Assembly (NCBI RefSeq): GCF_006716425.1
Contig: NZ_VFOZ01000002.1
Location: 310,001-374,000 of the forward strand
Direction: 5' to 3'
Origin: Actinoallomurus bryophytorum
Lineage (GTDB): Bacteria; Actinomycetota; Actinomycetes; Streptosporangiales; Streptosporangiaceae
DNA length: 64,000 bases
The translations under genes and the position numbers were made by a program. Under the pieces are notes generated by a model. The model had not been told where the DNA came from. It worked only from the letters and a program-made list of their open reading frames with translations, and ran no database searches. Positions 1-64,000 of this stretch are shown piece after piece (the stretch's first letter is position 1; every line of letters begins with the position of its first letter).

Positions 1-2
1 TC

Positions 3-734
3 GGCCGCTTCAGCGGGCGTCTCGGGTACGCCGAGTCCGGATCGGGCGCGGTGTCGCTGATCGCCGCGCTGCTGTACCCCGGCAGCGGCAGCCCGATCGG
101 CAACTTCGAGCGCGGGTACGACGCGCTCACCGGCCTGCCCGCCGCGGGCTTCCCCCATCAGCGGCACGGCCTGGACTTCCTCGGCGGGCCGCTGATCACC
201 GACGTCACCGGCGACGGGAAGGCCGAGATCGTCGACGGCGGCGACACCTCGACGGTGCACGCCTTCACCTCGTCCGGGCAGGCGGCGGGCTTCCCGAAGT
301 TCACCGGCGGCTGGACGCTGTTCGCACCGTCGGCGGGCGACCTGGACGGCGACGGCCGTACGGACCTGGTCACCACGACCCGCGAGGGCTATCTGTTCGC
401 CTGGAAGACCGACGGGAAGCCGGACGCCGAGTCGTGGGCCTACCACCACGACGAGTGGCGCACCGGCCGGTACGGCACCGACACGCGGCCGCCGGGGATC
501 CTCCGGGACGTCCAGCGCTCCGGCGCGGCGGTCACCTTCACCGCGCCGGGCGACGACTGGTACGCGGGCCGCGCGACGTCGTACCGCGTCACCGCCGACG
601 GGACGACCACGACGGTCCCCGCGACCGTGGACGCGGGCGGGAGGCAGACCGTCACGGTCCCGGCCGGCGCGCAGAAGATCACCGTCCAGGCGGTGGACGA
701 CGCGGGCAACCTGGGCCCCCAGGCGGCCCTCTAG
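3..734 (+). CDS. C-terminal part of a secreted FG-GAP/VCBS-repeat protein (5' end outside window)
   Basis: The reading frame is already open at base 3 and runs to TAG at 732-734, so only the last ~243 residues are present. Two Asp-rich calcium-binding style repeats are visible (DVTGDGKAEIV and DLDGDGRTDLV), typical of FG-GAP/VCBS beta-propeller blades. They are followed by an Fn3-like stretch ending in VQAVDDAGNLGPQ. Such proteins are normally exported and sometimes carry a protease or hydrolase domain at the N-terminus, which cannot be seen here. No catalytic motif is present in the visible part. The family call is good; the function is unknown. Confidence 0.8.
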   Translation, partial: GRFSGRLGYAESGSGAVSLIAALLYPGSGSPIGNFERGYDALTGLPAAGFPHQRHGLDFLGGPLITDVTGDGKAEIVDGGDTSTVHAFTSSGQAAGFPKFTGGWTLFAPSAGDLDGDGRTDLVTTTREGYLFAWKTDGKPDAESWAYHHDEWRTGRYGTDTRPPGILRDVQRSGAAVTFTAPGDDWYAGRATSYRVTADGTTTTVPATVDAGGRQTVTVPAGAQKITVQAVDDAGNLGPQAAL

Positions 735-865
735 CGCGCGCCGCCGCTCTCGCCGGCTCGCCCATGTCCGGCCGATGACGGGAGTCCGGTGACGGCCTGT
801 ATCCGCCCTCACCGGCGGACGCGGCGGTGTTCCCGGTGGAGGCTGTGGAACGTACCGTTGGAGTC

Positions 866-1519
866 ATGAAGGTGCTCACGGTCAACGTCGGCAGGCCACG
901 GCCCAACCCGTGGAAGGGCCTGAAAGTGACGGGCATCGACAAGCGACCCGTCGACGGACCGGTCGCCGTCGCCGCCCCCGGCCCCAAGGGCACCGGCGCG
1001 GTCGGTCTCGCCGGTGACCGGGTCTATGACGTCAAGAACCACGGCGGCTCCGACCAGGCGGTCTACGCCTACGCCCGCGAGGATCTCGACGGGTGGGAGG
1101 CCGAGCTGGGCCGGCCGCTCGAGAACGGCGTCTTCGGGGAGAACCTCACGACCCTGGACCTGGACGTCAGCGGCGCCCTGATCGGCGAGCGCTGGCGGGT
1201 CGGGCCCGACGTCGTGCTGGAGGTGTCGTGCCCGCGGATCCCGTGCGGGACCTTCCAGGGCTGGCTGGAGCGTGACGGCTGGATCAAGCAGTTCACCAGG
1301 GCAGCGGTGCCGGGCGCCTATCTGCGTGTGATCGAACCCGGCGACATCCGGGCCGCCGACCCGGTCGAGATCGTGCACCGGCCCGCCCACGACGTGACCG
1401 TCGCCCTGACCTTCCGCGCGATGACGCGCGAACCCGGGCTCCTGCCCCGGTTGCTGGTCGCCGACGCACTGCCGCTGGACATCCGGGAACTCATACGCCG
1501 GCGCACCGCCCAGGTCTGA
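866..1519 (+). CDS. MOSC domain protein (YiiM-like)
   Basis: A 217-residue protein with the MOSC fold (molybdenum cofactor sulfurase C-terminal domain). Seen in sequence: the GDR...HGG.DQAVYAY block at residues 50-70, GENLT at 91-95, and the conserved cysteine region SCPRIPC at 121-127. YiiM-type MOSC proteins use Moco to reduce N-hydroxylated compounds such as 6-N-hydroxylaminopurine; the exact substrate here is unknown. I chose the ATG at 866 because the residues upstream of it in the same frame look non-coding and homologues start near MKVLTVNVG. The gene is monocistronic and converges with the arsC-like gene. Confidence 0.88.
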   Translation: MKVLTVNVGRPRPNPWKGLKVTGIDKRPVDGPVAVAAPGPKGTGAVGLAGDRVYDVKNHGGSDQAVYAYAREDLDGWEAELGRPLENGVFGENLTTLDLDVSGALIGERWRVGPDVVLEVSCPRIPCGTFQGWLERDGWIKQFTRAAVPGAYLRVIEPGDIRAADPVEIVHRPAHDVTVALTFRAMTREPGLLPRLLVADALPLDIRELIRRRTAQV

Positions 1520-1524
1520 GACCG

Positions 1525-1544
1525 CCACCCTCAGGTCAGGGTGG
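1525..1544. terminator. Inverted repeat between convergent genes, candidate bidirectional terminator
   Basis: CCACCCT at 1525-1531 pairs perfectly with AGGGTGG at 1538-1544 across a 6-base loop. It sits 5 bases after the MOSC stop codon and overlaps the last codons of the convergent arsC-like gene. There is no U-tract, which is usual in high-GC actinomycetes. Confidence 0.4.
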
Positions 1545-1887
1545 AGCGGACGGCCTCGTCGGTACGGGCGACCACGGCCGAGCCGTCGTCGGCGGTGATG
1601 ATCGGGCGCTGGATCAGGATCGGGTGGCCGGCCAGCGCGCGGAGCCAGCGGTCGCGGTCCTCCGGGGTGCGTGGCCAGCCGGACACGCCCAGCTCCTTGG
1701 CGACCTTCTCCCCGGTCCGCGTGATGTCCCAGGGTTCGAGGCCGAGACGGCCCAGCACCTCGCGCAGCTCTACCTCGGACGGCGGGTCGTCGAGATAGCG
1801 GCGTACGGTGTAGTCCGCGTTCTCGGCGTCCAGGATCGAGAGCGCCGAGCGGCACTTCGCGCAGCGCGGGTTGAGCCAGATTTCCAT
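1531..1887 (-). CDS. Arsenate reductase/Spx (ArsC) family protein
   Basis: A 118-residue thioredoxin-fold protein of the ArsC family. It begins MEIWLNPRCAKC, giving a CXXC pair at Cys9/Cys12. The later RTGE and LIQRPI segments hold the conserved arginines of ArsC-like proteins. The start ATG is at 1887, 7 bases after the stop codon of the MFS gene, so it is probably the last gene of the pptH-pptT-lprG-p55 run. Real arsenate reduction is unproven: no ars regulator or arsenite pump is nearby, and many members of this family act as generic thiol oxidoreductases. Confidence 0.85.
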   Translation of the reverse strand: MEIWLNPRCAKCRSALSILDAENADYTVRRYLDDPPSEVELREVLGRLGLEPWDITRTGEKVAKELGVSGWPRTPEDRDRWLRALAGHPILIQRPIITADDGSAVVARTDEAVRSTLT

Positions 1888-1894
1888 GGGTTCC

Positions 1895-3463
1895 TCACTC
1901 CCGCGATGTGCCGGCGACGGCGTCCGGCTCGGCCGGGGCGGCGGCGACGGCACCCGGTGCCGCGCGGCGGCCGATGGCGATGGCGAGCAGGGCGGCGGCG
2001 CAGCACAGGGCCGCGGTCGCCCAGAAGATGTCGGTGTACTCCGTGTGCAGGGCGGACTTCACCGCGGCCAGATAGGCGGCGAGGCGGCGGGCGAACTCCG
2101 TACGGCTCACCCCGATCGGCAGCGGCGTGGCCAGGTGCGCGGTGAGGGACTGGAACTTGTGGAAGCCCCACGCGCCCAGGGCCGCGACGCCGATCAGCAT
2201 GCCCATCATGCGCGCCACGACGACCGCGGCCGACGCGATGCCGTGCTGTGCCGCGGGAACCGAGCGCAGCGCCACCGCCGACAGCGGCGCGATGACCAGG
2301 CCCAGGCCGAGCCCGGCGACGACGAGGTCCGCGCCCACCCGGGAGACGGTGAACACCCCGAGGTCATACCCCGCCTCCTGGGCTCGCAGCGGCCAGGCGG
2401 CGATCCGCGCGTAGCCGATCGCGGCGAGCAGCATGCCGCCGCAGATCACCCAGCGCTCGCTGACGCGGCGGGCCAGCAGGCCGCCCGCGACCGCCGCGAT
2501 GGCCAGCGGGACCAGGAAGCGTGCGAGCAGGAACGCGCCGCCGGTGGCGTCACGCCCGAAGAGCGTCTGGGCGACGAGCTGGACGTCGACGAGGGTGGTC
2601 ATCAGGGCCGCGCCGGACAGCAGGCTCACCCCGAGTGCCGCGAACAGGCCGCCCCGCCGGGCGCCGCGCAGGTCGAGGAGGCGGGTGCGGGCCCGCGCCT
2701 CCCAGCCGGCGAAGCACGCGATCACGACGAGGCCGGCCGCGATGCACGGAACGCCCCATGACGGCAGCGCGCTGTGGTTCGGGTCCGGGTTGTACAGGCC
2801 CGCGACGAGCAGGCCGAGGCCGGCGGCCAGGAGCACTCCCCCGACGACGTCGATCCGGGTCCGGGCCGCGGGCCGCCCGGACGGCACCGTCCACTGCACC
2901 GCGGCCATCGCGAGCAGGGCCACCGGAATGTTGATCCAGAAGATGCCGCGCCAGCCCGTGAGCGCGGCGATGGCCGCCCCGTACAGCGGGCCCAGCACAC
3001 TGCCCATCTCCTGTACGGCGCCGACGCCGCCGAGAACGGTGGGCCGGCGTTCCTCGTCCCACAGGTCGCCCGCGAGCGCCATCGTGATGGGCAGCAGCGC
3101 GCCGCCGGCGAGTCCCTGCAGCGCGCGGCCCGCGACCAGCGTCGGCATCGAACCGGCCAGCGCGGTGACCACCGACCCCGCGGCGAACCCGGCCAGGCAG
3201 ACCTGGAGCATGACGCGACGCCCGAACCGGTCCGACAGCAGGCCGAGCAGCGGCATCCCGGCGACGTACCCGAGCAGGAACGCCGTGACCACCAGGCTGG
3301 CGCGCTCGATGTGGTTCACCGGCACACCGAGGTCGCCGACCATGGTCACGAGCACGGTGACGACGACGTACGCGTCGATGGCGGCGAGCAGCACCACGAT
3401 GCCGCCGACGCCGATGGCGACGCGTCGCGCGCCCGCCCTGGGAGAGGCCGCCGGGAGCGTCAC
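1895..3463 (-). CDS. MFS transporter, 14-TM DHA2 type, P55-like
   Basis: A 522-residue major facilitator with the loop motif [10 protein letters not shown] after TM2, a motif-C-like GSVLGP segment, and hydrophobic segments spread over the whole length, consistent with 14 TM helices (DHA2 family). Its start codon overlaps the stop of the LprG-like lipoprotein gene by 4 bases (ATGA). The same pairing, lipoprotein then MFS pump, is the lprG-p55 (Rv1411c-Rv1410c) operon of mycobacteria, where the pair moves triacylglycerol/lipoglycan to the outer envelope. By context the same role is inferred here. A plain drug exporter is the alternative. Confidence 0.85.
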
Positions 3464-4167
3464 TTGGCCGGGGCGACGATCGAGAACGGCTTGCCGAAGT
3501 CGGCGAACGCGATGGTCACCTTTCCGGGCTTGCCGCCGCTCTTGGAGGCGACCTCGACCTCGGCCTTCAGCACGTGCTTGTCGGCGGTGGAGACCCAGAT
3601 GTCGGCGGGGGCGTCGGAGGTCATGCCGGGCACCAGCCGGCCGAGGGCCGCCTGGGCGAGCGTCGCGTGGACGCGGTAGCAGTCCTGGCCGGCGACCTTC
3701 TCCTTGCCGCGCGTGACGGGGTCCTTGGCGGTGACGAGGAGCTGCACCAGCCCGCGGTCGGGGTCGAGCACCGCAGACGGGTCATAGATCCCGGCCACCT
3801 GGGCCAGGGTCTCCTTCTGCCAGCCACCGGTGAGCCCCTTGAAGTACACGGCCTTGCCGAGCACGACGAAGTCCAGCTGGATCGGCAGGCCGAGCTCGGT
3901 CACCTGTACCGAGCCCTGGGAGTTGCCGTTCTTCAGCAGCTTCGCGTCCACGCTCTTGACGTTGACCTTCGGGTCTCCGCTGGTGCGGAGTGTGAAGCTG
4001 AGGCTCGCGGTGTTCCGCAGGACGTTCGCCGCCTCCTGGAGGACCTGTCCTCCGGGCGGGTTCTTGTCCGAGCCACCGCCACCGCCGCCGCCTCCGCATC
4101 CGGCGGTGAGGGCGAACGCGAGCACGATCGGGAGCAGGCGGGCGAGCCTCGCCCGGGATGACGACAT
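3460..4167 (-). CDS. lprG: LppX/LprAFG-family lipoprotein, LprG-like
   Basis: A 235-residue lipoprotein. Basic N-terminus ([11 protein letters not shown]), hydrophobic core, and lipobox LTAGC with the lipidated Cys at residue 24, followed by a glycine-rich linker. The body has the pattern of the LppX_LprAFG family ([20 protein letters not shown] early, then [16 protein letters not shown] late), a half-barrel that binds lipids in a hydrophobic pocket. It is translationally coupled (ATGA) to the downstream P55-like MFS gene. The upstream neighbour pptT ends only 15 bases before the ATG, so all of these may be one transcript. Confidence 0.85.
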
Positions 4168-4182
4168 ACCGAGAAGATAGCG

Positions 4183-4887
4183 TTACGTACGGCTCGGATC
4201 AGAAGATCCGCTCAGCCGCCGCACGGCGGGATCGGCCAGAACGGTGATGGCCGTCACCACGAGGCCGTGACGTACGACCCAGCGGCCGGTGAACCCCGTC
4301 AGCCGGCGGCCGTCGACGACCGGTCCGGGCACGCACAGGCGCGCGTCGAACGTGCCCGCGTCCGGATCCGGCGTGACGACGGCCTCCTCGAAGTCCAGCC
4401 ACCGCCGCGTCAGCGGGAACCACGCCTTGTAGACCGACTCCTTGGCGCTGAACAGCAACCGGTCCCAGCAGACGCCGGAAGGGTCCGGCGGAGCGCCGTT
4501 CAGCCAGTCGATCTCGGCGGGGGTCGCGACCGCCTCGAGCACGCCGTCCGGGAGCGGGCCGTTGGGCTCGGCGTCGAGCCCGACCGTACGGACCTTCCGC
4601 TCCAGGGCGACCGCGGACGCGCGGTATCCGTCGCAGTGGGTGATCGTGCCGACGATGCCGGACGGCCAGCCCGGGGCACCGCGTTCGCCGGGCACGATGG
4701 GCACCGGCGGCAGCCCGAGGGCGGCCAGCGCCCGGCGCGCGCAGCCCCTGGCCGTGGTGAACTCCCGGCGCCGTTTGTCCACCGAGCGCGCCACGACGGC
4801 CTCCTCCTCGGGGAAGAGGACCACCTCGGCACGGTCGTCGAACGCCTCCGCCGACGCGACCTCCGGCGGAAGGATCTCCTCGATCAT
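4183..4887 (-). CDS. pptT: 4'-phosphopantetheinyl transferase, PptT type
   Basis: 234 residues, close in length and sequence to mycobacterial PptT (Rv2794c). Motifs seen: KRRREFTTARGCARRAL (CoA-binding region, 38-54), GTITHC (80-85), GLDAEPNG with the Mg-binding Asp105/Glu107, and FSAKESVYKAWFPLT with Glu150 and Lys154. It transfers the 4'-phosphopantetheine of CoA to acyl and peptidyl carrier proteins of PKS, NRPS and fatty-acid systems. The ATG at 4887 overlaps the pptH stop by one base (TGATG), indicating translational coupling, and agrees with the family N-terminus. Confidence 0.93.
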   Translation of the reverse strand: MIEEILPPEVASAEAFDDRAEVVLFPEEEAVVARSVDKRRREFTTARGCARRALAALGLPPVPIVPGERGAPGWPSGIVGTITHCDGYRASAVALERKVRTVGLDAEPNGPLPDGVLEAVATPAEIDWLNGAPPDPSGVCWDRLLFSAKESVYKAWFPLTRRWLDFEEAVVTPDPDAGTFDARLCVPGPVVDGRRLTGFTGRWVVRHGLVVTAITVLADPAVRRLSGSSDPSRT

Positions 4888-5735
4888 CACGCCTCCGGCA
4901 CGGGCAGGATCTGCCGGAGCCGCCCAGGGACGCCGCCGCGCGGCTCCCACTCTCGCGGGTAGCCGAGCGAGACCTCCTCGAAGCGTACGCCGTCGTACCA
5001 GGTGGTCCGCGGGATGTGCAGGTGCCCGTAGACGGCGGCGACCGCGTTGAAGCGCCGGTGCCAGTCGGCCGTCCGCTCGGTGCCGCACCACAGCGCGAAC
5101 TCCGGATAGCGCAGGATCATCGTCGGGTCGCGGACGAGCGGGAAGTGGCTCACCAGGATCGTCGGCAGCGTCTCGTCCCGTGCGGCGAGGAGACGTTCGG
5201 TCTCGTCAAGGCGTACCCCGCACCACGCGTCACGGGTCGGGTGCGGGTCCGGGTGCAGCTGGAACTCATCCGTGCACACGACCCCGGCGTCGTAGGCGCG
5301 CTTGAGCGCCTCTTCCTTCGTCCGGGTGCCGGGCGGGCGGAACGTGTAGTCGTACAGCACGAACAGCGGCGCGATGGTGACCGGGCCGCCGGGGCCGCGC
5401 CAGACGGGGTACGGGTCCTCGGGAGTGACGACGCCCATGCCGCGGCACATCTCCACGAGGCGGCGGTAGCGGTGTTCGCCCTTCAGCTGTACGGGATCCG
5501 CCTGCGGGGTCCACAGCTCGTGGTTGCCCGGTGTCCAGATCACCTTGGCGAAACGCTCGCTCAGAAGGCGCAGGGCCCACTCGACGTCGCCGATGATCTC
5601 GCCCACGTCACCGGCGACGATCAGCCAGTCCTCGCCGGAGGTCGGGCGCAGCCCCGAGACGATCTTGCGGTTGGCGTCGTAGGCCACGTGCAGGTCGCTG
5701 ATGGCCAGCAGCCGGGGTCCCGTGGTGTCGCTCAA
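4887..5735 (-). CDS. pptH: Metallophosphoesterase, probable phosphopantetheinyl hydrolase PptH
   Basis: Calcineurin-type phosphoesterase with the whole motif set: SDLH (Asp14, His16), AGDVGE, GNHE, SHFPL and GHLH. In Mycobacterium tuberculosis the gene immediately upstream of pptT (Rv2795c, PptH) is such an enzyme and removes 4'-phosphopantetheine from carrier proteins, opposing PptT. Order and coupling are the same here. The start is uncertain: the frame has no ATG near the conserved N-terminus, and I chose the TTG at 5735 (SDTTGPRLLAISDLH). The GTG at 5744 is an alternative. The frame stays open further upstream to 5861 but those residues look non-coding. Confidence 0.85.
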   Translation of the reverse strand: MSDTTGPRLLAISDLHVAYDANRKIVSGLRPTSGEDWLIVAGDVGEIIGDVEWALRLLSERFAKVIWTPGNHELWTPQADPVQLKGEHRYRRLVEMCRGMGVVTPEDPYPVWRGPGGPVTIAPLFVLYDYTFRPPGTRTKEEALKRAYDAGVVCTDEFQLHPDPHPTRDAWCGVRLDETERLLAARDETLPTILVSHFPLVRDPTMILRYPEFALWCGTERTADWHRRFNAVAAVYGHLHIPRTTWYDGVRFEEVSLGYPREWEPRGGVPGRLRQILPVPEA

Positions 5736-6048
5736 CGGACGCACCCCGGGGTGCGCGGAGTGCCTCCCGCCTCCTCGCCGATTCGTCTCACCGTGCTCCT
5801 CCTGTCGGCCACCGGCATCATCCGCACCATATGTCGGTGATCCACGGCACTGCACCCGCACCTGCCCGGGGCGCGGACGGCCTCAATCGGCCAGGCCGGC
5901 GCGGCATGACCTCCTCGTCGCAGGTCAGAGGCGGTATTTTCGACTGTGTGGCGACTCTGGCCGAGGGCTCGGTACGCGGACGCGCGGTCCCGCCGATGAC
6001 CGCGGGGCGGGAAGGCCCGGCCCTCCGGCGCGTACGGGCGGGGTTCCC
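5736..6048. other. Intergenic region, divergent promoters
   Basis: A 313-base stretch separating the leftward pptH run from the rightward GMC operon. It should contain both promoters. I see no RNA gene, strong inverted repeat or convincing -10/-35 pair. Confidence 0.4.
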
Positions 6049-7644
6049 GTGAGCGCCGGTCGCGTGGACGTCTGCGTCGTCGGCGCCGGGCCCGCCGGCG
6101 CCGTGGCGGCCAAGCGCCTGGCCGAGAGCGGCTTCGGCGTGGTGGTCCTCGAACAGGGCCACTGGCCGGACTACTCGCAGGCGCGGGCGGCCGAACCCGA
6201 CTTCGAGATCGACAGCGGGCCCGAGTGGGGCTGGAATCCCAACGTACGCGGGCGGGAGCAGGACTACCCGGTCGAGTGCTCCGAGTCCGACATCGACGTA
6301 CTCGTCTACAACGCGGTTGGCGGCGGCACGATCGTCTACGCCGCGCAGTGGCACCGCAGCCTCCCGTCCGACTTCCGTGTCCGCACTCTCGACGGTGTCG
6401 CCGACGACTGGCCGCTGACCTATGAGGACCTGCGCCCGTTCTACGAGCGGGTCGAGACCGACTTCGGCGTGAGCGGGCTGGCCGGCGACCCGGCACTCCC
6501 GCCCGGCGCCGGCCCGCCGCTGCCGCCCGTGCCCCTGGGGCGGATGGGCCGTCGCGTCGCCCAGGCGCACAACCGGCTCGGCCGGCACTGGTGGCCGGGG
6601 TCGAACGCGATCGCGACCCGCGAGTACGGAGCGCTGCGGCCGTGCGTGCAGCGCGCGGCCTGCCTCTTCGGCTGCGCGGACGGCGCGAAGTCCAGCGTCG
6701 ACCGCACCCACTGGCCGGAGGCGGTCGGGCGCGGGGTCCGGCTGGAGACCGGAGCGCGGGCCCGTCGCGTCGTCTGCGACCGCGACGGATTGGCCGACGG
6801 TGTCGAATGGGTCGACCGCGCGGGCCGCGAGCACCTGACACGCGCCGACGTGGTCATCCTCTGCGCCAACGGCATCGGAACACCCCGGCTGCTGCTCCTG
6901 TCCGGTGGGCTGGCGAACTCCTCCGGACTGGTCGGCAGGCGGCTCATGCTCCATCCGTTCGGCATCGTCACCGGGCTGTTCGAGGACGATCTCGACAGCG
7001 CGCAGGGAGTCTGGGGGCAGCACCTCTACTCCCTGGAGTTCTATGAGACCGACACCGACCGGGGCTTCGTACGCGGCGGGAAGTGGGGGCTGCAGCCGAC
7101 CGGCGGTCCGCTCAGCGTCACCCGGCCATGGCCGTGGGGCGACCATCCCCTGTGGGGCGCGGGCTTCCACGACGGCGTACGCAGGCGTCTCGGGCACTCC
7201 GCCATGTGGGGGATCGTCACCGAGGACCTGCCCGACGAGTCGAACCGGGTCGTGCTCGACGAGACGCTCACCGACTCCGACGGGCTCCCCGCCCCGAAGA
7301 TCATCTATCGGATCGGCGAGAACTCCCGCCGGCTCATGGACTTCCACCTCGCGCGGGCGGGCGAGTCGCTGGTCGAGGCCGGGGCGTACGAAACGATCAC
7401 GGCGCCACGGATCCGCGCCACGGGCTGGCACCAGCTCGGCACCGTGAAGATGGGTACCGACCCGGCCGACTCGGTGGTGGACCCGTGGGGACGCGCACAC
7501 GACGTGCCGAACCTGTTCGTCTTCGACGGCAGCACCTGGCCGACGTCGTCCGGCACGAACCCGGTGGCCACGATCGCCGCGATGTCGCTGCGCTGCACCG
7601 AGCATCTGATCGCGGGACGGCGTGCGCAGGAGGTGCCCACGTGA
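6049..7644 (+). CDS. GMC-family FAD oxidoreductase (gluconate 2-dehydrogenase large-subunit-like)
   Basis: 531 residues. N-terminal Rossmann FAD motif VVGAGPAGAVAAKRL (10-24). A cysteine pair region CVQRAACLFGC lies mid-protein, as in membrane-linked gluconate/fructose dehydrogenase large subunits. The C-terminal GMC_oxred_C domain has GWHQLGTVKMG (catalytic His) and STWPTSSGTNPV (catalytic Asn). The start is the GTG at 6049 because the FAD motif normally lies within ~15 residues of the N-terminus. The last four bases overlap the start of the small-subunit gene (GTGA), showing translational coupling. It oxidises an alcohol or sugar substrate; which one cannot be told. Confidence 0.88.
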   Translation: MSAGRVDVCVVGAGPAGAVAAKRLAESGFGVVVLEQGHWPDYSQARAAEPDFEIDSGPEWGWNPNVRGREQDYPVECSESDIDVLVYNAVGGGTIVYAAQWHRSLPSDFRVRTLDGVADDWPLTYEDLRPFYERVETDFGVSGLAGDPALPPGAGPPLPPVPLGRMGRRVAQAHNRLGRHWWPGSNAIATREYGALRPCVQRAACLFGCADGAKSSVDRTHWPEAVGRGVRLETGARARRVVCDRDGLADGVEWVDRAGREHLTRADVVILCANGIGTPRLLLLSGGLANSSGLVGRRLMLHPFGIVTGLFEDDLDSAQGVWGQHLYSLEFYETDTDRGFVRGGKWGLQPTGGPLSVTRPWPWGDHPLWGAGFHDGVRRRLGHSAMWGIVTEDLPDESNRVVLDETLTDSDGLPAPKIIYRIGENSRRLMDFHLARAGESLVEAGAYETITAPRIRATGWHQLGTVKMGTDPADSVVDPWGRAHDVPNLFVFDGSTWPTSSGTNPVATIAAMSLRCTEHLIAGRRAQEVPT

Positions 7645-7997
7645 TCATCCTCGGCGACGCCGAACGGCGAAGACTGGACGCGCTGGCCGACCGGCTGATC
7701 CCGGCCGAGGACGGCATGCCCCCCGGAAGCGTCGGCCGGGTCGACGCGGTCCTGCGCGCCCGGCCGGACCTCATCGCTCCCCTGCGCGAGATCCTGCGGC
7801 AGGAAAGGGAGCCGACGCCCGAGCAGACGGCGTTCGTCGGCGAGGTGGTGGCCGGGGCGTACTTCCTCGACGAGCGGGTCAAGGACCTCATCGGCTACCA
7901 CGGGCGCCGTGCCGTGCCGATCCCGCCGGCACCGGACTACGGCGACCTGATCACACCGGTGGTCGAACGCGGTCCCATCTACCGCGCCACGCCCTGA
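7641..7997 (+). CDS. Gluconate 2-dehydrogenase subunit 3-like protein
   Basis: 118 residues resembling the small subunit (subunit 3) of FAD-dependent gluconate 2-dehydrogenases: an N-terminal LDALADRLIPAEDGMPPGS block followed by a helical body and a PDYGDLITP end. The GTG start at 7641 has a perfect AGGAGG at 7628-7633 and overlaps the stop of the GMC gene. No TAT or Sec signal is visible on this subunit, and no cytochrome c subunit follows, so the electron acceptor of the pair is unknown. Confidence 0.8.
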   Translation: MIILGDAERRRLDALADRLIPAEDGMPPGSVGRVDAVLRARPDLIAPLREILRQEREPTPEQTAFVGEVVAGAYFLDERVKDLIGYHGRRAVPIPPAPDYGDLITPVVERGPIYRATP

Positions 7998-8183
7998 CCT
8001 GCGCCGCGGCGTACCGTGCTCACGATCGTGCGGGCCTGCCGGCGCTCCCGGCTGGAGGCGCCGCTCTGATGTGGAGCAGGTGGGCACGCTCGGCCTCGGC
8101 AGGGCCGGTCGGTGAGGAGGGGTGAGAGGGGCGGCGTCGCGCGTGGGCCGGGCCTTGTCCGCCCGTCCTCGGAGCGGCCGCGG

Positions 8184-9308
8184 TCAGTCCGGCTGGACGG
8201 ACACCAGGTGCTCGCGCGCGTGCCCCAGCTCCGGTACGCCGGTCAAGCGCGCGGACATCGTGAGGATGCCGGCGATGTGGGAGTTGACCCGGGCCGAGGA
8301 GACCATCGGGGCGATGCGGGCCAGAGCGGTCATGTGATCCGCGGCCATCAGGGGCTCGGCCGCCGCCAGCGCGGCCTCGACCTGCCACGCCTGGTAGGCC
8401 ACCAGCAGCAGCGGCGAGCACTGGCGGCTGAGCGTGACGGCCTCGGCGATCGAGACGTGCGCGTCGGGGTAGGCACGCATGCCGGCCAGCGCCACGCCGA
8501 CGTTCCCCTTCATGTCGGCTCTCTCGTACGCCGACAGTCCCTCCGCGTCGCCGAGCTCGGCCAGGCGGTCGCGTGCCGCGCGCTCCTGGCCCGGGACGAG
8601 GGCCAGCGAGCGGGCCAGCCGCAGCTTGAGCCAGGCGCGTTGCGGTGGCAGGAGGTCGGGAAGCGTCAGTCCCTGCCGCGCGTGCATGATCCCCCGGTCT
8701 CCGTGCCGCCGGTCGATGCTGATCCGGCTCAGGGCGCTCAAGGCGTTCGCCTGACCGTTGACGTCGCCGGAGCGCCGGGCGAGCTGCAGGGCGAACGACC
8801 CGGCGCGCTGGGCCATGTCGTATCGGCGCGAGTCGTAGAAGATCCGCGCCGTTTCACAGGCCAGATCGGAGGCGGCGGATTGCAGTTTGCGGTCTTTGCC
8901 CGATATTGCCAGGCCGACTTTCTTCAAGTGGCGTAGTGCGGTAGAGGCGACCGGAATGCCGCCTTGTTCATATCTGTCACGCGCCAGGCGCTCCGCGAGC
9001 GCCCGCACATATTCCGCATCTTGGTACGGACCGACTTTTGGGGACGGCACGAAGGCGATCGACCCGACGGCCGCAACGAAATTTCTGCGCTTCACGGGGT
9101 CATCTTCCGTTTTGGGGGTTATGCGAACTTCCCAGCCGACACGGGCGAGAAGTCGCTGCACATTGGCGATGCCGCTGTCCTTCACGCCACGCGAGGTCTG
9201 CGAGACCCAGGACTGCGACACACCCAGCTCAGTGGCGAGATCCATTTGCGACCAACCATGCCGAGCCATGATCGATTTAAGGGCTTCGGGAAGAACATCG
9301 GCGTCCAT
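8184..9308 (-). CDS. XRE-family helix-turn-helix regulator with TPR-like domain
   Basis: 374 residues. An HTH_3 domain lies at about residues 7-45 (WSQMDLATELGVSQSWVSQ), then a KRRNFVAAVG segment, and then a long alpha-helical TPR-like region (ALRHL, AQRAGSFALQLARRSGDVNGQANALSALSRI and similar). This architecture is common in actinomycetes, where such proteins sense small proteins or peptides and often control adjacent small genes. The ATG at 9308 lies 15 bases from a perfect palindrome (9324-9339) that could be its own operator. The 5' part of the gene is less GC-rich than its surroundings. Confidence 0.85.
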   Translation of the reverse strand: MDADVLPEALKSIMARHGWSQMDLATELGVSQSWVSQTSRGVKDSGIANVQRLLARVGWEVRITPKTEDDPVKRRNFVAAVGSIAFVPSPKVGPYQDAEYVRALAERLARDRYEQGGIPVASTALRHLKKVGLAISGKDRKLQSAASDLACETARIFYDSRRYDMAQRAGSFALQLARRSGDVNGQANALSALSRISIDRRHGDRGIMHARQGLTLPDLLPPQRAWLKLRLARSLALVPGQERAARDRLAELGDAEGLSAYERADMKGNVGVALAGMRAYPDAHVSIAEAVTLSRQCSPLLLVAYQAWQVEAALAAAEPLMAADHMTALARIAPMVSSARVNSHIAGILTMSARLTGVPELGHAREHLVSVQPD

Positions 9309-9323
9309 GTCGTCACCGTATGA

Positions 9324-9339
9324 CCGTGAGAACTCACGG
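9324..9339. promoter_or_regulatory. Palindrome between XRE gene and divergent small gene, candidate operator
   Basis: CCGTGAG, two bases, then CTCACGG: a perfect 7-bp inverted repeat 15 bases upstream of the XRE start and inside the divergent promoter region. This placement suits autoregulation by the XRE protein. Confidence 0.45.
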
Positions 9340-9428
9340 CGCTACCGATATCGCATTACCTCGTGCATGCTCTTTCAATACATGACATCGGCATCCCCGG
9401 CCGCTAAAGGTGGCGGGGAGATGGAGTT

Positions 9429-9743
9429 ATGGTCAATATGACGAATGAGGATGTTCATCTCCTGGCGGAAAAACTTGCCAACGACTGCACGAAAGCGGGT
9501 CTCCAGGCGGAGGTTCTCGCTCCCACGCGCGTACGCGTCGGGGCCCCTGGCGGGCTTTCGCGGCTGACCGAGACCGTGTGCTGCATGCCCCTGCCGCACG
9601 GGGACGAGAGCCTGATGTGGTGGTGGTCCTGGGGCGAGCCGATCAGCCCGGCGTCGCACATTCCCGACGCGGTGCGGGTCATCTCCCGCGTGCTCACCCC
9701 CCGCGGCGCCGGCGACGATCCTGGGCGCGCCGCCGTGCGGTAG
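9429..9743 (+). CDS. Small Trp-rich hypothetical protein divergent to the XRE regulator
   Basis: A 104-residue soluble protein with a conserved-looking core CCMPLPHGDESLMWWWSWGEPI. Small proteins with a similar Trp-rich WSWGEPI-type end are, from memory, frequent neighbours of XRE/TPR regulators in actinomycetes; their function is unknown. ATG at 9429 is supported by GGGGAG at 9415-9420, eight bases upstream; the ATG at 9438 is a possible alternative. It shares the promoter region with the XRE gene. Confidence 0.7.
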   Translation: MVNMTNEDVHLLAEKLANDCTKAGLQAEVLAPTRVRVGAPGGLSRLTETVCCMPLPHGDESLMWWWSWGEPISPASHIPDAVRVISRVLTPRGAGDDPGRAAVR

Positions 9744-9979
9744 CGCGGCGCGGCGCGGCGATGAGGTGGTATCCGCCGGTTTCTAGAGATCGGGAGAGGC
9801 CTGGCGAGCGGGTCCGCCTGGCCTTCGACGGGGTCGAGCCGGGCGTCGGGCCGGTCTCGGGGTGGCGGCTGGGGTCCGCGGCCGGGCGCCGCCGAGGTGA
9901 GCCGGTTCGGCGGTGTGGCGCGCAAGCCGTGGCTCAGCCGTCCCGGGCCGGGCGGCATGACGACCGCGCCCCCGGCGCG

Positions 9980-10879
9980 TCAGCCTGAGCCGGTGAGCTC
10001 CTCCGGGCGAGGAGCCCCGGCCATGGCCTGTCCCGTCCTGCCGAACCGTGCGACCGCCACGGCACCCGCGACGGCCAGGAGGAATCCGAGCATCGCCGCC
10101 GGACCGTACCCGGGGCGCGACGCGTCACCGAGCCAGACGACGCCCAGTGCGCCGGGGACCACGGTCTCACCGACGACGAGGGCCGCCGTCGCACCGTTGA
10201 CCGAGCCGATCTGGAGGGCGACGGTGTGCAGGTACATGCCGCCGACCCCGCCGGTCAGGATGGCGTACAGGGCCGGGTCGGCCAGCAGCGCGCCAGGGGC
10301 GATCGGGTCCGCGCCGTTCAGCACGCGCACACCCACGCCGACCGCGCCGAAACCCAGGCCCGACAGCAGTCCGGCCAGGATCGCGGCCTTCGCTCCCAGC
10401 CAGCGGACACCGGCGACGCCGCCGCCGATCACCAGCGCCGAGGCCGCCAGCAGCCACCAGTGCGTGGAGATCGGGGTAGGGCCGCTCCCCTCGTGCCCCG
10501 CCGCGCCCGCCAGCAGAACCAGGGCCGAGCAGACCACCCCGACGGAGACCCACTCGGGCCGGCTCAGCCGGATGCCCAGCAGCTTGATGCCCAGCACCGC
10601 GGTGATCACCAGGTTGGCGCTGATCACCGTCTGGGACAGGAACAGCGGCAGCAGCCTGGCGGCCAGCGCGCCGAGCCCGAAGCCGACGAGGTCCAGCACC
10701 GTCCCCACGAGGAACTCCCACGTCACCGCGGCCTTCGCGGTGGACAGGAGCGTGGGGCCGCCCTGCGAGGTGGTGGCGGCCTCTTTACGTGCCGACCTGC
10801 GCGAACCCACGGCCTGCAGCACCGAGCCGGTGCCGTAACAGGCCGACGCGGCGACAGCGGTCACCAGGCCCGTGATCAT
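9980..10879 (-). CDS. DMT/EamA-like integral membrane protein
   Basis: A 299-residue membrane protein with about nine or ten hydrophobic segments, starting MITGLVTAVAASACYGTGSVLQAVG. The first helix with its small-residue pattern, the two-halves organisation and the length resemble DMT/EamA-type permeases, a common actinomycete 'integral membrane protein' class. ATG at 10879 is preferred because GGAG lies seven bases upstream; the frame extends to 10924 but the extra residues are hydrophilic and atypical. The substrate is unknown and it is not obviously in an operon. Confidence 0.72.
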   Translation of the reverse strand: MITGLVTAVAASACYGTGSVLQAVGSRRSARKEAATTSQGGPTLLSTAKAAVTWEFLVGTVLDLVGFGLGALAARLLPLFLSQTVISANLVITAVLGIKLLGIRLSRPEWVSVGVVCSALVLLAGAAGHEGSGPTPISTHWWLLAASALVIGGGVAGVRWLGAKAAILAGLLSGLGFGAVGVGVRVLNGADPIAPGALLADPALYAILTGGVGGMYLHTVALQIGSVNGATAALVVGETVVPGALGVVWLGDASRPGYGPAAMLGFLLAVAGAVAVARFGRTGQAMAGAPRPEELTGSG

Positions 10880-11161
10880 CCAGTGCTCCGTCCGAATGCC
10901 GCCTGCCGGGGACTGCCACGCCACGCGCGCGACACACTCGTCGTCGTGAGCAGCGCCGGATCACCACCCCTTGTAAGGCTGGACGCCCGACGGGGGGTGA
11001 GAAGTTCCGCGAGAGCCTCACCCGGGACCGGCCGCACCATCCTCGACGACCACCGAGACTGGATCCGGCGGCCGGGCGAGGCCACCCGGTGACCGGCCCG
11101 GCGCGGCATGGCCGATCATCAGACGAGAGATTCAGACCGTACGAACCTTGAGTGAGGGAAC

Positions 11162-12835
11162 ATGGATTTCGACGTCATCGTCGTGGGAGCCGGTCTGGCC
11201 GGTCTCGTGGCGGCTCATGAGCTCACCTCTCTCGGGAGAAAGGTCGCCCTGCTCGACCAGGAGAACGCCGCGAACCTCGGCGGGCAGGCGTACTGGTCGT
11301 TCGGCGGGCTGTTCCTGGTCGACTCGCCGGAGCAGCGGCGCATGCGGGTGACGGACTCCCTCGAACTCGCCTGGAACGACTGGCAGGGCAGCGCCCAGTT
11401 CGACCGGCTGGAGGACGAGGACTCCTGGGCGGTTCGCTGGGCGCGCTCCTATGTCGAGTTCGCCGCCGGGGAGAAGCGCTCCTGGCTGGCCGGCCACGGC
11501 ATTCGCCTCCTGCCGACGGTCGGCTGGGCCGAACGCGGTGACCTGCGGGCGGACGGGCACGGCAACTCGGTCCCCCGCTTCCACATCGCCTGGGGCACCG
11601 GCACCGGTGTGGTGGCGCCGTTCACGCGCAGCGCCCACGAGGCGGCCGCCGCCGGAACGCTGACCTTCCACCACCGGCACCGGGTCGACGAACTCGTCGT
11701 CGACGGCGGCGCCGTGACCGGGGTGCGCGGTTCCCTGCTCGCCGACGACGCCTCGCCCCGCGGCGTGACCTCCAGCCGCGAGGTCGTCGGGGAGTTCGAG
11801 CTCACCGCCCAGGCGGTCATCGTCACGGCGGGCGGGATCGGCGGCGACCACGACCTGGTGCGCCGCCACTGGCCGGAACGGCTGGGCAGCGCTCCCACCC
11901 GGATGGTCACCGGCGTGCCGGCCTACGTCGACGGGCGGATGCTCGACATCTCCGCCGCCGCCGGCGCGCGGCTGGTCAACCGCGACCGGATGTGGCACTA
12001 CACCGAGGGCGTCCGCAACTGGGACCCGATCTGGCCCGGCCACGGCATCCGCATCCTTCCCGGCCCGTCGTCGATGTGGTTCGACGCCCTCGGCCGCCGC
12101 CTGCCGAACCCCTTCCTGCCCGGCTACGACACGCTCGGCACATTGACGCATCTGCGCACCACAGAGGACATCGCCGCCTACGACCACTCCTGGTTCATCC
12201 TCACCCAGCGGATCCTCGAGAAGGAGTTCGCGCTGTCGGGCTCGGAGCAGAACCCCGACATCACCAGCGGCGACCGCAAGGCGTTCCTGCGCGAGCGGCT
12301 GCTGGGCAAGGGCGCACCCGGGCCGGTGGACGCGTTCAAGCGGCAGGGCGCGGACTTCGTCGTCGCCGACACCCTGGACGAACTCGTGCCGAAGATGAAC
12401 GGACTCACCGACGAGCCGCTCCTGACGACGGACGCGCTGCGCCGCCAGATCGAGGCACGGGACACGCAGATCGCGAACCCGTACAGCAAGGACGCCCAGA
12501 TCCAGGGCATCCGCAACGCACGGCGCTACCTCGGCGACCGGCTGGGCCGCACCACGGCGCCGCACCGGATCCTGGACCCCTCGGCGGGCCCCCTGATCGG
12601 CGTCAAGCTGCACATCCTCACCCGCAAGTCCCTCGGCGGCATCCAGACCGACCTGGACTCCCGGGTGCTGGACGCCGACGGCCGGCCCATCGAGGGCCTG
12701 TACGCGGCGGGCGAGGTCGCCGGCTTCGGCGGCGGCGGGATGCACGGTTTCAATGCCCTCGAAGGCACCTTCCTCGGCGGCTGCCTGCTGTCCGGACGCA
12801 GCGCCGGCCGCGCCGCCGCCGCCCAGATCGCCTGA
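11162..12835 (+). CDS. FAD-binding dehydrogenase (fumarate reductase/KstD-like flavoprotein)
   Basis: 557 residues. N-terminal dinucleotide-binding motif DVIVVGAGLAGLVAAHEL, then a second FAD contact AVIVTAGGIGGDHD around residues 218-231, and a C-terminal FAD-binding end GLYAAGEVAGFGGGGMHGFNALEGTFLGGCLLSG. This is the FAD_binding_2 family (succinate dehydrogenase/3-ketosteroid dehydrogenase-like). It lacks a covalent-flavin His signature that I could identify. The ATG has GAGGGAAC upstream. No operon partner is present. The substrate cannot be assigned; Rv0785-like actinobacterial dehydrogenases look most similar from memory. Confidence 0.85.
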   Translation: MDFDVIVVGAGLAGLVAAHELTSLGRKVALLDQENAANLGGQAYWSFGGLFLVDSPEQRRMRVTDSLELAWNDWQGSAQFDRLEDEDSWAVRWARSYVEFAAGEKRSWLAGHGIRLLPTVGWAERGDLRADGHGNSVPRFHIAWGTGTGVVAPFTRSAHEAAAAGTLTFHHRHRVDELVVDGGAVTGVRGSLLADDASPRGVTSSREVVGEFELTAQAVIVTAGGIGGDHDLVRRHWPERLGSAPTRMVTGVPAYVDGRMLDISAAAGARLVNRDRMWHYTEGVRNWDPIWPGHGIRILPGPSSMWFDALGRRLPNPFLPGYDTLGTLTHLRTTEDIAAYDHSWFILTQRILEKEFALSGSEQNPDITSGDRKAFLRERLLGKGAPGPVDAFKRQGADFVVADTLDELVPKMNGLTDEPLLTTDALRRQIEARDTQIANPYSKDAQIQGIRNARRYLGDRLGRTTAPHRILDPSAGPLIGVKLHILTRKSLGGIQTDLDSRVLDADGRPIEGLYAAGEVAGFGGGGMHGFNALEGTFLGGCLLSGRSAGRAAAAQIA

Positions 12836-12875
12836 CCGGCGCCCCGCGCGGACGGTCCCGGCGTACGCGACGGCG

Positions 12876-12905
12876 GGGAGGAGCGGGCCTGCGCCCGCTC
12901 CTCCC
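12876..12905 (+). terminator. Strong hairpin downstream of the FAD dehydrogenase
   Basis: GGGAGGAGCGGGC (12876-12888) pairs perfectly with GCCCGCTCCTCCC (12893-12905) across a 4-base loop, 40 bases after the stop codon. The gene converges with the S9 peptidase, so the hairpin may stop both transcripts. The rest of the 306-base gap (12836-13141) shows nothing else convincing. Confidence 0.7.
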
Positions 12906-13141
12906 GCGGCCCGGCCTTCTCGCTGGCCCTGCTGAGAGGCCGAAGGACCGAGATGCCTGTAGCGGGAGTCGATCATCGCGGTGTTCTCCAGAGCCCTCGG
13001 CCTCCCCACCGCCGCCTACGGCACCGGCGGACTCTTCGCTCCTAACAGGCTCGAAAATCGTGAAGGTGGCGCAAGGAACGGCACCTTCCTCGCTGCGTCC
13101 CCATCTCGCGATAATGGCGTGCAACAGCTCGGGCTGACCCT

Positions 13142-15127
13142 CTACAGCAGGTCCGGCCGCTTCCACTTCTCACCGAGCACGTGCTGGGCGAGGAAGGCGA
13201 ACACCGTCTCGTACCAGACGGTCGCGTTGCCCGGCGTGAGGATCCAGTGGTTCTCGTCCGGGAAGTAGAGGAACTTCGCCTCGGCGTCACGGCGTACGAG
13301 GTCGGACCACAGGCGCAGGCCGTTGGCGATCGGCACGCGGTAGTCGCGGTCGCCGTGGATCACGAGGATCGGGGTGCGGATCTCCTTGACGTGCCGGGCG
13401 GGGTCGTTGGCGACCCAGCGTTCGGGCCGGTCGGCCGGGTCGCCGAACTCCCGTATCAGGTAGTGCGCCTCGTCGGACGTGACGAAGGTGTCGAGCGGCC
13501 AGGCACTCGCGTGCGACACGATCGCCTTGAACCGGCCGGTGTGGCCGGCGATCCAGTTGGCCATGAAGCCGCCATAGGAGCCGCCCATGACGGCCGTCCT
13601 GTTCAGGTCCACGTCGTCGCGCGCGACCGTGGCATCGGTGATCGTCATGAGGTCGTCGTAGGGCACCGGCCCCCAGTTGCCGTGCGCCCGGCGGATGAAG
13701 TCCTGCCCGTAGCCGAGGGACAGGGCAGGGTCGGGCAGCAGGACGGCGTACCCCCGCGCCGCCATCAGCCAGGGGTTCCACCGCCAGGTCCACGCGCTCC
13801 AACTGGCGTACGGTCCGCCGTGCACCCAGAGCAGCAGCGGCGCCGGCGAGGACGCGGACGCCCCGGAAGGCAGCACGAGCCAGCCCCGGATCGCCGCGCC
13901 GTCCGCCGTCGCGGCGGTGACCTCGGTGAGGCTCCCGGGCAGCACCGGCGCGTCCCACGTCCGTAGCGGCTCCAGCGCGCCCACCGGCTCCGTCACGTCC
14001 AGGCGGACCGGCGCCTCCGGTGCGTCGATACCCGAACGCAGGGCGTACACGTACCGGCCGTCCGGGGAGACCCCCGCGATCTCGTACGCGGCGTCGTCGC
14101 CGGTCATCCGGGTGACCTCACCGGTGGCGACGTCGGCGCGGAAGACCGGGAACCGCCCGCGTTGATCCGCGGCGAAGTAGACGGTGCGCCCGTCCGGCGA
14201 CCATGCCGGGTAGTACGGCCACCGGTCGGCGCCGGGGATCAGGTCGCGCCCCTCTCCGCCGCCGAGGGGGACGAGCCACAGTGTCTCGTGCGGCGGCTCC
14301 TCGTACGTCGCGTGGAGCTCGCGCTTGCACAGGACGGTCCGGCCGTCCGGCGCCACGACCGGTGAGTGGAAGTCGACGCCGTCCGCGGTGGCGAGGACCC
14401 TGCGCTCGCCCGTCGTCGTGTCGATCGCGACGAGCTCGGAGCGCAGTCCGCCGCGGCCCTCCGGCAGCCACCACCCGGTGACGACCGTCGTGCCGTCCGG
14501 GGTGATCGCGAAGGACTGGCCGTTCAGTGCCTGGCCGGGCTCCGGCGTGAGGTCACGTGGTGTGCCGAGTCCGGACCCGGCCGTCTCGGGCGGTGACGCG
14601 GCGAAGAGCCGCCGGTCGCCGGGGCCGAGCTGATGGTCCCAGTCGCGGACCGGAAGGCTCTCATGGAGGGTCGCGGTCACGCCCGCGGACCTGCGCCGCT
14701 CGCGATGTCCCGCGTCGCCGGGAAGTACGGAGGCGGCGTACACGACGGTCCCGGCGTCGCGGGCGACGGCGAGGTCCTCGATCCCGCCGGGCGGGTCCGC
14801 GACCACGCGCGGCTCGCCGCCGTCGGCCGGGAGCAGCCAGAGCCGCTGGACCTTCTCCTCGTCCTTGTCCTCGTCGGTACGGCCCGAGGTGAACAGCAGC
14901 GACCCGTCGGGCAGGAACTCCGGCTGCCCTTCGCCCGCCACCGAACGCGTCAGCCGCCGTGGCTCCGCCCCTCCGGGATCGACCTGCCACAGAGCCGTCC
15001 GGTAACGCTTGCGATCGGGGGTGAGCTCCCGCACGACCGCGACGAGCCGCCGCCCGTCCGGGGACAGCCGCAGGGAGAGGACCCGTGGCAGAGCCATGTA
15101 CTCCCCGAGATCATGGAACGGCGTCAC
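13142..15127 (-). CDS. S9-family serine peptidase (acylaminoacyl-peptidase/prolyl oligopeptidase-like)
   Basis: A 661-residue two-domain enzyme. The N-terminal half has WD40/TolB-type propeller repeats (LSPDGRRLVAVV, AWSPDGRTVYFAA, VSPDGRYVYALR). The C-terminal half is an alpha/beta hydrolase with an HGGP oxyanion motif, GGSYGG (nucleophile Ser517), HGDRDYRVP (catalytic Asp) and DENHW (catalytic His). No signal peptide is visible, so it is cytoplasmic. It should cleave acyl- or prolyl-containing oligopeptides. GTG at 15127 is chosen because AGGGGAG lies just upstream; an earlier GTG at 15142 would add only five residues. Confidence 0.9.
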   Translation of the reverse strand: MTPFHDLGEYMALPRVLSLRLSPDGRRLVAVVRELTPDRKRYRTALWQVDPGGAEPRRLTRSVAGEGQPEFLPDGSLLFTSGRTDEDKDEEKVQRLWLLPADGGEPRVVADPPGGIEDLAVARDAGTVVYAASVLPGDAGHRERRRSAGVTATLHESLPVRDWDHQLGPGDRRLFAASPPETAGSGLGTPRDLTPEPGQALNGQSFAITPDGTTVVTGWWLPEGRGGLRSELVAIDTTTGERRVLATADGVDFHSPVVAPDGRTVLCKRELHATYEEPPHETLWLVPLGGGEGRDLIPGADRWPYYPAWSPDGRTVYFAADQRGRFPVFRADVATGEVTRMTGDDAAYEIAGVSPDGRYVYALRSGIDAPEAPVRLDVTEPVGALEPLRTWDAPVLPGSLTEVTAATADGAAIRGWLVLPSGASASSPAPLLLWVHGGPYASWSAWTWRWNPWLMAARGYAVLLPDPALSLGYGQDFIRRAHGNWGPVPYDDLMTITDATVARDDVDLNRTAVMGGSYGGFMANWIAGHTGRFKAIVSHASAWPLDTFVTSDEAHYLIREFGDPADRPERWVANDPARHVKEIRTPILVIHGDRDYRVPIANGLRLWSDLVRRDAEAKFLYFPDENHWILTPGNATVWYETVFAFLAQHVLGEKWKRPDLL

Positions 15128-15289
15128 ATCGTCTCCCCTCACCCGGCCCGGCGGCGATCACCGCCACCGAGCCTACCGACGCCTCCTATCGGCCCACTGC
15201 GGCGCGACTTCCGTCCCACTACGTGCCGGCCCACGGCTCCCCTAACGTGGGCTGCGGCCAGAACCCGCCGGTCGGCGAAAGGAGCAGCC

Positions 15290-15970
15290 GTGCACGCTCG
15301 CCGCATCGTCGATCTGTCGGTGCCGCTGTCGGAGTCGACGCAGGTCTACCCCGGTGACCCGGAGCCGCGAGTCGAGCCGGCCGCCACCATCGCGGCCGAC
15401 GGCTTCAACCTGCTGAGCCTGCGCCTCGGCTCCCAGACCGGGACACACGTCGACGCCCCGTACCACTTCCGCGAGGACGGTGCACGGATCGACGAGATGG
15501 ACCTGGCGCTGTTCACCGGGCCGGGTGCCGTGATCGACGTCACCGGGCTCGCCGCGCGCGCCCGGATCACCTGGGAGGCGATCGCGCCGTCGGCCGGCCG
15601 GCTCGGGCCCGGCGTCCTCGCGCTGCTGCACACCGGGTGGGCGTCCCGCTATGGGAACGACGCCTACTTCGACCATCCGTTCCTCGACGCGGACGCCTGC
15701 CGGCGCATGCTCGACCTCGGCGTGCGGACCTTCCTCCTCGACTTCCCCAACATCGACGAGACCCCGGACGCCGGGCATCCCGGTGAGGGGTTCCCGGTGC
15801 ACCACCTGATCGCCGCGGCGGGCGGCGTGATCGGGGAGAACCTCCGCGGCTTCGACCTGATCGACTTCGAGCCGTTCGTGTCCTGTCTCCCACTACGCCT
15901 GGCCGGAGCCGACGGCGCCCCCGTACGCGCGGTCGCCCTGGACCTGACCGCGGAAGGAGGCCATGCCTGA
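15290..15970 (+). CDS. Cyclase-family hydrolase (kynurenine formamidase-like)
   Basis: 226 residues of the metal-dependent cyclase/KynB family: IVDLSVPLSESTQVYPGDP near the start and the zinc motif GTHVDAPYHF with His53, Asp55 and His59; DFPNIDETPD follows. Members hydrolyse N-formylkynurenine or open/close other ring amides and isatin-like substrates. No other tryptophan-degradation gene is adjacent, so the substrate is open. GTG at 15290 has AAAGGAG seven bases upstream. It is divergent from the S9 peptidase and its end overlaps a short downstream frame. Confidence 0.85.
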   Translation: MHARRIVDLSVPLSESTQVYPGDPEPRVEPAATIAADGFNLLSLRLGSQTGTHVDAPYHFREDGARIDEMDLALFTGPGAVIDVTGLAARARITWEAIAPSAGRLGPGVLALLHTGWASRYGNDAYFDHPFLDADACRRMLDLGVRTFLLDFPNIDETPDAGHPGEGFPVHHLIAAAGGVIGENLRGFDLIDFEPFVSCLPLRLAGADGAPVRAVALDLTAEGGHA

Positions 15971-16088
15971 CAGCCTGCCCCGTACGACCGGGGAGGCCCC
16001 CGCCGGGGCCGTGGAGGTCACCGGCACTGCCTCCCATGTGGCCTGCCGGCTGCGGTCCGCGATGGCTCCGACCCCTCCCGCCCCCTGA
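15963..16088 (+). CDS. Small 41-residue frame translationally coupled to the cyclase gene
   Basis: An ATG at 15963, preceded by GAAGGAGG, overlaps the end of the cyclase gene by 8 bases and opens a 41-codon frame ending TGA at 16086-16088. The product starts MPDSLPRTTGEAP and has one Cys and no recognisable domain. The strong ribosome site and coupling argue for translation. It could be a genuine small protein or the 5' remnant of a deleted gene. Confidence 0.4.
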   Translation: MPDSLPRTTGEAPAGAVEVTGTASHVACRLRSAMAPTPPAP

Positions 16089-16147
16089 CCGCGCCAGGTC
16101 CCGAAGTAATCTCGGCAGCATCCGACCTCACAACGGAGAGCCCCTTC

Positions 16148-17491
16148 ATGACGGCACCCGGCATCGAACAGCGACGCATCCTCAACACCCCGATCCCCGG
16201 CCCGCGCTCGGCCGAGCTCCACGAACGCAAGAACGCCGCCGTCTCCGCCGGTGTCTCGACCGGGCTACCGGTCTACGTCGAGCGGGCCGGCGGCGGCATC
16301 CTCGTGGACGTCGACGGCAACCAGCTGATCGACTTCGGCTCCGGCATCGCCGTCACGACGGTCGGCAACGCCTCGCCACGCGTGGTCGAGCGGGTACGCG
16401 CGCAGGTCGCCGACTTCACCCACACCTGTTTCATGGTCACGCCGTACGAGGAGTACGTCGAGGTGGCCGAGGCCCTGACCGAGCTCACGCCCGGCGATCA
16501 CGACAAGCGCTCCGCGCTGTTCAACTCGGGCGCCGAGGCCGTGGAGAACGCCGTCAAGATCGCGCGCTCGGCCACCGGGCGGCAGGCGATCGTCGCCTTC
16601 GAGCACGCCTATCACGGCCGTACCAACCTGACGATGAGCCTGACCGCGAAGAACATGCCCTACAAGCACCGCTTCGGGCCGTTCGCGGGCGAGGTCTACC
16701 GGGTGCCGATGGCCTACCCCTACCGCTGGGCGACCGGGCCGGACAACTGCGCGGAGGAGGCGTTCGAGCTGTTCGCCGTGCAGGTGCACGCCCAGGTCGG
16801 CGAGGACAACACCGCGGCGGTGCTCATCGAGCCGATCCAGGGCGAGGGCGGGTTCGTCGTGCCGCCGGACGGCTACCTGACGCGGATCGCCGAATGGTGC
16901 CGGGACAACGGCGTGCTGCTGATCGCCGATGAGATCCAGACCGGCTTCTGCCGCACCGGCGACTGGTTCGCCTGCGACCACGAGGCCGTCGTCCCCGACC
17001 TGATCACGACCGCCAAGGGCATCGCCGGAGGCCTGCCGCTGGCCGCCGTGACCGGCCGGGCCGAGATCATGGACGCCGTCCACGCCGGCGGCCTCGGCGG
17101 CACGTACGGCGGCAACCCGGTCGCGTGCGCGGCGGCGCTGGGCGCCATCGAGACGATGAAGGCCGACGACCTGCCGCGACGCGCCCGCGACATCGAGGCG
17201 ATCTTCCTGCCGCGGCTGCGGGAGCTGGCCGCCAAGTACCCCCAGATCGGCGACGTACGGGGCCGCGGCGCCATGCTCGCCGTGGAGCTGGTTTCCGACG
17301 CCGTCGCCAAGACTCCGGACGCCGCCCTGACGGCCGCCGTCAACAAGGCGTGCCACGCCGAGGGTCTGGTGACGCTGACCGCGGGCACGTACGGGAACGT
17401 CCTGCGGTTCCTGCCGCCCCTGTCGATCCCCGACGACCTGCTCACCGAGGGCCTGGACATCGTCGAAAACGCCTTCGCGTCCGCCGTCTGA
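16148..17491 (+). CDS. gabT: 4-aminobutyrate--2-oxoglutarate aminotransferase
   Basis: A 447-residue class-III aminotransferase, full length for GabT. Seen: NSGAEAVENAVKIAR (125-140), the FEHAYHGRTN segment, DEIQTGFCRTG with the PLP-pyridine Asp261, and TTAKGIAGGLPL with the Schiff-base Lys290. It converts GABA and 2-oxoglutarate to succinate semialdehyde and glutamate. GGAG precedes the ATG. The next gene, 38 bases downstream, is an aldehyde dehydrogenase that could finish the GABA shunt. Confidence 0.93.
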   Translation: MTAPGIEQRRILNTPIPGPRSAELHERKNAAVSAGVSTGLPVYVERAGGGILVDVDGNQLIDFGSGIAVTTVGNASPRVVERVRAQVADFTHTCFMVTPYEEYVEVAEALTELTPGDHDKRSALFNSGAEAVENAVKIARSATGRQAIVAFEHAYHGRTNLTMSLTAKNMPYKHRFGPFAGEVYRVPMAYPYRWATGPDNCAEEAFELFAVQVHAQVGEDNTAAVLIEPIQGEGGFVVPPDGYLTRIAEWCRDNGVLLIADEIQTGFCRTGDWFACDHEAVVPDLITTAKGIAGGLPLAAVTGRAEIMDAVHAGGLGGTYGGNPVACAAALGAIETMKADDLPRRARDIEAIFLPRLRELAAKYPQIGDVRGRGAMLAVELVSDAVAKTPDAALTAAVNKACHAEGLVTLTAGTYGNVLRFLPPLSIPDDLLTEGLDIVENAFASAV

Positions 17492-17529
17492 CCTGCGCCC
17501 GAATCAACATTGAAGTGAGGCGAACCGCC

Positions 17530-18963
17530 ATGTCCGATGTCACGCCGTTCTATCTCTCCGGCAAGCCCGCCACCGGTGACGAGACCTTGCAGGTGACGTC
17601 CCCGTGGGACGGGGCGGTCGTGGGGGAGGTCGCGGTACCCACCGCCGACCAGGTCGAACAGGCCGTCGCCGACCTGCACGCCGTCCGTCACGAGGCCCAG
17701 GCCACCCCCGCGCACGTACGCGCCGGGGCGCTGGACCACATCTCGGCGCGCCTGTCCGAGCGCGCCGAGGAGATCGCGGCCCTGATCACGGCGGAGAACG
17801 GCAAGCCGCTGGTCTGGTCGCGCGGCGAGGTCGCGCGGGCGGTGTCGACGTTCCGCTGGGCGGCCGAGGAGGCCCGGCGCTTCGCGGGCGACCTGCAACG
17901 GCTGGACACCGACCCGGCGGCGACGGGACGGCTCGCGGTCGTACGGAGGTTCCCGCGCGGGCCGGTGCTGGGCATCGCGCCGTTCAACTTCCCGCTCAAC
18001 CTCGTCGCGCACAAGGTGGCGCCCGCGATCGCGGTCGGCGCCCCGATCCTCGTCAAGCCGGCGCCGGCCACCCCGCTGACCGCCCTGCTGCTCGCCGAGA
18101 TCATCGCCGAGACCGACCTGCCGCCGCGGATGGTCTCGACGCTCACGGTCCCGAACGACCAGATGTCCTCGCTGGTGACCGACCCCCGGCTGCCGGTCGT
18201 GTCCTTCACCGGCTCGGGCCCGGTCGGCTGGTCGATCCAGCGCCAGGCTCCGAACAAGCACATCACGCTCGAGCTCGGCGGGGACGCCGCGGTGATCGTC
18301 GCCGGAGACTGGCCGGACCTTTCCGCGGCGGCCTCACGTATCGCGCTGTTCGCCAACTACCAGGCGGGCCAGTCGTGCATCGCGGTCCAGCGCGTGCTGA
18401 TCCAGAGCGACGTCTACGACGACTTCGTCTCGGAGTTCGTGGCTGCGGTCGAGGCACTGCCCACCGGAGACCCCACCGCCGAGGGCGTACAGGTCGGGCC
18501 GGTCATCAACGACGCCGCGGCCGAGCGGATCACGACCTGGGTCGGCGAGGCCGCCGAGGCGGGCGCCACGGTGCTCACCGGCGGCACCCGCGAGGGCCGT
18601 AATGTCGCCCCGACCGTCCTGGCCGGCGTCCCGGCCGGTACGAAGGTCGCCGACGAGGAGGTGTTCGGGCCGGTCGTGTCCGTTGCGCGGTTCGCCGACC
18701 TCGACGAGGCCTTCGCCATGGTCAACTCCTCCAGGTACGGGCTCCAGGCCGGGATCTTCACCACCGACGTGCGCGCCGCGTTCCGTGCCCACCGCGACCT
18801 CGAGGTCGGCGGAGTGATCGTCGGAGACGTCCCGAGCTACCGCGCCGACCAGATGCCCTACGGCGGCTGGAAGGACTCCGGCGTCGGGCGGGAGGGCGTC
18901 AGGTCCGCGATGAACGATCTCACCGAGGAGCGGGTGCTCGTCCTCACCGGGCTCGAGCTTTGA
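17530..18963 (+). CDS. Aldehyde dehydrogenase, probable succinate-semialdehyde dehydrogenase
   Basis: 477 residues of the NAD(P)-dependent ALDH superfamily: APFNFPLNLVAHKVAPA (substrate/cofactor region), FTGSGPVGW, LELGGDAAVIV (general-base Glu region), QAGQSCIAVQR with catalytic Cys283, and EEVFGPVVSV. The family predicts oxidation of an aldehyde to an acid. Position right after gabT, in the same direction, makes succinate semialdehyde the most likely substrate, although the sequence has D in LELGGDA where many SSADHs have another residue. ATG at 17530 follows a weak GTGAGGCGA site. Confidence 0.87.
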   Translation: MSDVTPFYLSGKPATGDETLQVTSPWDGAVVGEVAVPTADQVEQAVADLHAVRHEAQATPAHVRAGALDHISARLSERAEEIAALITAENGKPLVWSRGEVARAVSTFRWAAEEARRFAGDLQRLDTDPAATGRLAVVRRFPRGPVLGIAPFNFPLNLVAHKVAPAIAVGAPILVKPAPATPLTALLLAEIIAETDLPPRMVSTLTVPNDQMSSLVTDPRLPVVSFTGSGPVGWSIQRQAPNKHITLELGGDAAVIVAGDWPDLSAAASRIALFANYQAGQSCIAVQRVLIQSDVYDDFVSEFVAAVEALPTGDPTAEGVQVGPVINDAAAERITTWVGEAAEAGATVLTGGTREGRNVAPTVLAGVPAGTKVADEEVFGPVVSVARFADLDEAFAMVNSSRYGLQAGIFTTDVRAAFRAHRDLEVGGVIVGDVPSYRADQMPYGGWKDSGVGREGVRSAMNDLTEERVLVLTGLEL

Positions 18964-19009
18964 TCTTCCCTCCACGGCCCGTCGCCTCTGCTCGGCGCGG
19001 CAGGACGGC

Positions 19010-21556
<2,547 letters not shown>

Positions 21557-21583
21557 GGCGGGTCCGACAGACACGCCCCAGGA

Positions 21584-21609
21584 CCGGGCGGGCGCGTACG
21601 CCCGCCCGG
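21584..21609. terminator. Perfect 11-bp hairpin between pepN and the DHFR-like gene
   Basis: CCGGGCGGGCG, loop CGTA, then CGCCCGCCCGG. It lies 27 bases after the pepN stop and 9 bases beyond the stop of the convergent gene, so it can serve as a bidirectional terminator. Confidence 0.75.
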
Positions 21610-21618
21610 AGCGGGTCG

Positions 21619-22158
21619 TCACACGACGCGCAGCCACATGTTGGTCACGTGCGGCAGCTCGGTCAGCCCGATGCGTTCGAGCTTCACCCTGGTGCCGCCC
21701 GGATGGTCGAACAGCCGGACGCCGTCGCCGAGCATGACGGGGGCGACGCACACGAAGATCTCGTCCAGCAGGCCCGCGTCGAGGCACTGACGGGCGACAC
21801 TGGCACCCAGGACGTTGACGTACTTGTCGCCCGCGGCGGCCTTGGCCGCCTCGACGGCGCCGGCGAGGTCGCCGACGAAGGTGATCCCCGGCGGGGAGGC
21901 GGGCGGGGCGTGATGGGTGAGCACGAACTGCGGCCCGCTCCACCCTCCGCCGAACGGCTTGCCCTCCTTGTCCGTGCCCCGGTGCGGATCGTCACCGCCG
22001 AAGGTGCGCCTGCCGACGAGGAGCGCACCGATCCTGTCGATGAGGGCGTCCACCTCCGGGTTGGGCCCGAGGTGTTCGGTGGCCCAGGACATGTCGCCGC
22101 CCGGCCCGGCGAGAAAACCGTCCGTCGAGATGGTGCCCGAGTACAGGAGCTTGGCCAT
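21619..22158 (-). CDS. Dihydrofolate-reductase-family (RibD C-terminal) protein
   Basis: 179 residues with the DHFR-like fold of the RibD_C family: MAKLLYSGTISTDGFLAGPGGDMSW at the start, LLVGRRTFGG, a KYVNVLGASVARQCLDAGLLDE cofactor-binding segment and LGDGVRLFDH. These stand-alone proteins are NADPH-dependent reductases of unknown substrate, not housekeeping DHFR. ATG at 22158 has GGAGGAAG upstream. It lies 62 bases after the SnoaL-sigma gene in the same direction, so it may be its target or partner. Confidence 0.85.
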   Translation of the reverse strand: MAKLLYSGTISTDGFLAGPGGDMSWATEHLGPNPEVDALIDRIGALLVGRRTFGGDDPHRGTDKEGKPFGGGWSGPQFVLTHHAPPASPPGITFVGDLAGAVEAAKAAAGDKYVNVLGASVARQCLDAGLLDEIFVCVAPVMLGDGVRLFDHPGGTRVKLERIGLTELPHVTNMWLRVV

Positions 22159-22220
22159 GATCTTCCTCCGTCGAGGTCGGCGTCGATGACCCGTGTTGAG
22201 ACGACGGACCGCGCGAAAAC

Positions 22221-23300
22221 TCATCGGTGCGCCGCGGAAAGACCCGTGGGCAGCACCCCCGGCAGGGCGAACGCCGGGAAGAGGCCGGGGTCGTGGAAGG
22301 CGGTGGCCTCCACGACGCGGTCGCCGTCGATCCGCAGCACCGAGATCGCGAAGGCCCGGAAGGCGTCCTGCCCGGGCGCCCGCACGTAGGCCGCCGCCGC
22401 CGGCTGCCCGTTGGCCCGGGTCGCCACCATACGGAACCGGCCCACATAGGCCGGGGAGTCCGCGTCCCAGCCGGCGGCCAACGCCCCGATGACCGCGGTA
22501 CGCCCCTGGAACCACATCGGGTACGGCGGCATCGTCGTCCGCACCTCCTCGGCCAGCAGGCCGGCGACGGCGGTGAGGTCGGCGCGTTCGACCGCGTCCA
22601 TGTACCCGCGCAGGACCGCGCGCTCCCGCTCGGTGGGCTGGGCCGACGGCGCCCAGTCCAGGCGGCGTTCGGGCAGGTGCTCCTTGAGCGTCGCCCGTGC
22701 CCGCTGCAGGGCGCTGTTCACCGACGCGACGCTGCCCTCCAGCAGCTCAGCGGTCTGCCTGGCCGGCCAGCCGAGCACGTCGCGCAGAATCAGGACCGCC
22801 CGCTGCCGCGGCGGCAGATGCTGGATCGCGGCCAGGAACGCCAGCTCGATCGTCTCCCGGGTGACCACAACGGCGTCCGGCTGCGCGTCACTCGGCCCGG
22901 CCGGCTCCCAGAGCCGGTCGGGGAACGGCTGGAGCCACGCGATGTCGGTACGGGGCGGCAGCGGGTCGCCGGCCGGGGCCGTCAGGTGGTGCGGCAGCAC
23001 CCGGCGTTCCCGCCCGTCCAGGGTGTCCAGGCACGCGTTCGTCGCGATCCGGTACAGCCAGGCCCGCAGTGTGGAGCGCCCCTCGAAGCCGGGAAGGCTC
23101 CGCCAGGCACGCAGGAACGTCTCCTGCACCAGGTCCTCCGACTCCTCCAGCGAGCCCAGCATCCGGTAGCAGTGCACCCGCAGCTCCCGGCCGTGCCGTT
23201 CGACGATCTGCGCGAACGCGGACTCGTCACCCGCTCTCGCGGCGGCCACGATCGCGCCGTCGTCACCCGCGTCCAACGCCGCCCTCCGTCCGCCGACCAT
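22221..23300 (-). CDS. ECF-type RNA polymerase sigma factor with C-terminal SnoaL-like domain (SigG type)
   Basis: About 359 residues. Sigma region 2 includes RELRVHCYRMLGSLEESEDLVQETFLRAWRSL. Sigma-70 region 4 includes HLPPRQRAVLILRDVLGWPARQTAELLEGSVASVNSALQRAR. The last ~130 residues form a SnoaL/NTF2-like domain (VLRGYMDAVERADLTAVAGLLAEE ... FHDPGLFPAFALPGVL), which in this family regulates the sigma factor in place of an anti-sigma protein. The start is uncertain: ATG at 23300, GTG at 23306, or TTG at 23279, which has GGAGGG upstream. A degraded relative of its tail is at 57292-57489. Confidence 0.9.
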   Translation of the reverse strand: MVGGRRAALDAGDDGAIVAAARAGDESAFAQIVERHGRELRVHCYRMLGSLEESEDLVQETFLRAWRSLPGFEGRSTLRAWLYRIATNACLDTLDGRERRVLPHHLTAPAGDPLPPRTDIAWLQPFPDRLWEPAGPSDAQPDAVVVTRETIELAFLAAIQHLPPRQRAVLILRDVLGWPARQTAELLEGSVASVNSALQRARATLKEHLPERRLDWAPSAQPTERERAVLRGYMDAVERADLTAVAGLLAEEVRTTMPPYPMWFQGRTAVIGALAAGWDADSPAYVGRFRMVATRANGQPAAAAYVRAPGQDAFRAFAISVLRIDGDRVVEATAFHDPGLFPAFALPGVLPTGLSAAHR

Positions 23301-23581
23301 CGGCACGTTTCCGCCGAGAACGTTACGACAGACGGAACGAGGGGGCGGTCGAACGGCGTGGCGGCAGGTGCGGCCACGGAAATGGTCTCAAAGTGAGACG
23401 GCGGATCGTGAGGGACTCGCGTGATCCGGGCCGGGGGATCAGGCCGGTACGTCATCACGGACCCGTTCGGTCACCATGATCGGTCCGGCTCGATGATCTG
23501 TGCGGTCGCCGCCGTGGTGGGCCCGCTCGGTGGCACCGGCGCGTACGGCTCTGGTGCGGTGATCGCGGAGTGTGGCGGGCC

Positions 23582-23653
23582 CTGTGCTCCGTATACGGCC
23601 TGGGCCCCGTATAGGGCCTGAGCCCCGTATAGGGCCTGGGCCCTGTATAGGGC
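23582..23653. repeat. Four tandem copies of an 18-bp unit with internal dyad
   Basis: Copies at 23582-23599, 23600-23617, 23618-23635 and 23636-23653. Consensus CTGGGCCCCGTATAGGGC; copy 1 is the most diverged, and copies 2-4 differ at one or two positions. Each unit contains GCCC...GGGC arms around CGTATA, so the array is a row of small dyads spaced by less than two helical turns. It may bind a protein, or be a slippage-prone minisatellite. Confidence 0.85.
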
Positions 23654-23929
23654 GGTGCTCGCGGGCGGTGGCTTCTCCCCTTGAAGCCCCGCCCGCGAGC
23701 GCCCGCCTTCCCGCGCGCCCCGGTCGGCTACGTATCCGGATCGCGGGATCCGGCCCCGCAACGCGCATCAGGATGAATCCCCTATTTTCATCCGAGCGCG
23801 AGGGCCACCCGTGGTGGTCTCTAGGTGGTGGAGCGACTACTGTCTGGGGTCCGGCATCGCTCTCATCACGGGTCCCATAGTGGCCTTGACCAGTGTCGTT
23901 AGGCAAAGACCGGCTTCTTCTGATGCCCA

Positions 23930-23935
23930 TATAAT
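23930..23935 (+). promoter_or_regulatory. -10 box of an apparently leaderless promoter for the first LysR gene
   Basis: TATAAT, six bases before the ATG at 23942. A start point at the usual distance would coincide with the A of the ATG. No ribosome site is present between them, consistent with leaderless translation. No good -35 hexamer is seen at 16-18 bases. Confidence 0.55.
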
Positions 23936-23941
23936 CTCTTC

Positions 23942-24817
23942 ATGACCCTGCGTCAGTACGAATACCTGATCGCGGTGGCCGAGGAACACTCCTTCACCAG
24001 GGCGGCCGAGCGGCTCCTCGTCTCACAGCCGGCCCTCTCCCACCAGATCAAGGTTCTCGAGGACGGCATCGGCGGAGCGCTGCTGGACCGGCTCGCCCGT
24101 TCGGTCGAGCTCACCGCGCTCGGCGGTTCGTTCCTGCCCCACGCGGTCGCCGCGGTGCGCAGCACCGAGGAGGCCACCCGCTCGGCCCGCGCGGTGGGCA
24201 GGCTTGCCGGTGGTGAGCTGCAGGTCGCGACCCTGCAGTCGATCGCCCTCGGCATCATCCCGCCGGCCATCCGGGCCTGGCGGCACGAGCATCCGCGGGT
24301 GCGCGTGCAGATCCGCGAGTTCGGCCACATCGACCTGCTCGCGGCCGAGATGCTCCACGGAGGCGCCGACATCGCGATCGGCCCCGCGCCGGCCGGATGG
24401 ACCGGCACGAGCAGGTCGCTGGGGCCCGAGGAGTTCGTGGTGGTGCTCCCCTACGACGACATCGAGCTCCAGCCCGACCGCAGGTCGATCAACCTGCGGA
24501 CTCTCGCCGACCGCCCCTGGGTCCTCTACGCGCCCGGCTTCGGGCTGACCCCGATCGTCAGCGAGGCGTGCTCGCGAGCGGGCTTCACCCCGCGGGCCGC
24601 GGCGCGCACGCACCACACGGCCACGGCCATCGAGCTCGCGACGGCCGGGCTCGGCCCGGCGCTCGTGCCCAGCAACGTCATCGGCCCCGACTTCGAATGC
24701 TGCATCCTGCGCCCGGACCCGCCGATCTGGCGGGAGCTCTCGGCGTTCACCCGGCCGTACGTCTCACCGCCCGCCGCGGCGTTCATCGAGACCCTCGCCG
24801 ATCACGCCACGCTGTAG
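23942..24817 (+). CDS. LysR-family transcriptional regulator
   Basis: 291 residues. The N-terminal winged HTH, MTLRQYEYLIAVAEEHSFTRAAERLLVSQPALSHQI, is the classic LysR start. The effector-binding domain spans ~90-290 (LGIIPPAIRAWRHEHPRVRVQI, RPWVLYAPGFGLTPIV). It is clearly paralogous to the LysR at 30274-31206: the two share the LGIIPPA, RPWVLYAP and TAGLGPALVP/AAGLGPALVP segments. It converges with the IorAB-like operon and likely controls that or the divergent deacylase gene. Confidence 0.93.
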   Translation: MTLRQYEYLIAVAEEHSFTRAAERLLVSQPALSHQIKVLEDGIGGALLDRLARSVELTALGGSFLPHAVAAVRSTEEATRSARAVGRLAGGELQVATLQSIALGIIPPAIRAWRHEHPRVRVQIREFGHIDLLAAEMLHGGADIAIGPAPAGWTGTSRSLGPEEFVVVLPYDDIELQPDRRSINLRTLADRPWVLYAPGFGLTPIVSEACSRAGFTPRAAARTHHTATAIELATAGLGPALVPSNVIGPDFECCILRPDPPIWRELSAFTRPYVSPPAAAFIETLADHATL

Positions 24818-24835
24818 CGCGGGCCCCCGGCTACA
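24813..24835. terminator. Hairpin overlapping both stop codons of convergent LysR and iorA-like genes
   Basis: TGTAGC + CGGG pairs with CCCG + GCTACA, with a single bulged G and a 2-base loop. Both stop codons lie inside the stem, so one structure can end both transcripts. Confidence 0.5.
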
Positions 24836-25307
24836 TCTTCGCGGCGGCGCTCTTGATCGCCTCGCGGATACGGACGTACGTGCCGCACCGGCAGATGTTG
24901 CGGATCTCGTCGAGGTCGGCGTCGCCGATCTCCCGGCCGGCCGCCCTGGCCTGGCGCACCTTGGCGATGGCGGCCATGATCTGGCCCGGCTGGCAGTAGC
25001 CGCACTGGGCGACGTCGTGGTCGAGCCAGGCCTCCTGCATCGGGTGCAGCGCTCCCGTCTCCCGGTCGGCCAGGCCCTCGATCGTGGTGATCTCGTCGGT
25101 CGGGTCGATCTTGGAGACCGGCACCGCGCACGGGTTGAACGCCTTCCCGTTGATGTGGCAGGTGCATGCCTTGCAGACGTCCAGGCCGCAGCCGTACTTG
25201 GGGCCGGTGAGGCCGATGATGTCGCGGATCACCCACAGGAGGCGCAGGTCGTCCGGCGCCTCGACGGTGACCTGCTCGCCGTTGAGCTTGAAGGTGTGTT
25301 GCGGCAT
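24831..25307 (-). CDS. (2Fe-2S) subunit of a molybdenum hydroxylase (IorA-like)
   Basis: 158 residues with two 2Fe-2S clusters. The N-terminal plant-type cluster is at Cys40, Cys45, Cys48 and Cys60 (YGCGLDVCKACTC). The C-terminal cluster is at Cys102, Cys105, Cys139 and Cys141 (QCGYCQPGQ and CRCGT). It passes electrons from the molybdenum site of the large subunit. ATG at 25307 has GGAGG upstream, and the gene follows the large subunit by 17 bases. There is no FAD subunit, as in isoquinoline 1-oxidoreductase-type and aldehyde-oxidising two-subunit enzymes. Confidence 0.92.
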   Translation of the reverse strand: MPQHTFKLNGEQVTVEAPDDLRLLWVIRDIIGLTGPKYGCGLDVCKACTCHINGKAFNPCAVPVSKIDPTDEITTIEGLADRETGALHPMQEAWLDHDVAQCGYCQPGQIMAAIAKVRQARAAGREIGDADLDEIRNICRCGTYVRIREAIKSAAAKM

Positions 25308-25324
25308 GCGGGGGTTCCTCCGGA

Positions 25325-27679
25325 TCAGAAGGCGTGGTCGAGGCCGTCGGTGGGCGACTGCGGGATCGACGGCTCACGCGGCAGCGGGTCGAACGCGAGG
25401 GTGCCGTGGTTGATCGGGAACCTCGTCGGCATGGTGCCGGTGGCGCGGGCGTACGCGCAGGCGACCGCGGCGAACGCTCCCGCGACGCCGATCTCGCCGG
25501 CACCGCCGGGTTCGCCGGTCGTGGGCGGCATCACGATGATCTTCACTTCGGCCGGGGTGTTCCACTGGCGCGTGTAGAAGAACTCGTCCCAGCTGCCCTC
25601 CAGCGGCAGCCCGCGGGAGATGTGCAGGCTCTCGGTCAGCGCGAGGCCGATGCCGTCGCTGACGCAGCCGATCATCTGGGCCTCCAGGCCGCGCGGGTTG
25701 ATGGGCAGCCCGACGTCGACCGCCATCACCACCCGGGTGACCCGCGGACCGGTGACCCCGTCGGGGACCTGCCGCCCGGTCGTCTCCGGCCGGCAGTCGA
25801 TCTCCACGAGGACGGCGGTGCAGCCCTTGAACTCGGTGTGGACGGCCACGCCCTGTGCGGTGCCCTCGGGCATCGCCCGGCCCCACTCGCCGACCTCGGC
25901 GACCTTGTCCAGCACCGCGCGGTAGCGGTCCTGCTTGAGGAACGAACGGCGGAACGCCAGCGGGTCCCTGCCCATCTTTCCCGCGAGCCGGTCGACGACG
26001 AGCTCGCGGGCGCAGACGACGTTGGGCGAGTACACGTCGCGCATGGAGCCGGTGTGGAACTTCAGCGGCACCTCGCCGAGCAGCTGCGTCGTCACGCCGA
26101 AGTCGTAGGGCACCGACTGGGTGAGTGTGAACACCGTCTCGGAGAAGCCCAGGCCGCCGACGGGCAGCTTGGCGGCCGTGGCGGTCAGCGCCTCGCCGAG
26201 GCCGTGGGTGAAGTCGGTCGCGACGCTCGCGTGGCGCTGCTCGTAGCTGACGACGTTCCCGAGCGCGTACGTCGCACGGATCTTGGAGTAGGACATGGGG
26301 TGCGCGCGGCCGTGCCGGAAATCGTCGGTGCGGTGCCACATCAGCTTGACCGGCTTGCCGGTCTTCTGGGAGATCTCCGCGGCCTCGATGGCGGCGTCGA
26401 AGAACAGCTTGCGCCCGAACGACCCGCCGCCCTCCGTGACGTGCACCTTGACGGCGCTCTGTGGCAGTCCCAGCCTCGCCGCGATCATCTGCTGGGCGTC
26501 GATCGGCGACTTCAGCGCCGACCAGATCTCGGCGCCGCCGGGCCGTACGTCGGCGATCGCGTTGTTGGTCTCCAGCGCGCTGTTGCTGGCGAACGCGAAG
26601 ACGAACTCCGCGTCGACGGACTTGGTGAGCAGCCGGGGTACGACGAGAGGCGGCGTCGCGGCCTTGAGCTTGGCCAGCACGGTGTCATCGGACTCGCGGT
26701 CGACGCTGCCTCCGTGCCAGGTGACCTCCAGGGCGCGTACGGCGTCGATGCACTGGCCGAAGGTCTCACCGCGTACCGCGACGCCGGTCGAGATGACCAC
26801 GACGTCGGTGATGCCGGGCATCGCCCGGACCGCGGCGAGGTTCGCCACGGCGTCCACCGTGCCGTTGATCGTGGGCGGCCGGCGGACCATCGCCGGCTTC
26901 GCTCCGGGACACACGTCCAGGTCCAGGGCGAACTTCTTCGCGCCGGTGACGATCGCGCGCGCGTCGATGCGGCTCTGCGGCGTGCCGACGATGGAGAAGG
27001 CCGACCGTTCCTTCGGCCGTGCGGAGACCACCGTCGTACGCGTGCTCGCGGCGGCCTCGGCGAGCGAGCCGTAGGTCGCACGTCTCCCCGACGCGTGATG
27101 GATCACGCCCCCATGGACGGTCAGAGAGGAGGCCGGGACCTCCCACCGCTCCGCGGCCGCCGACAGCAGCCGCGCGCGGGCGACCGCGGCCGCCGTCCGC
27201 ACCGGCCCGTACAGGGAGCGCATCGTGTTGGATCCGCCGGTCAACTGGTTGAACAGCAGCTCCGGGCGCGCGTCGGCGAGCGTGACCTCGACGCGGTCCA
27301 GCGGCAGGTCCAGCTCCTCGGCGATCAGCATCGCGACCGCGGTGGTGATGCCCTGGCCGACCTCGGCGCGCGGCATGGCGAACGACGCCGTGCCGTCGGC
27401 GTTCATCCGGATCGAGATCAGGTGCGAGGTCGGCACGGCCGCGAGGGTGAGGGCGTCGCCGAGGTCCAGCAGGTCGGCGGGTTCGGGCGGGGAGGGGATG
27501 GAGGCGTCGGCGGACCCCGGGCGGGCCGCCTCCACGCCGAGCTGCGCCGCGACCACGAGCGTGGGCGCCGCGAGAACGTACCCGAGGAAGCGGCGGCGGT
27601 CCGTACCGGTGGACCTGGATCCCGAATCAGACTCTGATTCGGTATTGAAGACAGGCCGGGACGATGGTTTTTCCGCCAT
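25325..27679 (-). CDS. Molybdopterin-binding large subunit of a molybdenum hydroxylase (IorB-like), TAT-exported
   Basis: 784 residues of the xanthine dehydrogenase family, Mo-binding subunit. An N-terminal twin-arginine signal DRRRFLGYVLAAPTLVVAA (28-45) predicts export of the folded enzyme across the membrane, the small subunit hitch-hiking. GQGITTAVAMLIAEEL and EGGGSFGRKLFFDAAIEAAEIS are Mo-cofactor segments; GGAGEIGVAG near the C-terminus carries the conserved active-site Glu region. Enzymes of this type hydroxylate N-heterocycles or oxidise aldehydes; the substrate is unknown. ATG at 27679 has AGAGGA upstream. No XdhC/CoxF-type maturation gene is in the window. Confidence 0.9.
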   Translation of the reverse strand: MAEKPSSRPVFNTESESDSGSRSTGTDRRRFLGYVLAAPTLVVAAQLGVEAARPGSADASIPSPPEPADLLDLGDALTLAAVPTSHLISIRMNADGTASFAMPRAEVGQGITTAVAMLIAEELDLPLDRVEVTLADARPELLFNQLTGGSNTMRSLYGPVRTAAAVARARLLSAAAERWEVPASSLTVHGGVIHHASGRRATYGSLAEAAASTRTTVVSARPKERSAFSIVGTPQSRIDARAIVTGAKKFALDLDVCPGAKPAMVRRPPTINGTVDAVANLAAVRAMPGITDVVVISTGVAVRGETFGQCIDAVRALEVTWHGGSVDRESDDTVLAKLKAATPPLVVPRLLTKSVDAEFVFAFASNSALETNNAIADVRPGGAEIWSALKSPIDAQQMIAARLGLPQSAVKVHVTEGGGSFGRKLFFDAAIEAAEISQKTGKPVKLMWHRTDDFRHGRAHPMSYSKIRATYALGNVVSYEQRHASVATDFTHGLGEALTATAAKLPVGGLGFSETVFTLTQSVPYDFGVTTQLLGEVPLKFHTGSMRDVYSPNVVCARELVVDRLAGKMGRDPLAFRRSFLKQDRYRAVLDKVAEVGEWGRAMPEGTAQGVAVHTEFKGCTAVLVEIDCRPETTGRQVPDGVTGPRVTRVVMAVDVGLPINPRGLEAQMIGCVSDGIGLALTESLHISRGLPLEGSWDEFFYTRQWNTPAEVKIIVMPPTTGEPGGAGEIGVAGAFAAVACAYARATGTMPTRFPINHGTLAFDPLPREPSIPQSPTDGLDHAF

Positions 27680-27818
27680 CACATTCCTCTCGGCGAACTG
27701 AGGCGGTGCTCGGCCTCGGGGCGACGGTCTAGGTACGGGGAGTCGCGCCTCGATGGCGGTGCGCGCTGCCGTGGGACGGAGTGTGACACACCGGAACTCC
27801 CGGTAGCCATGACAGACA

Positions 27819-27847
27819 TGTATACCAATGGTGGAGCATAAAGTCAT
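27819..27847 (-). promoter_or_regulatory. Candidate promoter for the IorBA-like operon
   Basis: On the minus strand ATGACT (27847-27842) and TATACA (27824-27819) are separated by 17 bases. It lies 140 bases upstream of the large-subunit start, in the 242-base divergent region shared with the deacylase gene. The GTATACCAAT around it resembles GTATACAAT at the second LysR promoter, which may be a shared LysR-bound element. Confidence 0.35.
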
Positions 27848-27921
27848 CGCGCCCTGAGGGCATCGCATCGGCCGCCCGGCCCATGGCAGGATCCTTCCGA
27901 TACCGGGGAGGATGATCCGAC

Positions 27922-29505
27922 ATGACCGACCTGCTGATCACCGGCGGCACCGTCGTGGACGGCACGGGAGCCGCCGGTCGTACGGCCGACGTCGCGATCG
28001 CCGGCGGGCGTGTCGAGGCCGTGGGCGACCTGGCGGACCGGCCGGCGACGCGGGTGCTCGACGCGACGGGGTATGTCGTGTGCCCCGGCTTCGTCGACGT
28101 GCACACCCACTCGGACCTGACTCTGCTGTCGAACCCGGCGGCGCACAGCAAGGTACGTCAGGGCGTCACCACCGAGGTGATCGGCAACTGCGGTCTGGGC
28201 GTCACGCCCATCGTCGGCGACGCGGACGGTCTCGCGGCGCTCCGCGGGGCGGCGGGGTACCTCGACCTCGATCCGGCGGTGGCGTGGGACTGGACCGACC
28301 TGCCCGGATACCTGGACACGCTCGCCGCGGCACGGCCCTCGGTCAACGTCGCCTCCCTCGTCGCCCACATCCCGCTGCGGGCGGGCGTCGTCGGCTTCGG
28401 GGACCGCGCGGCCGGCGGGGCCGAGCTGGACCGCATGTGCGGCCTGCTCGGCGAGGCCCTGGACGCGGGCGCCGCCGGCGCCTCCACCGGGCTCGTGTAC
28501 GCGCCGCTCACCTTCGCGCGCGAGGAGGAGCTGACCGCGCTGGCACGGACGATCGCCGCGCGGGACCGGCTGTTCTCCTGGCACATCCGCGACTACGGCG
28601 ACCACCTGCTGGACTCGGTACGCCAGGTCCTGCGCGTCGCCGAGACCACCGGCGCCCGTACCCAGATCTCCCACCTGATCGCCGTCGGACGCCGCAACTG
28701 GGGCAAGGTCGCGCGGGCGCTGGAGCTGATCGACGCCGCGCGCGCACGGGGCGCCGACGTCGCCGCGGACGTCTACCCCTACCTCGCCGGCAACGCGCCG
28801 CTGTCCCAGCTGCTGCCCGGCTGGGCCCAGACCGGCGGCGAGGCGGCCATGCGGACCCGGCTCGCCGAGGAGCCCGTACGCCGCCGGGTACGCGAAGAGT
28901 GGAGCGACCTGCCGACGTCATGGGCGGAGGTCACGGTCAGCCGGATCCCGGCGGACCGTCCCGGCGTCACCGGCCGGACCGTCGCCGCGCTGGCCGAGGC
29001 CGCCGGAGCCCATGGTGACCAAGTGGTGCTGGAGCTGGTCACCGAGTTCGGGAACGCCGCGATGATGGTGGCGGGCGGGCGCAGCGAGGAGGATCTGCTC
29101 GCCGCGCTACGGCATCCGGCCACGGTGATCGGCTCCGACGGCCAGTCGCTCGACCCGGACGGGCCGACCGGCCTCGGCACGCCGCACCCGCGCTCGTACG
29201 GCTGCTATCCACGCCTGTTCGGCGACTACGTACGGACCGGACGGCTTCCGCTGGCCGAGGCGGTCCGCAAGTGCACGGGTGCGGCGGCGGCGCGTGCCGG
29301 GCTGCGCGACCGGGGAGAACTGCGTCCGGGCAAGGCCGCGGACGTCGTCGTCTTCGCCCCCGGCCGGATCGCCGACCTGGCCACCTACGCCGAGCCCCAG
29401 CGCTACCCGGACGGCATCCGCGCCGTACTCGTCAACGGACAGGTCGTGGTCGAGGACGGATCCCACCTCGGCGAGCGCCCCGGCGAGGTCCTGCGCGCCG
29501 GCTGA
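27922..29505 (+). CDS. N-acyl-D-amino-acid deacylase (D-aminoacylase family amidohydrolase)
   Basis: 527 residues of the amidohydrolase superfamily. Metal-binding HTHSD follows PGFVDV (the HxH motif), then GNCG (bridging Cys), the later histidines in SWHIRDYG and QISHLIAVG, and the catalytic Asp in IGSDGQ. These match the D-aminoacylase pattern. It should remove the N-acyl group from D-amino acids or related compounds. It is divergent from the molybdenum hydroxylase operon and is followed by a VOC protein; all three lie between the two LysR genes, suggesting one catabolic island. Confidence 0.88.
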   Translation: MTDLLITGGTVVDGTGAAGRTADVAIAGGRVEAVGDLADRPATRVLDATGYVVCPGFVDVHTHSDLTLLSNPAAHSKVRQGVTTEVIGNCGLGVTPIVGDADGLAALRGAAGYLDLDPAVAWDWTDLPGYLDTLAAARPSVNVASLVAHIPLRAGVVGFGDRAAGGAELDRMCGLLGEALDAGAAGASTGLVYAPLTFAREEELTALARTIAARDRLFSWHIRDYGDHLLDSVRQVLRVAETTGARTQISHLIAVGRRNWGKVARALELIDAARARGADVAADVYPYLAGNAPLSQLLPGWAQTGGEAAMRTRLAEEPVRRRVREEWSDLPTSWAEVTVSRIPADRPGVTGRTVAALAEAAGAHGDQVVLELVTEFGNAAMMVAGGRSEEDLLAALRHPATVIGSDGQSLDPDGPTGLGTPHPRSYGCYPRLFGDYVRTGRLPLAEAVRKCTGAAAARAGLRDRGELRPGKAADVVVFAPGRIADLATYAEPQRYPDGIRAVLVNGQVVVEDGSHLGERPGEVLRAG

Positions 29506-29676
29506 GGAGTCCGCGCACGACCGCCTGTCCGGGGTGTACGTTCCGGTTGATCGTTCGAAGTCTCGTGCAGGGCCGGGGTCGTGGTGCCGGCCGGAAGGGC
29601 GCGCTCGCATGCTGGTCTCCGACCCGGCAGACTCCCCGGCCCCGGCCCCGACGCCGACGGCCGCCGAGGCGGACGT

Positions 29677-30099
29677 ATGACCCGGCCGGCCGGCGGGGCA
29701 CTGCACCACGTCGAGATCTGGGTTCCCGACCTCGGCCGGGCCGTGGCCTCGTTCGGGTGGCTGCTGGACGCTCTCGGCTACACGCTGTTCCAGAGCTGGG
29801 ACAACGGGCGTGGCTGGCAGCTCGGGGACACCTATCTGGTCTTCGAACAGTCCCCGGCGCTCACCGCGGACCGCCACGAGCGGTGCCGTCCCGGGCTGAA
29901 CCACCTGGCGTTCCACGTCGCGGACCGCGACACCGTCGAGTCGCTGGCCGCCGAGGCCGCAGAGCACGGCTGGCGCCTGATGTTCCCCGACCGTCATCCG
30001 CACGCGGGCGGCGAGCAGCACTATGCCGCCTACCTGGAGAACACCGACGGCTTCGAGGTCGAGCTCGTCGCCATCGAGGGCGAACCCGTTGAAAATTAG
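29677..30099 (+). CDS. VOC-superfamily (glyoxalase/bleomycin-resistance fold) protein
   Basis: 140 residues. The paired beta-alpha-beta modules begin at LHHVEIWVPDLGRAVASFGWLLD and LNHLAFHVADRDTVESLAAEA, with the His in LHHVEIW, the His in LNHLAF and a late Glu (GFEVELV) as likely metal ligands. The family covers lyases, isomerases, dioxygenases and antibiotic-binding proteins; which is not decidable. ATG at 29677 lacks a strong ribosome site. A 23-codon frame starting at 29610 ends on the same ATGA, so translation may be coupled from a short leader peptide. Confidence 0.8.
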   Translation: MTRPAGGALHHVEIWVPDLGRAVASFGWLLDALGYTLFQSWDNGRGWQLGDTYLVFEQSPALTADRHERCRPGLNHLAFHVADRDTVESLAAEAAEHGWRLMFPDRHPHAGGEQHYAAYLENTDGFEVELVAIEGEPVEN

Positions 30100-30112
30100 C
30101 CGCCACGCGGCT
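30098..30112 (+). terminator. Short hairpin after the VOC gene
   Basis: AGCCGC, loop CAC, GCGGCT, beginning at the stop codon of the VOC gene. The stem is only six pairs, so it is a weak candidate. Confidence 0.3.
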
Positions 30113-30261
30113 GTGACGCGAGGGGCCGCTCGTGAACGATGACACGGACTGGACGAGACCGGGGCCGTCGGCGATGCCGCGCGGCCGAGGTCTCCATCGA
30201 CGGCGGCATGGCCCCTATCTAAGGCCGAAATACGGCCAGGGCTCACTTTCACCTGCACGTA

Positions 30262-30267
30262 TACAAT
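30262..30267 (+). promoter_or_regulatory. -10 box of an apparently leaderless promoter for the second LysR gene
   Basis: TACAAT inside GTATACAAT, six bases before the ATG at 30274, with no ribosome site between. Same arrangement as at the paralogous first LysR gene. Confidence 0.5.
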
Positions 30268-30273
30268 TCGGGC

Positions 30274-31206
30274 ATGAGTTTCCGGCAGATGGAGTATCTG
30301 CTGGCAGTTGTCGAGGAAGGCTCGTTCACCCGCGCGGCGCAACGACTCTCCGTCTCCCAGCCCGCGCTCTCCCACCAGATACGCGCGCTGGAACGGACCG
30401 TCGGGCATCCCCTCCTCGAACGCCTGCCGGACGCCGTACGGCTGACGCCGATGGGACGCGCGTACCTGCCGCACGCGGTCGCCGCCCTGCACAGCGTCGA
30501 GGAGGCCAGGCACGTCGGCCGTCCCCGCAGTGACCTGGAGCGGATCGGCCTGCGGATCGCCGCCCTGTACTCCGTCGCGCTCGGCATCATCCCGCCGGCG
30601 GTGCTGGCCTGGCGGCGGCTCTACCCGGATGCGAACGTCGAGCTGCTGGAGTACGGCAACAGCGGAGACCTGGCCAACCTGATGGCGCTCGGCGGGGCCG
30701 ACGTCGCCGTCAGCGCCGCGCCGCTGCACTGGGACGGCCCGGTACGGGTGCTGGGCAGCGAGGACCTCGTCGTCGTGCTGGCCGCGGACGATCCCGTGGC
30801 GGCCGGCGGACGGCAGAAGATCTCGCTGACCGAGCTCGCCGGCCGCCCGTGGGTGCTGTACGCGCCGGACAACGGCCTCGCGGCGGTCGTCGCCCAGGCG
30901 TGCTCGTCGGCCGGGTTCATCGCGCGGCCCGCGGTCCGCACCCACCACACCTCGACGGCGGTCCATCTCGCCGCCGCCGGGCTCGGCCCGGCGCTGGTGC
31001 CCAGGAACATGATCGAGACCGACTTCGGCGGCGTCCTGCTCGACCCGGACCCTCCCGTACGGCGCAAGCTCGTCGCCTTCACCACGACGGCCGAGGTCCC
31101 GCACATCTCGGCGTTCATCGACATCCTGGCCGAGAACGGCGCGGTCCGCTCACGCCGCCGCGGAGCCGCCGGACCCGCCGGAGCCGCGGAGGCGGCCCCT
31201 CAGTGA
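30274..31206 (+). CDS. LysR-family transcriptional regulator, paralogue of the one at 23942
   Basis: 310 residues. HTH MSFRQMEYLLAVVEEGSFTRAAQRLSVSQPALSHQI, then an effector domain with LGIIPPAVLAWRRLYP and RPWVLYAPDNGLAAVV. It aligns with the other LysR of this window along its whole length; the extra ~20 residues are a C-terminal Arg/Ala-rich tail. Its stop overlaps the convergent larA-like stop by 7 bases. The likely targets are the deacylase/VOC genes or the IorBA operon that lie between the two regulators. Confidence 0.92.
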   Translation: MSFRQMEYLLAVVEEGSFTRAAQRLSVSQPALSHQIRALERTVGHPLLERLPDAVRLTPMGRAYLPHAVAALHSVEEARHVGRPRSDLERIGLRIAALYSVALGIIPPAVLAWRRLYPDANVELLEYGNSGDLANLMALGGADVAVSAAPLHWDGPVRVLGSEDLVVVLAADDPVAAGGRQKISLTELAGRPWVLYAPDNGLAAVVAQACSSAGFIARPAVRTHHTSTAVHLAAAGLGPALVPRNMIETDFGGVLLDPDPPVRRKLVAFTTTAEVPHISAFIDILAENGAVRSRRRGAAGPAGAAEAAPQ

Positions 31207-32453
31207 AGCCGGTAGAGGATCTCCCCGGCGTCGTGCACGACAAGGGTGCCGGGGTCCCGTGACCACTCGTCGATGTCGATCGAGGCCGGGTCGAGGTAGG
31301 ACAGCGACAGGGCACGCGTGGTCTCGGCGTCGATGCCCGTGGCCAGCGTGACCTCGACGCGGCAGTGCTCCCCCTCGGCCTCGTCGTAGGTGCCGGCGCC
31401 GCGCAGGTGGGTGGAGTGGGCCAGCACGCCCCACGGCAGGTCCTTGTACCGGTCCCACTGCTTCACGAAGTAGTCGCGGCAGTGGTAGCCGACCTTGCGA
31501 ATAACCTCTCCGTGGGTGCGGCTGACCTCGGTGACGTGCGGCGCGTACAGCACGACCTGGCCGCCGTCGGCGACGACCGGCTCGACCTTGTACATGCCCT
31601 TGGCCGCGGTCCAGATCTCGTCGTAGCGCCGCGAGACCAGGGAGAGCACGCGTTCGACCGGTGCGGACAGGTACTTGATGTCGACCTCCGCGGCGATGTC
31701 GGCGGCCGCCGCCCAGGCGTCCTCGGTGCCGCCGTAGGTGATCGCGTGCAGGTTCGTCGTGCCGGACTCCACCACGAGCGCGAGGCACCGCAGCTCGCTG
31801 GGCACCTTGGATGCGGCCTCGTTGATCATCGCGCGTACGGGCGTGATGCCGCGGGTGCCGATGATCTCCGAGCTGGTGATCAGTGCGCCGAGCCAGTGCG
31901 AGACGTCGATGACCTCCTGCCCCGACACCCCGGGGAACAGGTACTTGTTCCCGCCGGAGAAGCCCACCACCTCGTGCGGGAAGACCGGCCCGACCACGAG
32001 CGTGACGTCGCTGTCCACGACCGCGCGGTTGAGCCGCACGTCGACGGGCTCGGTCAGCCGTCCATCGGAAAGGGCGGCAAGCGCCGTCCCCTCGATCATG
32101 CCGACCGAGGTGAGCATGGCCGGGTCCCACCACTCGTGGTTGCGTACGGTGACGCCCGGATAGCGTTCCTCGCTGTGGCCGGGCCGGTAGCCGAGCAGGG
32201 CCCCGAGCTGTTCCTCGCTCATCGCCGGATGGGTGCCCAGCGCCACCATGAAGGTCAGCTCGGCGACCCGCCCGTGCAGCGCCGCGTGCACGCTGTCCAG
32301 GAGCGCCGGGAGCGGGCAGCTGCGGGTCGCGTCGGGCACCAGCACGCACACCTTCTTGCCGGTGTAGTCCGCGCCGTCCAGCGAGGCATGGATGAACCGC
32401 TCGATGTCGGCCGCGGCCAGGACCTCCCGCGGCGAACCGAGGACACGGGCCAT
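31200..32453 (-). CDS. LarA-family nickel-pincer racemase/epimerase homologue (DUF2088)
   Basis: 417 residues of the lactate racemase (LarA) superfamily. Positions matching LarA ligands are present: PDATRSCP (Asp41, Arg44), GTHPAMSE (His75), FPHEVVGFSGGNKYLFPG (His160, and Lys170 expected to tether the nickel-pincer nucleotide), and DVSHWLG (His186). LarA homologues racemise or epimerise 2-hydroxy acids, including sugar acids. No larB, larC or larE for cofactor synthesis is in the window. It lies 59 bases downstream of nagA in the same direction, so it may belong to an amino-sugar operon. ATG at 32453. Confidence 0.85.
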   Translation of the reverse strand: MARVLGSPREVLAAADIERFIHASLDGADYTGKKVCVLVPDATRSCPLPALLDSVHAALHGRVAELTFMVALGTHPAMSEEQLGALLGYRPGHSEERYPGVTVRNHEWWDPAMLTSVGMIEGTALAALSDGRLTEPVDVRLNRAVVDSDVTLVVGPVFPHEVVGFSGGNKYLFPGVSGQEVIDVSHWLGALITSSEIIGTRGITPVRAMINEAASKVPSELRCLALVVESGTTNLHAITYGGTEDAWAAAADIAAEVDIKYLSAPVERVLSLVSRRYDEIWTAAKGMYKVEPVVADGGQVVLYAPHVTEVSRTHGEVIRKVGYHCRDYFVKQWDRYKDLPWGVLAHSTHLRGAGTYDEAEGEHCRVEVTLATGIDAETTRALSLSYLDPASIDIDEWSRDPGTLVVHDAGEILYRLH

Positions 32454-32512
32454 GAGGGGCTCACTTCCTTCGGCGGGTGGGGCACCATCCAGTATGTCCC
32501 GGTCGGGGGGCG

Positions 32513-33640
32513 TCAGGTCTCCAGGACGGCCTGCCCGGCGGCGATCACCGTGCGGACGTCCAGCGTGCGGTCGCCCGGTCGCCACGCGAAGGTGATCAGG
32601 TCCGCGGGTGCCCCGGCCCGCAGGACGCCGCGGCCGCCCGTGAACCGTCCGGGGTTCGCCGAGGCCAGGCGCAGCCCGGTGGACAAGGTCAGGTCGGCCA
32701 TCGAGATCGCGGTCGCCACCCCGTCCGCGAGCGAACGGGACGCGCCCGCCAGGAACGGGGTGCCGACGTGGGACAGGCGGCCCGTCGCCGACAGCTCCAC
32801 CTCTCCCCCGACCGGCGTGCGGTAGCGTCCCGGCGGCATGCCTGCCAGCGACGTGGCGTCCGACACCAGGTGCGCGCGCTCGACGCCCTTGGCGCGGAGC
32901 ATGGCGCGGAACGTCTCGGCGGGCAGATGATGCCCGTCCGCGATGAACCCGGCGTGCAGCCGGTCGTCGGCGAGCTGGCTCCACAGGTGGTTGGGGTGCC
33001 GGGGCAGCAGGGCGTACGTCGCGTTGCCCAGGTGGGTGGACAGGACGGCGCCGGCGTCGGCGGCGCGGGTGATCTGCTCGGGCGTGGCGTGGGTGTGGCC
33101 GATCGCGCAGCGCAGGCCCATGCGGGTCGCCTGCCCGATGAGGTCGATCGCCGCCTCGTCGTGCGGCGAGACGGTCACCATGCCGGCGAGGTCGCCCCAG
33201 CGGCGCAGCTCGCCGAGGTCGGCCGGCCGGACGTGGCGCCGGTCGTGGGCTCCGCGCGGACCGTCCTCCGCGGACAGGAACGGCCCCTCCAGATGGGCGT
33301 ACGGGATGGCGTGGGCGACGAGCGGGTCCGCGGCGCGCGCCCGCGCGATCACCGACAGCGCCGCGACGATGCGCTCCTCGGGCGCGCTGATCACCGTCGG
33401 GACGACCGTGGTCACTCCGGCCCGGTGCAGCGAGCGCACCAGCGCCGTCACCGTCGCCTCGTCGACGTCGGGCGCGTTGACGTCGTGCCCGGCGAACCCG
33501 TTGACCTGGAGGTCGACCAGTCCCGGCGCGAGCCACAGCTCCGAGGGCTCATCCGTCGCGCGTATCTCGCCGATCCGCCCGTCCTCGACGGTGACCCGCA
33601 GCGTACGCCCGCTCGCCGGGTCGCGGCCGGTGAGCCTCAC
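32513..33640 (-). CDS. nagA: N-acetylglucosamine-6-phosphate deacetylase
   Basis: 375 residues. LAPGLVDLQVNGFAGHDVN, the catalytic-site Glu in HLEGPFLS, the metal/substrate histidines in IGHTHA and THLGNA, HHLPAETF, and the catalytic Asp in VSDATSLAGMPPG fit NagA. It removes the acetyl group from GlcNAc-6-phosphate to give GlcN-6-phosphate for NagB. GTG at 33640 lies 6 bases after the nagB stop, so the two are cotranscribed. The slightly unusual SDA in place of the more common TDA should not affect the call. Confidence 0.92.
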   Translation of the reverse strand: MRLTGRDPASGRTLRVTVEDGRIGEIRATDEPSELWLAPGLVDLQVNGFAGHDVNAPDVDEATVTALVRSLHRAGVTTVVPTVISAPEERIVAALSVIARARAADPLVAHAIPYAHLEGPFLSAEDGPRGAHDRRHVRPADLGELRRWGDLAGMVTVSPHDEAAIDLIGQATRMGLRCAIGHTHATPEQITRAADAGAVLSTHLGNATYALLPRHPNHLWSQLADDRLHAGFIADGHHLPAETFRAMLRAKGVERAHLVSDATSLAGMPPGRYRTPVGGEVELSATGRLSHVGTPFLAGASRSLADGVATAISMADLTLSTGLRLASANPGRFTGGRGVLRAGAPADLITFAWRPGDRTLDVRTVIAAGQAVLET

Positions 33641-33646
33641 CGGTGG

Positions 33647-34399
33647 TCAGGGGACATCGGGCGCGGACTCCTCGTCGACGTAGACCGTGCAGTGCGGGTG
33701 GGTACGCAGCGCGCTGGCCGGCAGGAGGCCATCGACCGGACCGTGCAGCGCGGCCGTCACCGCCGCACGCTTGCGGGCGCCGGGCACCATGCAGAAGATC
33801 TCCTCCGCCGACAGCAGCGCCGGGATCGTGAGCGTGATCGCCCGGTAGGGCACGGCGGCCAGGGAGTCGAAGCAGCCGTCGTCCACCTGCTGCCTGCGGC
33901 TGACCTCGTCCAGCTCCACGATCTTCACCCGCGATGGGTCGTCCAGGTCGGCCGGCGGGTCGTTGAACGCCAGGTGCCCGTTGACCCCGATGCCCAGGCA
34001 GGTGATGTCGATCGGCGCGGTGGCCAGCAGCCGGGCGTACGTCTCGGCGGTCGCCCGTGGATCACCGCCGGGATCGATCAGGTGCGCCGTGCCGATGGGG
34101 ACGCGGTCCAGCAGCACCTCACGCAGCCAGTTGCCGAACCGCTGGGGCGCGCCGGCGTCCAGGCCGAGATACTCGTCCATGTGGAAGGCGGTCACTCGCG
34201 GCCAGTCGATGCCCGGATGCGCGGCCAGCCGCCGGAGGGTCGCCTCCTGGCTGGGCGCCGACGCGAAGATCATCCGAACCTCCGGCCGGTCCTCCAGCCG
34301 ACGCACCAGCGCGGCGGCGATGTCGTGCGCCGCGGCCTCCCCCAGCGATTCGGGGTCGGGCAGCCGGCGCAGCCGGACCTGCTGATGGGGCTCAGGCAT
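33647..34399 (-). CDS. nagB: Glucosamine-6-phosphate deaminase
   Basis: 250 residues. FASAPSQEATLRRLA phosphate-binding loop, VTAFHMDEYLG, ITCLGIGVNGHLAFNDPP (catalytic Asp/His region), and a C-terminal sugar-isomerase end fit NagB. It converts glucosamine-6-phosphate to fructose-6-phosphate and ammonia. It is the first gene of nagB-nagA-(larA-like). No PTS or ROK regulator gene is adjacent, so uptake and control must be elsewhere. Confidence 0.9.
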   Translation of the reverse strand: MPEPHQQVRLRRLPDPESLGEAAAHDIAAALVRRLEDRPEVRMIFASAPSQEATLRRLAAHPGIDWPRVTAFHMDEYLGLDAGAPQRFGNWLREVLLDRVPIGTAHLIDPGGDPRATAETYARLLATAPIDITCLGIGVNGHLAFNDPPADLDDPSRVKIVELDEVSRRQQVDDGCFDSLAAVPYRAITLTIPALLSAEEIFCMVPGARKRAAVTAALHGPVDGLLPASALRTHPHCTVYVDEESAPDVP

Positions 34400-34822
34400 G
34401 GTTCTCCCCGCTCGACCAGCGACGACACGGACAGATGCACCCTAGGGCCATCGTGTCCCGCGTGTGGTGGCGGGGGTGTGGAGGCGTATCCGGCTGTCCG
34501 GGCCGCGGCGGCGGGGGAGCCCGCCGCGGCCCGTACAACCACTTCGACCGTGGGGGGACGGCCAGCCGGATCATGAACCGGGGGGCCACCGGTGGAAAGC
34601 CTGGGGGACGGCTCTCGCTTGTTCCTCCGACTACGACAACCACCTTCGCCGTTTCGAGAGCCGAAGTCAGCGGCGCCAGCCCCCATCTTCGACGTCATGC
34701 CAGCCGTAGCCCTCTCTACCGGCTGGCCATGATGCGCGACCGGTTCCGCGCCCCCACGCGACACCACTCCGGTACCAGAACCCGTCCGTCGTCACACGCG
34801 TCACGGTGCCGTCAGCACCCGG
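34400..34822. other. 423-base region upstream of nagB
   Basis: Should contain the nagB promoter and whatever follows the nucleosidase gene, which ends at 34823. A 9-bp inverted repeat, CGGCTCTCG (34609-34617) and CGAGAGCCG (34655-34663), is separated by 37 bases; this could be a long-stem structure or two binding half-sites. I see no gene and no known riboswitch consensus. Confidence 0.4.
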
Positions 34823-35413
34823 TCACCCTCGGTGAGTACGGCCCAGGTTCGCCGCGGCCCAGCCGGCGAGGGCGCGTGAGCACTCCGCGATCGTCTCGCG
34901 CCAGGCCCGTGCGGCGCCGTCTCCCGCGTCGTCGCTGACGTGCTTGACGATGCGCAGCGGGACACCGGCCTGCTCGGCGGCCGCCGCCAGCGCATAGCCC
35001 TCCATGTCGACGAGGGGCGCGCGTGCGGCCAGGAGTTCGCGCGCGGCCTCGTCTGCGACGAAGGCGTCACCGGTCGCCAGAGTCGGCCCGTCCCCGTCGG
35101 ACAGGGTCAGCGGTGATCCGTAGGTCTCACCCGTGAGGCTGCGCAGTACGTCGCTGTCCAGGTCGTGCTGGATGACCGTGCCGATGACGTGCGTGCCCGT
35201 CCATCCCGGGCGCAGCGCCCCGGCGGTGCCCAGGTTGACCACGCCGGAGGGGCGGGGGTGCCGGGCGAGGACGGTGGCCAGCGCGGTCGCGGCGTTGACC
35301 TTGCCCATGCCCGTGAGGAGTATCGGCAGGTCGTTCCCGAAGAACTGCGCCTCCTCCTGGACGGCCATCACGAGCAGGGGTCGGCCGGCGGAGATCTGCC
35401 CTAGGAGTTCCAT
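34823..35413 (-). CDS. Nucleosidase of the MTA/SAH nucleosidase (PNP_UDP_1) family
   Basis: 196 residues. GMGKVNAATALATVL, VVNLGTAGAL, an ATGDAFVAD segment and LVDMEGYALAAAAEQAG (catalytic Glu in MEGY, as in MTAN) with VKHVSDDAG (catalytic Asp) match this phosphorylase/hydrolase fold. It most likely splits methylthioadenosine, S-adenosylhomocysteine or a related nucleoside. ATG at 35413 is preferred; a TATAAC box at 35428-35423 lies nine bases upstream, so the message may be nearly leaderless. Confidence 0.82.
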   Translation of the reverse strand: MELLGQISAGRPLLVMAVQEEAQFFGNDLPILLTGMGKVNAATALATVLARHPRPSGVVNLGTAGALRPGWTGTHVIGTVIQHDLDSDVLRSLTGETYGSPLTLSDGDGPTLATGDAFVADEAARELLAARAPLVDMEGYALAAAAEQAGVPLRIVKHVSDDAGDGAARAWRETIAECSRALAGWAAANLGRTHRG

Positions 35414-35422
35414 CCGGCGCAC

Positions 35423-35428
35423 GTTATA
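35423..35428 (-). promoter_or_regulatory. -10-like TATAAC just upstream of the nucleosidase gene
   Basis: On the minus strand TATAAC ends nine bases before the ATG at 35413, too close for a normal leader with ribosome site. This suggests a leaderless or very short-leader transcript. Confidence 0.4.
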
Positions 35429-35552
35429 GCCCGTCCCCCGCGCGAGTCGCCGGGGGGTCCGCCGGACCGGCGCGCGATCCGGTGCGGCGGCCGGAGAATC
35501 CTCCCGTCGCCCGCACCGGCCGTCCTCCGGTCCACGGCCGGGCCGGTGCCGG

Positions 35553-36047
35553 TCAGGCCCGCGCGACGAGCCGCTTCAGCACGGCCTCGGCCGCGGCGAC
35601 GCCCGAGGCGGGGTTCTGGCCCGTGACGAGGTTGCCGTCCACGACCACGAACGGCTCCCACGCCGGGCCCGACGTGAACTCCGCGCCCGCACCGCGCAGC
35701 CGCTCCTCGAGCAGCCACGGCGCGTTGGCGGCGAGGCCGACCTGCCGCTCCTCGTCGTCGGTGAAGGCGGTCACCTTGCGGCCCTTGAAAAGCCAGCCGC
35801 CGTCGGGGTCGCCGGCGGACATGAAGCCGGCCGGTCCGTGGCACAGGGACGCCACGACCTTGCTCTGGTCGGGCAGCATGGCCTGCAGGATCCGCGCGAG
35901 GTCCGGGTCGACCGCGAGGTCCTGCATGGGCCCGTGGCCGCCCGGGATCAGGACCCCGTCGAAGCCGGCCGGGTCGACGTCCTCAAGGCGCTGGGGCGAC
36001 TCCAGCAACGGCGCGGCCTTCTCCAGGTAGTCACGCAGGTGCGCCAC
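35553..36047 (-). pseudogene. 5'-truncated DJ-1/PfpI-type glutamine amidotransferase
   Basis: The remaining 165 codons give the C-terminal two thirds of a type-1 glutamine-amidotransferase/PfpI protein: FDGVLIPGGHGPMQDL, the nucleophile-elbow Cys in VASLCHGPAGF, and a KVTAFTDDEE end segment. Family members usually have ~220-230 residues with an N-terminal beta-alpha unit that is absent here. In frame upstream of the GTG at 36047 there is a stop (36075-36077), and the sequence beyond ~36060 belongs to another truncated gene on the other strand. So the promoter and the first ~60 codons have been lost. Probably not functional, although the catalytic Cys is intact. Confidence 0.75.
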
Positions 36048-36059
36048 CTTGCCGGCGGC

Positions 36060-36293
36060 TGCACCCTCGTGCCGTCACAGACGGGAGTGCTCGGCGCGTT
36101 CGGCTCACTTCTGGCCGCGGTGGCGGACCTGGCCTCCCGCGGCGCGTGGCTACGGCTGAAGATGTGCAAGAACGACTCGTGCCACGCCGGATTCTTCGAC
36201 AAGACCCGCAACTCCTCGGGGCTGTACTGCGGCACCGCCTGCGGCACGCAGATGTCCCAGCGGGCCTACCGCAGCCGCCTCAAGAACGCCTGA
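36060..36293 (+). pseudogene. 5'-truncated CGNR zinc-finger regulator
   Basis: The frame carries only the C-terminal end of an ABATE/CGNR protein: GVLGAFGSLLAAVADL, then WLRLKMCKNDSCHAGFFDKTRN, and a zinc-finger end YCGTACGTQMSQRAYRSR (Cys-x4-Cys ... Cys-x3-Cys). Intact members have ~180-200 residues; the N-terminal ABATE domain is missing and there is no ATG or ribosome site at the left end (only a GTG at 36069). The CGNR signature itself is changed to CGTQ. It abuts the truncated DJ-1 gene head to head, so one deletion probably removed both 5' ends. Confidence 0.7.
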
Positions 36294-36303
36294 TCCGCAG
36301 GGG

Positions 36304-36726
36304 TCAGTCCTCGACCCACTCATGCGTCGCGGCGAGCCTGATGATCCGCTCGCGGAGCGAGACGATCTGCGCGCCGGTCAGCTCCGGAGCCGCCTGGATG
36401 AACGCCTCGGTGAGCTCCTGGCGGAAGTCGGCCGTGGACAGGATCTCGCACGTGGGGTCCTCGTCGGACGGGCGGCCCTGCGTGGCGGGCTCGGCCTGCC
36501 GGGGAGCGGCGTCCTTACGTGCCTCGGGCAGCAACCGGACGTCGTACCCCTTGAGTCCCCGCCCGCTCTCCATGACCTGGAACTCCACGTTGACGCCCGG
36601 AGAGAAGACCCACTTGTCATCGAGGAGGTCGTTCACGTGGACGAACACGTCCTCGCCACCATCGTCAGGAGCGACGAAGCCGTACCCGCGCACCTCGTCG
36701 AACCTCACAACCCGTCCCCTGGCCAC
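36304..36726 (-). CDS. Cold-shock-domain protein with C-terminal extension
   Basis: 140 residues. The first ~70 are a cold-shock domain: GRVVRFDEVRGYGFVAPDDGGEDVFVHVNDL has the RNP1-like GYGFV and RNP2-like VFVHV motifs. The C-terminal half (ELTEAFIQAAPELTGAQIVSLRERI) is helical and unlike classic 67-residue CspA proteins; such longer forms are common in actinomycetes. It should bind single-stranded nucleic acid. GTG at 36726 has GAGGGG upstream. It follows the kinase pair by 46 bases in the same direction. Confidence 0.85.
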   Translation of the reverse strand: MARGRVVRFDEVRGYGFVAPDDGGEDVFVHVNDLLDDKWVFSPGVNVEFQVMESGRGLKGYDVRLLPEARKDAAPRQAEPATQGRPSDEDPTCEILSTADFRQELTEAFIQAAPELTGAQIVSLRERIIRLAATHEWVED

Positions 36727-36772
36727 TGCGCGAATCCCCTCGGCTGTCAGTCGTGCGATCGACAAAGCATAA

Positions 36773-38905
36773 TCAGGCCTTCGCTCTGGCCGCGTACACC
36801 TTGGTCTGGTCATGCCAGTACAGGGTGTCCCGGGACGCGACGAGGTCGTGCGCCAGCTCCGCAGGACGCCGGCGCAGCACCCGGCCGGTCCCGGGGTCGA
36901 GCGACACGACCGCCGACAGGCTCGCGAAATGCACCGCTCCGGCGGCGAGGACCGGCAGCTCGTACACCGTGTCGAGGTCACCCACCTGCCATCGCAGGGC
37001 GCCCGTCGCGCGGTCGAGCGCGTAGAGGACGTCATCGTTGAAGCAGAAGGCCGTCCCGCCGCCGATGACGGGGATCAGCGATGCCGCGTGGTGGTCCTTG
37101 CTGCTGAAGACGTGCTTCCAGCGGAGCTTCCCGTCGCTCGTGCCGAGCGCGTACAGACCGCCGACGTCGTCGGTCAGGAAGACCAGGTCCCCGGACACGG
37201 CCAGGGCCGGGCCACCGCCACCACCGGTGGTGTCCGCCGACGACTTCCATCGCCGGCGCCCGCTCGCCGCGTCGAGGGCGTACAGCGTCTTGTCCTGGGT
37301 GCCGACGAACAGCGTGTCTCCGCTAACGAACGGCGGGCTGTCCACCTGGACGGGGAAGCTCGACGACGGGTCGAGCTCGTGCCGCCACCGGGCCTGCCCG
37401 GTGGCCGTGTCGACCGCGAACACGGTGCCCTCACTGCTGGCGACGTAGACGGTCGTCCCGGCGACACAGGGGGCGGCCTGCACGGACCGCCCGGTGTTGA
37501 AGGCCCAGCGCCGCTGCCCGGTCAGGCCGTCGTAGGCGCACAGCCCCTCTTCGGACTGGGTTCCGGCGCTGAAGAGGAGGCCGCCGCCGACCACCGGGAC
37601 CGGGTCGATGGTGATCAGGTCGGCCGGCACGGTCCACAGCGACGCGCCGGTCGCCTGGTTGATCGCCTTGAACGACTTGAAGCCGCCGTTGGTGTAGACG
37701 ACCCGGCCGGTGGCGATGACGTGCAGCGGGTCGGCGGCGGTCGGCATCTGCACGTCGACCGTGCTCCACCGCGGCTTGCCCGTACGCGGGTCGAGCGCGA
37801 CCAGTCCCTTGGCGTCGTAGTCCTCGGTGACGAACAGGAGGCCGCCGGAGAGGGCCGGGCCGCCGGTGAGCTCGCCGCTCTTCGGGACGAAGGTCCAGGT
37901 GCCCTCCTCGGGACGGTTCAACCGGTCGCGCACGAGCAGCCCGCCGCCGCCGAGGAGCGCCACGCCCGCCACGCCCGCGGCGCCGAAGAGGATCCCGCGC
38001 CGGCCCACGCCCGGCCGGGTGGGCGCGGGCAGCGGGATCGGAGCGGTGATGTGCGCCGCGAGGGGCGGCGGCAGCCAGGCGACGCCGTACGGGGCCACGG
38101 GGGCCTGGGCCGCGAGCCGCCGCAGCACCTCGTCGACGGGTGGCCGGCGCGCCGGGTCCTTGTTCAGGCAGGCCGTGATGAGCTCGCCCAGGTCCGGGTC
38201 GCCGATGCCGGCCAGCCAGGGCGGCTGGTGCACGACGCGGTAGAGCAGTTCGTGCATCGCGCCGTGCCCGAACGGTCCGTGGCCGGTGGCGGCGAAGGTC
38301 AGCACGGCGCCGAGTGAGAAGACGTCACCGGCCGGGCCGCTCTCGGCGCCGGTCGCCTGCTCGGGCGACAGGTAGCCGGGTGAGCCGACCGGAGTCCCGG
38401 TACGGGTCACCGTGCCGCCCTCGGCCGCACGTGCGATACCGAAATCGATCACCCGGGGCCCGTCGGGGGTGAGCAGGACGTTGGAGGGCTTGAGGTCGCG
38501 GTGCACGACTCCGGCCCGGTGGATGCTGGTCAGCGCCTCGGCCAGACCGGCGCCGAGCGCGGACACGGACCAGGCGGGCAGCGGGCCGCCGCCTTCCACG
38601 ACCTGTTGCAGCGAGTATCCCGGCAGGTAGGCGGTGACCAGCCACGGGCTGGGCGCTTCCGTGTCGGCGTCGATCACGGGCGCGGTGAACGCCCCGCTGA
38701 CGGCCCGCGCGGTCGCGACCTCGCGGGCGAACCTCGAGCGGAAGTCCGCGTCACCGGCGAGCGCGCTGTTGACGACCTTGATCGCGACGGAACGCCCGCC
38801 GGCCGAGCGCCCCAGGAAGACCTGCCCCATGCCACCGGACCCGAGCCGGGCCAGGACCTGGTAGCCGCCGACGTGCCTAGGATCCGCAGGACGCAACGGT
38901 TCCAC
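36773..38905 (-). CDS. Membrane Ser/Thr protein kinase with extracellular PQQ-type beta-propeller (second of tandem pair)
   Basis: 710 residues. Kinase domain ~10-265: glycine loop LGSGGMGQVF, Lys43 in VAIKV, catalytic HRDLKPSN (Asp137), DFG 154-156 and the activation segment GTPVGSPGYLSPEQ. A single hydrophobic segment at ~303-325 is followed by a C-terminal PQQ/WD-like propeller (repeats such as LVALDPRTGKPRWS, LYALDAASGRRRWK, LYALDRATGALRW). The propeller is predicted outside and may sense a cell-envelope ligand. GTG at 38905 follows immediately after the TGA of the upstream kinase, so they are cotranscribed. Confidence 0.93.
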   Translation of the reverse strand: MEPLRPADPRHVGGYQVLARLGSGGMGQVFLGRSAGGRSVAIKVVNSALAGDADFRSRFAREVATARAVSGAFTAPVIDADTEAPSPWLVTAYLPGYSLQQVVEGGGPLPAWSVSALGAGLAEALTSIHRAGVVHRDLKPSNVLLTPDGPRVIDFGIARAAEGGTVTRTGTPVGSPGYLSPEQATGAESGPAGDVFSLGAVLTFAATGHGPFGHGAMHELLYRVVHQPPWLAGIGDPDLGELITACLNKDPARRPPVDEVLRRLAAQAPVAPYGVAWLPPPLAAHITAPIPLPAPTRPGVGRRGILFGAAGVAGVALLGGGGLLVRDRLNRPEEGTWTFVPKSGELTGGPALSGGLLFVTEDYDAKGLVALDPRTGKPRWSTVDVQMPTAADPLHVIATGRVVYTNGGFKSFKAINQATGASLWTVPADLITIDPVPVVGGGLLFSAGTQSEEGLCAYDGLTGQRRWAFNTGRSVQAAPCVAGTTVYVASSEGTVFAVDTATGQARWRHELDPSSSFPVQVDSPPFVSGDTLFVGTQDKTLYALDAASGRRRWKSSADTTGGGGGPALAVSGDLVFLTDDVGGLYALGTSDGKLRWKHVFSSKDHHAASLIPVIGGGTAFCFNDDVLYALDRATGALRWQVGDLDTVYELPVLAAGAVHFASLSAVVSLDPGTGRVLRRRPAELAHDLVASRDTLYWHDQTKVYAARAKA

Positions 38906-40939
38906 TCATGCCCCTTTCACCGCGTAGGCGTAGACCCGCCCGTTGTCACATCCGACATAGGCGGCGCCGTTCGCGACGACCATGTCACCGCGGACCTCGC
39001 CCCCCACGGTCCCGCGCCACCGGACCCGCCCGGTGGCCGCCTCCAGGCCGATGACGTCCGACTTCGCGGTGAAGCACACCATGCCGTCACCGACCGCCGC
39101 CCGGCCCACGGCCTGCTCCCCCGTCTCGAACCGCCAGCGCACCGTTCCGGACGCGGCGTCCAGGGCGTTCATGTTCCCGCTGCCGTCGGCGACGTACACG
39201 ACGCCGCCGCTCGCCCACGGCCTGCCGACGCTGGTGCCGCCGGTGAACTTCCACCGCTGCGTTCCGTCTTTCGCGCCGAACGCGAACAGCTCGCCCTGGG
39301 CATCGGAGCAGAACACCACGCCACCGGCGGCCATCGGCCCGACCGCGCCGCCCGGCATGGCGTGATGCCAGCGGGTCCGCCCGGTCGCCGCGTCGAGGGC
39401 GTACAGGTCGTTGGTGGTGTCGACGTACACGATGCCGCCCGCCGCGTACGGCTGGGAGTTGAACACCTTGCCGACAGAGCGCCGCCAGCGCACCGCACCG
39501 GTCGCCGTGTCCACGGCGTGCAGGACGTCATCCCCGTCGCCGACGCAGACCAGGCCGCCGGACACCGCCGGCGTACGCGCGTCCGAGGCGACCCGGTACC
39601 GCCAGCGCTCCTGCCCGGTCACGACGTCGTAGGAGTACAGGACGCCGTTCGTGTCGGGCCAGCCGACGTACAGGTCGCGGCCCGAGACCACCGGGGTGCG
39701 CCAGGTCGCGGCGCCCACGCCGCGGTCCCCCACCGTGTGCCGCCAGCGTTGCTTCCCGTTGGCCGCGTTCAGGCCGAAGAGCCTGCCCTGGTCGCCGCTG
39801 ACACACAGCACGCCGTTCGCCACGGCGAGGCCGCCGTACGGGTCGGTACCCAGGTCACGGCTCCAGCGTTGCTTGGCCGGGGCGGGTGTGGGCGTCGGCG
39901 TGGGGCTCGGGATCGGCGGGAGAGAGGGCGCCGGCGCGCCCTCGGCACCGCCGCCGCGGGCGAGCGTGGTGATCACGACGGCGCCGGTCGCCACCGCCGC
40001 CACCGCGCCGCCGCCGATGAGAAGGAACCGGCGACGGTCCGGCGGCGGTGCCTGCGGCGGGCGCTCGGCCTCGGCGATGCCGCCGGCGACGGTGTCCGGC
40101 AGCCAGTCCGTGCCGTGCAGCACGTCCGCGCCGGGCGCGCGTACCGCCAGCCGCTGGAGCAGGTGTACGGGCGCGGGCCGGTTGCGCGGGTTCTTGTCCA
40201 GGCAGGCGGCGATCAGGGCGCGCAGCTCGGGATCGGCGACCCCGTCGAGCCGCGGGGCGTTGTGCACGACCCGGTAGATGAGCGCGGGTGCGCCGCCCCG
40301 CCCGAACGGGCTGTCGCCGGTCGCGGCGAAGGTGAGGACCGCGCCGAACGCGAAGACGTCACTGGCCGGGCCGGTCGCGCCTCCGACGGCCTGCTCGGGC
40401 GCGAGGAACCCCGGCGAGCCGATGAGGGACCCGGTACGGGTGAGCACCGCCGCGTCCGCCGCGTGCGCGATGCCGAAGTCGATCAGGCGGGGGCCGTCCG
40501 GGGCGAGCATCACGTTCGCGGGCTTGAGGTCACGGTGGACGACGCCGGCGCGGTGCACCGAGATGAGGGCCTCGGCCAGGCTCGCGCCGAGCGCGTACAC
40601 CGCCGGCACGGGGAACGGCCCGTGCCTGGTGACGGCGTCGTGCAGTGTCATGCCGGGCAGGAACGCGGTGACGAGCCAGGGGCTGGGCGCGCCCGGGTCG
40701 GCGTCGATCACCGGCGCGGTGAACGCGCCGCTGACCGCCCGCGCCGCCGTCACCTCACGGGCGAACCTCCCGCGGAACGACGGGTCGTCGGCGAGCTCGG
40801 CGTGCACGACCTTGATCGCCACCGGGAGCCCGGCGGGCGAGCGTCCGATGTAGACGGTGCCCATGCCGCCGGCCCCGAGCCGCCCCAGCAGGTGGTAGGC
40901 GCCGATCCGCCGAGGATCTTCCGCCCGCAGCGGATCCAT
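38906..40939 (-). CDS. Membrane Ser/Thr protein kinase with extracellular PQQ-type beta-propeller (first of tandem pair)
   Basis: 677 residues, the same architecture as the next gene: glycine loop LGAGGMGTVY, Lys43, HRDLKPAN, a DFG, then a hydrophobic segment (FLLIGGGAVAAVATGAVVI) and a propeller with repeats LFGLNAANGKQRWR, LHAVDTATGAVRWR, LYALDAATGRTRWH and MNALDAASGTVRWR. A Pro/Thr-rich linker (PSPTPTPTPAPA) joins membrane helix and propeller. ATG at 40939 is preferred over the longer frame because it mirrors the paralogue start (MDPLRAEDPR versus MEPLRPADPR). It is divergent from the ECF42 operon, with 177 bases between. Confidence 0.93.
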   Translation of the reverse strand: MDPLRAEDPRRIGAYHLLGRLGAGGMGTVYIGRSPAGLPVAIKVVHAELADDPSFRGRFAREVTAARAVSGAFTAPVIDADPGAPSPWLVTAFLPGMTLHDAVTRHGPFPVPAVYALGASLAEALISVHRAGVVHRDLKPANVMLAPDGPRLIDFGIAHAADAAVLTRTGSLIGSPGFLAPEQAVGGATGPASDVFAFGAVLTFAATGDSPFGRGGAPALIYRVVHNAPRLDGVADPELRALIAACLDKNPRNRPAPVHLLQRLAVRAPGADVLHGTDWLPDTVAGGIAEAERPPQAPPPDRRRFLLIGGGAVAAVATGAVVITTLARGGGAEGAPAPSLPPIPSPTPTPTPAPAKQRWSRDLGTDPYGGLAVANGVLCVSGDQGRLFGLNAANGKQRWRHTVGDRGVGAATWRTPVVSGRDLYVGWPDTNGVLYSYDVVTGQERWRYRVASDARTPAVSGGLVCVGDGDDVLHAVDTATGAVRWRRSVGKVFNSQPYAAGGIVYVDTTNDLYALDAATGRTRWHHAMPGGAVGPMAAGGVVFCSDAQGELFAFGAKDGTQRWKFTGGTSVGRPWASGGVVYVADGSGNMNALDAASGTVRWRFETGEQAVGRAAVGDGMVCFTAKSDVIGLEAATGRVRWRGTVGGEVRGDMVVANGAAYVGCDNGRVYAYAVKGA

Positions 40940-41116
40940 CGCGTTCCCTTTCCGGGCGCGTTCCCCACGCGTCGCGCCGTCAGAGAACCGAACCATGCCG
41001 GGGCGGGCAATAGGTCCGATTTGCGACGCTGCGTGGAAACTTTTTTCGCGGGGCTGTCGATTCCGGCCATCGCCGCTTGTCGTCCTTGTGAGCGACGATC
41101 TATGGAGGATGACGAC

Positions 41117-41836
41117 ATGGCCAGAGAGTTCGAGGTCACGTGGGAGGGCGAACTGCCCGCGAGCCCGCAGGAGGTCTGGGAGGCGTTCACGAAGCACACC
41201 CGCGGCTGGCTCTGGGAGATCGCGTACGAGCCCCGGGTGGGCGGGGCCGAGCGGGGGCTGACAGGTGGCGGCGGCAAGGTGACGGTCTGGGACCCGTACC
41301 GCCGCTTCGTCACCCGCGCCGAGGCCGGTACGGACTTCAACCAGCTCGACTACTCGCTCGAGCCGTCCTCACAGGGCACGCACCTGCGTTTCGCGCACCG
41401 CGGCATGATGGCCGGCGACTACGACCTCGAGCTGGACGCCTGCCGGCGGCACACGGCGTTCTACTACCACTCGCTCGGCGAGTACCTGCGCCACTTCTCC
41501 GGGCGTGACGCCGTCTACCTCAGCGTCGACGCGCCGGCCGAGTCCCGGCACGGCGGGTTCGCCCGGGTACGGGAGGCGCTGGGCGCCGGGAAGCCCGCCG
41601 TGGGCGACACCGTACGGTGGGAGCCCGCCGGTCTGCCGCCGATCGAGGGGGTCGTGGACTACGCGACGGACACGTTCCTCGGCGTTCGCGGCGCGGACAC
41701 GCTTTACCGCTTCTATGGCCGCGACCGGTGGGAGTGGCCGGTCGGCGTGGCGCTCCACGTCTTCGAGGGCGACGCCGACGCGACCGCGTGGAGCGGATGG
41801 CTGAACGAGATCTTCCCGAGCGAGGTGGAGGCGTGA
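41117..41836 (+). CDS. SRPBCC (START/AHSA1-like) protein
   Basis: 239 residues. An N-terminal START/Bet v1-like domain (EFEVTWEGELPASPQEVWEAFT) of the AHSA1/SRPBCC type, with a long C-terminal part that looks like a second alpha/beta unit. The ligand is unknown. ATG at 41117 is supported by GGAGG at 41104-41108; an in-frame ATG at 41102 would lack this. It is the first gene of a tightly overlapping unit with a DGPF protein (TGATG) and an ECF42 sigma factor (GTGA). Confidence 0.85.
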   Translation: MAREFEVTWEGELPASPQEVWEAFTKHTRGWLWEIAYEPRVGGAERGLTGGGGKVTVWDPYRRFVTRAEAGTDFNQLDYSLEPSSQGTHLRFAHRGMMAGDYDLELDACRRHTAFYYHSLGEYLRHFSGRDAVYLSVDAPAESRHGGFARVREALGAGKPAVGDTVRWEPAGLPPIEGVVDYATDTFLGVRGADTLYRFYGRDRWEWPVGVALHVFEGDADATAWSGWLNEIFPSEVEA

Positions 41837-42168
41837 TGGCGCAGTACGCGGTGCTCATCTTCGAACAGGAGACGCCCGGCGGTCCGTCGCCTGAGCTCCT
41901 GGAGGCGCACGGGCGGCTGCCCGAGCGGATCGCGGAGCAGGGCGGCCGGGTGCTCGCCGGGCTCGCGCTGGAGCCGAGCGGCACGGCGACGGCGATCCGC
42001 GGGGACCTGATCACCGACGGCCCGTTCGTCGAGACCAAGGAGGCGATGGCCGGGATCTTCGTGCTGGAGGCACGCGACCTCGACCACGCGCTGGCGCTGG
42101 CCGCGCTGACGCCGATCGCGAACGGCGGCGTCGAGGTCAGGCCGCTGACCGGCTTCGGGGTGATGTGA
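41836..42168 (+). CDS. YCII-related DGPF-domain protein, partner of ECF42
   Basis: 110 residues of the YCII fold. The signature DGPF is seen in LITDGPFVETKE. DGPF proteins are encoded next to ECF42 sigma factors in many actinobacteria and are their conserved, functionally uncharacterised partners. The start overlaps the SRPBCC stop by one base and its own stop overlaps the sigma-factor GTG, so the three proteins should be made in fixed ratio. Confidence 0.9.
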   Translation: MAQYAVLIFEQETPGGPSPELLEAHGRLPERIAEQGGRVLAGLALEPSGTATAIRGDLITDGPFVETKEAMAGIFVLEARDLDHALALAALTPIANGGVEVRPLTGFGVM

Positions 42169-43400
42169 GCGCGGTCGAGGAGGCCATCGCCTCGGCGCAC
42201 CGTCGCGAGTGGGCCTACGTGCTCGCCGCGACGGTACGGGTGACGCGCGACATCGACGCCGCCGAGGAGGCGGTGCAGGACGCGTACGTCCAGGCACTGA
42301 GCACGTGGGCGTCCACCGGCGTACCCGACCGGCCGGGCGCATGGCTGACGACGGTCGCGCGGCGGGTCGCGCTGAACGCGATGCGGCGCGGCCGGACGCT
42401 GGCGACCAGGCTTCCGCTGCTGCTGGGCCCGGAGGAGGCCGAGATGTCCGAAGCCGCTGAGCCGATCCCCGACGACCGGCTACGACTGATCTTCACCTGC
42501 TGCCATCCCGCCCTGGCACGTGAGGCGCAGATCGCGCTCACGCTGCGGCTGGTGTGCGGGGTGGCGACGCCGGACATCGCGCAGGCGTTCCTCGTCACGG
42601 AGCCGACGATGGCCGCGCGCGTCACGCGGGCGAAGAAGAAGATCGCCGCCGCGCGCATCCCGTACGCGGTGCCGGACGCGGCCGCCCTGCCCGCACGTCT
42701 GGACGCGGTGCTGACCGTGATCCACCTGCTCTACGCGACGGGCCACACCGCACACTCGGGCGCCTCTCTCGTCCGCGACGAACTGACCACCCGTGCCATG
42801 GACCTGGCCCGCATGCTGCGTCTTCTGCTGCCGGCCGACCGTGAGGTCGCGGGCCTCCTGGCCCTGCTCCTGGCCCACCACGCACGCCGCGCGACCCGCA
42901 CGGACGACACGGGCCGCCTGCTGCGTCTGGAGGAGCAGGACCGCTCGGTGTGGGACCGCGCGATGATCGCCGAGGCCGACCGGCTGGTGGTGGCGGCGCT
43001 GAGCGCCGGGCCGCCGGGGCGGTTCTCCCTCCAGGCGGCGATCGCGGCCCTGCACGCCGAGGCGGCGACGTACGAGGCGACGGACTGGCCCCAGATCCTG
43101 ACGCTGTACGACGCCCTGCTGCGCGTGTGGCCCTCACCGGTCGTGGCGCTGAACCGCGCGGTGGCCGTGTCGATGGTCGCGGGCCCGGAGGCGGCGCTGG
43201 CCGAGGTGAAGCGCCTTGAGGATGAGGGACGGCTGGCAGGCTACCGCTACCTGTACGCCACGAAGGCGGACCTGCTGAGCCGCCTGGACCGCGACGCGGA
43301 GGCCGCCGAGGCGTACCGCGCGGCGCTGGCCTTGAGCGACAACGTGGCCGAACAGGACTTCCTGACCGACCGTCTCAGGTCGTCCCGGCCCGCGTCCTGA
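42165..43400 (+). CDS. ECF42-type RNA polymerase sigma factor with C-terminal TPR-like domain
   Basis: 411 residues. Sigma region 2 (WAYVLAATVRVTRDIDAAEEAVQDAYVQAL) and region 4 (LRLVCGVATPDIAQAFLVTEPTMAARVTRAKKKI) are followed by a ~200-residue helical TPR-like extension ending YRAALALSDNVAEQDFLTDRL. This architecture and the preceding DGPF gene define ECF42. In this group activity is controlled through the C-terminal extension, with no anti-sigma factor. GTG at 42165 overlaps the upstream stop (GTGA). Confidence 0.93.
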   Translation: MSAVEEAIASAHRREWAYVLAATVRVTRDIDAAEEAVQDAYVQALSTWASTGVPDRPGAWLTTVARRVALNAMRRGRTLATRLPLLLGPEEAEMSEAAEPIPDDRLRLIFTCCHPALAREAQIALTLRLVCGVATPDIAQAFLVTEPTMAARVTRAKKKIAAARIPYAVPDAAALPARLDAVLTVIHLLYATGHTAHSGASLVRDELTTRAMDLARMLRLLLPADREVAGLLALLLAHHARRATRTDDTGRLLRLEEQDRSVWDRAMIAEADRLVVAALSAGPPGRFSLQAAIAALHAEAATYEATDWPQILTLYDALLRVWPSPVVALNRAVAVSMVAGPEAALAEVKRLEDEGRLAGYRYLYATKADLLSRLDRDAEAAEAYRAALALSDNVAEQDFLTDRLRSSRPAS

Positions 43401-43417
43401 TGACCGGAGCGGCCGTA

Positions 43418-43461
43418 TCTCCGCGTGGCACCTCCGCGGCTTCGGCCGCGGTGGACGGAGA
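43418..43461 (+). terminator. Hairpin with TTCG loop after the ECF42 operon
   Basis: Core CCGCGGC (43434-43440), loop TTCG, GCCGCGG (43445-43451). Outer arms TCTCCG (43418-43423) and CGGAGA (43456-43461) also pair. It starts 18 bases after the sigma-factor stop codon. Confidence 0.7.
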
Positions 43462-43558
43462 CCGTTGCTGATCCGCGTCCGTTCTCTCGGTGACCTTGGG
43501 ACGGCTCGGGATCCGGTAGTGACCCCGTGATCCTCTTTCAACTGCCCGAACGTCGACG

Positions 43559-43576
43559 GGTTCCAGAACTGGAACC
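43559..43576. repeat. Perfect 18-bp palindrome in a convergent intergenic region
   Basis: GGTTCCAG, two bases, CTGGAACC. It lies in the 397-base gap (43401-43797) between the convergent ECF42 and sulfotransferase genes, beyond the terminator, so there is no obvious promoter for it to control. The gap otherwise holds an AT-richer patch around 43620-43680 and no gene I can support. Confidence 0.6.
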
Positions 43577-43797
43577 GATCATCATGCCCCCGCCTTTCCG
43601 GCGAGGTGCGGCCTTAGCCTGAAGATGCGATATGGCCTTATTCGGGTCAGGCGAAATGTACGCCCTGGTATCTCGATAAAAGCCGCGGACACGGCAGCGA
43701 GACGAAGGACGTGGCGAGCGGCAGACTCGCCCCGACCCCAACCCCGTGGGGGGCGGGTGCCCTCCCACATCGGGGGCTCCGGGGGTCGCCCCCCGGG

Positions 43798-44781
43798 CTA
43801 GCACAGCCTGGACGCGACCTCGGAAGGCTCGGTGCGGCGTCGCAGCAGGTCAAGGACGTCACGCTTGCGTGCCGCCAGTCGGCGGTGGGCCGCCACCCGC
43901 CGGTAGCGGCCGTGGTCGCCGCGGTCGAGCCTGGTGCCGCCGGAGACCTCGTAGCCATGCTCGCGCAGCAGATCCCCGGCGACCGTCTCGCACAGCGCGA
44001 TCTCCGCGGCGGTCAGGCGCGTGCGCCAGGTGCCCGAGCGCGCCGTGGTGACCTCGTCGTGGGTGCGCAGGTGCCAGGTCTTCCGGCCGGGGACGGCGAC
44101 GGCCGCGACCTCGCCGGGCTCGCACATGGCCGGGTCGAATTCCTCGCCGAGGAACGTACAGAGCCCGGAGAGCTCCTTCTCCGGATCGCTGATCAGTCGT
44201 TCGTAGTACATGCGGTGGTAGGAGTCCGGGCCGAGTGTCCGCGCCGCGCGCTCCCCAAGTTCGGTCGACTCCACCCAGGTGGACAGCGCGTGGAGGGAGT
44301 CCTGTTTGTACCAGTCCATCTCCTTCAGCGATGCCACGCAGTCGCGCCCGTCGCGGATGAGTTGCACCACCTGGGCGTCGGGGAACATGCGCAGGAGGGC
44401 CGGGATCCGCTGGAAGTAGCCCGGCCGCTTGTCGCCCCACCGCGGCTTGCCGAACCGGGCCGCGTACGCCCGCAGCACGATGCCCAGGGCCGAGCCGAGG
44501 GTCGGCGGGCCGGCGACGATCTCGTCGACCACCTGCTGCCCGTCCAGACCCAGGTCGGCGAAGCGCGTCTTCTTCCGGTCGACGATCCAGCGTGCCAGGG
44601 CGAGGCGGTTGGCCTCCTGGGCGAGGTCGCCGAAGTCGGACCGCGCGTCGTAGGCCGCCATGAGGAACCGCGTCTCGGGCGGGATCGCGATCCTCGGATG
44701 AGCGTGCAGCATCAGCTGCAGCATGGTCGTACCAGATCGCGGGCAACCGACGACAAAAATGGGGCGCTCCGGCTCCTTCAT
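43798..44781 (-). CDS. PAPS-dependent sulfotransferase family protein
   Basis: 327 residues. N-terminal 5'-phosphosulfate-binding loop VVGCPRSGTTMLQ right after the start, then a 3'-phosphate-binding segment VVQLIRDGRDCVAS and a downstream RLISDPEKELSGLCTFLGEEFD, the standard Sulfotransfer_1/3 order. It should transfer sulfate from PAPS to a hydroxyl of a lipid, sugar or small molecule; the acceptor is unknown. It starts at the edge of an AT-rich stretch and is followed by nothing on its strand. The acyltransferase upstream is in the same direction, 142 bases away. Confidence 0.87.
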   Translation of the reverse strand: MKEPERPIFVVGCPRSGTTMLQLMLHAHPRIAIPPETRFLMAAYDARSDFGDLAQEANRLALARWIVDRKKTRFADLGLDGQQVVDEIVAGPPTLGSALGIVLRAYAARFGKPRWGDKRPGYFQRIPALLRMFPDAQVVQLIRDGRDCVASLKEMDWYKQDSLHALSTWVESTELGERAARTLGPDSYHRMYYERLISDPEKELSGLCTFLGEEFDPAMCEPGEVAAVAVPGRKTWHLRTHDEVTTARSGTWRTRLTAAEIALCETVAGDLLREHGYEVSGGTRLDRGDHGRYRRVAAHRRLAARKRDVLDLLRRRTEPSEVASRLC

Positions 44782-44923
44782 TTGCCCTACGTTAAAGAAG
44801 CCGCCTGAAAATTGGATGAGAATTTACAAAGAGTCTCTTGTTTTTGTGTTTCGACCTACGGAACAAGCCGACGAAATACCGAATTCCAGACTTGATATAC
44901 CGGAAATGGCGCCTTCAGGGAAT
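44782..44923. other. AT-rich intergenic stretch
   Basis: A 142-base region clearly less GC-rich than the rest of the window, with runs such as GTTTTTGTGTTT. It must hold the sulfotransferase promoter (minus strand) and the end of the acyltransferase transcript. No hairpin is evident. Confidence 0.4.
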
Positions 44924-46144
44924 TCACGGCTTGAACAACCATCCGAGCCGGGGCTCCACCGCCCACCGGAACGCCACGCGTACCGGTCCGGTCATCAGCA
45001 CCACGGCGAGCGCGACACAGCCGAGCGTCAGCGCCGGCACCTCCCACCCGGACACGCGGTAGTACCAGTCCTGGTAGGACAGGAAGAGCGTGACGAACCC
45101 GTGCAGCAGATAGGCGTACATCGACGCCGCGCCGAGATCGCTGAACCACGTACGCCGGGCGGGCACCACCGCGAGGAACGCCGTCGTCAGCACGGCCGCG
45201 GCGGCGAGCGCGAGGACACGGAAGCCGATCCCCGACGGCGTGCCCACACCTAGCTGGGCGAAGCTGCGCCGCCAGTGCACCCATTCGGGATCGACGCTGG
45301 TCTCGAGCACGTACGCGGCCGCTCCCCCGGCCGCGAGCACGACCACCCCGGCGACACGCGCGCCCCGGCGCCGCAGGTACGCGAAGTGCTGCGGGCTCAG
45401 GAGCAGACCGACCACGAAGAAGGGCAGGAACGACAGCACCTGCACGGCGTCCAGCATGCTCGGCAGGGTGATCAGCCCCGCGAACAGCCAGACGGCCACC
45501 GCCACGCCCACCGCCGCGGGGAACCGCAGTTGCTGCCACAGCGGTACGGACAGCCGCCAGGCGAGCAGGGCCGGCAGGAACCAGGTCAGGTAGTAGGGCT
45601 CCAGCGGGTCCCAGCGCATGTGCCGTCCCGCGAGGAATTCGGTGTACACGACGTACGCGAGGCTGAAGACCACGTACGGGACCACGATCGCGGCCACCAG
45701 TTTCCGCGTGCGGTTCCGCGATCGGCTGAAGCCGCGGGAGAAGTACCCGCACATGACGATGAACACCGGCAGGTGGAAGGCGTAGATGAACGACTGGCCC
45801 GCCCCCAGCAGCCGCCCGCCCACCGCCGCGCTCCGCAGGGGTTCCCACGCGTGACCGATCACCACCAGCGCGACGGCCAGGAACTTGGCGTTGTCGAAGT
45901 ACGGGTCACGCTCCGTGGCGTCCGGGCGTTCTTCCGTGGAGTCCGAAGCGCCGGGTTCTCCCGCCGAGTCCGGGGCGGGCCGTCCGTTCGCGGGCGCCGG
46001 ACCGTGTACGGGGGCGTGCCCGAAGCCCGATGCGGGAGCAGGACCGGGCCCGGACACTGATTCGTGTCCGGGCCCGGGTCGCGCGTCGCGGTCCGGACCG
46101 GGCTCGGGGCTCCGGTCGGGACCGCTCAGCTCATCTTCTGCCAT
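44924..46144 (-). CDS. Membrane acyltransferase (acyltransferase-3 family)
   Basis: 406 residues. An N-terminal ~75-residue cytoplasmic segment rich in Gly, Pro and charged residues is followed by about ten TM helices. RDPYFDNAKFLAVALVVIGHAWEPL is the family start with the conserved His of the catalytic region. Members transfer acetyl or other acyl groups to sugars or envelope components. ATG at 46144 is the more likely start; a GTG at 46168 is an alternative. Either start overlaps the end of the glsB-like gene, indicating coupling. Confidence 0.82.
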   Translation of the reverse strand: MAEDELSGPDRSPEPGPDRDARPGPGHESVSGPGPAPASGFGHAPVHGPAPANGRPAPDSAGEPGASDSTEERPDATERDPYFDNAKFLAVALVVIGHAWEPLRSAAVGGRLLGAGQSFIYAFHLPVFIVMCGYFSRGFSRSRNRTRKLVAAIVVPYVVFSLAYVVYTEFLAGRHMRWDPLEPYYLTWFLPALLAWRLSVPLWQQLRFPAAVGVAVAVWLFAGLITLPSMLDAVQVLSFLPFFVVGLLLSPQHFAYLRRRGARVAGVVVLAAGGAAAYVLETSVDPEWVHWRRSFAQLGVGTPSGIGFRVLALAAAAVLTTAFLAVVPARRTWFSDLGAASMYAYLLHGFVTLFLSYQDWYYRVSGWEVPALTLGCVALAVVLMTGPVRVAFRWAVEPRLGWLFKP

Positions 46145-46394
46145 AGAGCCCGGCGGCGATCGACACACCCACTCCGGCCACGACGACCTGGATCAGAATC
46201 TCGATCCAGTCGATTCCCTTGGTGTCGGACACGTCGAGCGCACCGGCGATGGCGGTGCCGATCAAGGCTGCCACGATACCGATGACGATGGTCAGCCAGA
46301 TGGGGATGGACTGGCGACCCGGTACGACCAGGCGTCCGAGGACACCGATCACCAGACCGATGATGATCGCCATGACGATTCCGGTTACGTGCAT
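46131..46394 (-). CDS. GlsB/YeaQ/YmgE-family stress-response membrane protein
   Basis: 87 residues with three hydrophobic segments: IVMAIIIGLVIGVLGRLVVPG, IPIWLTIVIGIVAALIGTAIAG and WIEILIQVVVAGVGVSIAAGLYGRR. This is the transglycosylase-associated small membrane protein family, induced by stress in several bacteria. ATG at 46394 has AAGGAGAG about eleven bases upstream. Its stop lies inside the start region of the acyltransferase gene. Confidence 0.88.
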   Translation of the reverse strand: MHVTGIVMAIIIGLVIGVLGRLVVPGRQSIPIWLTIVIGIVAALIGTAIAGALDVSDTKGIDWIEILIQVVVAGVGVSIAAGLYGRR

Positions 46395-46582
46395 ATCGGG
46401 GGCTCTCCTTCGTTTCTCAAGATCCGCCCCCTTCGTGCCCTCGATCGCCGCATCTATGCAGACGAGCACGGCCGAATCCGGCGGCCGTGGCATTCTCGCC
46501 CTGATCAGCCGGAATCCCGGAGGGCTCCTCGTTTCCCCCACCAGGGCCGACCTCGGTCGCGGGATCTCGCGGCGATCATTGG

Positions 46583-47509
46583 TCACACGGGCACGGTGAG
46601 GACGGCCTTGCCGCGGATCTCGCGACGGGCCATCGCGGTGAAGGCGTCGGCGGTCCGCGTCCACTCGCCGGCCCAGCCGATACCGGGCCGCAGCCGGCCG
46701 TCGGCGACCAGGCCCGCGAGGATGGCCAGATCCTCGCCCTTGGTCTCCTCGGGGACGGTGCTGACGAAGCCCACCACCTTGGCGTTGTACGCGCCGGAAC
46801 GGTAGAAGTCGCTGAGGGTGAGCTCGGTCGCTCCGGCCGCGCTGCTGTAGACGACGGCGGTCGCTCCGGGCGCCAGCAGGCCGATCGCCTGCCGCAGCGC
46901 CGGTCCCCCGACCCCGTCGAGCACCAGGTGGAAGGGGCCGGTCGCGTCATCGAGCGACGTGACGGCCCGGTACACCCCCAGCTCTCTCGCCTCGGCCTCG
47001 CGTTCGGGCCGGCTGACCTGGGCGGTGACCCTGGCCCCGGCCGCGACCGCCAGTTGCACGGCGAGCCGGCCGACGCCGCCCGTGGCACCCGTGACGAGAA
47101 CGTCACGGCCGAGCACCGAGCCCCCGAGGCGCAGCGCCCGCAGGGCCGTGAGCCCCGAGACGGGAAGCGCCGCGGCCTCCTCGAAGGACACGCGATCATC
47201 GAGAACGGCCGTCCAGCGGGTCGGCACGGGGATGCGCTCCGCCCATCCCTCCCACTCGGGATAGGCCACGACGCGGGCTCCCACGGGCGGGCCGCCGCCG
47301 TCCGCCGCGGCACGCAGGACCACGCCGGCCACGTCCTGCCCGGGCCGCCAGCCGTCGGGCCGCTCCTCGATCAGCCTGACCTCACCGGGGTTGATGCCGA
47401 ACGCCCGTACCTCCAGCACGCACTCGCCGGCGGCAGGTTCGGGCTCGGGCAGATCGTCGGCCAGGCGCAGTCCGCCCGGCGCCCGGGAGTCGGTGATGAC
47501 ACCACGCAA
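46583..47509 (-). CDS. Zinc-binding alcohol dehydrogenase / quinone oxidoreductase family protein
   Basis: 308 residues of the MDR superfamily. An N-terminal GroES-like half (GINPGEVRLIEERPDGWRPGQDVAGVV) precedes a Rossmann half with VLVTGATGGVGRLAVQLA. Zinc-ligand cysteines are absent, so it is of the zinc-free quinone-oxidoreductase type and NADPH-dependent. A TTG start at 47509 is chosen because GAGGAGAG stands five bases before it and no ATG or GTG fits. It is a single gene downstream of pyc with a candidate terminator between. Confidence 0.87.
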   Translation of the reverse strand: MRGVITDSRAPGGLRLADDLPEPEPAAGECVLEVRAFGINPGEVRLIEERPDGWRPGQDVAGVVLRAAADGGGPPVGARVVAYPEWEGWAERIPVPTRWTAVLDDRVSFEEAAALPVSGLTALRALRLGGSVLGRDVLVTGATGGVGRLAVQLAVAAGARVTAQVSRPEREAEARELGVYRAVTSLDDATGPFHLVLDGVGGPALRQAIGLLAPGATAVVYSSAAGATELTLSDFYRSGAYNAKVVGFVSTVPEETKGEDLAILAGLVADGRLRPGIGWAGEWTRTADAFTAMARREIRGKAVLTVPV

Positions 47510-47576
47510 GGACGCTCTCCTCGTTCGACCGAAGTGATCAACGCCGATCCAGCCCACTGCGTTTCCAGCGGCGATC

Positions 47577-47596
47577 GCCGGACGGCCCGATCCGGC
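47577..47596 (-). terminator. Hairpin downstream of pyc
   Basis: GCCGGA, an 8-base loop, TCCGGC, about 50 bases after the pyc stop codon. Six pairs only, so a modest candidate. Confidence 0.35.
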
Positions 47597-47645
47597 ATTC
47601 GCCGCATCACGGCTGCCGGACCTGCTGCGCTCGCCGGGGCGCCGC

Positions 47646-50600
47646 TCACCGGAGTTCGATGAGGAGATCGCCGCCTTCGACCTGCTGGACCCGGCCGATG
47701 GCGAGGCGGCCGACCGTCCCGTCGCGCTGGGCGGTGATGGAGGCCTCCATCTTCATCGCCTCGATCGTGGCCACCGTCTGGCCCGCGGACACCTTCGCGT
47801 CCTCCTCCACCTGGAGCGTCACGACGCCCGCGAACGGTGCCGCGACGTGGCGGTCGTTGCCGCGTTCGGCCTTCTCCGCCGCCTTGACGTCCGTGACGAT
47901 CGACTCGTCGCGGACGCGTACGGGGCGGAGCTGGCCGTTCAGCGTGGTCACCACGGACCGGAAGCCGCGTTCGTCGGCCTCGGAGATGGCCTCCAGCTCG
48001 ATCAGCAGCGACACCCCGTGCTCCAGGGTGACCGTGTGCTCGGTGTCGGGCTCCAGACCGTAGAAGAAGTCCTTCGAGGAGAGCACCGACGTGTCGCCGT
48101 ACGACTCGCGCCGGGCGGCGAACTCCTTGGCCGGGCCGGGGAACAGCAGGCGGTTCAACGTGGCGCGGCGGTCCTCGCGCAGGCCGCGCCGGTCCTCGTC
48201 GGTCAGTGACGGCGGCTCGGCCTGCGGCGAGCGGCCCTCCAGCGCGCGCGTACGGAACGGTTCCGGCCAGCCGCCCGGCGGGACGCCCAGCTCGCCGCGC
48301 AGGAAGCCGATGACGGAGTCGGGCACGTCGAACCTGCCCGGGTCGGACTCGAAGTCGGCGGCCGAGACGCCGGCGCCGACCAGATGCAGGGCCAGGTCCC
48401 CGACCACCTTGGAGGACGGGGTGACCTTCACCAGGCGGCCCAGCATGCGGTCCGCCGCCGCGTAGCAGTCCTCGATCAGTTCGAACCGGTCCCCCAGCCC
48501 GAGCGCGATGGCCTGCTGGCGCAGGTTCGAGAGCTGGCCGCCGGGGATCTCGTGGTGGTAGACGCGGCCGGTCGGCGATGCCAGGCCGGACTCGAACGGC
48601 GCGTAGACCTTCCGCACGGCCTCCCAGTACGGCTCCAGGTCACCGACCGACGTGAGCGAAAGGCCCGTCGCGCGTTCGGTGTGGTCCGTGGCGGCGACCA
48701 GCGCCGACAGGGAGGGCTGCGAGGTCGTCCCGGCCATCGACGCGACCGCGGCGTCCACGGCGTCCACCCCGGCGTCGATCGCGGCGGTCAGCGTGGCGAG
48801 CTGGCCGCCCGCGGTGTCGTGCGTGTGCAGGTGCACCGGCAGGTCGAAGCGCTCGCGCAGCGCGGTGACGAGCCTGCGGGCGGCCGGCGGGCGCAGCAGG
48901 CCGGCCATGTCCTTGATGGCGAGTACGTGGGCACCGGCCTCGACGATCTGCTCGGCGAGCCGCAGGTAGTAGTCGAGCGTGTAGAGCGTCTCGGACGGGT
49001 CGGACAGCTCCGCGGTGTAGCAGAGCGCGACCTCGGCGACCGCCGTGCCGGTCGCGCGTACGGCCTCGATCGCGGGCCGCATCTGCGAGACGTCGTTGAG
49101 CGCGTCGAAGATCCGGAAGATGTCCATCCCGGTCGCCGCCGCCTCCGCCACGAACGCGTCGGTGACCTCGGTCGGGTACGGCGTGTAGCCCACGGTGTTG
49201 CGGCCCCGCAGCAGCATCTGCGTGCAGATGTTGGGCACCGCCTCGCGCAGTGCCGCGAGGCGCTCCCACGGGTCCTCGGCCAGGAACCGCAGCGCCACGT
49301 CGTACGTCGCGCCGCCCCAGCACTCCAGGCTGAACAGCTCCGGCGCCGTACGGGCGACGTACGGGGCGACCGCGAGCAGGTCACGCGTGCGTACCCGGGT
49401 CGCCAGCAGGGACTGGTGCGCGTCGCGGAAGGTGGTGTCGGTGACCGCGACCGACGTACGTGCGCGGAGCTCGGCCGCGAACGCCTCCGGGCCGAGCGCG
49501 GCGAGGCGCTGCCGCGACCCCTCCGGCGGCGCGTCATCGAGGAGCACCGCCGGGAGCTTTTCGACCGGCTCGACGACGACCGGACGCGGGCCGTGCGGCC
49601 GGTTGACGGTCGTCTCGGCCAGGTAGCGCAGGACCCGGCTGCCCCGGTCCGCCGACGGCCGGGCGTGCACCAGCTCCGGGCGCTGGTCGATGAAGCCGGT
49701 CGTGATCCGGCCGGCGCGGAAGTCGGGGTCGTCGAGGACGGCGCCGAGGAAGGGCAGATTCGTGGCGACGCCGCGGATGCGGAACTCGGCGATCGCGCGG
49801 CGCGCACGCCGGGCGGCGTTGGCGAAGTCGTGCCCGTGGCAGGTGAGTTTGACCAGCATCGAGTCGAAGTGCGCCGAGACCTCGGCGCCGGTGTGCACGG
49901 TGCCGCCGTCGAGCCGTACGCCGGGCCCGCCGGGCGAGCGGTACGCGGAGATCGTGCCCTTGTCGGGCCGGAACCCGTTGGCCGGGTCCTCGGTGGTGAT
50001 GCGGCACTGCAGGGCGGCGCCGGTCAGGGTGATGACGTCCTGGGTCAGGTGGAGCTCCGGCAGGGTCATCCCGGCCGCGATCCGCAGCTGCGCGATCACC
50101 AGGTCCCGGTCGGTGACCTGCTCGGTCACCGTGTGCTCCACCTGGATGCGGGGGTTCATCTCGATGAACACGTGGTTGCCGCGGCCGTCGACGAGGAACT
50201 CCACCGTGCCCGCGTTGACGTAGCCGATGTGGCGGGCGAACGCGACGGCGTCGGCGCAGATGCGCTCCCGCAGGTCCGGGTCCAGGTTCGGGGCCGGCGC
50301 GATCTCGATGACCTTCTGGTGCCGCCGCTGCATCGAGCAGTCCCGTTCGTACAGGTGGACGACGTTGCCCTCGGCGTCGGCGAGGATCTGCACCTCGATA
50401 TGGCGGGGGTCGAGCACGGCCTGCTCGAGGAAGACGGTGGCGTCCCCGAACGCCGACTCCGCCTCCCGCATGGCCGCGTCGATCGACTCGCGCAGGTCGG
50501 CCGGCTTGGCCACCCGGCGCATGCCGCGTCCGCCGCCGCCGGCGACGGCCTTGACGAACACCGGGAAATCGATGTCCTCGGCGGCGGCGAGGAGCGTGTC

Positions 50601-51023
50601 CACGTCCGCCGACGGTTCGCAGGACTTCAGCACCGGAATGCCGGCCTCGCGGGCCGCCGCGACCGCCCGCGCCTTGTTCCCCGTCAGGTGCAGCACCTCG
50701 GCGGGCGGGCCGATGAAGGTGATCCCCGCCTCGGCGCAGGCGGCGGCCAGCCCGGGATTCTCCGACAGGAAGCCGTAGCCGGGGTAGATCGCGTCGGCGC
50801 CCGCCGTACGCGCGGCCTTGATCACCTCGTCGACGGACAGGTAGGCGCGTACGGGGCGGCCCGGCTCGCCGATCTGGTAGGACTCGTCCGCCTTGGCGCG
50901 GTGCAGCGAGTTGCGATCCTCATACGGGTAGACGGCGACGGTGGAGATTCCGAGCTCGAACGCGGCGCGAAAGGCGCGGATCGCGATCTCGCCGCGGTTG
51001 GCGACCAGGACCTTGCCGAACAT
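47646..51023 (-). CDS. pyc: Pyruvate carboxylase
   Basis: 1125 residues, full length for a single-chain pyruvate carboxylase. The biotin carboxylase part (1-~450) starts MFGKVLVANRGEIAIRAFRAA, with the GGGGRGMR ATP loop. The carboxyltransferase domain has TVAVTDTTFRDAHQSLLATRVR, AIKDMAGLL and HTHDTAG metal-site motifs. The C-terminal biotinyl domain has EAMKMEA with the biotinylated Lys. It replenishes oxaloacetate from pyruvate and bicarbonate. ATG at 51023 has GAGGAG upstream. Confidence 0.97.
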   Translation of the reverse strand: MFGKVLVANRGEIAIRAFRAAFELGISTVAVYPYEDRNSLHRAKADESYQIGEPGRPVRAYLSVDEVIKAARTAGADAIYPGYGFLSENPGLAAACAEAGITFIGPPAEVLHLTGNKARAVAAAREAGIPVLKSCEPSADVDTLLAAAEDIDFPVFVKAVAGGGGRGMRRVAKPADLRESIDAAMREAESAFGDATVFLEQAVLDPRHIEVQILADAEGNVVHLYERDCSMQRRHQKVIEIAPAPNLDPDLRERICADAVAFARHIGYVNAGTVEFLVDGRGNHVFIEMNPRIQVEHTVTEQVTDRDLVIAQLRIAAGMTLPELHLTQDVITLTGAALQCRITTEDPANGFRPDKGTISAYRSPGGPGVRLDGGTVHTGAEVSAHFDSMLVKLTCHGHDFANAARRARRAIAEFRIRGVATNLPFLGAVLDDPDFRAGRITTGFIDQRPELVHARPSADRGSRVLRYLAETTVNRPHGPRPVVVEPVEKLPAVLLDDAPPEGSRQRLAALGPEAFAAELRARTSVAVTDTTFRDAHQSLLATRVRTRDLLAVAPYVARTAPELFSLECWGGATYDVALRFLAEDPWERLAALREAVPNICTQMLLRGRNTVGYTPYPTEVTDAFVAEAAATGMDIFRIFDALNDVSQMRPAIEAVRATGTAVAEVALCYTAELSDPSETLYTLDYYLRLAEQIVEAGAHVLAIKDMAGLLRPPAARRLVTALRERFDLPVHLHTHDTAGGQLATLTAAIDAGVDAVDAAVASMAGTTSQPSLSALVAATDHTERATGLSLTSVGDLEPYWEAVRKVYAPFESGLASPTGRVYHHEIPGGQLSNLRQQAIALGLGDRFELIEDCYAAADRMLGRLVKVTPSSKVVGDLALHLVGAGVSAADFESDPGRFDVPDSVIGFLRGELGVPPGGWPEPFRTRALEGRSPQAEPPSLTDEDRRGLREDRRATLNRLLFPGPAKEFAARRESYGDTSVLSSKDFFYGLEPDTEHTVTLEHGVSLLIELEAISEADERGFRSVVTTLNGQLRPVRVRDESIVTDVKAAEKAERGNDRHVAAPFAGVVTLQVEEDAKVSAGQTVATIEAMKMEASITAQRDGTVGRLAIGRVQQVEGGDLLIELR

Positions 51024-51194
51024 CGAGCTCCTCAGGTGGTCGGATCCGCATGACGTCATGGCAGCGAGCCACCACGATTATCCACGGCCGCGAACCCCCA
51101 CCACGAGGCGGACGAGGCCTGCGGTCCACCCCCGGCCCGTCCGCGTGGGCCGGCGGTGACACGGCGACAAGAAGCGCGCCCGTGGGGCGAGGTG

Positions 51195-51470
51195 ATGCGC
51201 GGTTGGGTTCCGTTCCTGGGCGGCAGGCGGATCCCGGTCATGGCGGCGGTCGTCCCAGCCGCACTGGGAGCGTTCGCGGTCACCGCCGTCTGGACGTTCG
51301 CCGCGGTGAACTTCCCGAATCTGGCGGACGGGCCGGCCGGGCTCGGCGGGCTGAGCCTGTGGGCGGTCTACGTCTGCTACGCGCCGCTTCTCGCCTGGGG
51401 TCCGTTGCTCGCCGGAGTCACCGTCGCCTACCATCGCCGCCGCACCAGGCGCATTAGTAGCTTTTCGTGA
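51195..51470 (+). CDS. Small membrane protein, two TM segments
   Basis: 91 residues with two hydrophobic segments (VMAAVVPAALGAFAVTAVWTF and LWAVYVCYAPLLAWGPLLAGV) and a basic C-terminus YHRRRTRRI. I do not recognise a family. ATG at 51195 is preceded by GGGGCGAGG; a GTG at 51156 in frame is possible. It lies 24 bases before the beta-solenoid gene in the same direction and may be cotranscribed with it. Confidence 0.6.
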   Translation: MRGWVPFLGGRRIPVMAAVVPAALGAFAVTAVWTFAAVNFPNLADGPAGLGGLSLWAVYVCYAPLLAWGPLLAGVTVAYHRRRTRRISSFS

Positions 51471-51494
51471 TGGTTCGCTCCAGGATGAGACGCT

Positions 51495-53537
51495 GTGACG
51501 GCGGATGAGCGGACCGAGGCGGAAAGTCTTCTCTGGCGGGTGTTCCCGTCGGGAGAATGGGCGGACCTGCGTACCGGCTCACCGGACGAGGACGACGTCG
51601 GCGGCGGAGACGCGTGGGGGCCGGAGCGTACGGTCCGCGCGGAGACGATCCAGGCGCTGCTGCTCGGAGCGGGTGACGCCGAGCCGGGGCGGTATCCGGC
51701 GGTCCGGCTCCGCGGAGCGCGGGTCACGGGGCGCCTGGACCTGATGGGGGCGACGGTCCGGTACGCCCTGGTGTGCGAGGAGTGCTGCTTCGACCGGCCG
51801 CCGCGCTTCGTCGAGTCGACCACCAAGACGGTACGGATCGTGGGCAGCCGGCTCCCGGGCTTCAACGGCGCGCGGATGCGGACGGACGGCATCCTCAACT
51901 TCCACAAGAGCCGGTTCGAGGGCGGCATCTGGCTCGAACGGGCGAAGGTCATCGGTGAGGTGACGCTTCGCGGAGCGGTCGTCGGAGGCGACCGCGACGG
52001 CGTTGCCGTGGCGGCCGACGGGCTCACCGTCGACGGCAACCTCGAGTGCAACCAGGGCTTCACCGCCGACGGTGTGGTCCGTATCCGCGGTGCGCGGATC
52101 ACCGGCTCGATGAACCTGGACGACGCGCGCCTGAGCTGCTCGGCGGACCAGGCTCTGGACGCGAGGAACGTGACCGTCGACGGCTGGTTCATCGCGCGCC
52201 GCGCGATCGTGGACGGGGAGTTCGGCCTGACCAACGCAGTGATCTCGGGCTGGCTCGACGTGTCGGGCTCGCTGCTCCGCAACCCGGGCCGCACCGCGTT
52301 CGGCGGGGGCGGCCTGACGGTCGGCGGCGGCCTGTGGTGCCACCTGGGCTATGCGGTCGAGGGCGAGATGCGACTGGTCGGCGCCCGCCTGGGCGGCAAT
52401 CTGACGCTGACGGACGCCGGCCTGACCAATCCCGGCGGAACGGCGCTGAACCTGGACCGCGCGACGCTCGGCGAACTCGACGCCGGCGGACTCACGGTGA
52501 CCGGCGGCCAGGTCAGCCTGGTCGGCACCGAGGTCGCCGGCCGCCTGAGCCTCGCGCGCGCCCATCTCAACGACGGCGTGGACGGCATGGCCCTCACGGC
52601 CGACGGGCTGATCGTCGGCACGCTCCTGATGAACGACCTGCGGTCCCACGGCACTCTGATGATCCGCACCGCACGCGTCGCGGGGCGGGTCTCACTCGTG
52701 GGGGCGGAGCTGAACTCCTCCGGCACCGCCCTGCGGCTGTCACGCATCGAGGTCGGGGCCGATGTGTTCTGCGCGAACATGACGGCCACGGGCCAGGTGA
52801 AGCTGAGCGGCGCCCGGATCGACCGCCAGCTGAACCTCCGCGGAGCCCGCCTGTCCAACCCCGGCGGCGTGGGCCTGGACGCCCGCTCCCTCCGTGCCGG
52901 TGAGCTGATCCTGCACTGCGAGATCGACGGCTCGGTCGAACTCCACCACGCCCGCATCGGCGTCCTGCGCGACGACCCGGACCGGTGGCCGTCACCGCTC
53001 TGTCTGGACGGCCTGACCTACGAGACGCTGGAACCCCCGCTGTCCGCCAAGCGCCGCCTGACCTGGCTCTCCCGCGACCCGGACGGATGCCCGCCCCAGC
53101 CGTACGAGCAACTGGCCGCGTTCTACGCACAGATCGGCCAGCCGTCCGAGGCCCGCCAGGTGCTGTACGCCAGGGAACTCCACCGCCGCGACGCCAAGAC
53201 GACGGTCGGCCGGATCTGGAGCGGCCTGCAGGACGTGACGGTGGGTTACGGCTACCGGTCCTGGCGCGCCATGCTGTGGCTGGCGCTCCTGCTGGTGCTG
53301 GGCAGCGTCCTGTACGGGTTCGCGCCCCCGGCGGCGCTGAAGGCCGGCGAGGCTCCGCACTTCAACCCGGTCATGTACACGCTCGACCTGCTGCTGCCGA
53401 TCGTCGACCTGGGCCAGCAGAACGCCTTCAATCCGGCCGGCGCGGAGCAGTGGATCTCCTACCTCCTCGTGGCCGCCGGCTGGATCCTGGCCACCACGAT
53501 CGCCGCCGGAATCGCCCGCGTCATCACCCGCCGGTAG
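51495..53537 (+). CDS. Beta-solenoid membrane protein of unknown function
   Basis: 680 residues. Residues ~65-510 are a long array of imperfect ~20-residue repeats of the kind RLRGARVTGRLDLMGATV, LRGAVVGG, IRGARITGSMNLDDARL and LVGARLGGNLTLTDAGL, resembling a pentapeptide-repeat or right-handed beta-helix. A helical segment (YEQLAAFYAQIGQPSEARQVL) follows, then two to three TM helices at the C-terminus (LWLALLLVLGSVLYGF, WISYLLVAAGWILATTIAAGI). Similar actinomycete proteins are labelled 'membrane-associated oxidoreductase', but I see no cofactor motif. GTG at 51495. Confidence 0.75.
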   Translation: MTADERTEAESLLWRVFPSGEWADLRTGSPDEDDVGGGDAWGPERTVRAETIQALLLGAGDAEPGRYPAVRLRGARVTGRLDLMGATVRYALVCEECCFDRPPRFVESTTKTVRIVGSRLPGFNGARMRTDGILNFHKSRFEGGIWLERAKVIGEVTLRGAVVGGDRDGVAVAADGLTVDGNLECNQGFTADGVVRIRGARITGSMNLDDARLSCSADQALDARNVTVDGWFIARRAIVDGEFGLTNAVISGWLDVSGSLLRNPGRTAFGGGGLTVGGGLWCHLGYAVEGEMRLVGARLGGNLTLTDAGLTNPGGTALNLDRATLGELDAGGLTVTGGQVSLVGTEVAGRLSLARAHLNDGVDGMALTADGLIVGTLLMNDLRSHGTLMIRTARVAGRVSLVGAELNSSGTALRLSRIEVGADVFCANMTATGQVKLSGARIDRQLNLRGARLSNPGGVGLDARSLRAGELILHCEIDGSVELHHARIGVLRDDPDRWPSPLCLDGLTYETLEPPLSAKRRLTWLSRDPDGCPPQPYEQLAAFYAQIGQPSEARQVLYARELHRRDAKTTVGRIWSGLQDVTVGYGYRSWRAMLWLALLLVLGSVLYGFAPPAALKAGEAPHFNPVMYTLDLLLPIVDLGQQNAFNPAGAEQWISYLLVAAGWILATTIAAGIARVITRR

Positions 53538-53708
53538 CCGATCCGGCCCGGCAGGGCTCTTGGGTCACGCCGGACATCGTCACCGGTTACGGGATATTCT
53601 TTCGCCTGCGCCATCTTGTGCGGTTTCAGATGGGCTGTCACGATCTGTCGGTTCCGCTTGCCTGTGCGCCGGGTGATCGTGCGTACTCCGCTCCGAAGGG
53701 GATTGCAC

Positions 53709-55490
53709 GTGCGCCGCTGGTTGACGCGTCCTGGCCTGGTGGTTCTTCTGCTGATCGCCGTTGTCGCCGTGGTCACCTCCGGATCCCACGCCGCCAACCG
53801 CCACGAGGCCACCTACTCCTACGGGACCCAGGTACGCCAGGGCATCGACGCCTACTGGTACGACGCGGACACGCCCCACCCCGCGCTCCTCATCCTGCAC
53901 GGTGGCTACTACGACTCCGGCAGCAAGAGCGACTGGACTTCCACCGCCCGCTACTTCGCCGACCACGGCTTCGCCGTCTTCGCCGCCGACTACCGGTACG
54001 ACACCGACGCCGAGTGGCCCGGCCCCCGTGACGACGCCATCGCCGCCGCCGGCTGGATCAAGGACCACGCGGAACAGTTCGACGCCGACCCCACCCACCT
54101 CGCCGTCCTCGGCTCCCAGGCCGGCGGCCAGCTCGCCACCGCCCTGGCCACCTACGGCGCCGGCCGTACCCGCGTCGACGCCGCGGTCGGCCTGTCCCCC
54201 ATCAACTCGCCCTACCGCGCCTGGACCCAGGCACCCACCGGCAGCGCCACCGCCGCGCAACGCAAGATCCGCGATGAGACCGTCGTCCTGAACCGCTGCT
54301 ACCCCGACAAGACGGACACCACCTGCTGGCGCCGCTGGACCGACTCCATCGCCGGGCAACACGCCTCCGGCGCCGACGACGCGCCCATGTACCTCATCCA
54401 CTCCACCGGCGACACCATCCCGGCCGTCCACTCCACCGATCTGCGCGCCGCCGAACTCGCCAGGGGCATGGACCCCGCCGACATCACCGTCCAGACCCTC
54501 GGCGGCAGCGGATCCGGCGGACCCCTGCTGACGGCCGCCGTCAAGGCCCGGATCCTGATCTGGCTCAGGGACCGCGCCCAGGGCATCGCGCCTCCGGCTC
54601 CCCGTACGCCCCGCCGCGCACTCGGGACGGCGGCCCAGGCACCCGTCCACCACGACGACCACGTCCCGGTGCCCCCCGCCACCGAAGGACTGCGCGCCCT
54701 CACCGCCGGCACCCTCACCGCCGACACCTTTCCGTACGGCACCGACCCGAAGCAGCAGCTCGACGCCTACTACGCGCCCACGACCGCCCGGCGGCCGGCG
54801 CTCGTGATCATTCACGGCGGCTACTGGTACGAGGACGACAAGTCCAGCTGGGCCTCCACGGCCCTGTGGTACGCCGAACGCGGCTACGCCGTCTTCTCCA
54901 TCAACTACCGCCTGAACACCACGGCCGTCTGGCCCGCGCAGCGCGACGACGCGCTCAGCGCCATCTCCTGGATCAAGGGTCACGCCACCACGTTCGACAT
55001 CGACCCCGACCGCGTCATGCTCCTCGGATCCTCGGCCGGCGGCCAGATCGCCGCCTCGGTCGGCACCTACGGCACCGGCACCAGCCGCGTACGCGGCGTC
55101 GTCGCCCTCTCCCCCGTCGCCTCGCCCTATCGCTCCTACAAGGACGGCGACAAGGCGGGCGCGACCGCCTCGGAGCGCAAACTCCGCGACAACTCGACCC
55201 TGCTCGCCGGCTGCCACCCCACGACGGCCGACGCCGCCTGCTGGAGCCGCTGGACCGACAGCGTCGTCAAGAACCACGTCAGCCGCGGTGACGCACCCAT
55301 GTTCCTGCTCCACTCGAAGGGCGACTTCGTCCCCTCGACGCACTCCGCCGACCTGTGCGCCGCGCTCAAGGACAAGAAGGTCGGCTGCACCCTCGACGTC
55401 GTCGGCGGCGACGGGCACGCGGGCGCCCTGCTCAAGACCGCCGGCGTTCACGCCAAGATCCTGACCTGGCTCCAGACCCACGACCGATGA
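53709..55490 (+). CDS. Exported protein with two tandem alpha/beta-hydrolase domains, the first catalytically dead
   Basis: 593 residues. An N-terminal signal segment RRWLTRPGLVVLLLIAVVAVVTS precedes two homologous lipase/esterase (HSL/CE10-like) domains, ~40-300 and ~340-593, joined by a His/Pro-rich linker. Both have the HGGY oxyanion motif. Domain 2 keeps the triad: nucleophile Ser442 in GSSAGGQ, Asp in SKGDFVP, His570 in GDGHAG. In domain 1 the same positions read GSQAGGQ (Gln137 for Ser) and GSGSGG (Ser269 for His), while the Asp (STGDTIP) remains. Domain 1 is therefore probably a non-catalytic, perhaps binding, domain. GTG at 53709 has AAGGGG eight bases upstream. Confidence 0.82.
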   Translation: MRRWLTRPGLVVLLLIAVVAVVTSGSHAANRHEATYSYGTQVRQGIDAYWYDADTPHPALLILHGGYYDSGSKSDWTSTARYFADHGFAVFAADYRYDTDAEWPGPRDDAIAAAGWIKDHAEQFDADPTHLAVLGSQAGGQLATALATYGAGRTRVDAAVGLSPINSPYRAWTQAPTGSATAAQRKIRDETVVLNRCYPDKTDTTCWRRWTDSIAGQHASGADDAPMYLIHSTGDTIPAVHSTDLRAAELARGMDPADITVQTLGGSGSGGPLLTAAVKARILIWLRDRAQGIAPPAPRTPRRALGTAAQAPVHHDDHVPVPPATEGLRALTAGTLTADTFPYGTDPKQQLDAYYAPTTARRPALVIIHGGYWYEDDKSSWASTALWYAERGYAVFSINYRLNTTAVWPAQRDDALSAISWIKGHATTFDIDPDRVMLLGSSAGGQIAASVGTYGTGTSRVRGVVALSPVASPYRSYKDGDKAGATASERKLRDNSTLLAGCHPTTADAACWSRWTDSVVKNHVSRGDAPMFLLHSKGDFVPSTHSADLCAALKDKKVGCTLDVVGGDGHAGALLKTAGVHAKILTWLQTHDR

Positions 55491-56305
55491 CACCGGCACG
55501 CTTCCTCGGCATCGACCTCGCCTGGCGCGAGGACGCTCCGGGGCGGCCTGCCAACGAGAGCGGCGTCGCCGCGATCGACGCGACCGGCCGGATCCTGGAC
55601 GCCGGGTGGACTCGCGGGCTGGACGAGACCGTGGCGTGGGTCGGCGCGGCCTCGGGAGCGGGCCCGGCGCTGCTGTTCGTCGACGCGCCCCTGGTCGTCA
55701 CCAACGAGCGGGGACAGCGGGAGTGTGAGACGCAGGTCGGCCGGAGGTACGGCCGGTGGAAGGTCAGCGCCAACACCACGAACGTCCACACCCCCCGCCT
55801 GGCGGGCGTCGGCCTGCGCCGCAGGCTCGAGGCGCGCGGGTGGGGGTACTCCGACGGCATCGACGGACCTCCGGAGCGAGGCCGCGCGATGTCGGAGTGC
55901 TATCCGTACACGACGCTGGTCGGTGCCTTCGAGCTCGGTTACGCGACCGAGCGCCCGCGCTACAAGCGCCGGCCCCCAAAGCTGACGGTGGCGCAGTGGC
56001 GGCCCGAACGCGCCACCAACTGCGACCGGCTCATCGGCCGGATCGAGCGGCTCGCCACCGCCGACCCGCCCCTCCTCCTCGACTCCCACCCGGTCTCCCG
56101 GCGGCTGGCCGACGAGCCGTCACCGCTCGCCGACGTCGCCTACAAACACCGGGAAGACCTCATCGACGCGCTGCTGTGCGCGTGGACCGCGGCGCTGTGG
56201 TCACGCCACGGGCACGCTCGCTGCCAGGTGCTCGGCCCGTCCGTACGGAGCGGTGACGACCCCCCGGCGACGATCATCGCTCCCGCGCGCGCCGAGCAGC
56301 GGTAG
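55487..56305 (+). CDS. DUF429 family protein (predicted RNase H-like fold)
   Basis: 272 residues. RFLGIDLAWRE at the N-terminus, LLFVDAPLVV, and DALLCAWTAALW near the end are the acidic/fold motifs of DUF429, a family predicted to be RNase H-like nucleases. The ATG at 55487 overlaps the upstream hydrolase stop (ATGA), so it is translationally coupled to it. The role is unknown; it ends two bases from the convergent lsr2 gene. Confidence 0.82.
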   Translation: MTPARFLGIDLAWREDAPGRPANESGVAAIDATGRILDAGWTRGLDETVAWVGAASGAGPALLFVDAPLVVTNERGQRECETQVGRRYGRWKVSANTTNVHTPRLAGVGLRRRLEARGWGYSDGIDGPPERGRAMSECYPYTTLVGAFELGYATERPRYKRRPPKLTVAQWRPERATNCDRLIGRIERLATADPPLLLDSHPVSRRLADEPSPLADVAYKHREDLIDALLCAWTAALWSRHGHARCQVLGPSVRSGDDPPATIIAPARAEQR

Positions 56306-56307
56306 CC

Positions 56308-56706
56308 TCAGCGGCTCGCAGCCTGGAATTTGGTCTGCGGAACCTTCCCACCCGGGTTCTTCGCCCTGCTGGGGTCCTTTGACTCGTACGCCTGGACGAT
56401 TTCCGCGGGAATACGGCCACGGTCGTTGATCGTGATCCCGTGCTGTTTCGCCCAGCCCCGGATGTCCGCGGCGCGTTCGCGGTTGTGCGCGGTACGGCCA
56501 CCGCGTGCGGCGCCACGACCGGCGCGGCGTGCACCGGCCTTACGCGCCTTCTCAACATACGGAGCGAACACCTTGCGAAGCTTGTCCGCGTTTTTCGTTC
56601 TGAGATCGATTTCGTACGTGATCCCGTCAATCGAGAAACTCACCGTCTCGTCGGCCGGCTTGCCGTCGATGTCATCGAGTAGCCGAACGATCGTTTCTTG
56701 TGCCAT
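56308..56706 (-). CDS. lsr2: Lsr2-family nucleoid-associated protein (second of tandem pair)
   Basis: 132 residues. N-terminal oligomerisation domain with TVSFSIDGITYEIDL, then a basic linker (GARRAGRGAARGG), then the C-terminal DNA-binding domain IRGWAKQHGITINDRGRIPAEIVQAYE with the canonical RGR minor-groove core. Lsr2 silences AT-rich, often foreign, DNA. CAGGAG precedes the ATG. It is 32 bases downstream of a paralogue and is less GC-rich than surrounding genes. Confidence 0.93.
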   Translation of the reverse strand: MAQETIVRLLDDIDGKPADETVSFSIDGITYEIDLRTKNADKLRKVFAPYVEKARKAGARRAGRGAARGGRTAHNRERAADIRGWAKQHGITINDRGRIPAEIVQAYESKDPSRAKNPGGKVPQTKFQAASR

Positions 56707-56738
56707 GTCATTATCTCCTGCAGTGTCCAAGGAGCCAG

Positions 56739-57104
56739 TCAGTCATCAGGGTTCGCGTCCGGATGAGCGGCGATGAACTTCTCATAGACCTCATCACCGA
56801 TCTTCCCACGGGAGCTGACCTCGATGCCTTCTTGCCTGGCCCATTCGCGCACGTCGCTGTTAGAGTATCCGCGCAGGCGAGGCGCGGTGTCGGATGTCGC
56901 CTTACGTGCCCGGCCCGCCTGCTTCACCCGTTTGGCCTTCTCGAGGTACGGAGTGAGCACCTCAATCGCCTCTTGCAGTTTCTTGAAGTTCTCATCACCG
57001 AGATCGATGGTGTATGTGGCATCGCCGATCTCGAAATCGCGCTTCTCGACGTCCACTCCATCATGACCGTCGAAATCATCCACCATGATGACCTTGGTTG
57101 CCAC
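56739..57104 (-). CDS. Lsr2-family nucleoid-associated protein with RGK core (first of tandem pair)
   Basis: 121 residues, same architecture as the neighbour: MVATKVIMVDDFDG start, ATYTIDLGDENFKKL oligomerisation part, KATSDTAPRLRGYSNSDVREWARQEGIEVSSRGKIGDEVYEKF. The minor-groove core reads RGK, not the usual RGR, which may change affinity. GTG at 57104 has AAAGGAA seven bases upstream. Sequence identity to the second copy is modest, so this is an old duplication or separate acquisition. Confidence 0.9.
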   Translation of the reverse strand: MATKVIMVDDFDGHDGVDVEKRDFEIGDATYTIDLGDENFKKLQEAIEVLTPYLEKAKRVKQAGRARKATSDTAPRLRGYSNSDVREWARQEGIEVSSRGKIGDEVYEKFIAAHPDANPDD

Positions 57105-57291
57105 TAAGTGTTCCTTTCTCGGTGACGTTGCCTGAGCAAGGATAGTATGACGCCGCCTCGGGGCAGGAGCAGGCATCGGCCGCTGGCGTGCCCGCGGATG
57201 CTGATACGGGTGTTGCCACCCGAGTAAGACGTTTCAGCATTGCCGTTTCGCACTCGTAGCAGAATGCCTGATATAGGACTCCGAGTAGACC

Positions 57292-57489
57292 TCAGCTCGC
57301 GTTCGGCGGGTCGAGCACCGCCGGCAGCTCGAACGCCGTGAACGCCTCAGCATCCTGGAACACCACATTATGCGATATCGCGCCGCGCGTTACGGCGAAC
57401 ACCCGCACGGCGCGCCGTTCGCCGCCGCCGCCGTCGCCCCGGCGGTGCGCCGCGACGGACGGCTGTCCGTTCGCGAAAACCGGCACCAT
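57292..57489 (-). pseudogene. Remnant of the SnoaL tail of an ECF sigma factor
   Basis: A 65-codon frame reads VPVFANGQPSVAAHRR ... VRVFAVTRGAISHNVVFQDAEAFTAFELPAVL. This aligns with the C-terminal end of the intact sigma factor at 22221-23300 (ANGQPAAAAYVR ... FRAFAISVLRIDGDRVVEATAFHDPGLFPAFALPGVL). An in-frame stop lies at 57493-57495 just upstream, and no sigma region 2 or 4 is nearby, so only the tail of a lost gene remains. The gap 57105-57529 shows nothing else. Confidence 0.65.
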
Positions 57490-57529
57490 CCGTCAGTCGT
57501 CTCCGCGCGTGGCGCGGAGGTGGCCGGCC

Positions 57530-58066
57530 TTACGCGGCCTCTGCCCGGCGGGCGACCGCGCGCAGGAGCTCGAGCCGGATGAGGCCGGCCCCTCCTGCCT
57601 GGATGAGAAACCAGTAGGGGGCGAACGCGCGCCGGCCGGCCGGGTCGGTGGCCTGCACCCGAGTCTCGGCGGCCAGCAGGGTGCCGTCCGCGATCGGGGT
57701 GAGCTGGAAGCTCATGGCGCCCTTGGCCCAGCCGGGCTCGGCGAAGGCGGTGAAGGCGGCGGGGTCGTTCGTCTCTACCGGACCGGGCGTCGCGCGGAAC
57801 CGCCAGTACTTGGCCACCTGGCCTTTCACGGCTTCGCGGCCTTCGTCACGGCCGAGCTCCGGCATGGACACGAGGTCCGCGAGCCGGCCGGACATCCGGC
57901 TCCGTCCGGCCGTCCGGATGCCCATGAGCAGCCGGGTGATCGGGATCTCCGCGGCCGTGACGGCGTGAAGCGCGTCCCACACGGCGTCCGGGGGCGCGGC
58001 GATCCGGCGCGTGTAGCGGGTGCGGAAGTCGTAGGTGGGGAGAAGCCGGTCCAGGATCCAGTCCAT
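57530..58066 (-). CDS. SRPBCC-like protein
   Basis: 178 residues that look like a START/SRPBCC-type ligand-binding fold (FRTRYTRRIAAPPDAVWDALHAV ... SFQLTPIADGTLLAAETRVQATD ... YWFLIQAGGAGLIRLELLRAV). The ligand is unknown. ATG at 58066 has GGAG seven bases upstream. It is divergent from a TetR regulator and its promoter region contains a perfect inverted repeat, so it is almost certainly the target of that regulator. Confidence 0.8.
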   Translation of the reverse strand: MDWILDRLLPTYDFRTRYTRRIAAPPDAVWDALHAVTAAEIPITRLLMGIRTAGRSRMSGRLADLVSMPELGRDEGREAVKGQVAKYWRFRATPGPVETNDPAAFTAFAEPGWAKGAMSFQLTPIADGTLLAAETRVQATDPAGRRAFAPYWFLIQAGGAGLIRLELLRAVARRAEAA

Positions 58067-58089
58067 GAGACGCTCCGAGCATTCTGGAC

Positions 58090-58120
58090 GGTGCCGTACA
58101 GAATGGTACTGTACGGCACC
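58090..58120. promoter_or_regulatory. Perfect 12-bp inverted repeat, TetR operator in a divergent promoter
   Basis: GGTGCCGTACAG (58090-58101), 7 bases, CTGTACGGCACC (58109-58120), midway between the SRPBCC and TetR starts. A further half-site GTACAG follows at 58121-58126, and ATTCTG/CAGAAT (58081-58086, 58099-58104) forms an overlapping dyad. Binding here would repress both genes. Confidence 0.75.
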
Positions 58121-58150
58121 GTACAGAACCGGCCTCGACAGGGGTGCCGC

Positions 58151-58711
58151 ATGCCGCGTACCGCCCGTCTCACCCGCGACGACTGGGCCGCCGCCGCGCT
58201 CGCCGCCCTGGCCGAAGGGGGGCCCGAGGCGGTCGCCGTCGAACCGGTCGCGGCACGTCTGGGCGCTTCCAAGTCGAGCTTCTACTGGCTGTTCGCCAAC
58301 CGGCGGGCGCTGCTGGAGGCGGCTCTCGAACGCTGGGAACGCGTGCAGACCGACGAGGTCCTCCCCCGGCTCGCGGAGATCGCCGACCCGGCCGAGCGCC
58401 TGCGTCGCCTGGTGCACCACGCCTTCGCCGCCGCCGAGGGGAGCGACCTCACTCTGCGCCTGCTCACCGAGTCGGCAGACCCGGTCGTGCGGCCGGTGGC
58501 CGAACGGGTCACCCGCCGGCGGCTCGCCGTGATCGAGGCGGCCTTCTCCGAACTCGGCCACCCGCCGCGACTCGCCCGCCACTACGCGACGGCGAGCTAC
58601 TCCGCGTACCTCGGCACGGCCGCGCTTCGGCAGGTCGGCGCCGCTCCGGGCGATCCGGCGGCCTACGTCGACGCCCTGCTCGCCGCCTTCGGCATCCCGC
58701 AGGCGGACTGA
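58151..58711 (+). CDS. TetR-family transcriptional regulator
   Basis: 186 residues. The HTH is at ~8-55 (RDDWAAAALAALAEGGPEAVAVEPVAARLGASKSSFYWLFANRRALLEAALERW), with the GASKSSFYWLF recognition-helix region typical of TetR. The C-terminal ligand/dimer domain is unremarkable. ATG at 58151 follows closely on the operator; no strong ribosome site is seen. It is divergent from the SRPBCC gene. Confidence 0.92.
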   Translation: MPRTARLTRDDWAAAALAALAEGGPEAVAVEPVAARLGASKSSFYWLFANRRALLEAALERWERVQTDEVLPRLAEIADPAERLRRLVHHAFAAAEGSDLTLRLLTESADPVVRPVAERVTRRRLAVIEAAFSELGHPPRLARHYATASYSAYLGTAALRQVGAAPGDPAAYVDALLAAFGIPQAD

Positions 58712-58760
58712 TCGCCCGCCGCGATCCGTTCCCGGCCCACCGGGCCGCCTCCACCCGCTC

Positions 58761-59171
58761 TCACGTGGCGGGCGGCCCGGGGAGCCAGGATCTGGGGGCG
58801 GCCTCGTGCACCGGCTCGCGGAGTGTCTCGTACGCCGCGTCGAGGCTGGTCGTGTTGGGTATGCGCCGGGCCAGGCCGGTGACCGCGGCGATCCGGCAGA
58901 CCGTGCCACTGGCCGGCAGGACGAGACAGACCCGTACGCCCAGGGAGCGGGCCCGCCGCCCGGCACTGACGATGGCGCCCACGCCCGTGCAGTCGCAGAA
59001 CCGTGTCGCCGTCAGGTCGATGACCAACGGGTCGGCGCCGCGGTCGAGCAGATGTATCAACTGGTCGCGTATGACGTACGCGTTGCACACGTCGACTTCG
59101 GGGGGAAAAGCACTAACCGTTATTCCGGCCCTGTCAGTGACGGAGAGTGGGAACCGGATGATCGAGGGCAT
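58761..59171 (-). CDS. STAS-domain anti-sigma-factor antagonist
   Basis: 136 residues with the SpoIIAA-like STAS fold: ITVSAFPPEVDVCNAYVIRDQL, LVIDLTATRFCDCTGVGAIVSAGRRAR. The phospho-acceptor site normally DSSG reads DCTG, so Thr replaces the usual Ser. It should bind and release an anti-sigma (RsbW-like) kinase, which is not encoded nearby. ATG at 59171 is chosen as the first residue fitting the family; an upstream in-frame ATG at 59273 is possible. Confidence 0.85.
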   Translation of the reverse strand: MPSIIRFPLSVTDRAGITVSAFPPEVDVCNAYVIRDQLIHLLDRGADPLVIDLTATRFCDCTGVGAIVSAGRRARSLGVRVCLVLPASGTVCRIAAVTGLARRIPNTTSLDAAYETLREPVHEAAPRSWLPGPPAT

Positions 59172-59445
59172 ACCGCCGCCATCCCGCGGTGTCGAGAAGT
59201 GAGGGGGCCGCGTTACTGGACCCGTCCGCCCGATCCGGCGAGCAGACTCATTACAGGTTCTAACGGCTGACAATTCTCGTCAAGTCGATCAACACAACAC
59301 GCGTCGCCCCGGGCATAGAACCCATGGATATACAGCGAAATTTACATTTACATGTCGAGTTAGCGCGGATCATGCGCGCCGAGCCCCGCCGCCACCGACG
59401 ACGAGCGCGTCGAAGTGCGTGGGTCGCGTGGGAGTCCTCCCGGTC

Positions 59446-60555
59446 TCAGGCCGGTTCGAGGTCGGCCAGGCCGGTACGGGGGCTCGTGACGTCCTCCCCC
59501 GCCGCCGCCACCGCCTCGCGCAGGCTCACCCCGGACCGCACCCGTGCTCCGGGTAGCACGACCGAGCGCTCCACCTCCGCGCCGGGCTCCACGACGCAGC
59601 CGGGGAACAGCAGGCTGGACCGTACCGTCGCGCCGTCCGGCACGTCGACGTCGCCGCCGACCAGGCTGCCGAGCCGGGGGACGTACGTCGGCGGCGCACC
59701 GGTCAGCGTGCGGGGCAGGTGCCCGGCCGGCATCGGGCCCGGCCGGTCGAGCAGCTTCATCTGCTCCAGGTGGTAGCGCTCCACCGTGCCGATGTCGGCC
59801 CAGTAGCCGGAGATCGGGTACGCCAGCACGTGCCGCCCCTCCGCGATCATCCGGGGCAGCACGTCGCGGCTGATGTCGTGCCGCCAGCCGTCCTCCCCCA
59901 GCGCGGCGAGCTCGGTGAGCACCTCTTCCAGCACCTCGGTGCGGAACAGGCAGAACGCGGTGAACACCAGGTCCGACGTCGGGTCGGCCGGCTTCTCGAC
60001 CAGCCGGCGCACCTTCAGGTCCGCGTCCACCTCCACCATGCCGAACAGGTGCACGAACCGCCGCTCGATGCGCTGCACGCCGATCGTCACGTCGGCGCCG
60101 GCCCGGCGGTGCGCCTCCACCATCGGCCCGTAGTCGAAGGTGTAGACGTGGTCGGCGTGCTGCACCAGCACGTCGCGCGCGCCCGGCGCGAACAGGTACT
60201 CGGCGTTGTTGAGCAACGCGTCGGCGGTGCCCGACTCGGGCGGCCGGGGCGGGAGAGGCGCACCCGGCGGGGCGCCGGCCGAGCGCACGAGGCCGTCGTG
60301 GGGGCCGAAGTTCACCCGGATGCCCGCGCCGTCCCAGTGCGCTGTGAGGTAGTCCACCAGGTCCCGCTCGCGGTGCATCGACAGCAGCACCACCTCCGGG
60401 ATCCCGGAACGGACCGCGTTGGCCATGCTGAAGTCCAGGAGCCGGCAGGACGCCGCGTACGGCACGAGCGGCTTGCACGTGTCGTCGGTCAGCCGGCCCA
60501 TCCGCTCGCCGAGGCCACCGGCGAGCAGTGCCGCGCGTACGTCCGCTGAGGTCAT
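59446..60555 (-). CDS. GlgC-like nucleotidyltransferase, possible NDP-cyclitol/sugar synthase
   Basis: 369 residues related to glucose-1-phosphate adenylyltransferase: AALLAGGLGERMGRLTDDTCKPLVPYA (nucleotide and Mg site), LLDFSMANAVRSGI, HADHVYTFDYGPMVEAHRRAGADVTIG, and GYWADIGTVERYHLEQMKLL; a left-handed beta-helix end follows (SLLFPGCVVEPGAEVERSVVLPGARV). GlgC homologues activate C7-cyclitol phosphates in acarbose and validamycin pathways (AcbR, ValB), and the cyclase upstream in this operon supports that reading over glycogen synthesis. ATG at 60555 lies 19 bases after the kinase/isomerase stop. Confidence 0.85.
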   Translation of the reverse strand: MTSADVRAALLAGGLGERMGRLTDDTCKPLVPYAASCRLLDFSMANAVRSGIPEVVLLSMHRERDLVDYLTAHWDGAGIRVNFGPHDGLVRSAGAPPGAPLPPRPPESGTADALLNNAEYLFAPGARDVLVQHADHVYTFDYGPMVEAHRRAGADVTIGVQRIERRFVHLFGMVEVDADLKVRRLVEKPADPTSDLVFTAFCLFRTEVLEEVLTELAALGEDGWRHDISRDVLPRMIAEGRHVLAYPISGYWADIGTVERYHLEQMKLLDRPGPMPAGHLPRTLTGAPPTYVPRLGSLVGGDVDVPDGATVRSSLLFPGCVVEPGAEVERSVVLPGARVRSGVSLREAVAAAGEDVTSPRTGLADLEPA

Positions 60556-60574
60556 GTGCTCTCTCCCGACGAGA

Positions 60575-62539
60575 TCACCAGGTACGTCCTTGCGGGTCGC
60601 CCTGCGGCAGAAGCTCGCGCAGGAGCCGTACGGAGGCGGCCACGCTCTGCTCCCGCGGCAGCAGCGCGTCCTCGTGCTCGACGTAGAGCACGCCGTGGAA
60701 GTCCTCGTCGAGCAGTGCCGAGACGATCGCCGGCCACGGAAGCTCGCCGGCGCCCAGGGCACGGAACCGGATCGGCGGCCCGGGACCGTACCGTGACCAG
60801 CCGGCGCCGGACGGTGGTTGCGGGGCGTTCCAGCGCTGCAGGTCCTTGGCGTGCGCCGCGCCCAGGCCGTCGCCCCAGCCGCGTACCGCGTCCACCGGAT
60901 CGTGCCCGGTGGCGGCGAGGTTGGCCGGGTCCACGCACAACCGGACCGAGGCGGACGTGGACGTGCCCGCCACCGCGTCGAGCAGTTGCCGGGCGCTGGC
61001 CCGGTCGTAGACCACCTGCTTGGGGTGCGGCTCGACCAGCAGCGTCACGCCGTGCTCGGCGGCCAGGGACAGCACCGGCCGCGCCTCCTCACACCACGCG
61101 GCGATGTTGTCCGCCCAGCTCACCGAGCTGTGCCACCACGAGAGCCAGCGCGCCACGTCCGGCACGCCGAACATCAGCCGTACGCACGGGGCGCCCAGGT
61201 CGGCGGCCAGCCGCACCGTGTCCAGCGCACAGCGCAGCGCGTGGTCGCGCTTGGCCGCCGCCGGGCCGCCGAGCACCGGATCGGTGTGCGGACCGTGCGG
61301 GCCGAGCAGCAGCTGGGTGTCCCTGCTGTTGCTCACGCAGTCCACCGCGACGTCCCCGGCCGCCGCGCGCAGGTCCGCGCGGTAGTCCGCCTCCCGCGCC
61401 CAGCGCGTCAGGTCCACCAGGCCCGAGGTGGTGTCGGTGGGCAGGTCGACCGCGTCGGCCCCGACCTGTGCGGCGTACTCGAGAGCGGCCGGCAGCCCCG
61501 AGCCGCCCCAGGCCGCCAGGCAGAGCCCGACCGCCACCTGCCGGTCGTCCGCGCGGTGCCGCACGGGGGGCCGTGACCGGACCGGCGGCGGATCCAGGTC
61601 GAGCAGCCACGCGGCACTCGGCGCCCGTACCTCTCCGTCGTGCACGCGGCTCTCGAGCGCCGCGTGCACGGTCGCCACCGGTTCGTCCACCGCGACCACC
61701 TCGGTGACGGACAGTTCGGCGCCTAGCCGCCGTTCGAGCTCGGCGAACAGCGGCGGGCAGCCGCGCAGCACACCGCCCCCGGCGGCGACCGACCAGTCTC
61801 CGGTGAGCCCGGCCCGGTCGCTCGCGGCGCGCACGCCCAGTACGAGCTCGCCGACCGCCGCCGACACCAGCTCCGCCGCCGGGCCGTCGCCATCGAGCCA
61901 GGCATCGCAGACCACCGGCGCCAGCGCGGCCACCGCGGCCTTGGGGAACGCCTCCGCGGCCAGCTCACGCGCCAGCTCCGCCGGGGACCGGCCCGCGGCG
62001 AGAGAGGTCAGGCGTGCGCCGATCGCGGTCGCCGGTCCCCGGCCGTCCCCGGCACGGACCGCGGCGCGCAACCCGGCCAGCCCCAGGTCGAAGGCGCTGC
62101 CCTCGTCGCTGCCGAGGTATTCACAACCCCCCACCCGGCACACCTCGCCCCCGTCGCCGGCCGCGACGAACCCCGAACCGGTGCCGCAGACGACCACCAC
62201 GCCGCGGCCCGCGAGCGGCGGGGCGGCCAGCCACGGCACGGAGTCGTTGGAGACGAGCAGCCGTCCGCGTACGCCCGCGGCGAGCGCCAGGTCGCGTAAG
62301 CGGGCCGCCTCTCCGTCGTCGCCGGTGAGGTCGACGGCGGCGGTGGCGACCCATCCCGCGCCCGGCCGTCCGCCTAGCGCGGCGGCGACGTCGCCGAAGA
62401 CGGCGCGCAGGGTGCGCGTCGCCGGGCCGGTGCCGACCGAGGCGGGGTTGACCGAGCCGTAGGTCTTGCGGGCGGTGGAGCCGGCCGCGATCACGGTCGT
62501 CGTGCTGCCGCCCGCGTCCACCGCCCACAGTGGGATCAT
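60575..62539 (-). CDS. Fusion of BadF/BcrA-type sugar kinase and xylose-isomerase-like TIM barrel
   Basis: 654 residues. Residues 1-~310: BadF/BadG/N-acetylglucosamine-kinase ATPase with phosphate motifs VDAGGSTTTVI and VCGTGSGFVA. Residues ~335-654: AP-endonuclease-2/xylose-isomerase TIM barrel with metal ligands in LVEPHP, CVDPANL, AHAKDLQ and YVEHED. TIM barrels of this type include inosose dehydratase and isomerase (IolE, IolI), so a cyclitol ketone is a plausible substrate, with the kinase adding the phosphate. The two activities are normally separate genes. ATG at 62539 overlaps the cyclase stop (ATGA). Confidence 0.85.
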   Translation of the reverse strand: MIPLWAVDAGGSTTTVIAAGSTARKTYGSVNPASVGTGPATRTLRAVFGDVAAALGGRPGAGWVATAAVDLTGDDGEAARLRDLALAAGVRGRLLVSNDSVPWLAAPPLAGRGVVVVCGTGSGFVAAGDGGEVCRVGGCEYLGSDEGSAFDLGLAGLRAAVRAGDGRGPATAIGARLTSLAAGRSPAELARELAAEAFPKAAVAALAPVVCDAWLDGDGPAAELVSAAVGELVLGVRAASDRAGLTGDWSVAAGGGVLRGCPPLFAELERRLGAELSVTEVVAVDEPVATVHAALESRVHDGEVRAPSAAWLLDLDPPPVRSRPPVRHRADDRQVAVGLCLAAWGGSGLPAALEYAAQVGADAVDLPTDTTSGLVDLTRWAREADYRADLRAAAGDVAVDCVSNSRDTQLLLGPHGPHTDPVLGGPAAAKRDHALRCALDTVRLAADLGAPCVRLMFGVPDVARWLSWWHSSVSWADNIAAWCEEARPVLSLAAEHGVTLLVEPHPKQVVYDRASARQLLDAVAGTSTSASVRLCVDPANLAATGHDPVDAVRGWGDGLGAAHAKDLQRWNAPQPPSGAGWSRYGPGPPIRFRALGAGELPWPAIVSALLDEDFHGVLYVEHEDALLPREQSVAASVRLLRELLPQGDPQGRTW

Positions 62540-63708
62540 CGGCCGCCCACCGGGACGTCATCGGCGACGTTGCGCAGGAGCGCGGCCCGCACCTCGTCCT
62601 CGGTGACGTCATCGGCGATCAGTGTCGTGCCGAGCTCGACCGGGAGCACGAAGCGGAGACTGCCGTCCCGTATCTCCCGGATCTTGGACATCGCGGCCAG
62701 CACGTCATCCACCGCGGGTACGGAACGTAGCCGATCCAGGCGTACCGGCAGGCCCAGGTCGGTGATCAACCGGACGATCCGCCGCGCCAGGCCGGGATCG
62801 AGCAGGCCGCGTGCGCGAGAGATGTCCACCGCGATGGCCATGCCGACGGCGACGGCCTCGCCGTGCAGCACGGGGCCGTACCCGGTGGTCGTCTCGACGG
62901 CGTGGCCGACGGTGTGGCCGAAGTTCAGCGGACGGCGCAGGTCCACCTCATAGGGGTCGCGGCCGACGAGTTCGGTCTTGATCGCACTGGCCGCGCGCAC
63001 GAGCGGCCCGACCGCCGACGAATGGCAGTGGACGAGTTCGTCGGTGTGCTGCTCGATATATTCGAAGAGTTCAGGAGAGGCTATTATCGCTTTTTTCAAT
63101 GCCTCGGCGAGACCGGCACGCGCCTGCCGAACGTCGAGGGTCTGAAGGAACTCCAGGCACGAAATTACGGCCCGTGGCTGGTAGAACGCGCCGACGAGGT
63201 TCTTGGCGGCATTGTGGTCGACCGCCACTTTTCCGCCGATGCCGGCGTCGACCTGCGCGAGCAGGGTCGTGGGGACGTTGACGTAGGGCACGCCGCGCAT
63301 GAAGGCGCTGGCGACCCAGCCGACCGTATCCATGATCATTCCGCCGCCGAGCGCCACGATCACGTCGCGGCGCGCCAGGCCGAGCTGGGCCAGCCAGTCG
63401 ATGAGCCGGTAGGCGGTGTCCATGCTCTTGCTCTGTTCACCTGCGTCGACGACCATGCTGCCCAGCAGCAGCCCGCGTTCGCGGAGCGTCTCGGTGATCC
63501 CGTACGCCGGCAGTCCGGCGACGGTCCGCTCGGTGATCACGGCGGCGCACCGCCCGTCCAGCTCGGCGAGCAGCACCTCGGTCGCCGCCGACATATCCGG
63601 CACCACGTGGATGCGATAGGTGTCCTGTCGTTCGAGGCTGACCTCGATGGCCGACGAGGTCACTGACAACGGGATCCGATCGCGAACGACATAGCTTTCC
63701 TCGGCCAT
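62536..63708 (-). CDS. Sugar phosphate cyclase, 3-dehydroquinate-synthase-like
   Basis: 390 residues. NAD-binding GGGMIMDTVGW (121-131), RGVPYVNVPTTLLAQVDAGIGGK (Asp154, Lys160), KNLVGAFYQP (Asn170), GLAEALKK (Glu202), LNFGHTVGHAVE (His265, His269) and LHGEAVAVGM (His282). These are the metal and substrate positions of the DHQS superfamily. It has DAGIG, seen in EEVS-type cyclases, but the DHQS-like GHTVGHA; the DKK motif of DHQS near the C-terminus is changed to IRE. A ~30-residue N-terminal extension is also unlike AroB. The substrate is therefore uncertain: sedoheptulose-7-phosphate, DAHP-like or glucose-6-phosphate. ATG at 63708 has GGGAG upstream. Confidence 0.85.
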   Translation of the reverse strand: MAEESYVVRDRIPLSVTSSAIEVSLERQDTYRIHVVPDMSAATEVLLAELDGRCAAVITERTVAGLPAYGITETLRERGLLLGSMVVDAGEQSKSMDTAYRLIDWLAQLGLARRDVIVALGGGMIMDTVGWVASAFMRGVPYVNVPTTLLAQVDAGIGGKVAVDHNAAKNLVGAFYQPRAVISCLEFLQTLDVRQARAGLAEALKKAIIASPELFEYIEQHTDELVHCHSSAVGPLVRAASAIKTELVGRDPYEVDLRRPLNFGHTVGHAVETTTGYGPVLHGEAVAVGMAIAVDISRARGLLDPGLARRIVRLITDLGLPVRLDRLRSVPAVDDVLAAMSKIREIRDGSLRFVLPVELGTTLIADDVTEDEVRAALLRNVADDVPVGGR

Positions 63709-63767
63709 CCGTCTCCCTTACCAAGATCAACTGATCGGGTCAGGCCGCCACCCATACGGATGCGAGA

Positions 63768-63795
63768 CTTATCTTCTCTGATAAATGTTTATCAA
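63768..63795 (-). promoter_or_regulatory. Candidate promoter of the cyclitol-like operon with overlapping palindrome
   Basis: On the minus strand TTGATA (63795-63790) and GATAAG (63773-63768) are 16 bases apart, ~60 bases upstream of the cyclase ATG. The perfect AT-rich palindrome TGATAAA-TG-TTTATCA (63779-63794) covers the -35 and spacer, and TTATC/GATAA recurs at 63769-63784. A repressor bound here would block the promoter. The 252-base region 63709-63960 is otherwise AT-rich and without a gene. Confidence 0.5.
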
Positions 63796-63960
63796 ACACA
63801 ATATTTGGCCAGAGATCGTGATGATGCATGCCACGGAAGGCGCGGATCGCGGCGCCGAACGGATGATCTCAGCGACTCCCGGAACATTCACCCTGCCAGG
63901 TCAATACAGATGTCGATCTAGGAATGACGGCCGTACGCCGGCCCGTCCCGAGGGCGGGAC

Positions 63961-64000
63961 ATGCTGACGATGGTGGTCGGCAGCGGCTACCTCGGCGGCC
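63961..64000 (+). CDS. 5' end of a Rossmann-fold protein (cut by window end)
   Basis: ATG at 63961, preceded by GAGGGCGGGAC, opens a frame MLTMVVGSGYLGG that continues past the last base. VVGSGYLGG is a GxGxxG dinucleotide-binding start, as in NAD-dependent epimerases, reductases or dehydrogenases. It is divergent from the cyclase operon and may share its regulation. The second ATG at 63970 could also be the start. Confidence 0.6.
   Translation, partial: MLTMVVGSGYLGG

Follow-up and report, generated by a model that had tools for sequence, protein, structure and literature searches.

The window, the whole stretch of 64,000 nucleotides of Actinoallomurus bryophytorum DNA that was analysed, ends on its right side in two divergent operons. 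The following features were assigned.

59446..60555, minus strand: GlgC-like nucleotidyltransferase gene, ValB orthologue, 369 amino acids counted from ATG (Pfam NTP_transferase)
60575..62539, minus strand: kinase-TIM fusion gene, 654 amino acids, a BadF/NagK-type kinase followed by a xylose-isomerase-like TIM barrel (Pfam)
60578..61534, minus strand: TIM-barrel half of the fusion, proposed 2-epimerase or dehydratase (stretch aligned in 21 sequences)
61640..62533, minus strand: kinase portion of the fusion, as aligned in 20 sequences
62536..63708, minus strand: sugar phosphate cyclase gene of the EVS type, 390 amino acids, proposed 2-epi-valiolone synthase (Pfam, clade and residue tallies)
63709..63960, no strand: intergenic region separating the two divergent operons (sequence and gene positions; partly conserved in five relatives)
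63961..64000, plus strand: initial 40 bases of an RmlD-family gene, ValK orthologue, which continues beyond the window to C2:374881
Beyond the window, up to C2:381833: VldE-like, ValM-like, ValN-like and ValO-like genes, downstream of the RmlD-family gene

Gene positions and Pfam matches confirmed the noted operon of cyclase, kinase-TIM fusion and nucleotidyltransferase genes with a divergent Rossmann gene. The cyclase and fusion genes overlap by 4 bases, the nucleotidyltransferase gene begins 19 bases after the fusion gene, and the divergent gene encodes an RmlD-type Rossmann protein. Chance is excluded as an explanation, because the orthologues of other genera are arranged alike. A palindrome at window positions 63779-63794, within the divergent promoter, was dropped, since only two of 107 searched loci matched it, both in the window's own genome; five aligned relatives do not keep it as a palindrome.

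Further biosynthetic genes had been expected to the right, among them a pseudoglycosyltransferase and an aminotransferase. Both are present within the next 8 kb, which hold orthologues of ValK, ValL/VldE, ValM, ValN and ValO. Comparison with the validamycin cluster of S. hygroscopicus subsp. hygroscopicus NBRC 13472 revealed identities of 48% for ValB, 58% for ValK, 68.5% for ValL, 70% for ValM, 53% for ValN and 67% for ValO. Thus the later-step set of a validamycin-type cluster, ValB, K, L, M and N with a ValO-like phosphatase, is present at 48-70% identity. Solved VldE/ValL matched the GT20 protein at 1.7e-213, against 6.4e-45 for the best trehalose-phosphate synthase. At 20 of the 21 ligand-site positions named for VldE (PMC3441724), it carries the same residue as VldE/ValL. 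The protein was therefore assigned to VldE/ValL, and an ordinary trehalose-phosphate synthase was rejected. Three other GT20-like places occur in the same genome, with 30-35% identity.

The starting genes differ from those of validamycin. The NBRC 13472 cluster uses the EEVS ValA, a VOC-type protein (ValD), a ROK kinase (ValC) and ValG, whereas the window encodes a cyclase of the EVS type, a TIM barrel and a BadF-type kinase. Neither the VOC and ROK proteins nor ValG of validamycin had a match at 1e-5 in the called proteins of the window, L003 and L004. In the whole genome, ValG gave only five short partial matches, the best at 5.4e-8 over residues 9-118 of 421. Validamycin itself is therefore not expected, because this glucosyltransferase was not found. 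The closest named system was Actinosynnema mirum, which belongs to another genus and family. It has an orthologous cyclase (66-67%) together with kinase-TIM fusion, nucleotidyltransferase, RmlD, VldE, aminotransferase, ADH and HAD genes, and this cluster contains that genome's only close ValL relative (75%, next 31%). In contrast to A. mirum, an EmrB-type MFS gene lies beside the window cluster, between the ADH and HAD genes; this gene is missing from L007, L008 and L010.

Based on these observations, the window very probably contains the left half of a gene cluster whose product is validoxylamine A or a closely related pseudo-disaccharide, with an EVS-type cyclase at the start. This reading is built on gene content, orthology, conserved ligand-site residues and phylogeny. 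In PMC7570522, validoxylamine A is listed as a product of Actinosynnema with reference to Asamizu 2013 (doi 10.1002/cbic.201300384), a paper about an alternative pseudosugar pathway in A. mirum. A less-studied alternative starting route has already been reported from A. mirum, and the window cluster is a relative of it. A cluster of the same kind might also make a different, and hence new, pseudo-disaccharide, with the C-5 hydroxyl kept (valiolone or valiolamine type) or with further decoration. The difference from validamycin in all three starting enzymes and the additional EmrB-type MFS gene speak for such a product. It is nevertheless unlikely, given the validamycin-type ligand site of the VldE-like protein, the retained ValM, ValN and ValK orthologues and the validoxylamine A reported from Actinosynnema. 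For the same reasons, the original suggestion that the product may be new is not supported.

The assignment of the cyclase was addressed by residue tallies and phylogeny. The protein matches Pfam DHQ_synthase and DHQS_C and is 35% identical to ValA. At positions 250, 264, 268 and 275, which hold K250, R264, N268 and H275 in DHQS, it is DHQS-like with K, R, N and H. In contrast, EEVS-like rows have M (10/10), a residue other than R (8/10), D or A (10/10) and P (8/10) at these positions. Cyclase cores below 230 residues and exact duplicates were removed before these counts. Of 78 cyclase rows, 16 were left out before tree building, all AroBs from the G008 genus group. In the resulting 62-row tree, the window cyclase falls in a clade of 24 rows with 100/100 support, which includes the A. 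mirum orthologue and lies apart from the EEVS-like rows and from all 24 AroB rows. The noted departure from EEVS around GHTVGHA was thus borne out by residues and by tree placement, and an EEVS identity was rejected.

A second 3-dehydroquinate synthase, feeding aromatic precursors and only incidentally placed beside cyclitol genes, would fit the DHQS-like residues at these four positions. The cyclase also scores 316.9 with the NCBI aroB equivalog model, above the cut-off of 305, which counts against an EVS assignment. However, the AroB of this genome is a second gene, located in an aroC-aroK-aroB-aroQ cluster. In addition to the separate clade, IR(E/Q/K/L) replaces the DKK of AroB, hence I-R for D-K, in 24/24 clade rows, and the cyclase accompanies pseudosugar genes across genera. 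A role as housekeeping AroB was therefore rejected, and a second DHQS is highly improbable. Neither an AroB placement nor a neighbourhood of unrelated housekeeping genes, the outcomes that would have spoken against a cyclitol operon, was seen. With a DHQS-like sequence in a clade apart from both AroB and EEVS, the window cyclase looks as expected for an EVS. One A. mirum enzyme assayed by Asamizu in 2012 is reportedly a 2-epi-valiolone synthase (EVS). The assayed gene, Amir_2000, may be the A. mirum orthologue of the window cyclase; the position of that orthologue, 2.216 Mb, agrees with this only roughly. The window cyclase groups (100/100) with one of four A. mirum cyclases, the one in the orthologous cluster. 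Judged from sequence, we propose that it makes 2-epi-valiolone from sedoheptulose 7-phosphate. That EVS enzymes exist, and that an EVS clade would pass for DHQS, has been described before (PMC5133447).

The fusion protein matches Pfam BcrAD_BadFG at residues 7-258 and AP_endonuc_2 at residues 353-643. In other genera, two neighbouring genes encode the halves separately, whereas relatives of the window have them fused. In the kinase half, the DAGG, GTG and GSDEGS stretches are invariant (n=20), and the closest solved structure is an N-acetylmuramic acid/N-acetylglucosamine kinase (4.6e-19). In the TIM half, E168, D202, H228 and E286 are invariant (n=21); we take this set to be a metal site. A structure model of this half (pLDDT 80.9) was closest to hydratases, isomerases and ketose 3-epimerases. 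Fold and the conserved Glu-Asp-His-Glu set place it with the xylose-isomerase-like proteins (PF01261) of the IolE/IolI kind, and by analogy we propose a 2-epimerase or dehydratase. A literature search for the isomerase Art22 together with aristeromycin found no paper. That the cluster is silent or decayed, with no product, is very unlikely, as its core genes are open and at least 73% identical to the nearest relatives where compared.

The validoxylamine reading suggests the following route, in which we infer the reactions of all window proteins and place the kinase, TIM-barrel and ValK-like steps by analogy. The cyclase would convert sedoheptulose 7-phosphate to 2-epi-valiolone. The TIM barrel may then epimerise C-2 and the fused kinase phosphorylate C-7, in either order, and dehydration by the ValK-like protein or the TIM barrel would yield valienone 7-phosphate. 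Reduction to valienol 7-phosphate and a shift of the phosphate to C-1, a step with no gene assigned to it, would allow the GlgC-like enzyme to form GDP-valienol. In a second branch, validamine 7-phosphate would come from the ValN-like reductase together with the ValM-like aminotransferase; the VldE-like enzyme would couple it to GDP-valienol via a C-N bond, and the ValO-like phosphatase would complete the product. Isomerisation and phosphorylation of a cyclised sugar phosphate and formation of an NDP-cyclitol for transfer, as originally predicted, are thus the functions expected here, and a cyclitol natural-product operon is supported. The acarbose pathway likewise runs through a cyclase, a cyclitol 7-kinase, a 2-epimerase, dehydration to valienone 7-phosphate, a nucleotide-activated valienol and a pseudoglycosyltransferase. 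It differs in its EEVS start (AcbC), the ROK-like kinase AcbM and AcbS, which joins valienol to an amino-sugar trisaccharide (PMC9200736, PMC7081202). Validoxylamine A is a sugar mimic and a nanomolar trehalase inhibitor, with Ki values reviewed in PMC7411730. The route would tie a poorly studied cyclase to this concrete product, give a complete EVS gene set in Actinoallomurus-type actinomycetes and offer alternative enzymes for validamine-type building blocks.

The analysis adds a map of the family and the kinase-TIM fusion, along with an indication that the validamycin cluster has a mosaic make-up. Trees of ValB, K, L, M and N were computed after removal of loci L030 and L100-L105 and of matches below 110 bits; those of K, M and N were quick searches. 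For L022 and L024, whose short contigs gave no cyclase call, the EVS-type label came from the TIM and kinase genes only. Proteins K, L, M and N of the validamycin cluster are nested within EVS-type clusters, in contrast to its cyclase and ValB. The alternative to nesting was rejected for K, L and M but not for N (p 0.087), in a sample with one actinobacterial EEVS-type ValL cluster only. The chances are about even that EVS-type clusters represent the older actinobacterial validoxylamine pathway and that the validamycin cluster formed later as a mosaic, keeping K, L, M and N and acquiring EEVS, VOC epimerase, ROK kinase and ValB. Such a swap would be chemically possible, because the EVS product and the EEVS product are distinguished only by C-5, whose stereochemistry is erased at valienone, and identical later steps can thus be fed by another starting set. 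If true, this exchange of a starting set, with the later steps unchanged, would provide a clear example of modular pathway evolution.

Gene calls and Pfam domains confirmed the originally described three-gene operon at the right edge of the window, on the minus strand. The further biosynthetic genes that had been expected to its right were found in a 40 kb region beginning just inside the window edge. Plain numbers are window positions, and C2 is the contig of the source genome (G000) that carries the window, at G000:C2:310001-374000.

59446-63708, minus strand: three-gene set of cyclase, fusion gene and nucleotidyltransferase
within 59446-63708, minus strand: DHQS-family cyclase, overlapping the fusion gene by 4 bases
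within 59446-63708, minus strand: fusion protein of 654 residues, BadF/NagK-type kinase plus PF01261 TIM barrel
within 59446-63708, minus strand: GlgC-like nucleotidyltransferase, 19-base gap from the fusion gene
from 63961, plus strand: divergent operon of the next four genes
start 63961, plus strand: RmlD-family protein, 306 aa
right of the window, plus strand: GT20 protein, 474 aa
right of the window, plus strand: class III aminotransferase, 419 aa
right of the window, plus strand: alcohol-dehydrogenase-like (ADH) protein, 333 aa
G000:C2:379382-380911, minus strand: EmrB-type MFS gene, flanked by the ADH and HAD genes
up to C2:381833, minus strand: HAD phosphatase, 233 aa, after the plus-strand operon

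By eye, the C-terminal tail of the MFS gene seems out of frame, and the gene is absent from the corresponding place in the comparison loci L007, L008 and L010. The divergent promoter region contains, at 63779-63794, a perfect palindrome whose centre spans 2 bases; it is not preserved as a palindrome in five aligned relatives. A STAS-domain gene (58761-59090) lies immediately left of the operon, and a gene 59% identical to it is situated right of the cluster in L008. Two adjoining Lsr2 (H-NS-like) genes, each with dimerisation and DNA-binding domains, were seen at 56308-57104 on the minus strand.

The GT20 protein matched the solved VldE/ValL structures at 1.7e-213, compared with 6.4e-45 for the best trehalose-phosphate synthase. 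PMC3441724 names 21 VldE positions as touching the ligand or coupled to it in movement. Twenty of these are identical in the GT20 protein, and the ligand contact of the sole differing one, position 362, is via the backbone. Scanning genomes with the GT20 protein as query yielded 25 loci. Among the comparison loci, L025 from Streptomyces hygroscopicus subsp. hygroscopicus is, judged by sequence, a validamycin-type cluster: its cyclase matches solved ValA with 739 bits and its GT20 protein matches VldE with 1046 bits. Its other val names were assigned by gene order and literature (ROK kinase ValC, VOC protein ValD, ValG, ValO). Orthologues in the window cluster were ValO (67%), ValB (48%), ValK (58%), ValL (68.5%), ValM (70%) and ValN (53%). 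The predicted cyclitol pathway is right in outline. The window cyclase shares 35% identity with ValA, and the VOC protein, ROK kinase and ValG had no match at 1e-5 among the called proteins of the window and of loci L003 and L004. Across the whole source genome (9.47 Mb), ValG gave five short matches only, the best at 5.4e-8 over residues 9-118 of 421.

The cyclase had been described as unlike EEVS, the cyclase type of ValA, at GHTVGHA; residue tallies as well as a 62-row tree set it apart from EEVS-like rows. In this tree, which was midpoint-rooted and in which the program flagged long branches, the window cyclase fell into a 24-row clade (support 100/100) apart from 24 AroB rows, 10 EEVS-like rows, another 3 that are AroB-like and a single outlier. 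Four marker positions (K250, R264, N268 and H275 in DHQS numbering) are DHQS-like in this clade (K 24/24, R 23/24, N 24/24, H 24/24) and read M 10/10, R 2/10, D or A 10/10 and P 8/10 in the EEVS-like rows. A DKK motif was present in 27 of the 28 rows outside both groups; at this site the clade carries IRQ (10), IRK (9), IRE (4) or IRL (1). The score of the window cyclase on the aroB equivalog model, 316.9 (cut-off 305), counts against a non-AroB reading. The search found one other cyclase in the genome, at C1:43354 and 37% identical, scoring 336 on the NCBI aroB model (cut-off 305). Its neighbours are aroQ on one side and, on the other, a gene for shikimate kinase followed by aroC; an AroB-type enzyme is encoded among aro genes there.

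At E 1e-80 or better, the cyclase is patchy in distribution: counting the source genome, it occurred in 7 of the order's 345 genomes, of which 6 belong to the window's genus (8 genomes) and 1 does not, and in 2 of 394 drawn from the class. The closest relatives of the window were Actinoallomurus genomes and Actinomadura sp. DC4. In the genus group of A. pretiosum (locus L015), 4 of 25 genomes carried the clade's cyclase at 66-69% identity. In one of these four, the Actinosynnema mirum genome (G026), the cyclase gene belongs to a cluster of this kind that includes the fusion gene (L098) and also holds the genome's sole close ValL relative (75%; next match 31%). A. mirum Amir_2000 was reportedly assayed as a 2-epi-valiolone synthase (EVS) by Asamizu in 2012. 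According to PMC5133447, EVS produces 2-epi-valiolone, and the EVS clade would pass for DHQS. PMC7570522 lists validoxylamine A among Actinosynnema products, with reference to a 2013 paper by Asamizu on an alternative route to pseudosugars in A. mirum DSM 43827. The window cluster adds a member to the EVS type represented by A. mirum, a kind already known. Its product is likely validoxylamine A; the suggestion of a new product was not supported, a known compound being most likely. The value of the find lies in the complete gene set, the kinase-TIM fusion and the mosaic evidence.

Streptomyces, Embleya, Actinophytocola and Allokutzneria loci encode the kinase and TIM halves as two separate, adjoining genes, with their order unchanged. 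They form one gene in Actinoallomurus, Actinomadura DC4, Umezawaea, Saccharothrix and Actinosynnema, the fusion not being visible in L007 and L009, where a contig end interrupts it. Conserved stretches are intact in each half. The closest folds to the predicted TIM-barrel model (pLDDT 80.9) were 2-hydroxy-3-keto-glucal hydratase, SCO6571, isomerase Art22 and ketose 3-epimerases, and the model would suit a 2-epimerase or a dehydratase. We favour an epimerase, since one is required at this stage on the routes to validamycin and acarbose and no VOC epimerase was found among the called proteins of the window, L003 and L004.

Trees of ValL, ValK, ValM and ValN, with Noviherbaspirillum clusters as outgroup, placed L025 as sister to the EVS-type Streptomyces clusters L026 and L029 (support 99-100). 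A topology uniting all EVS-type rows without L025 was rejected for ValL (p 0.0136), ValK (0.0052) and ValM (0.0142), and not for ValN (p 0.087); rows L022 and L024 were labelled EVS-type without a visible cyclase. For ValB the result was reversed: the EVS-type rows grouped without L025 (100/100), and a grouping of L025 with L026 and L029 was rejected (p 1.3e-6). The cyclase tree likewise splits EVS-type from EEVS-type. From these trees, in a sample with one actinobacterial EEVS-type ValL cluster, the later steps of validamycin appear to descend from EVS-type clusters and the starting set does not; which way the swap would have run is set by the rooting. Such a swap would be chemically sensible, since EVS and EEVS products differ at C-5, which is sp2 in valienone. 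This claim was absent from the titles and abstracts found in a literature search that was aimed elsewhere and covered the smaller part of the field.

Loci of other types were also seen. L103 (G006:C50:34500-54000) and L109 (G308:C4:30000-49900) carry an EVS-like cyclase 54-60% identical to the window's, a TreT-type trehalose-synthase-like glycosyltransferase (PF21269), a HAD phosphatase and a ValH-like MFS protein; a VldE-like protein and a class III aminotransferase were unmatched within these stretches. L103 also encodes a fusion of an RmlD domain with a BadF kinase. Such clusters could make amino-free pseudo-trehaloses; in PMC12041759, amino-free clusters were sought among ValL homologues and none was found. 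In the genus of the window, L110 (G003:C5:1-16000) is a different cyclase locus, with an EEVS-like domain (40% to ValA) within a 771-residue ORF, followed by a 750-residue ORF with matches to ROK kinase ValC and to an ADH, and by a HAD gene. The Noviherbaspirillum (Betaproteobacteria) loci L027 and L028 encode relatives of ValL (46-49%), of ValM and of ValB, together with an EEVS-like cyclase, by homology a validamycin-like cluster outside actinomycetes. L101 (Allokutzneria A3M-2-11) and L102 (Streptomyces 8K308) are larger relatives of the window cluster. The EVS-type cyclase is accompanied there by genes for a radical SAM protein (Pfam-tested in L101), another class III aminotransferase-like protein and ABC transporters, with VldE-type genes on the same contig.
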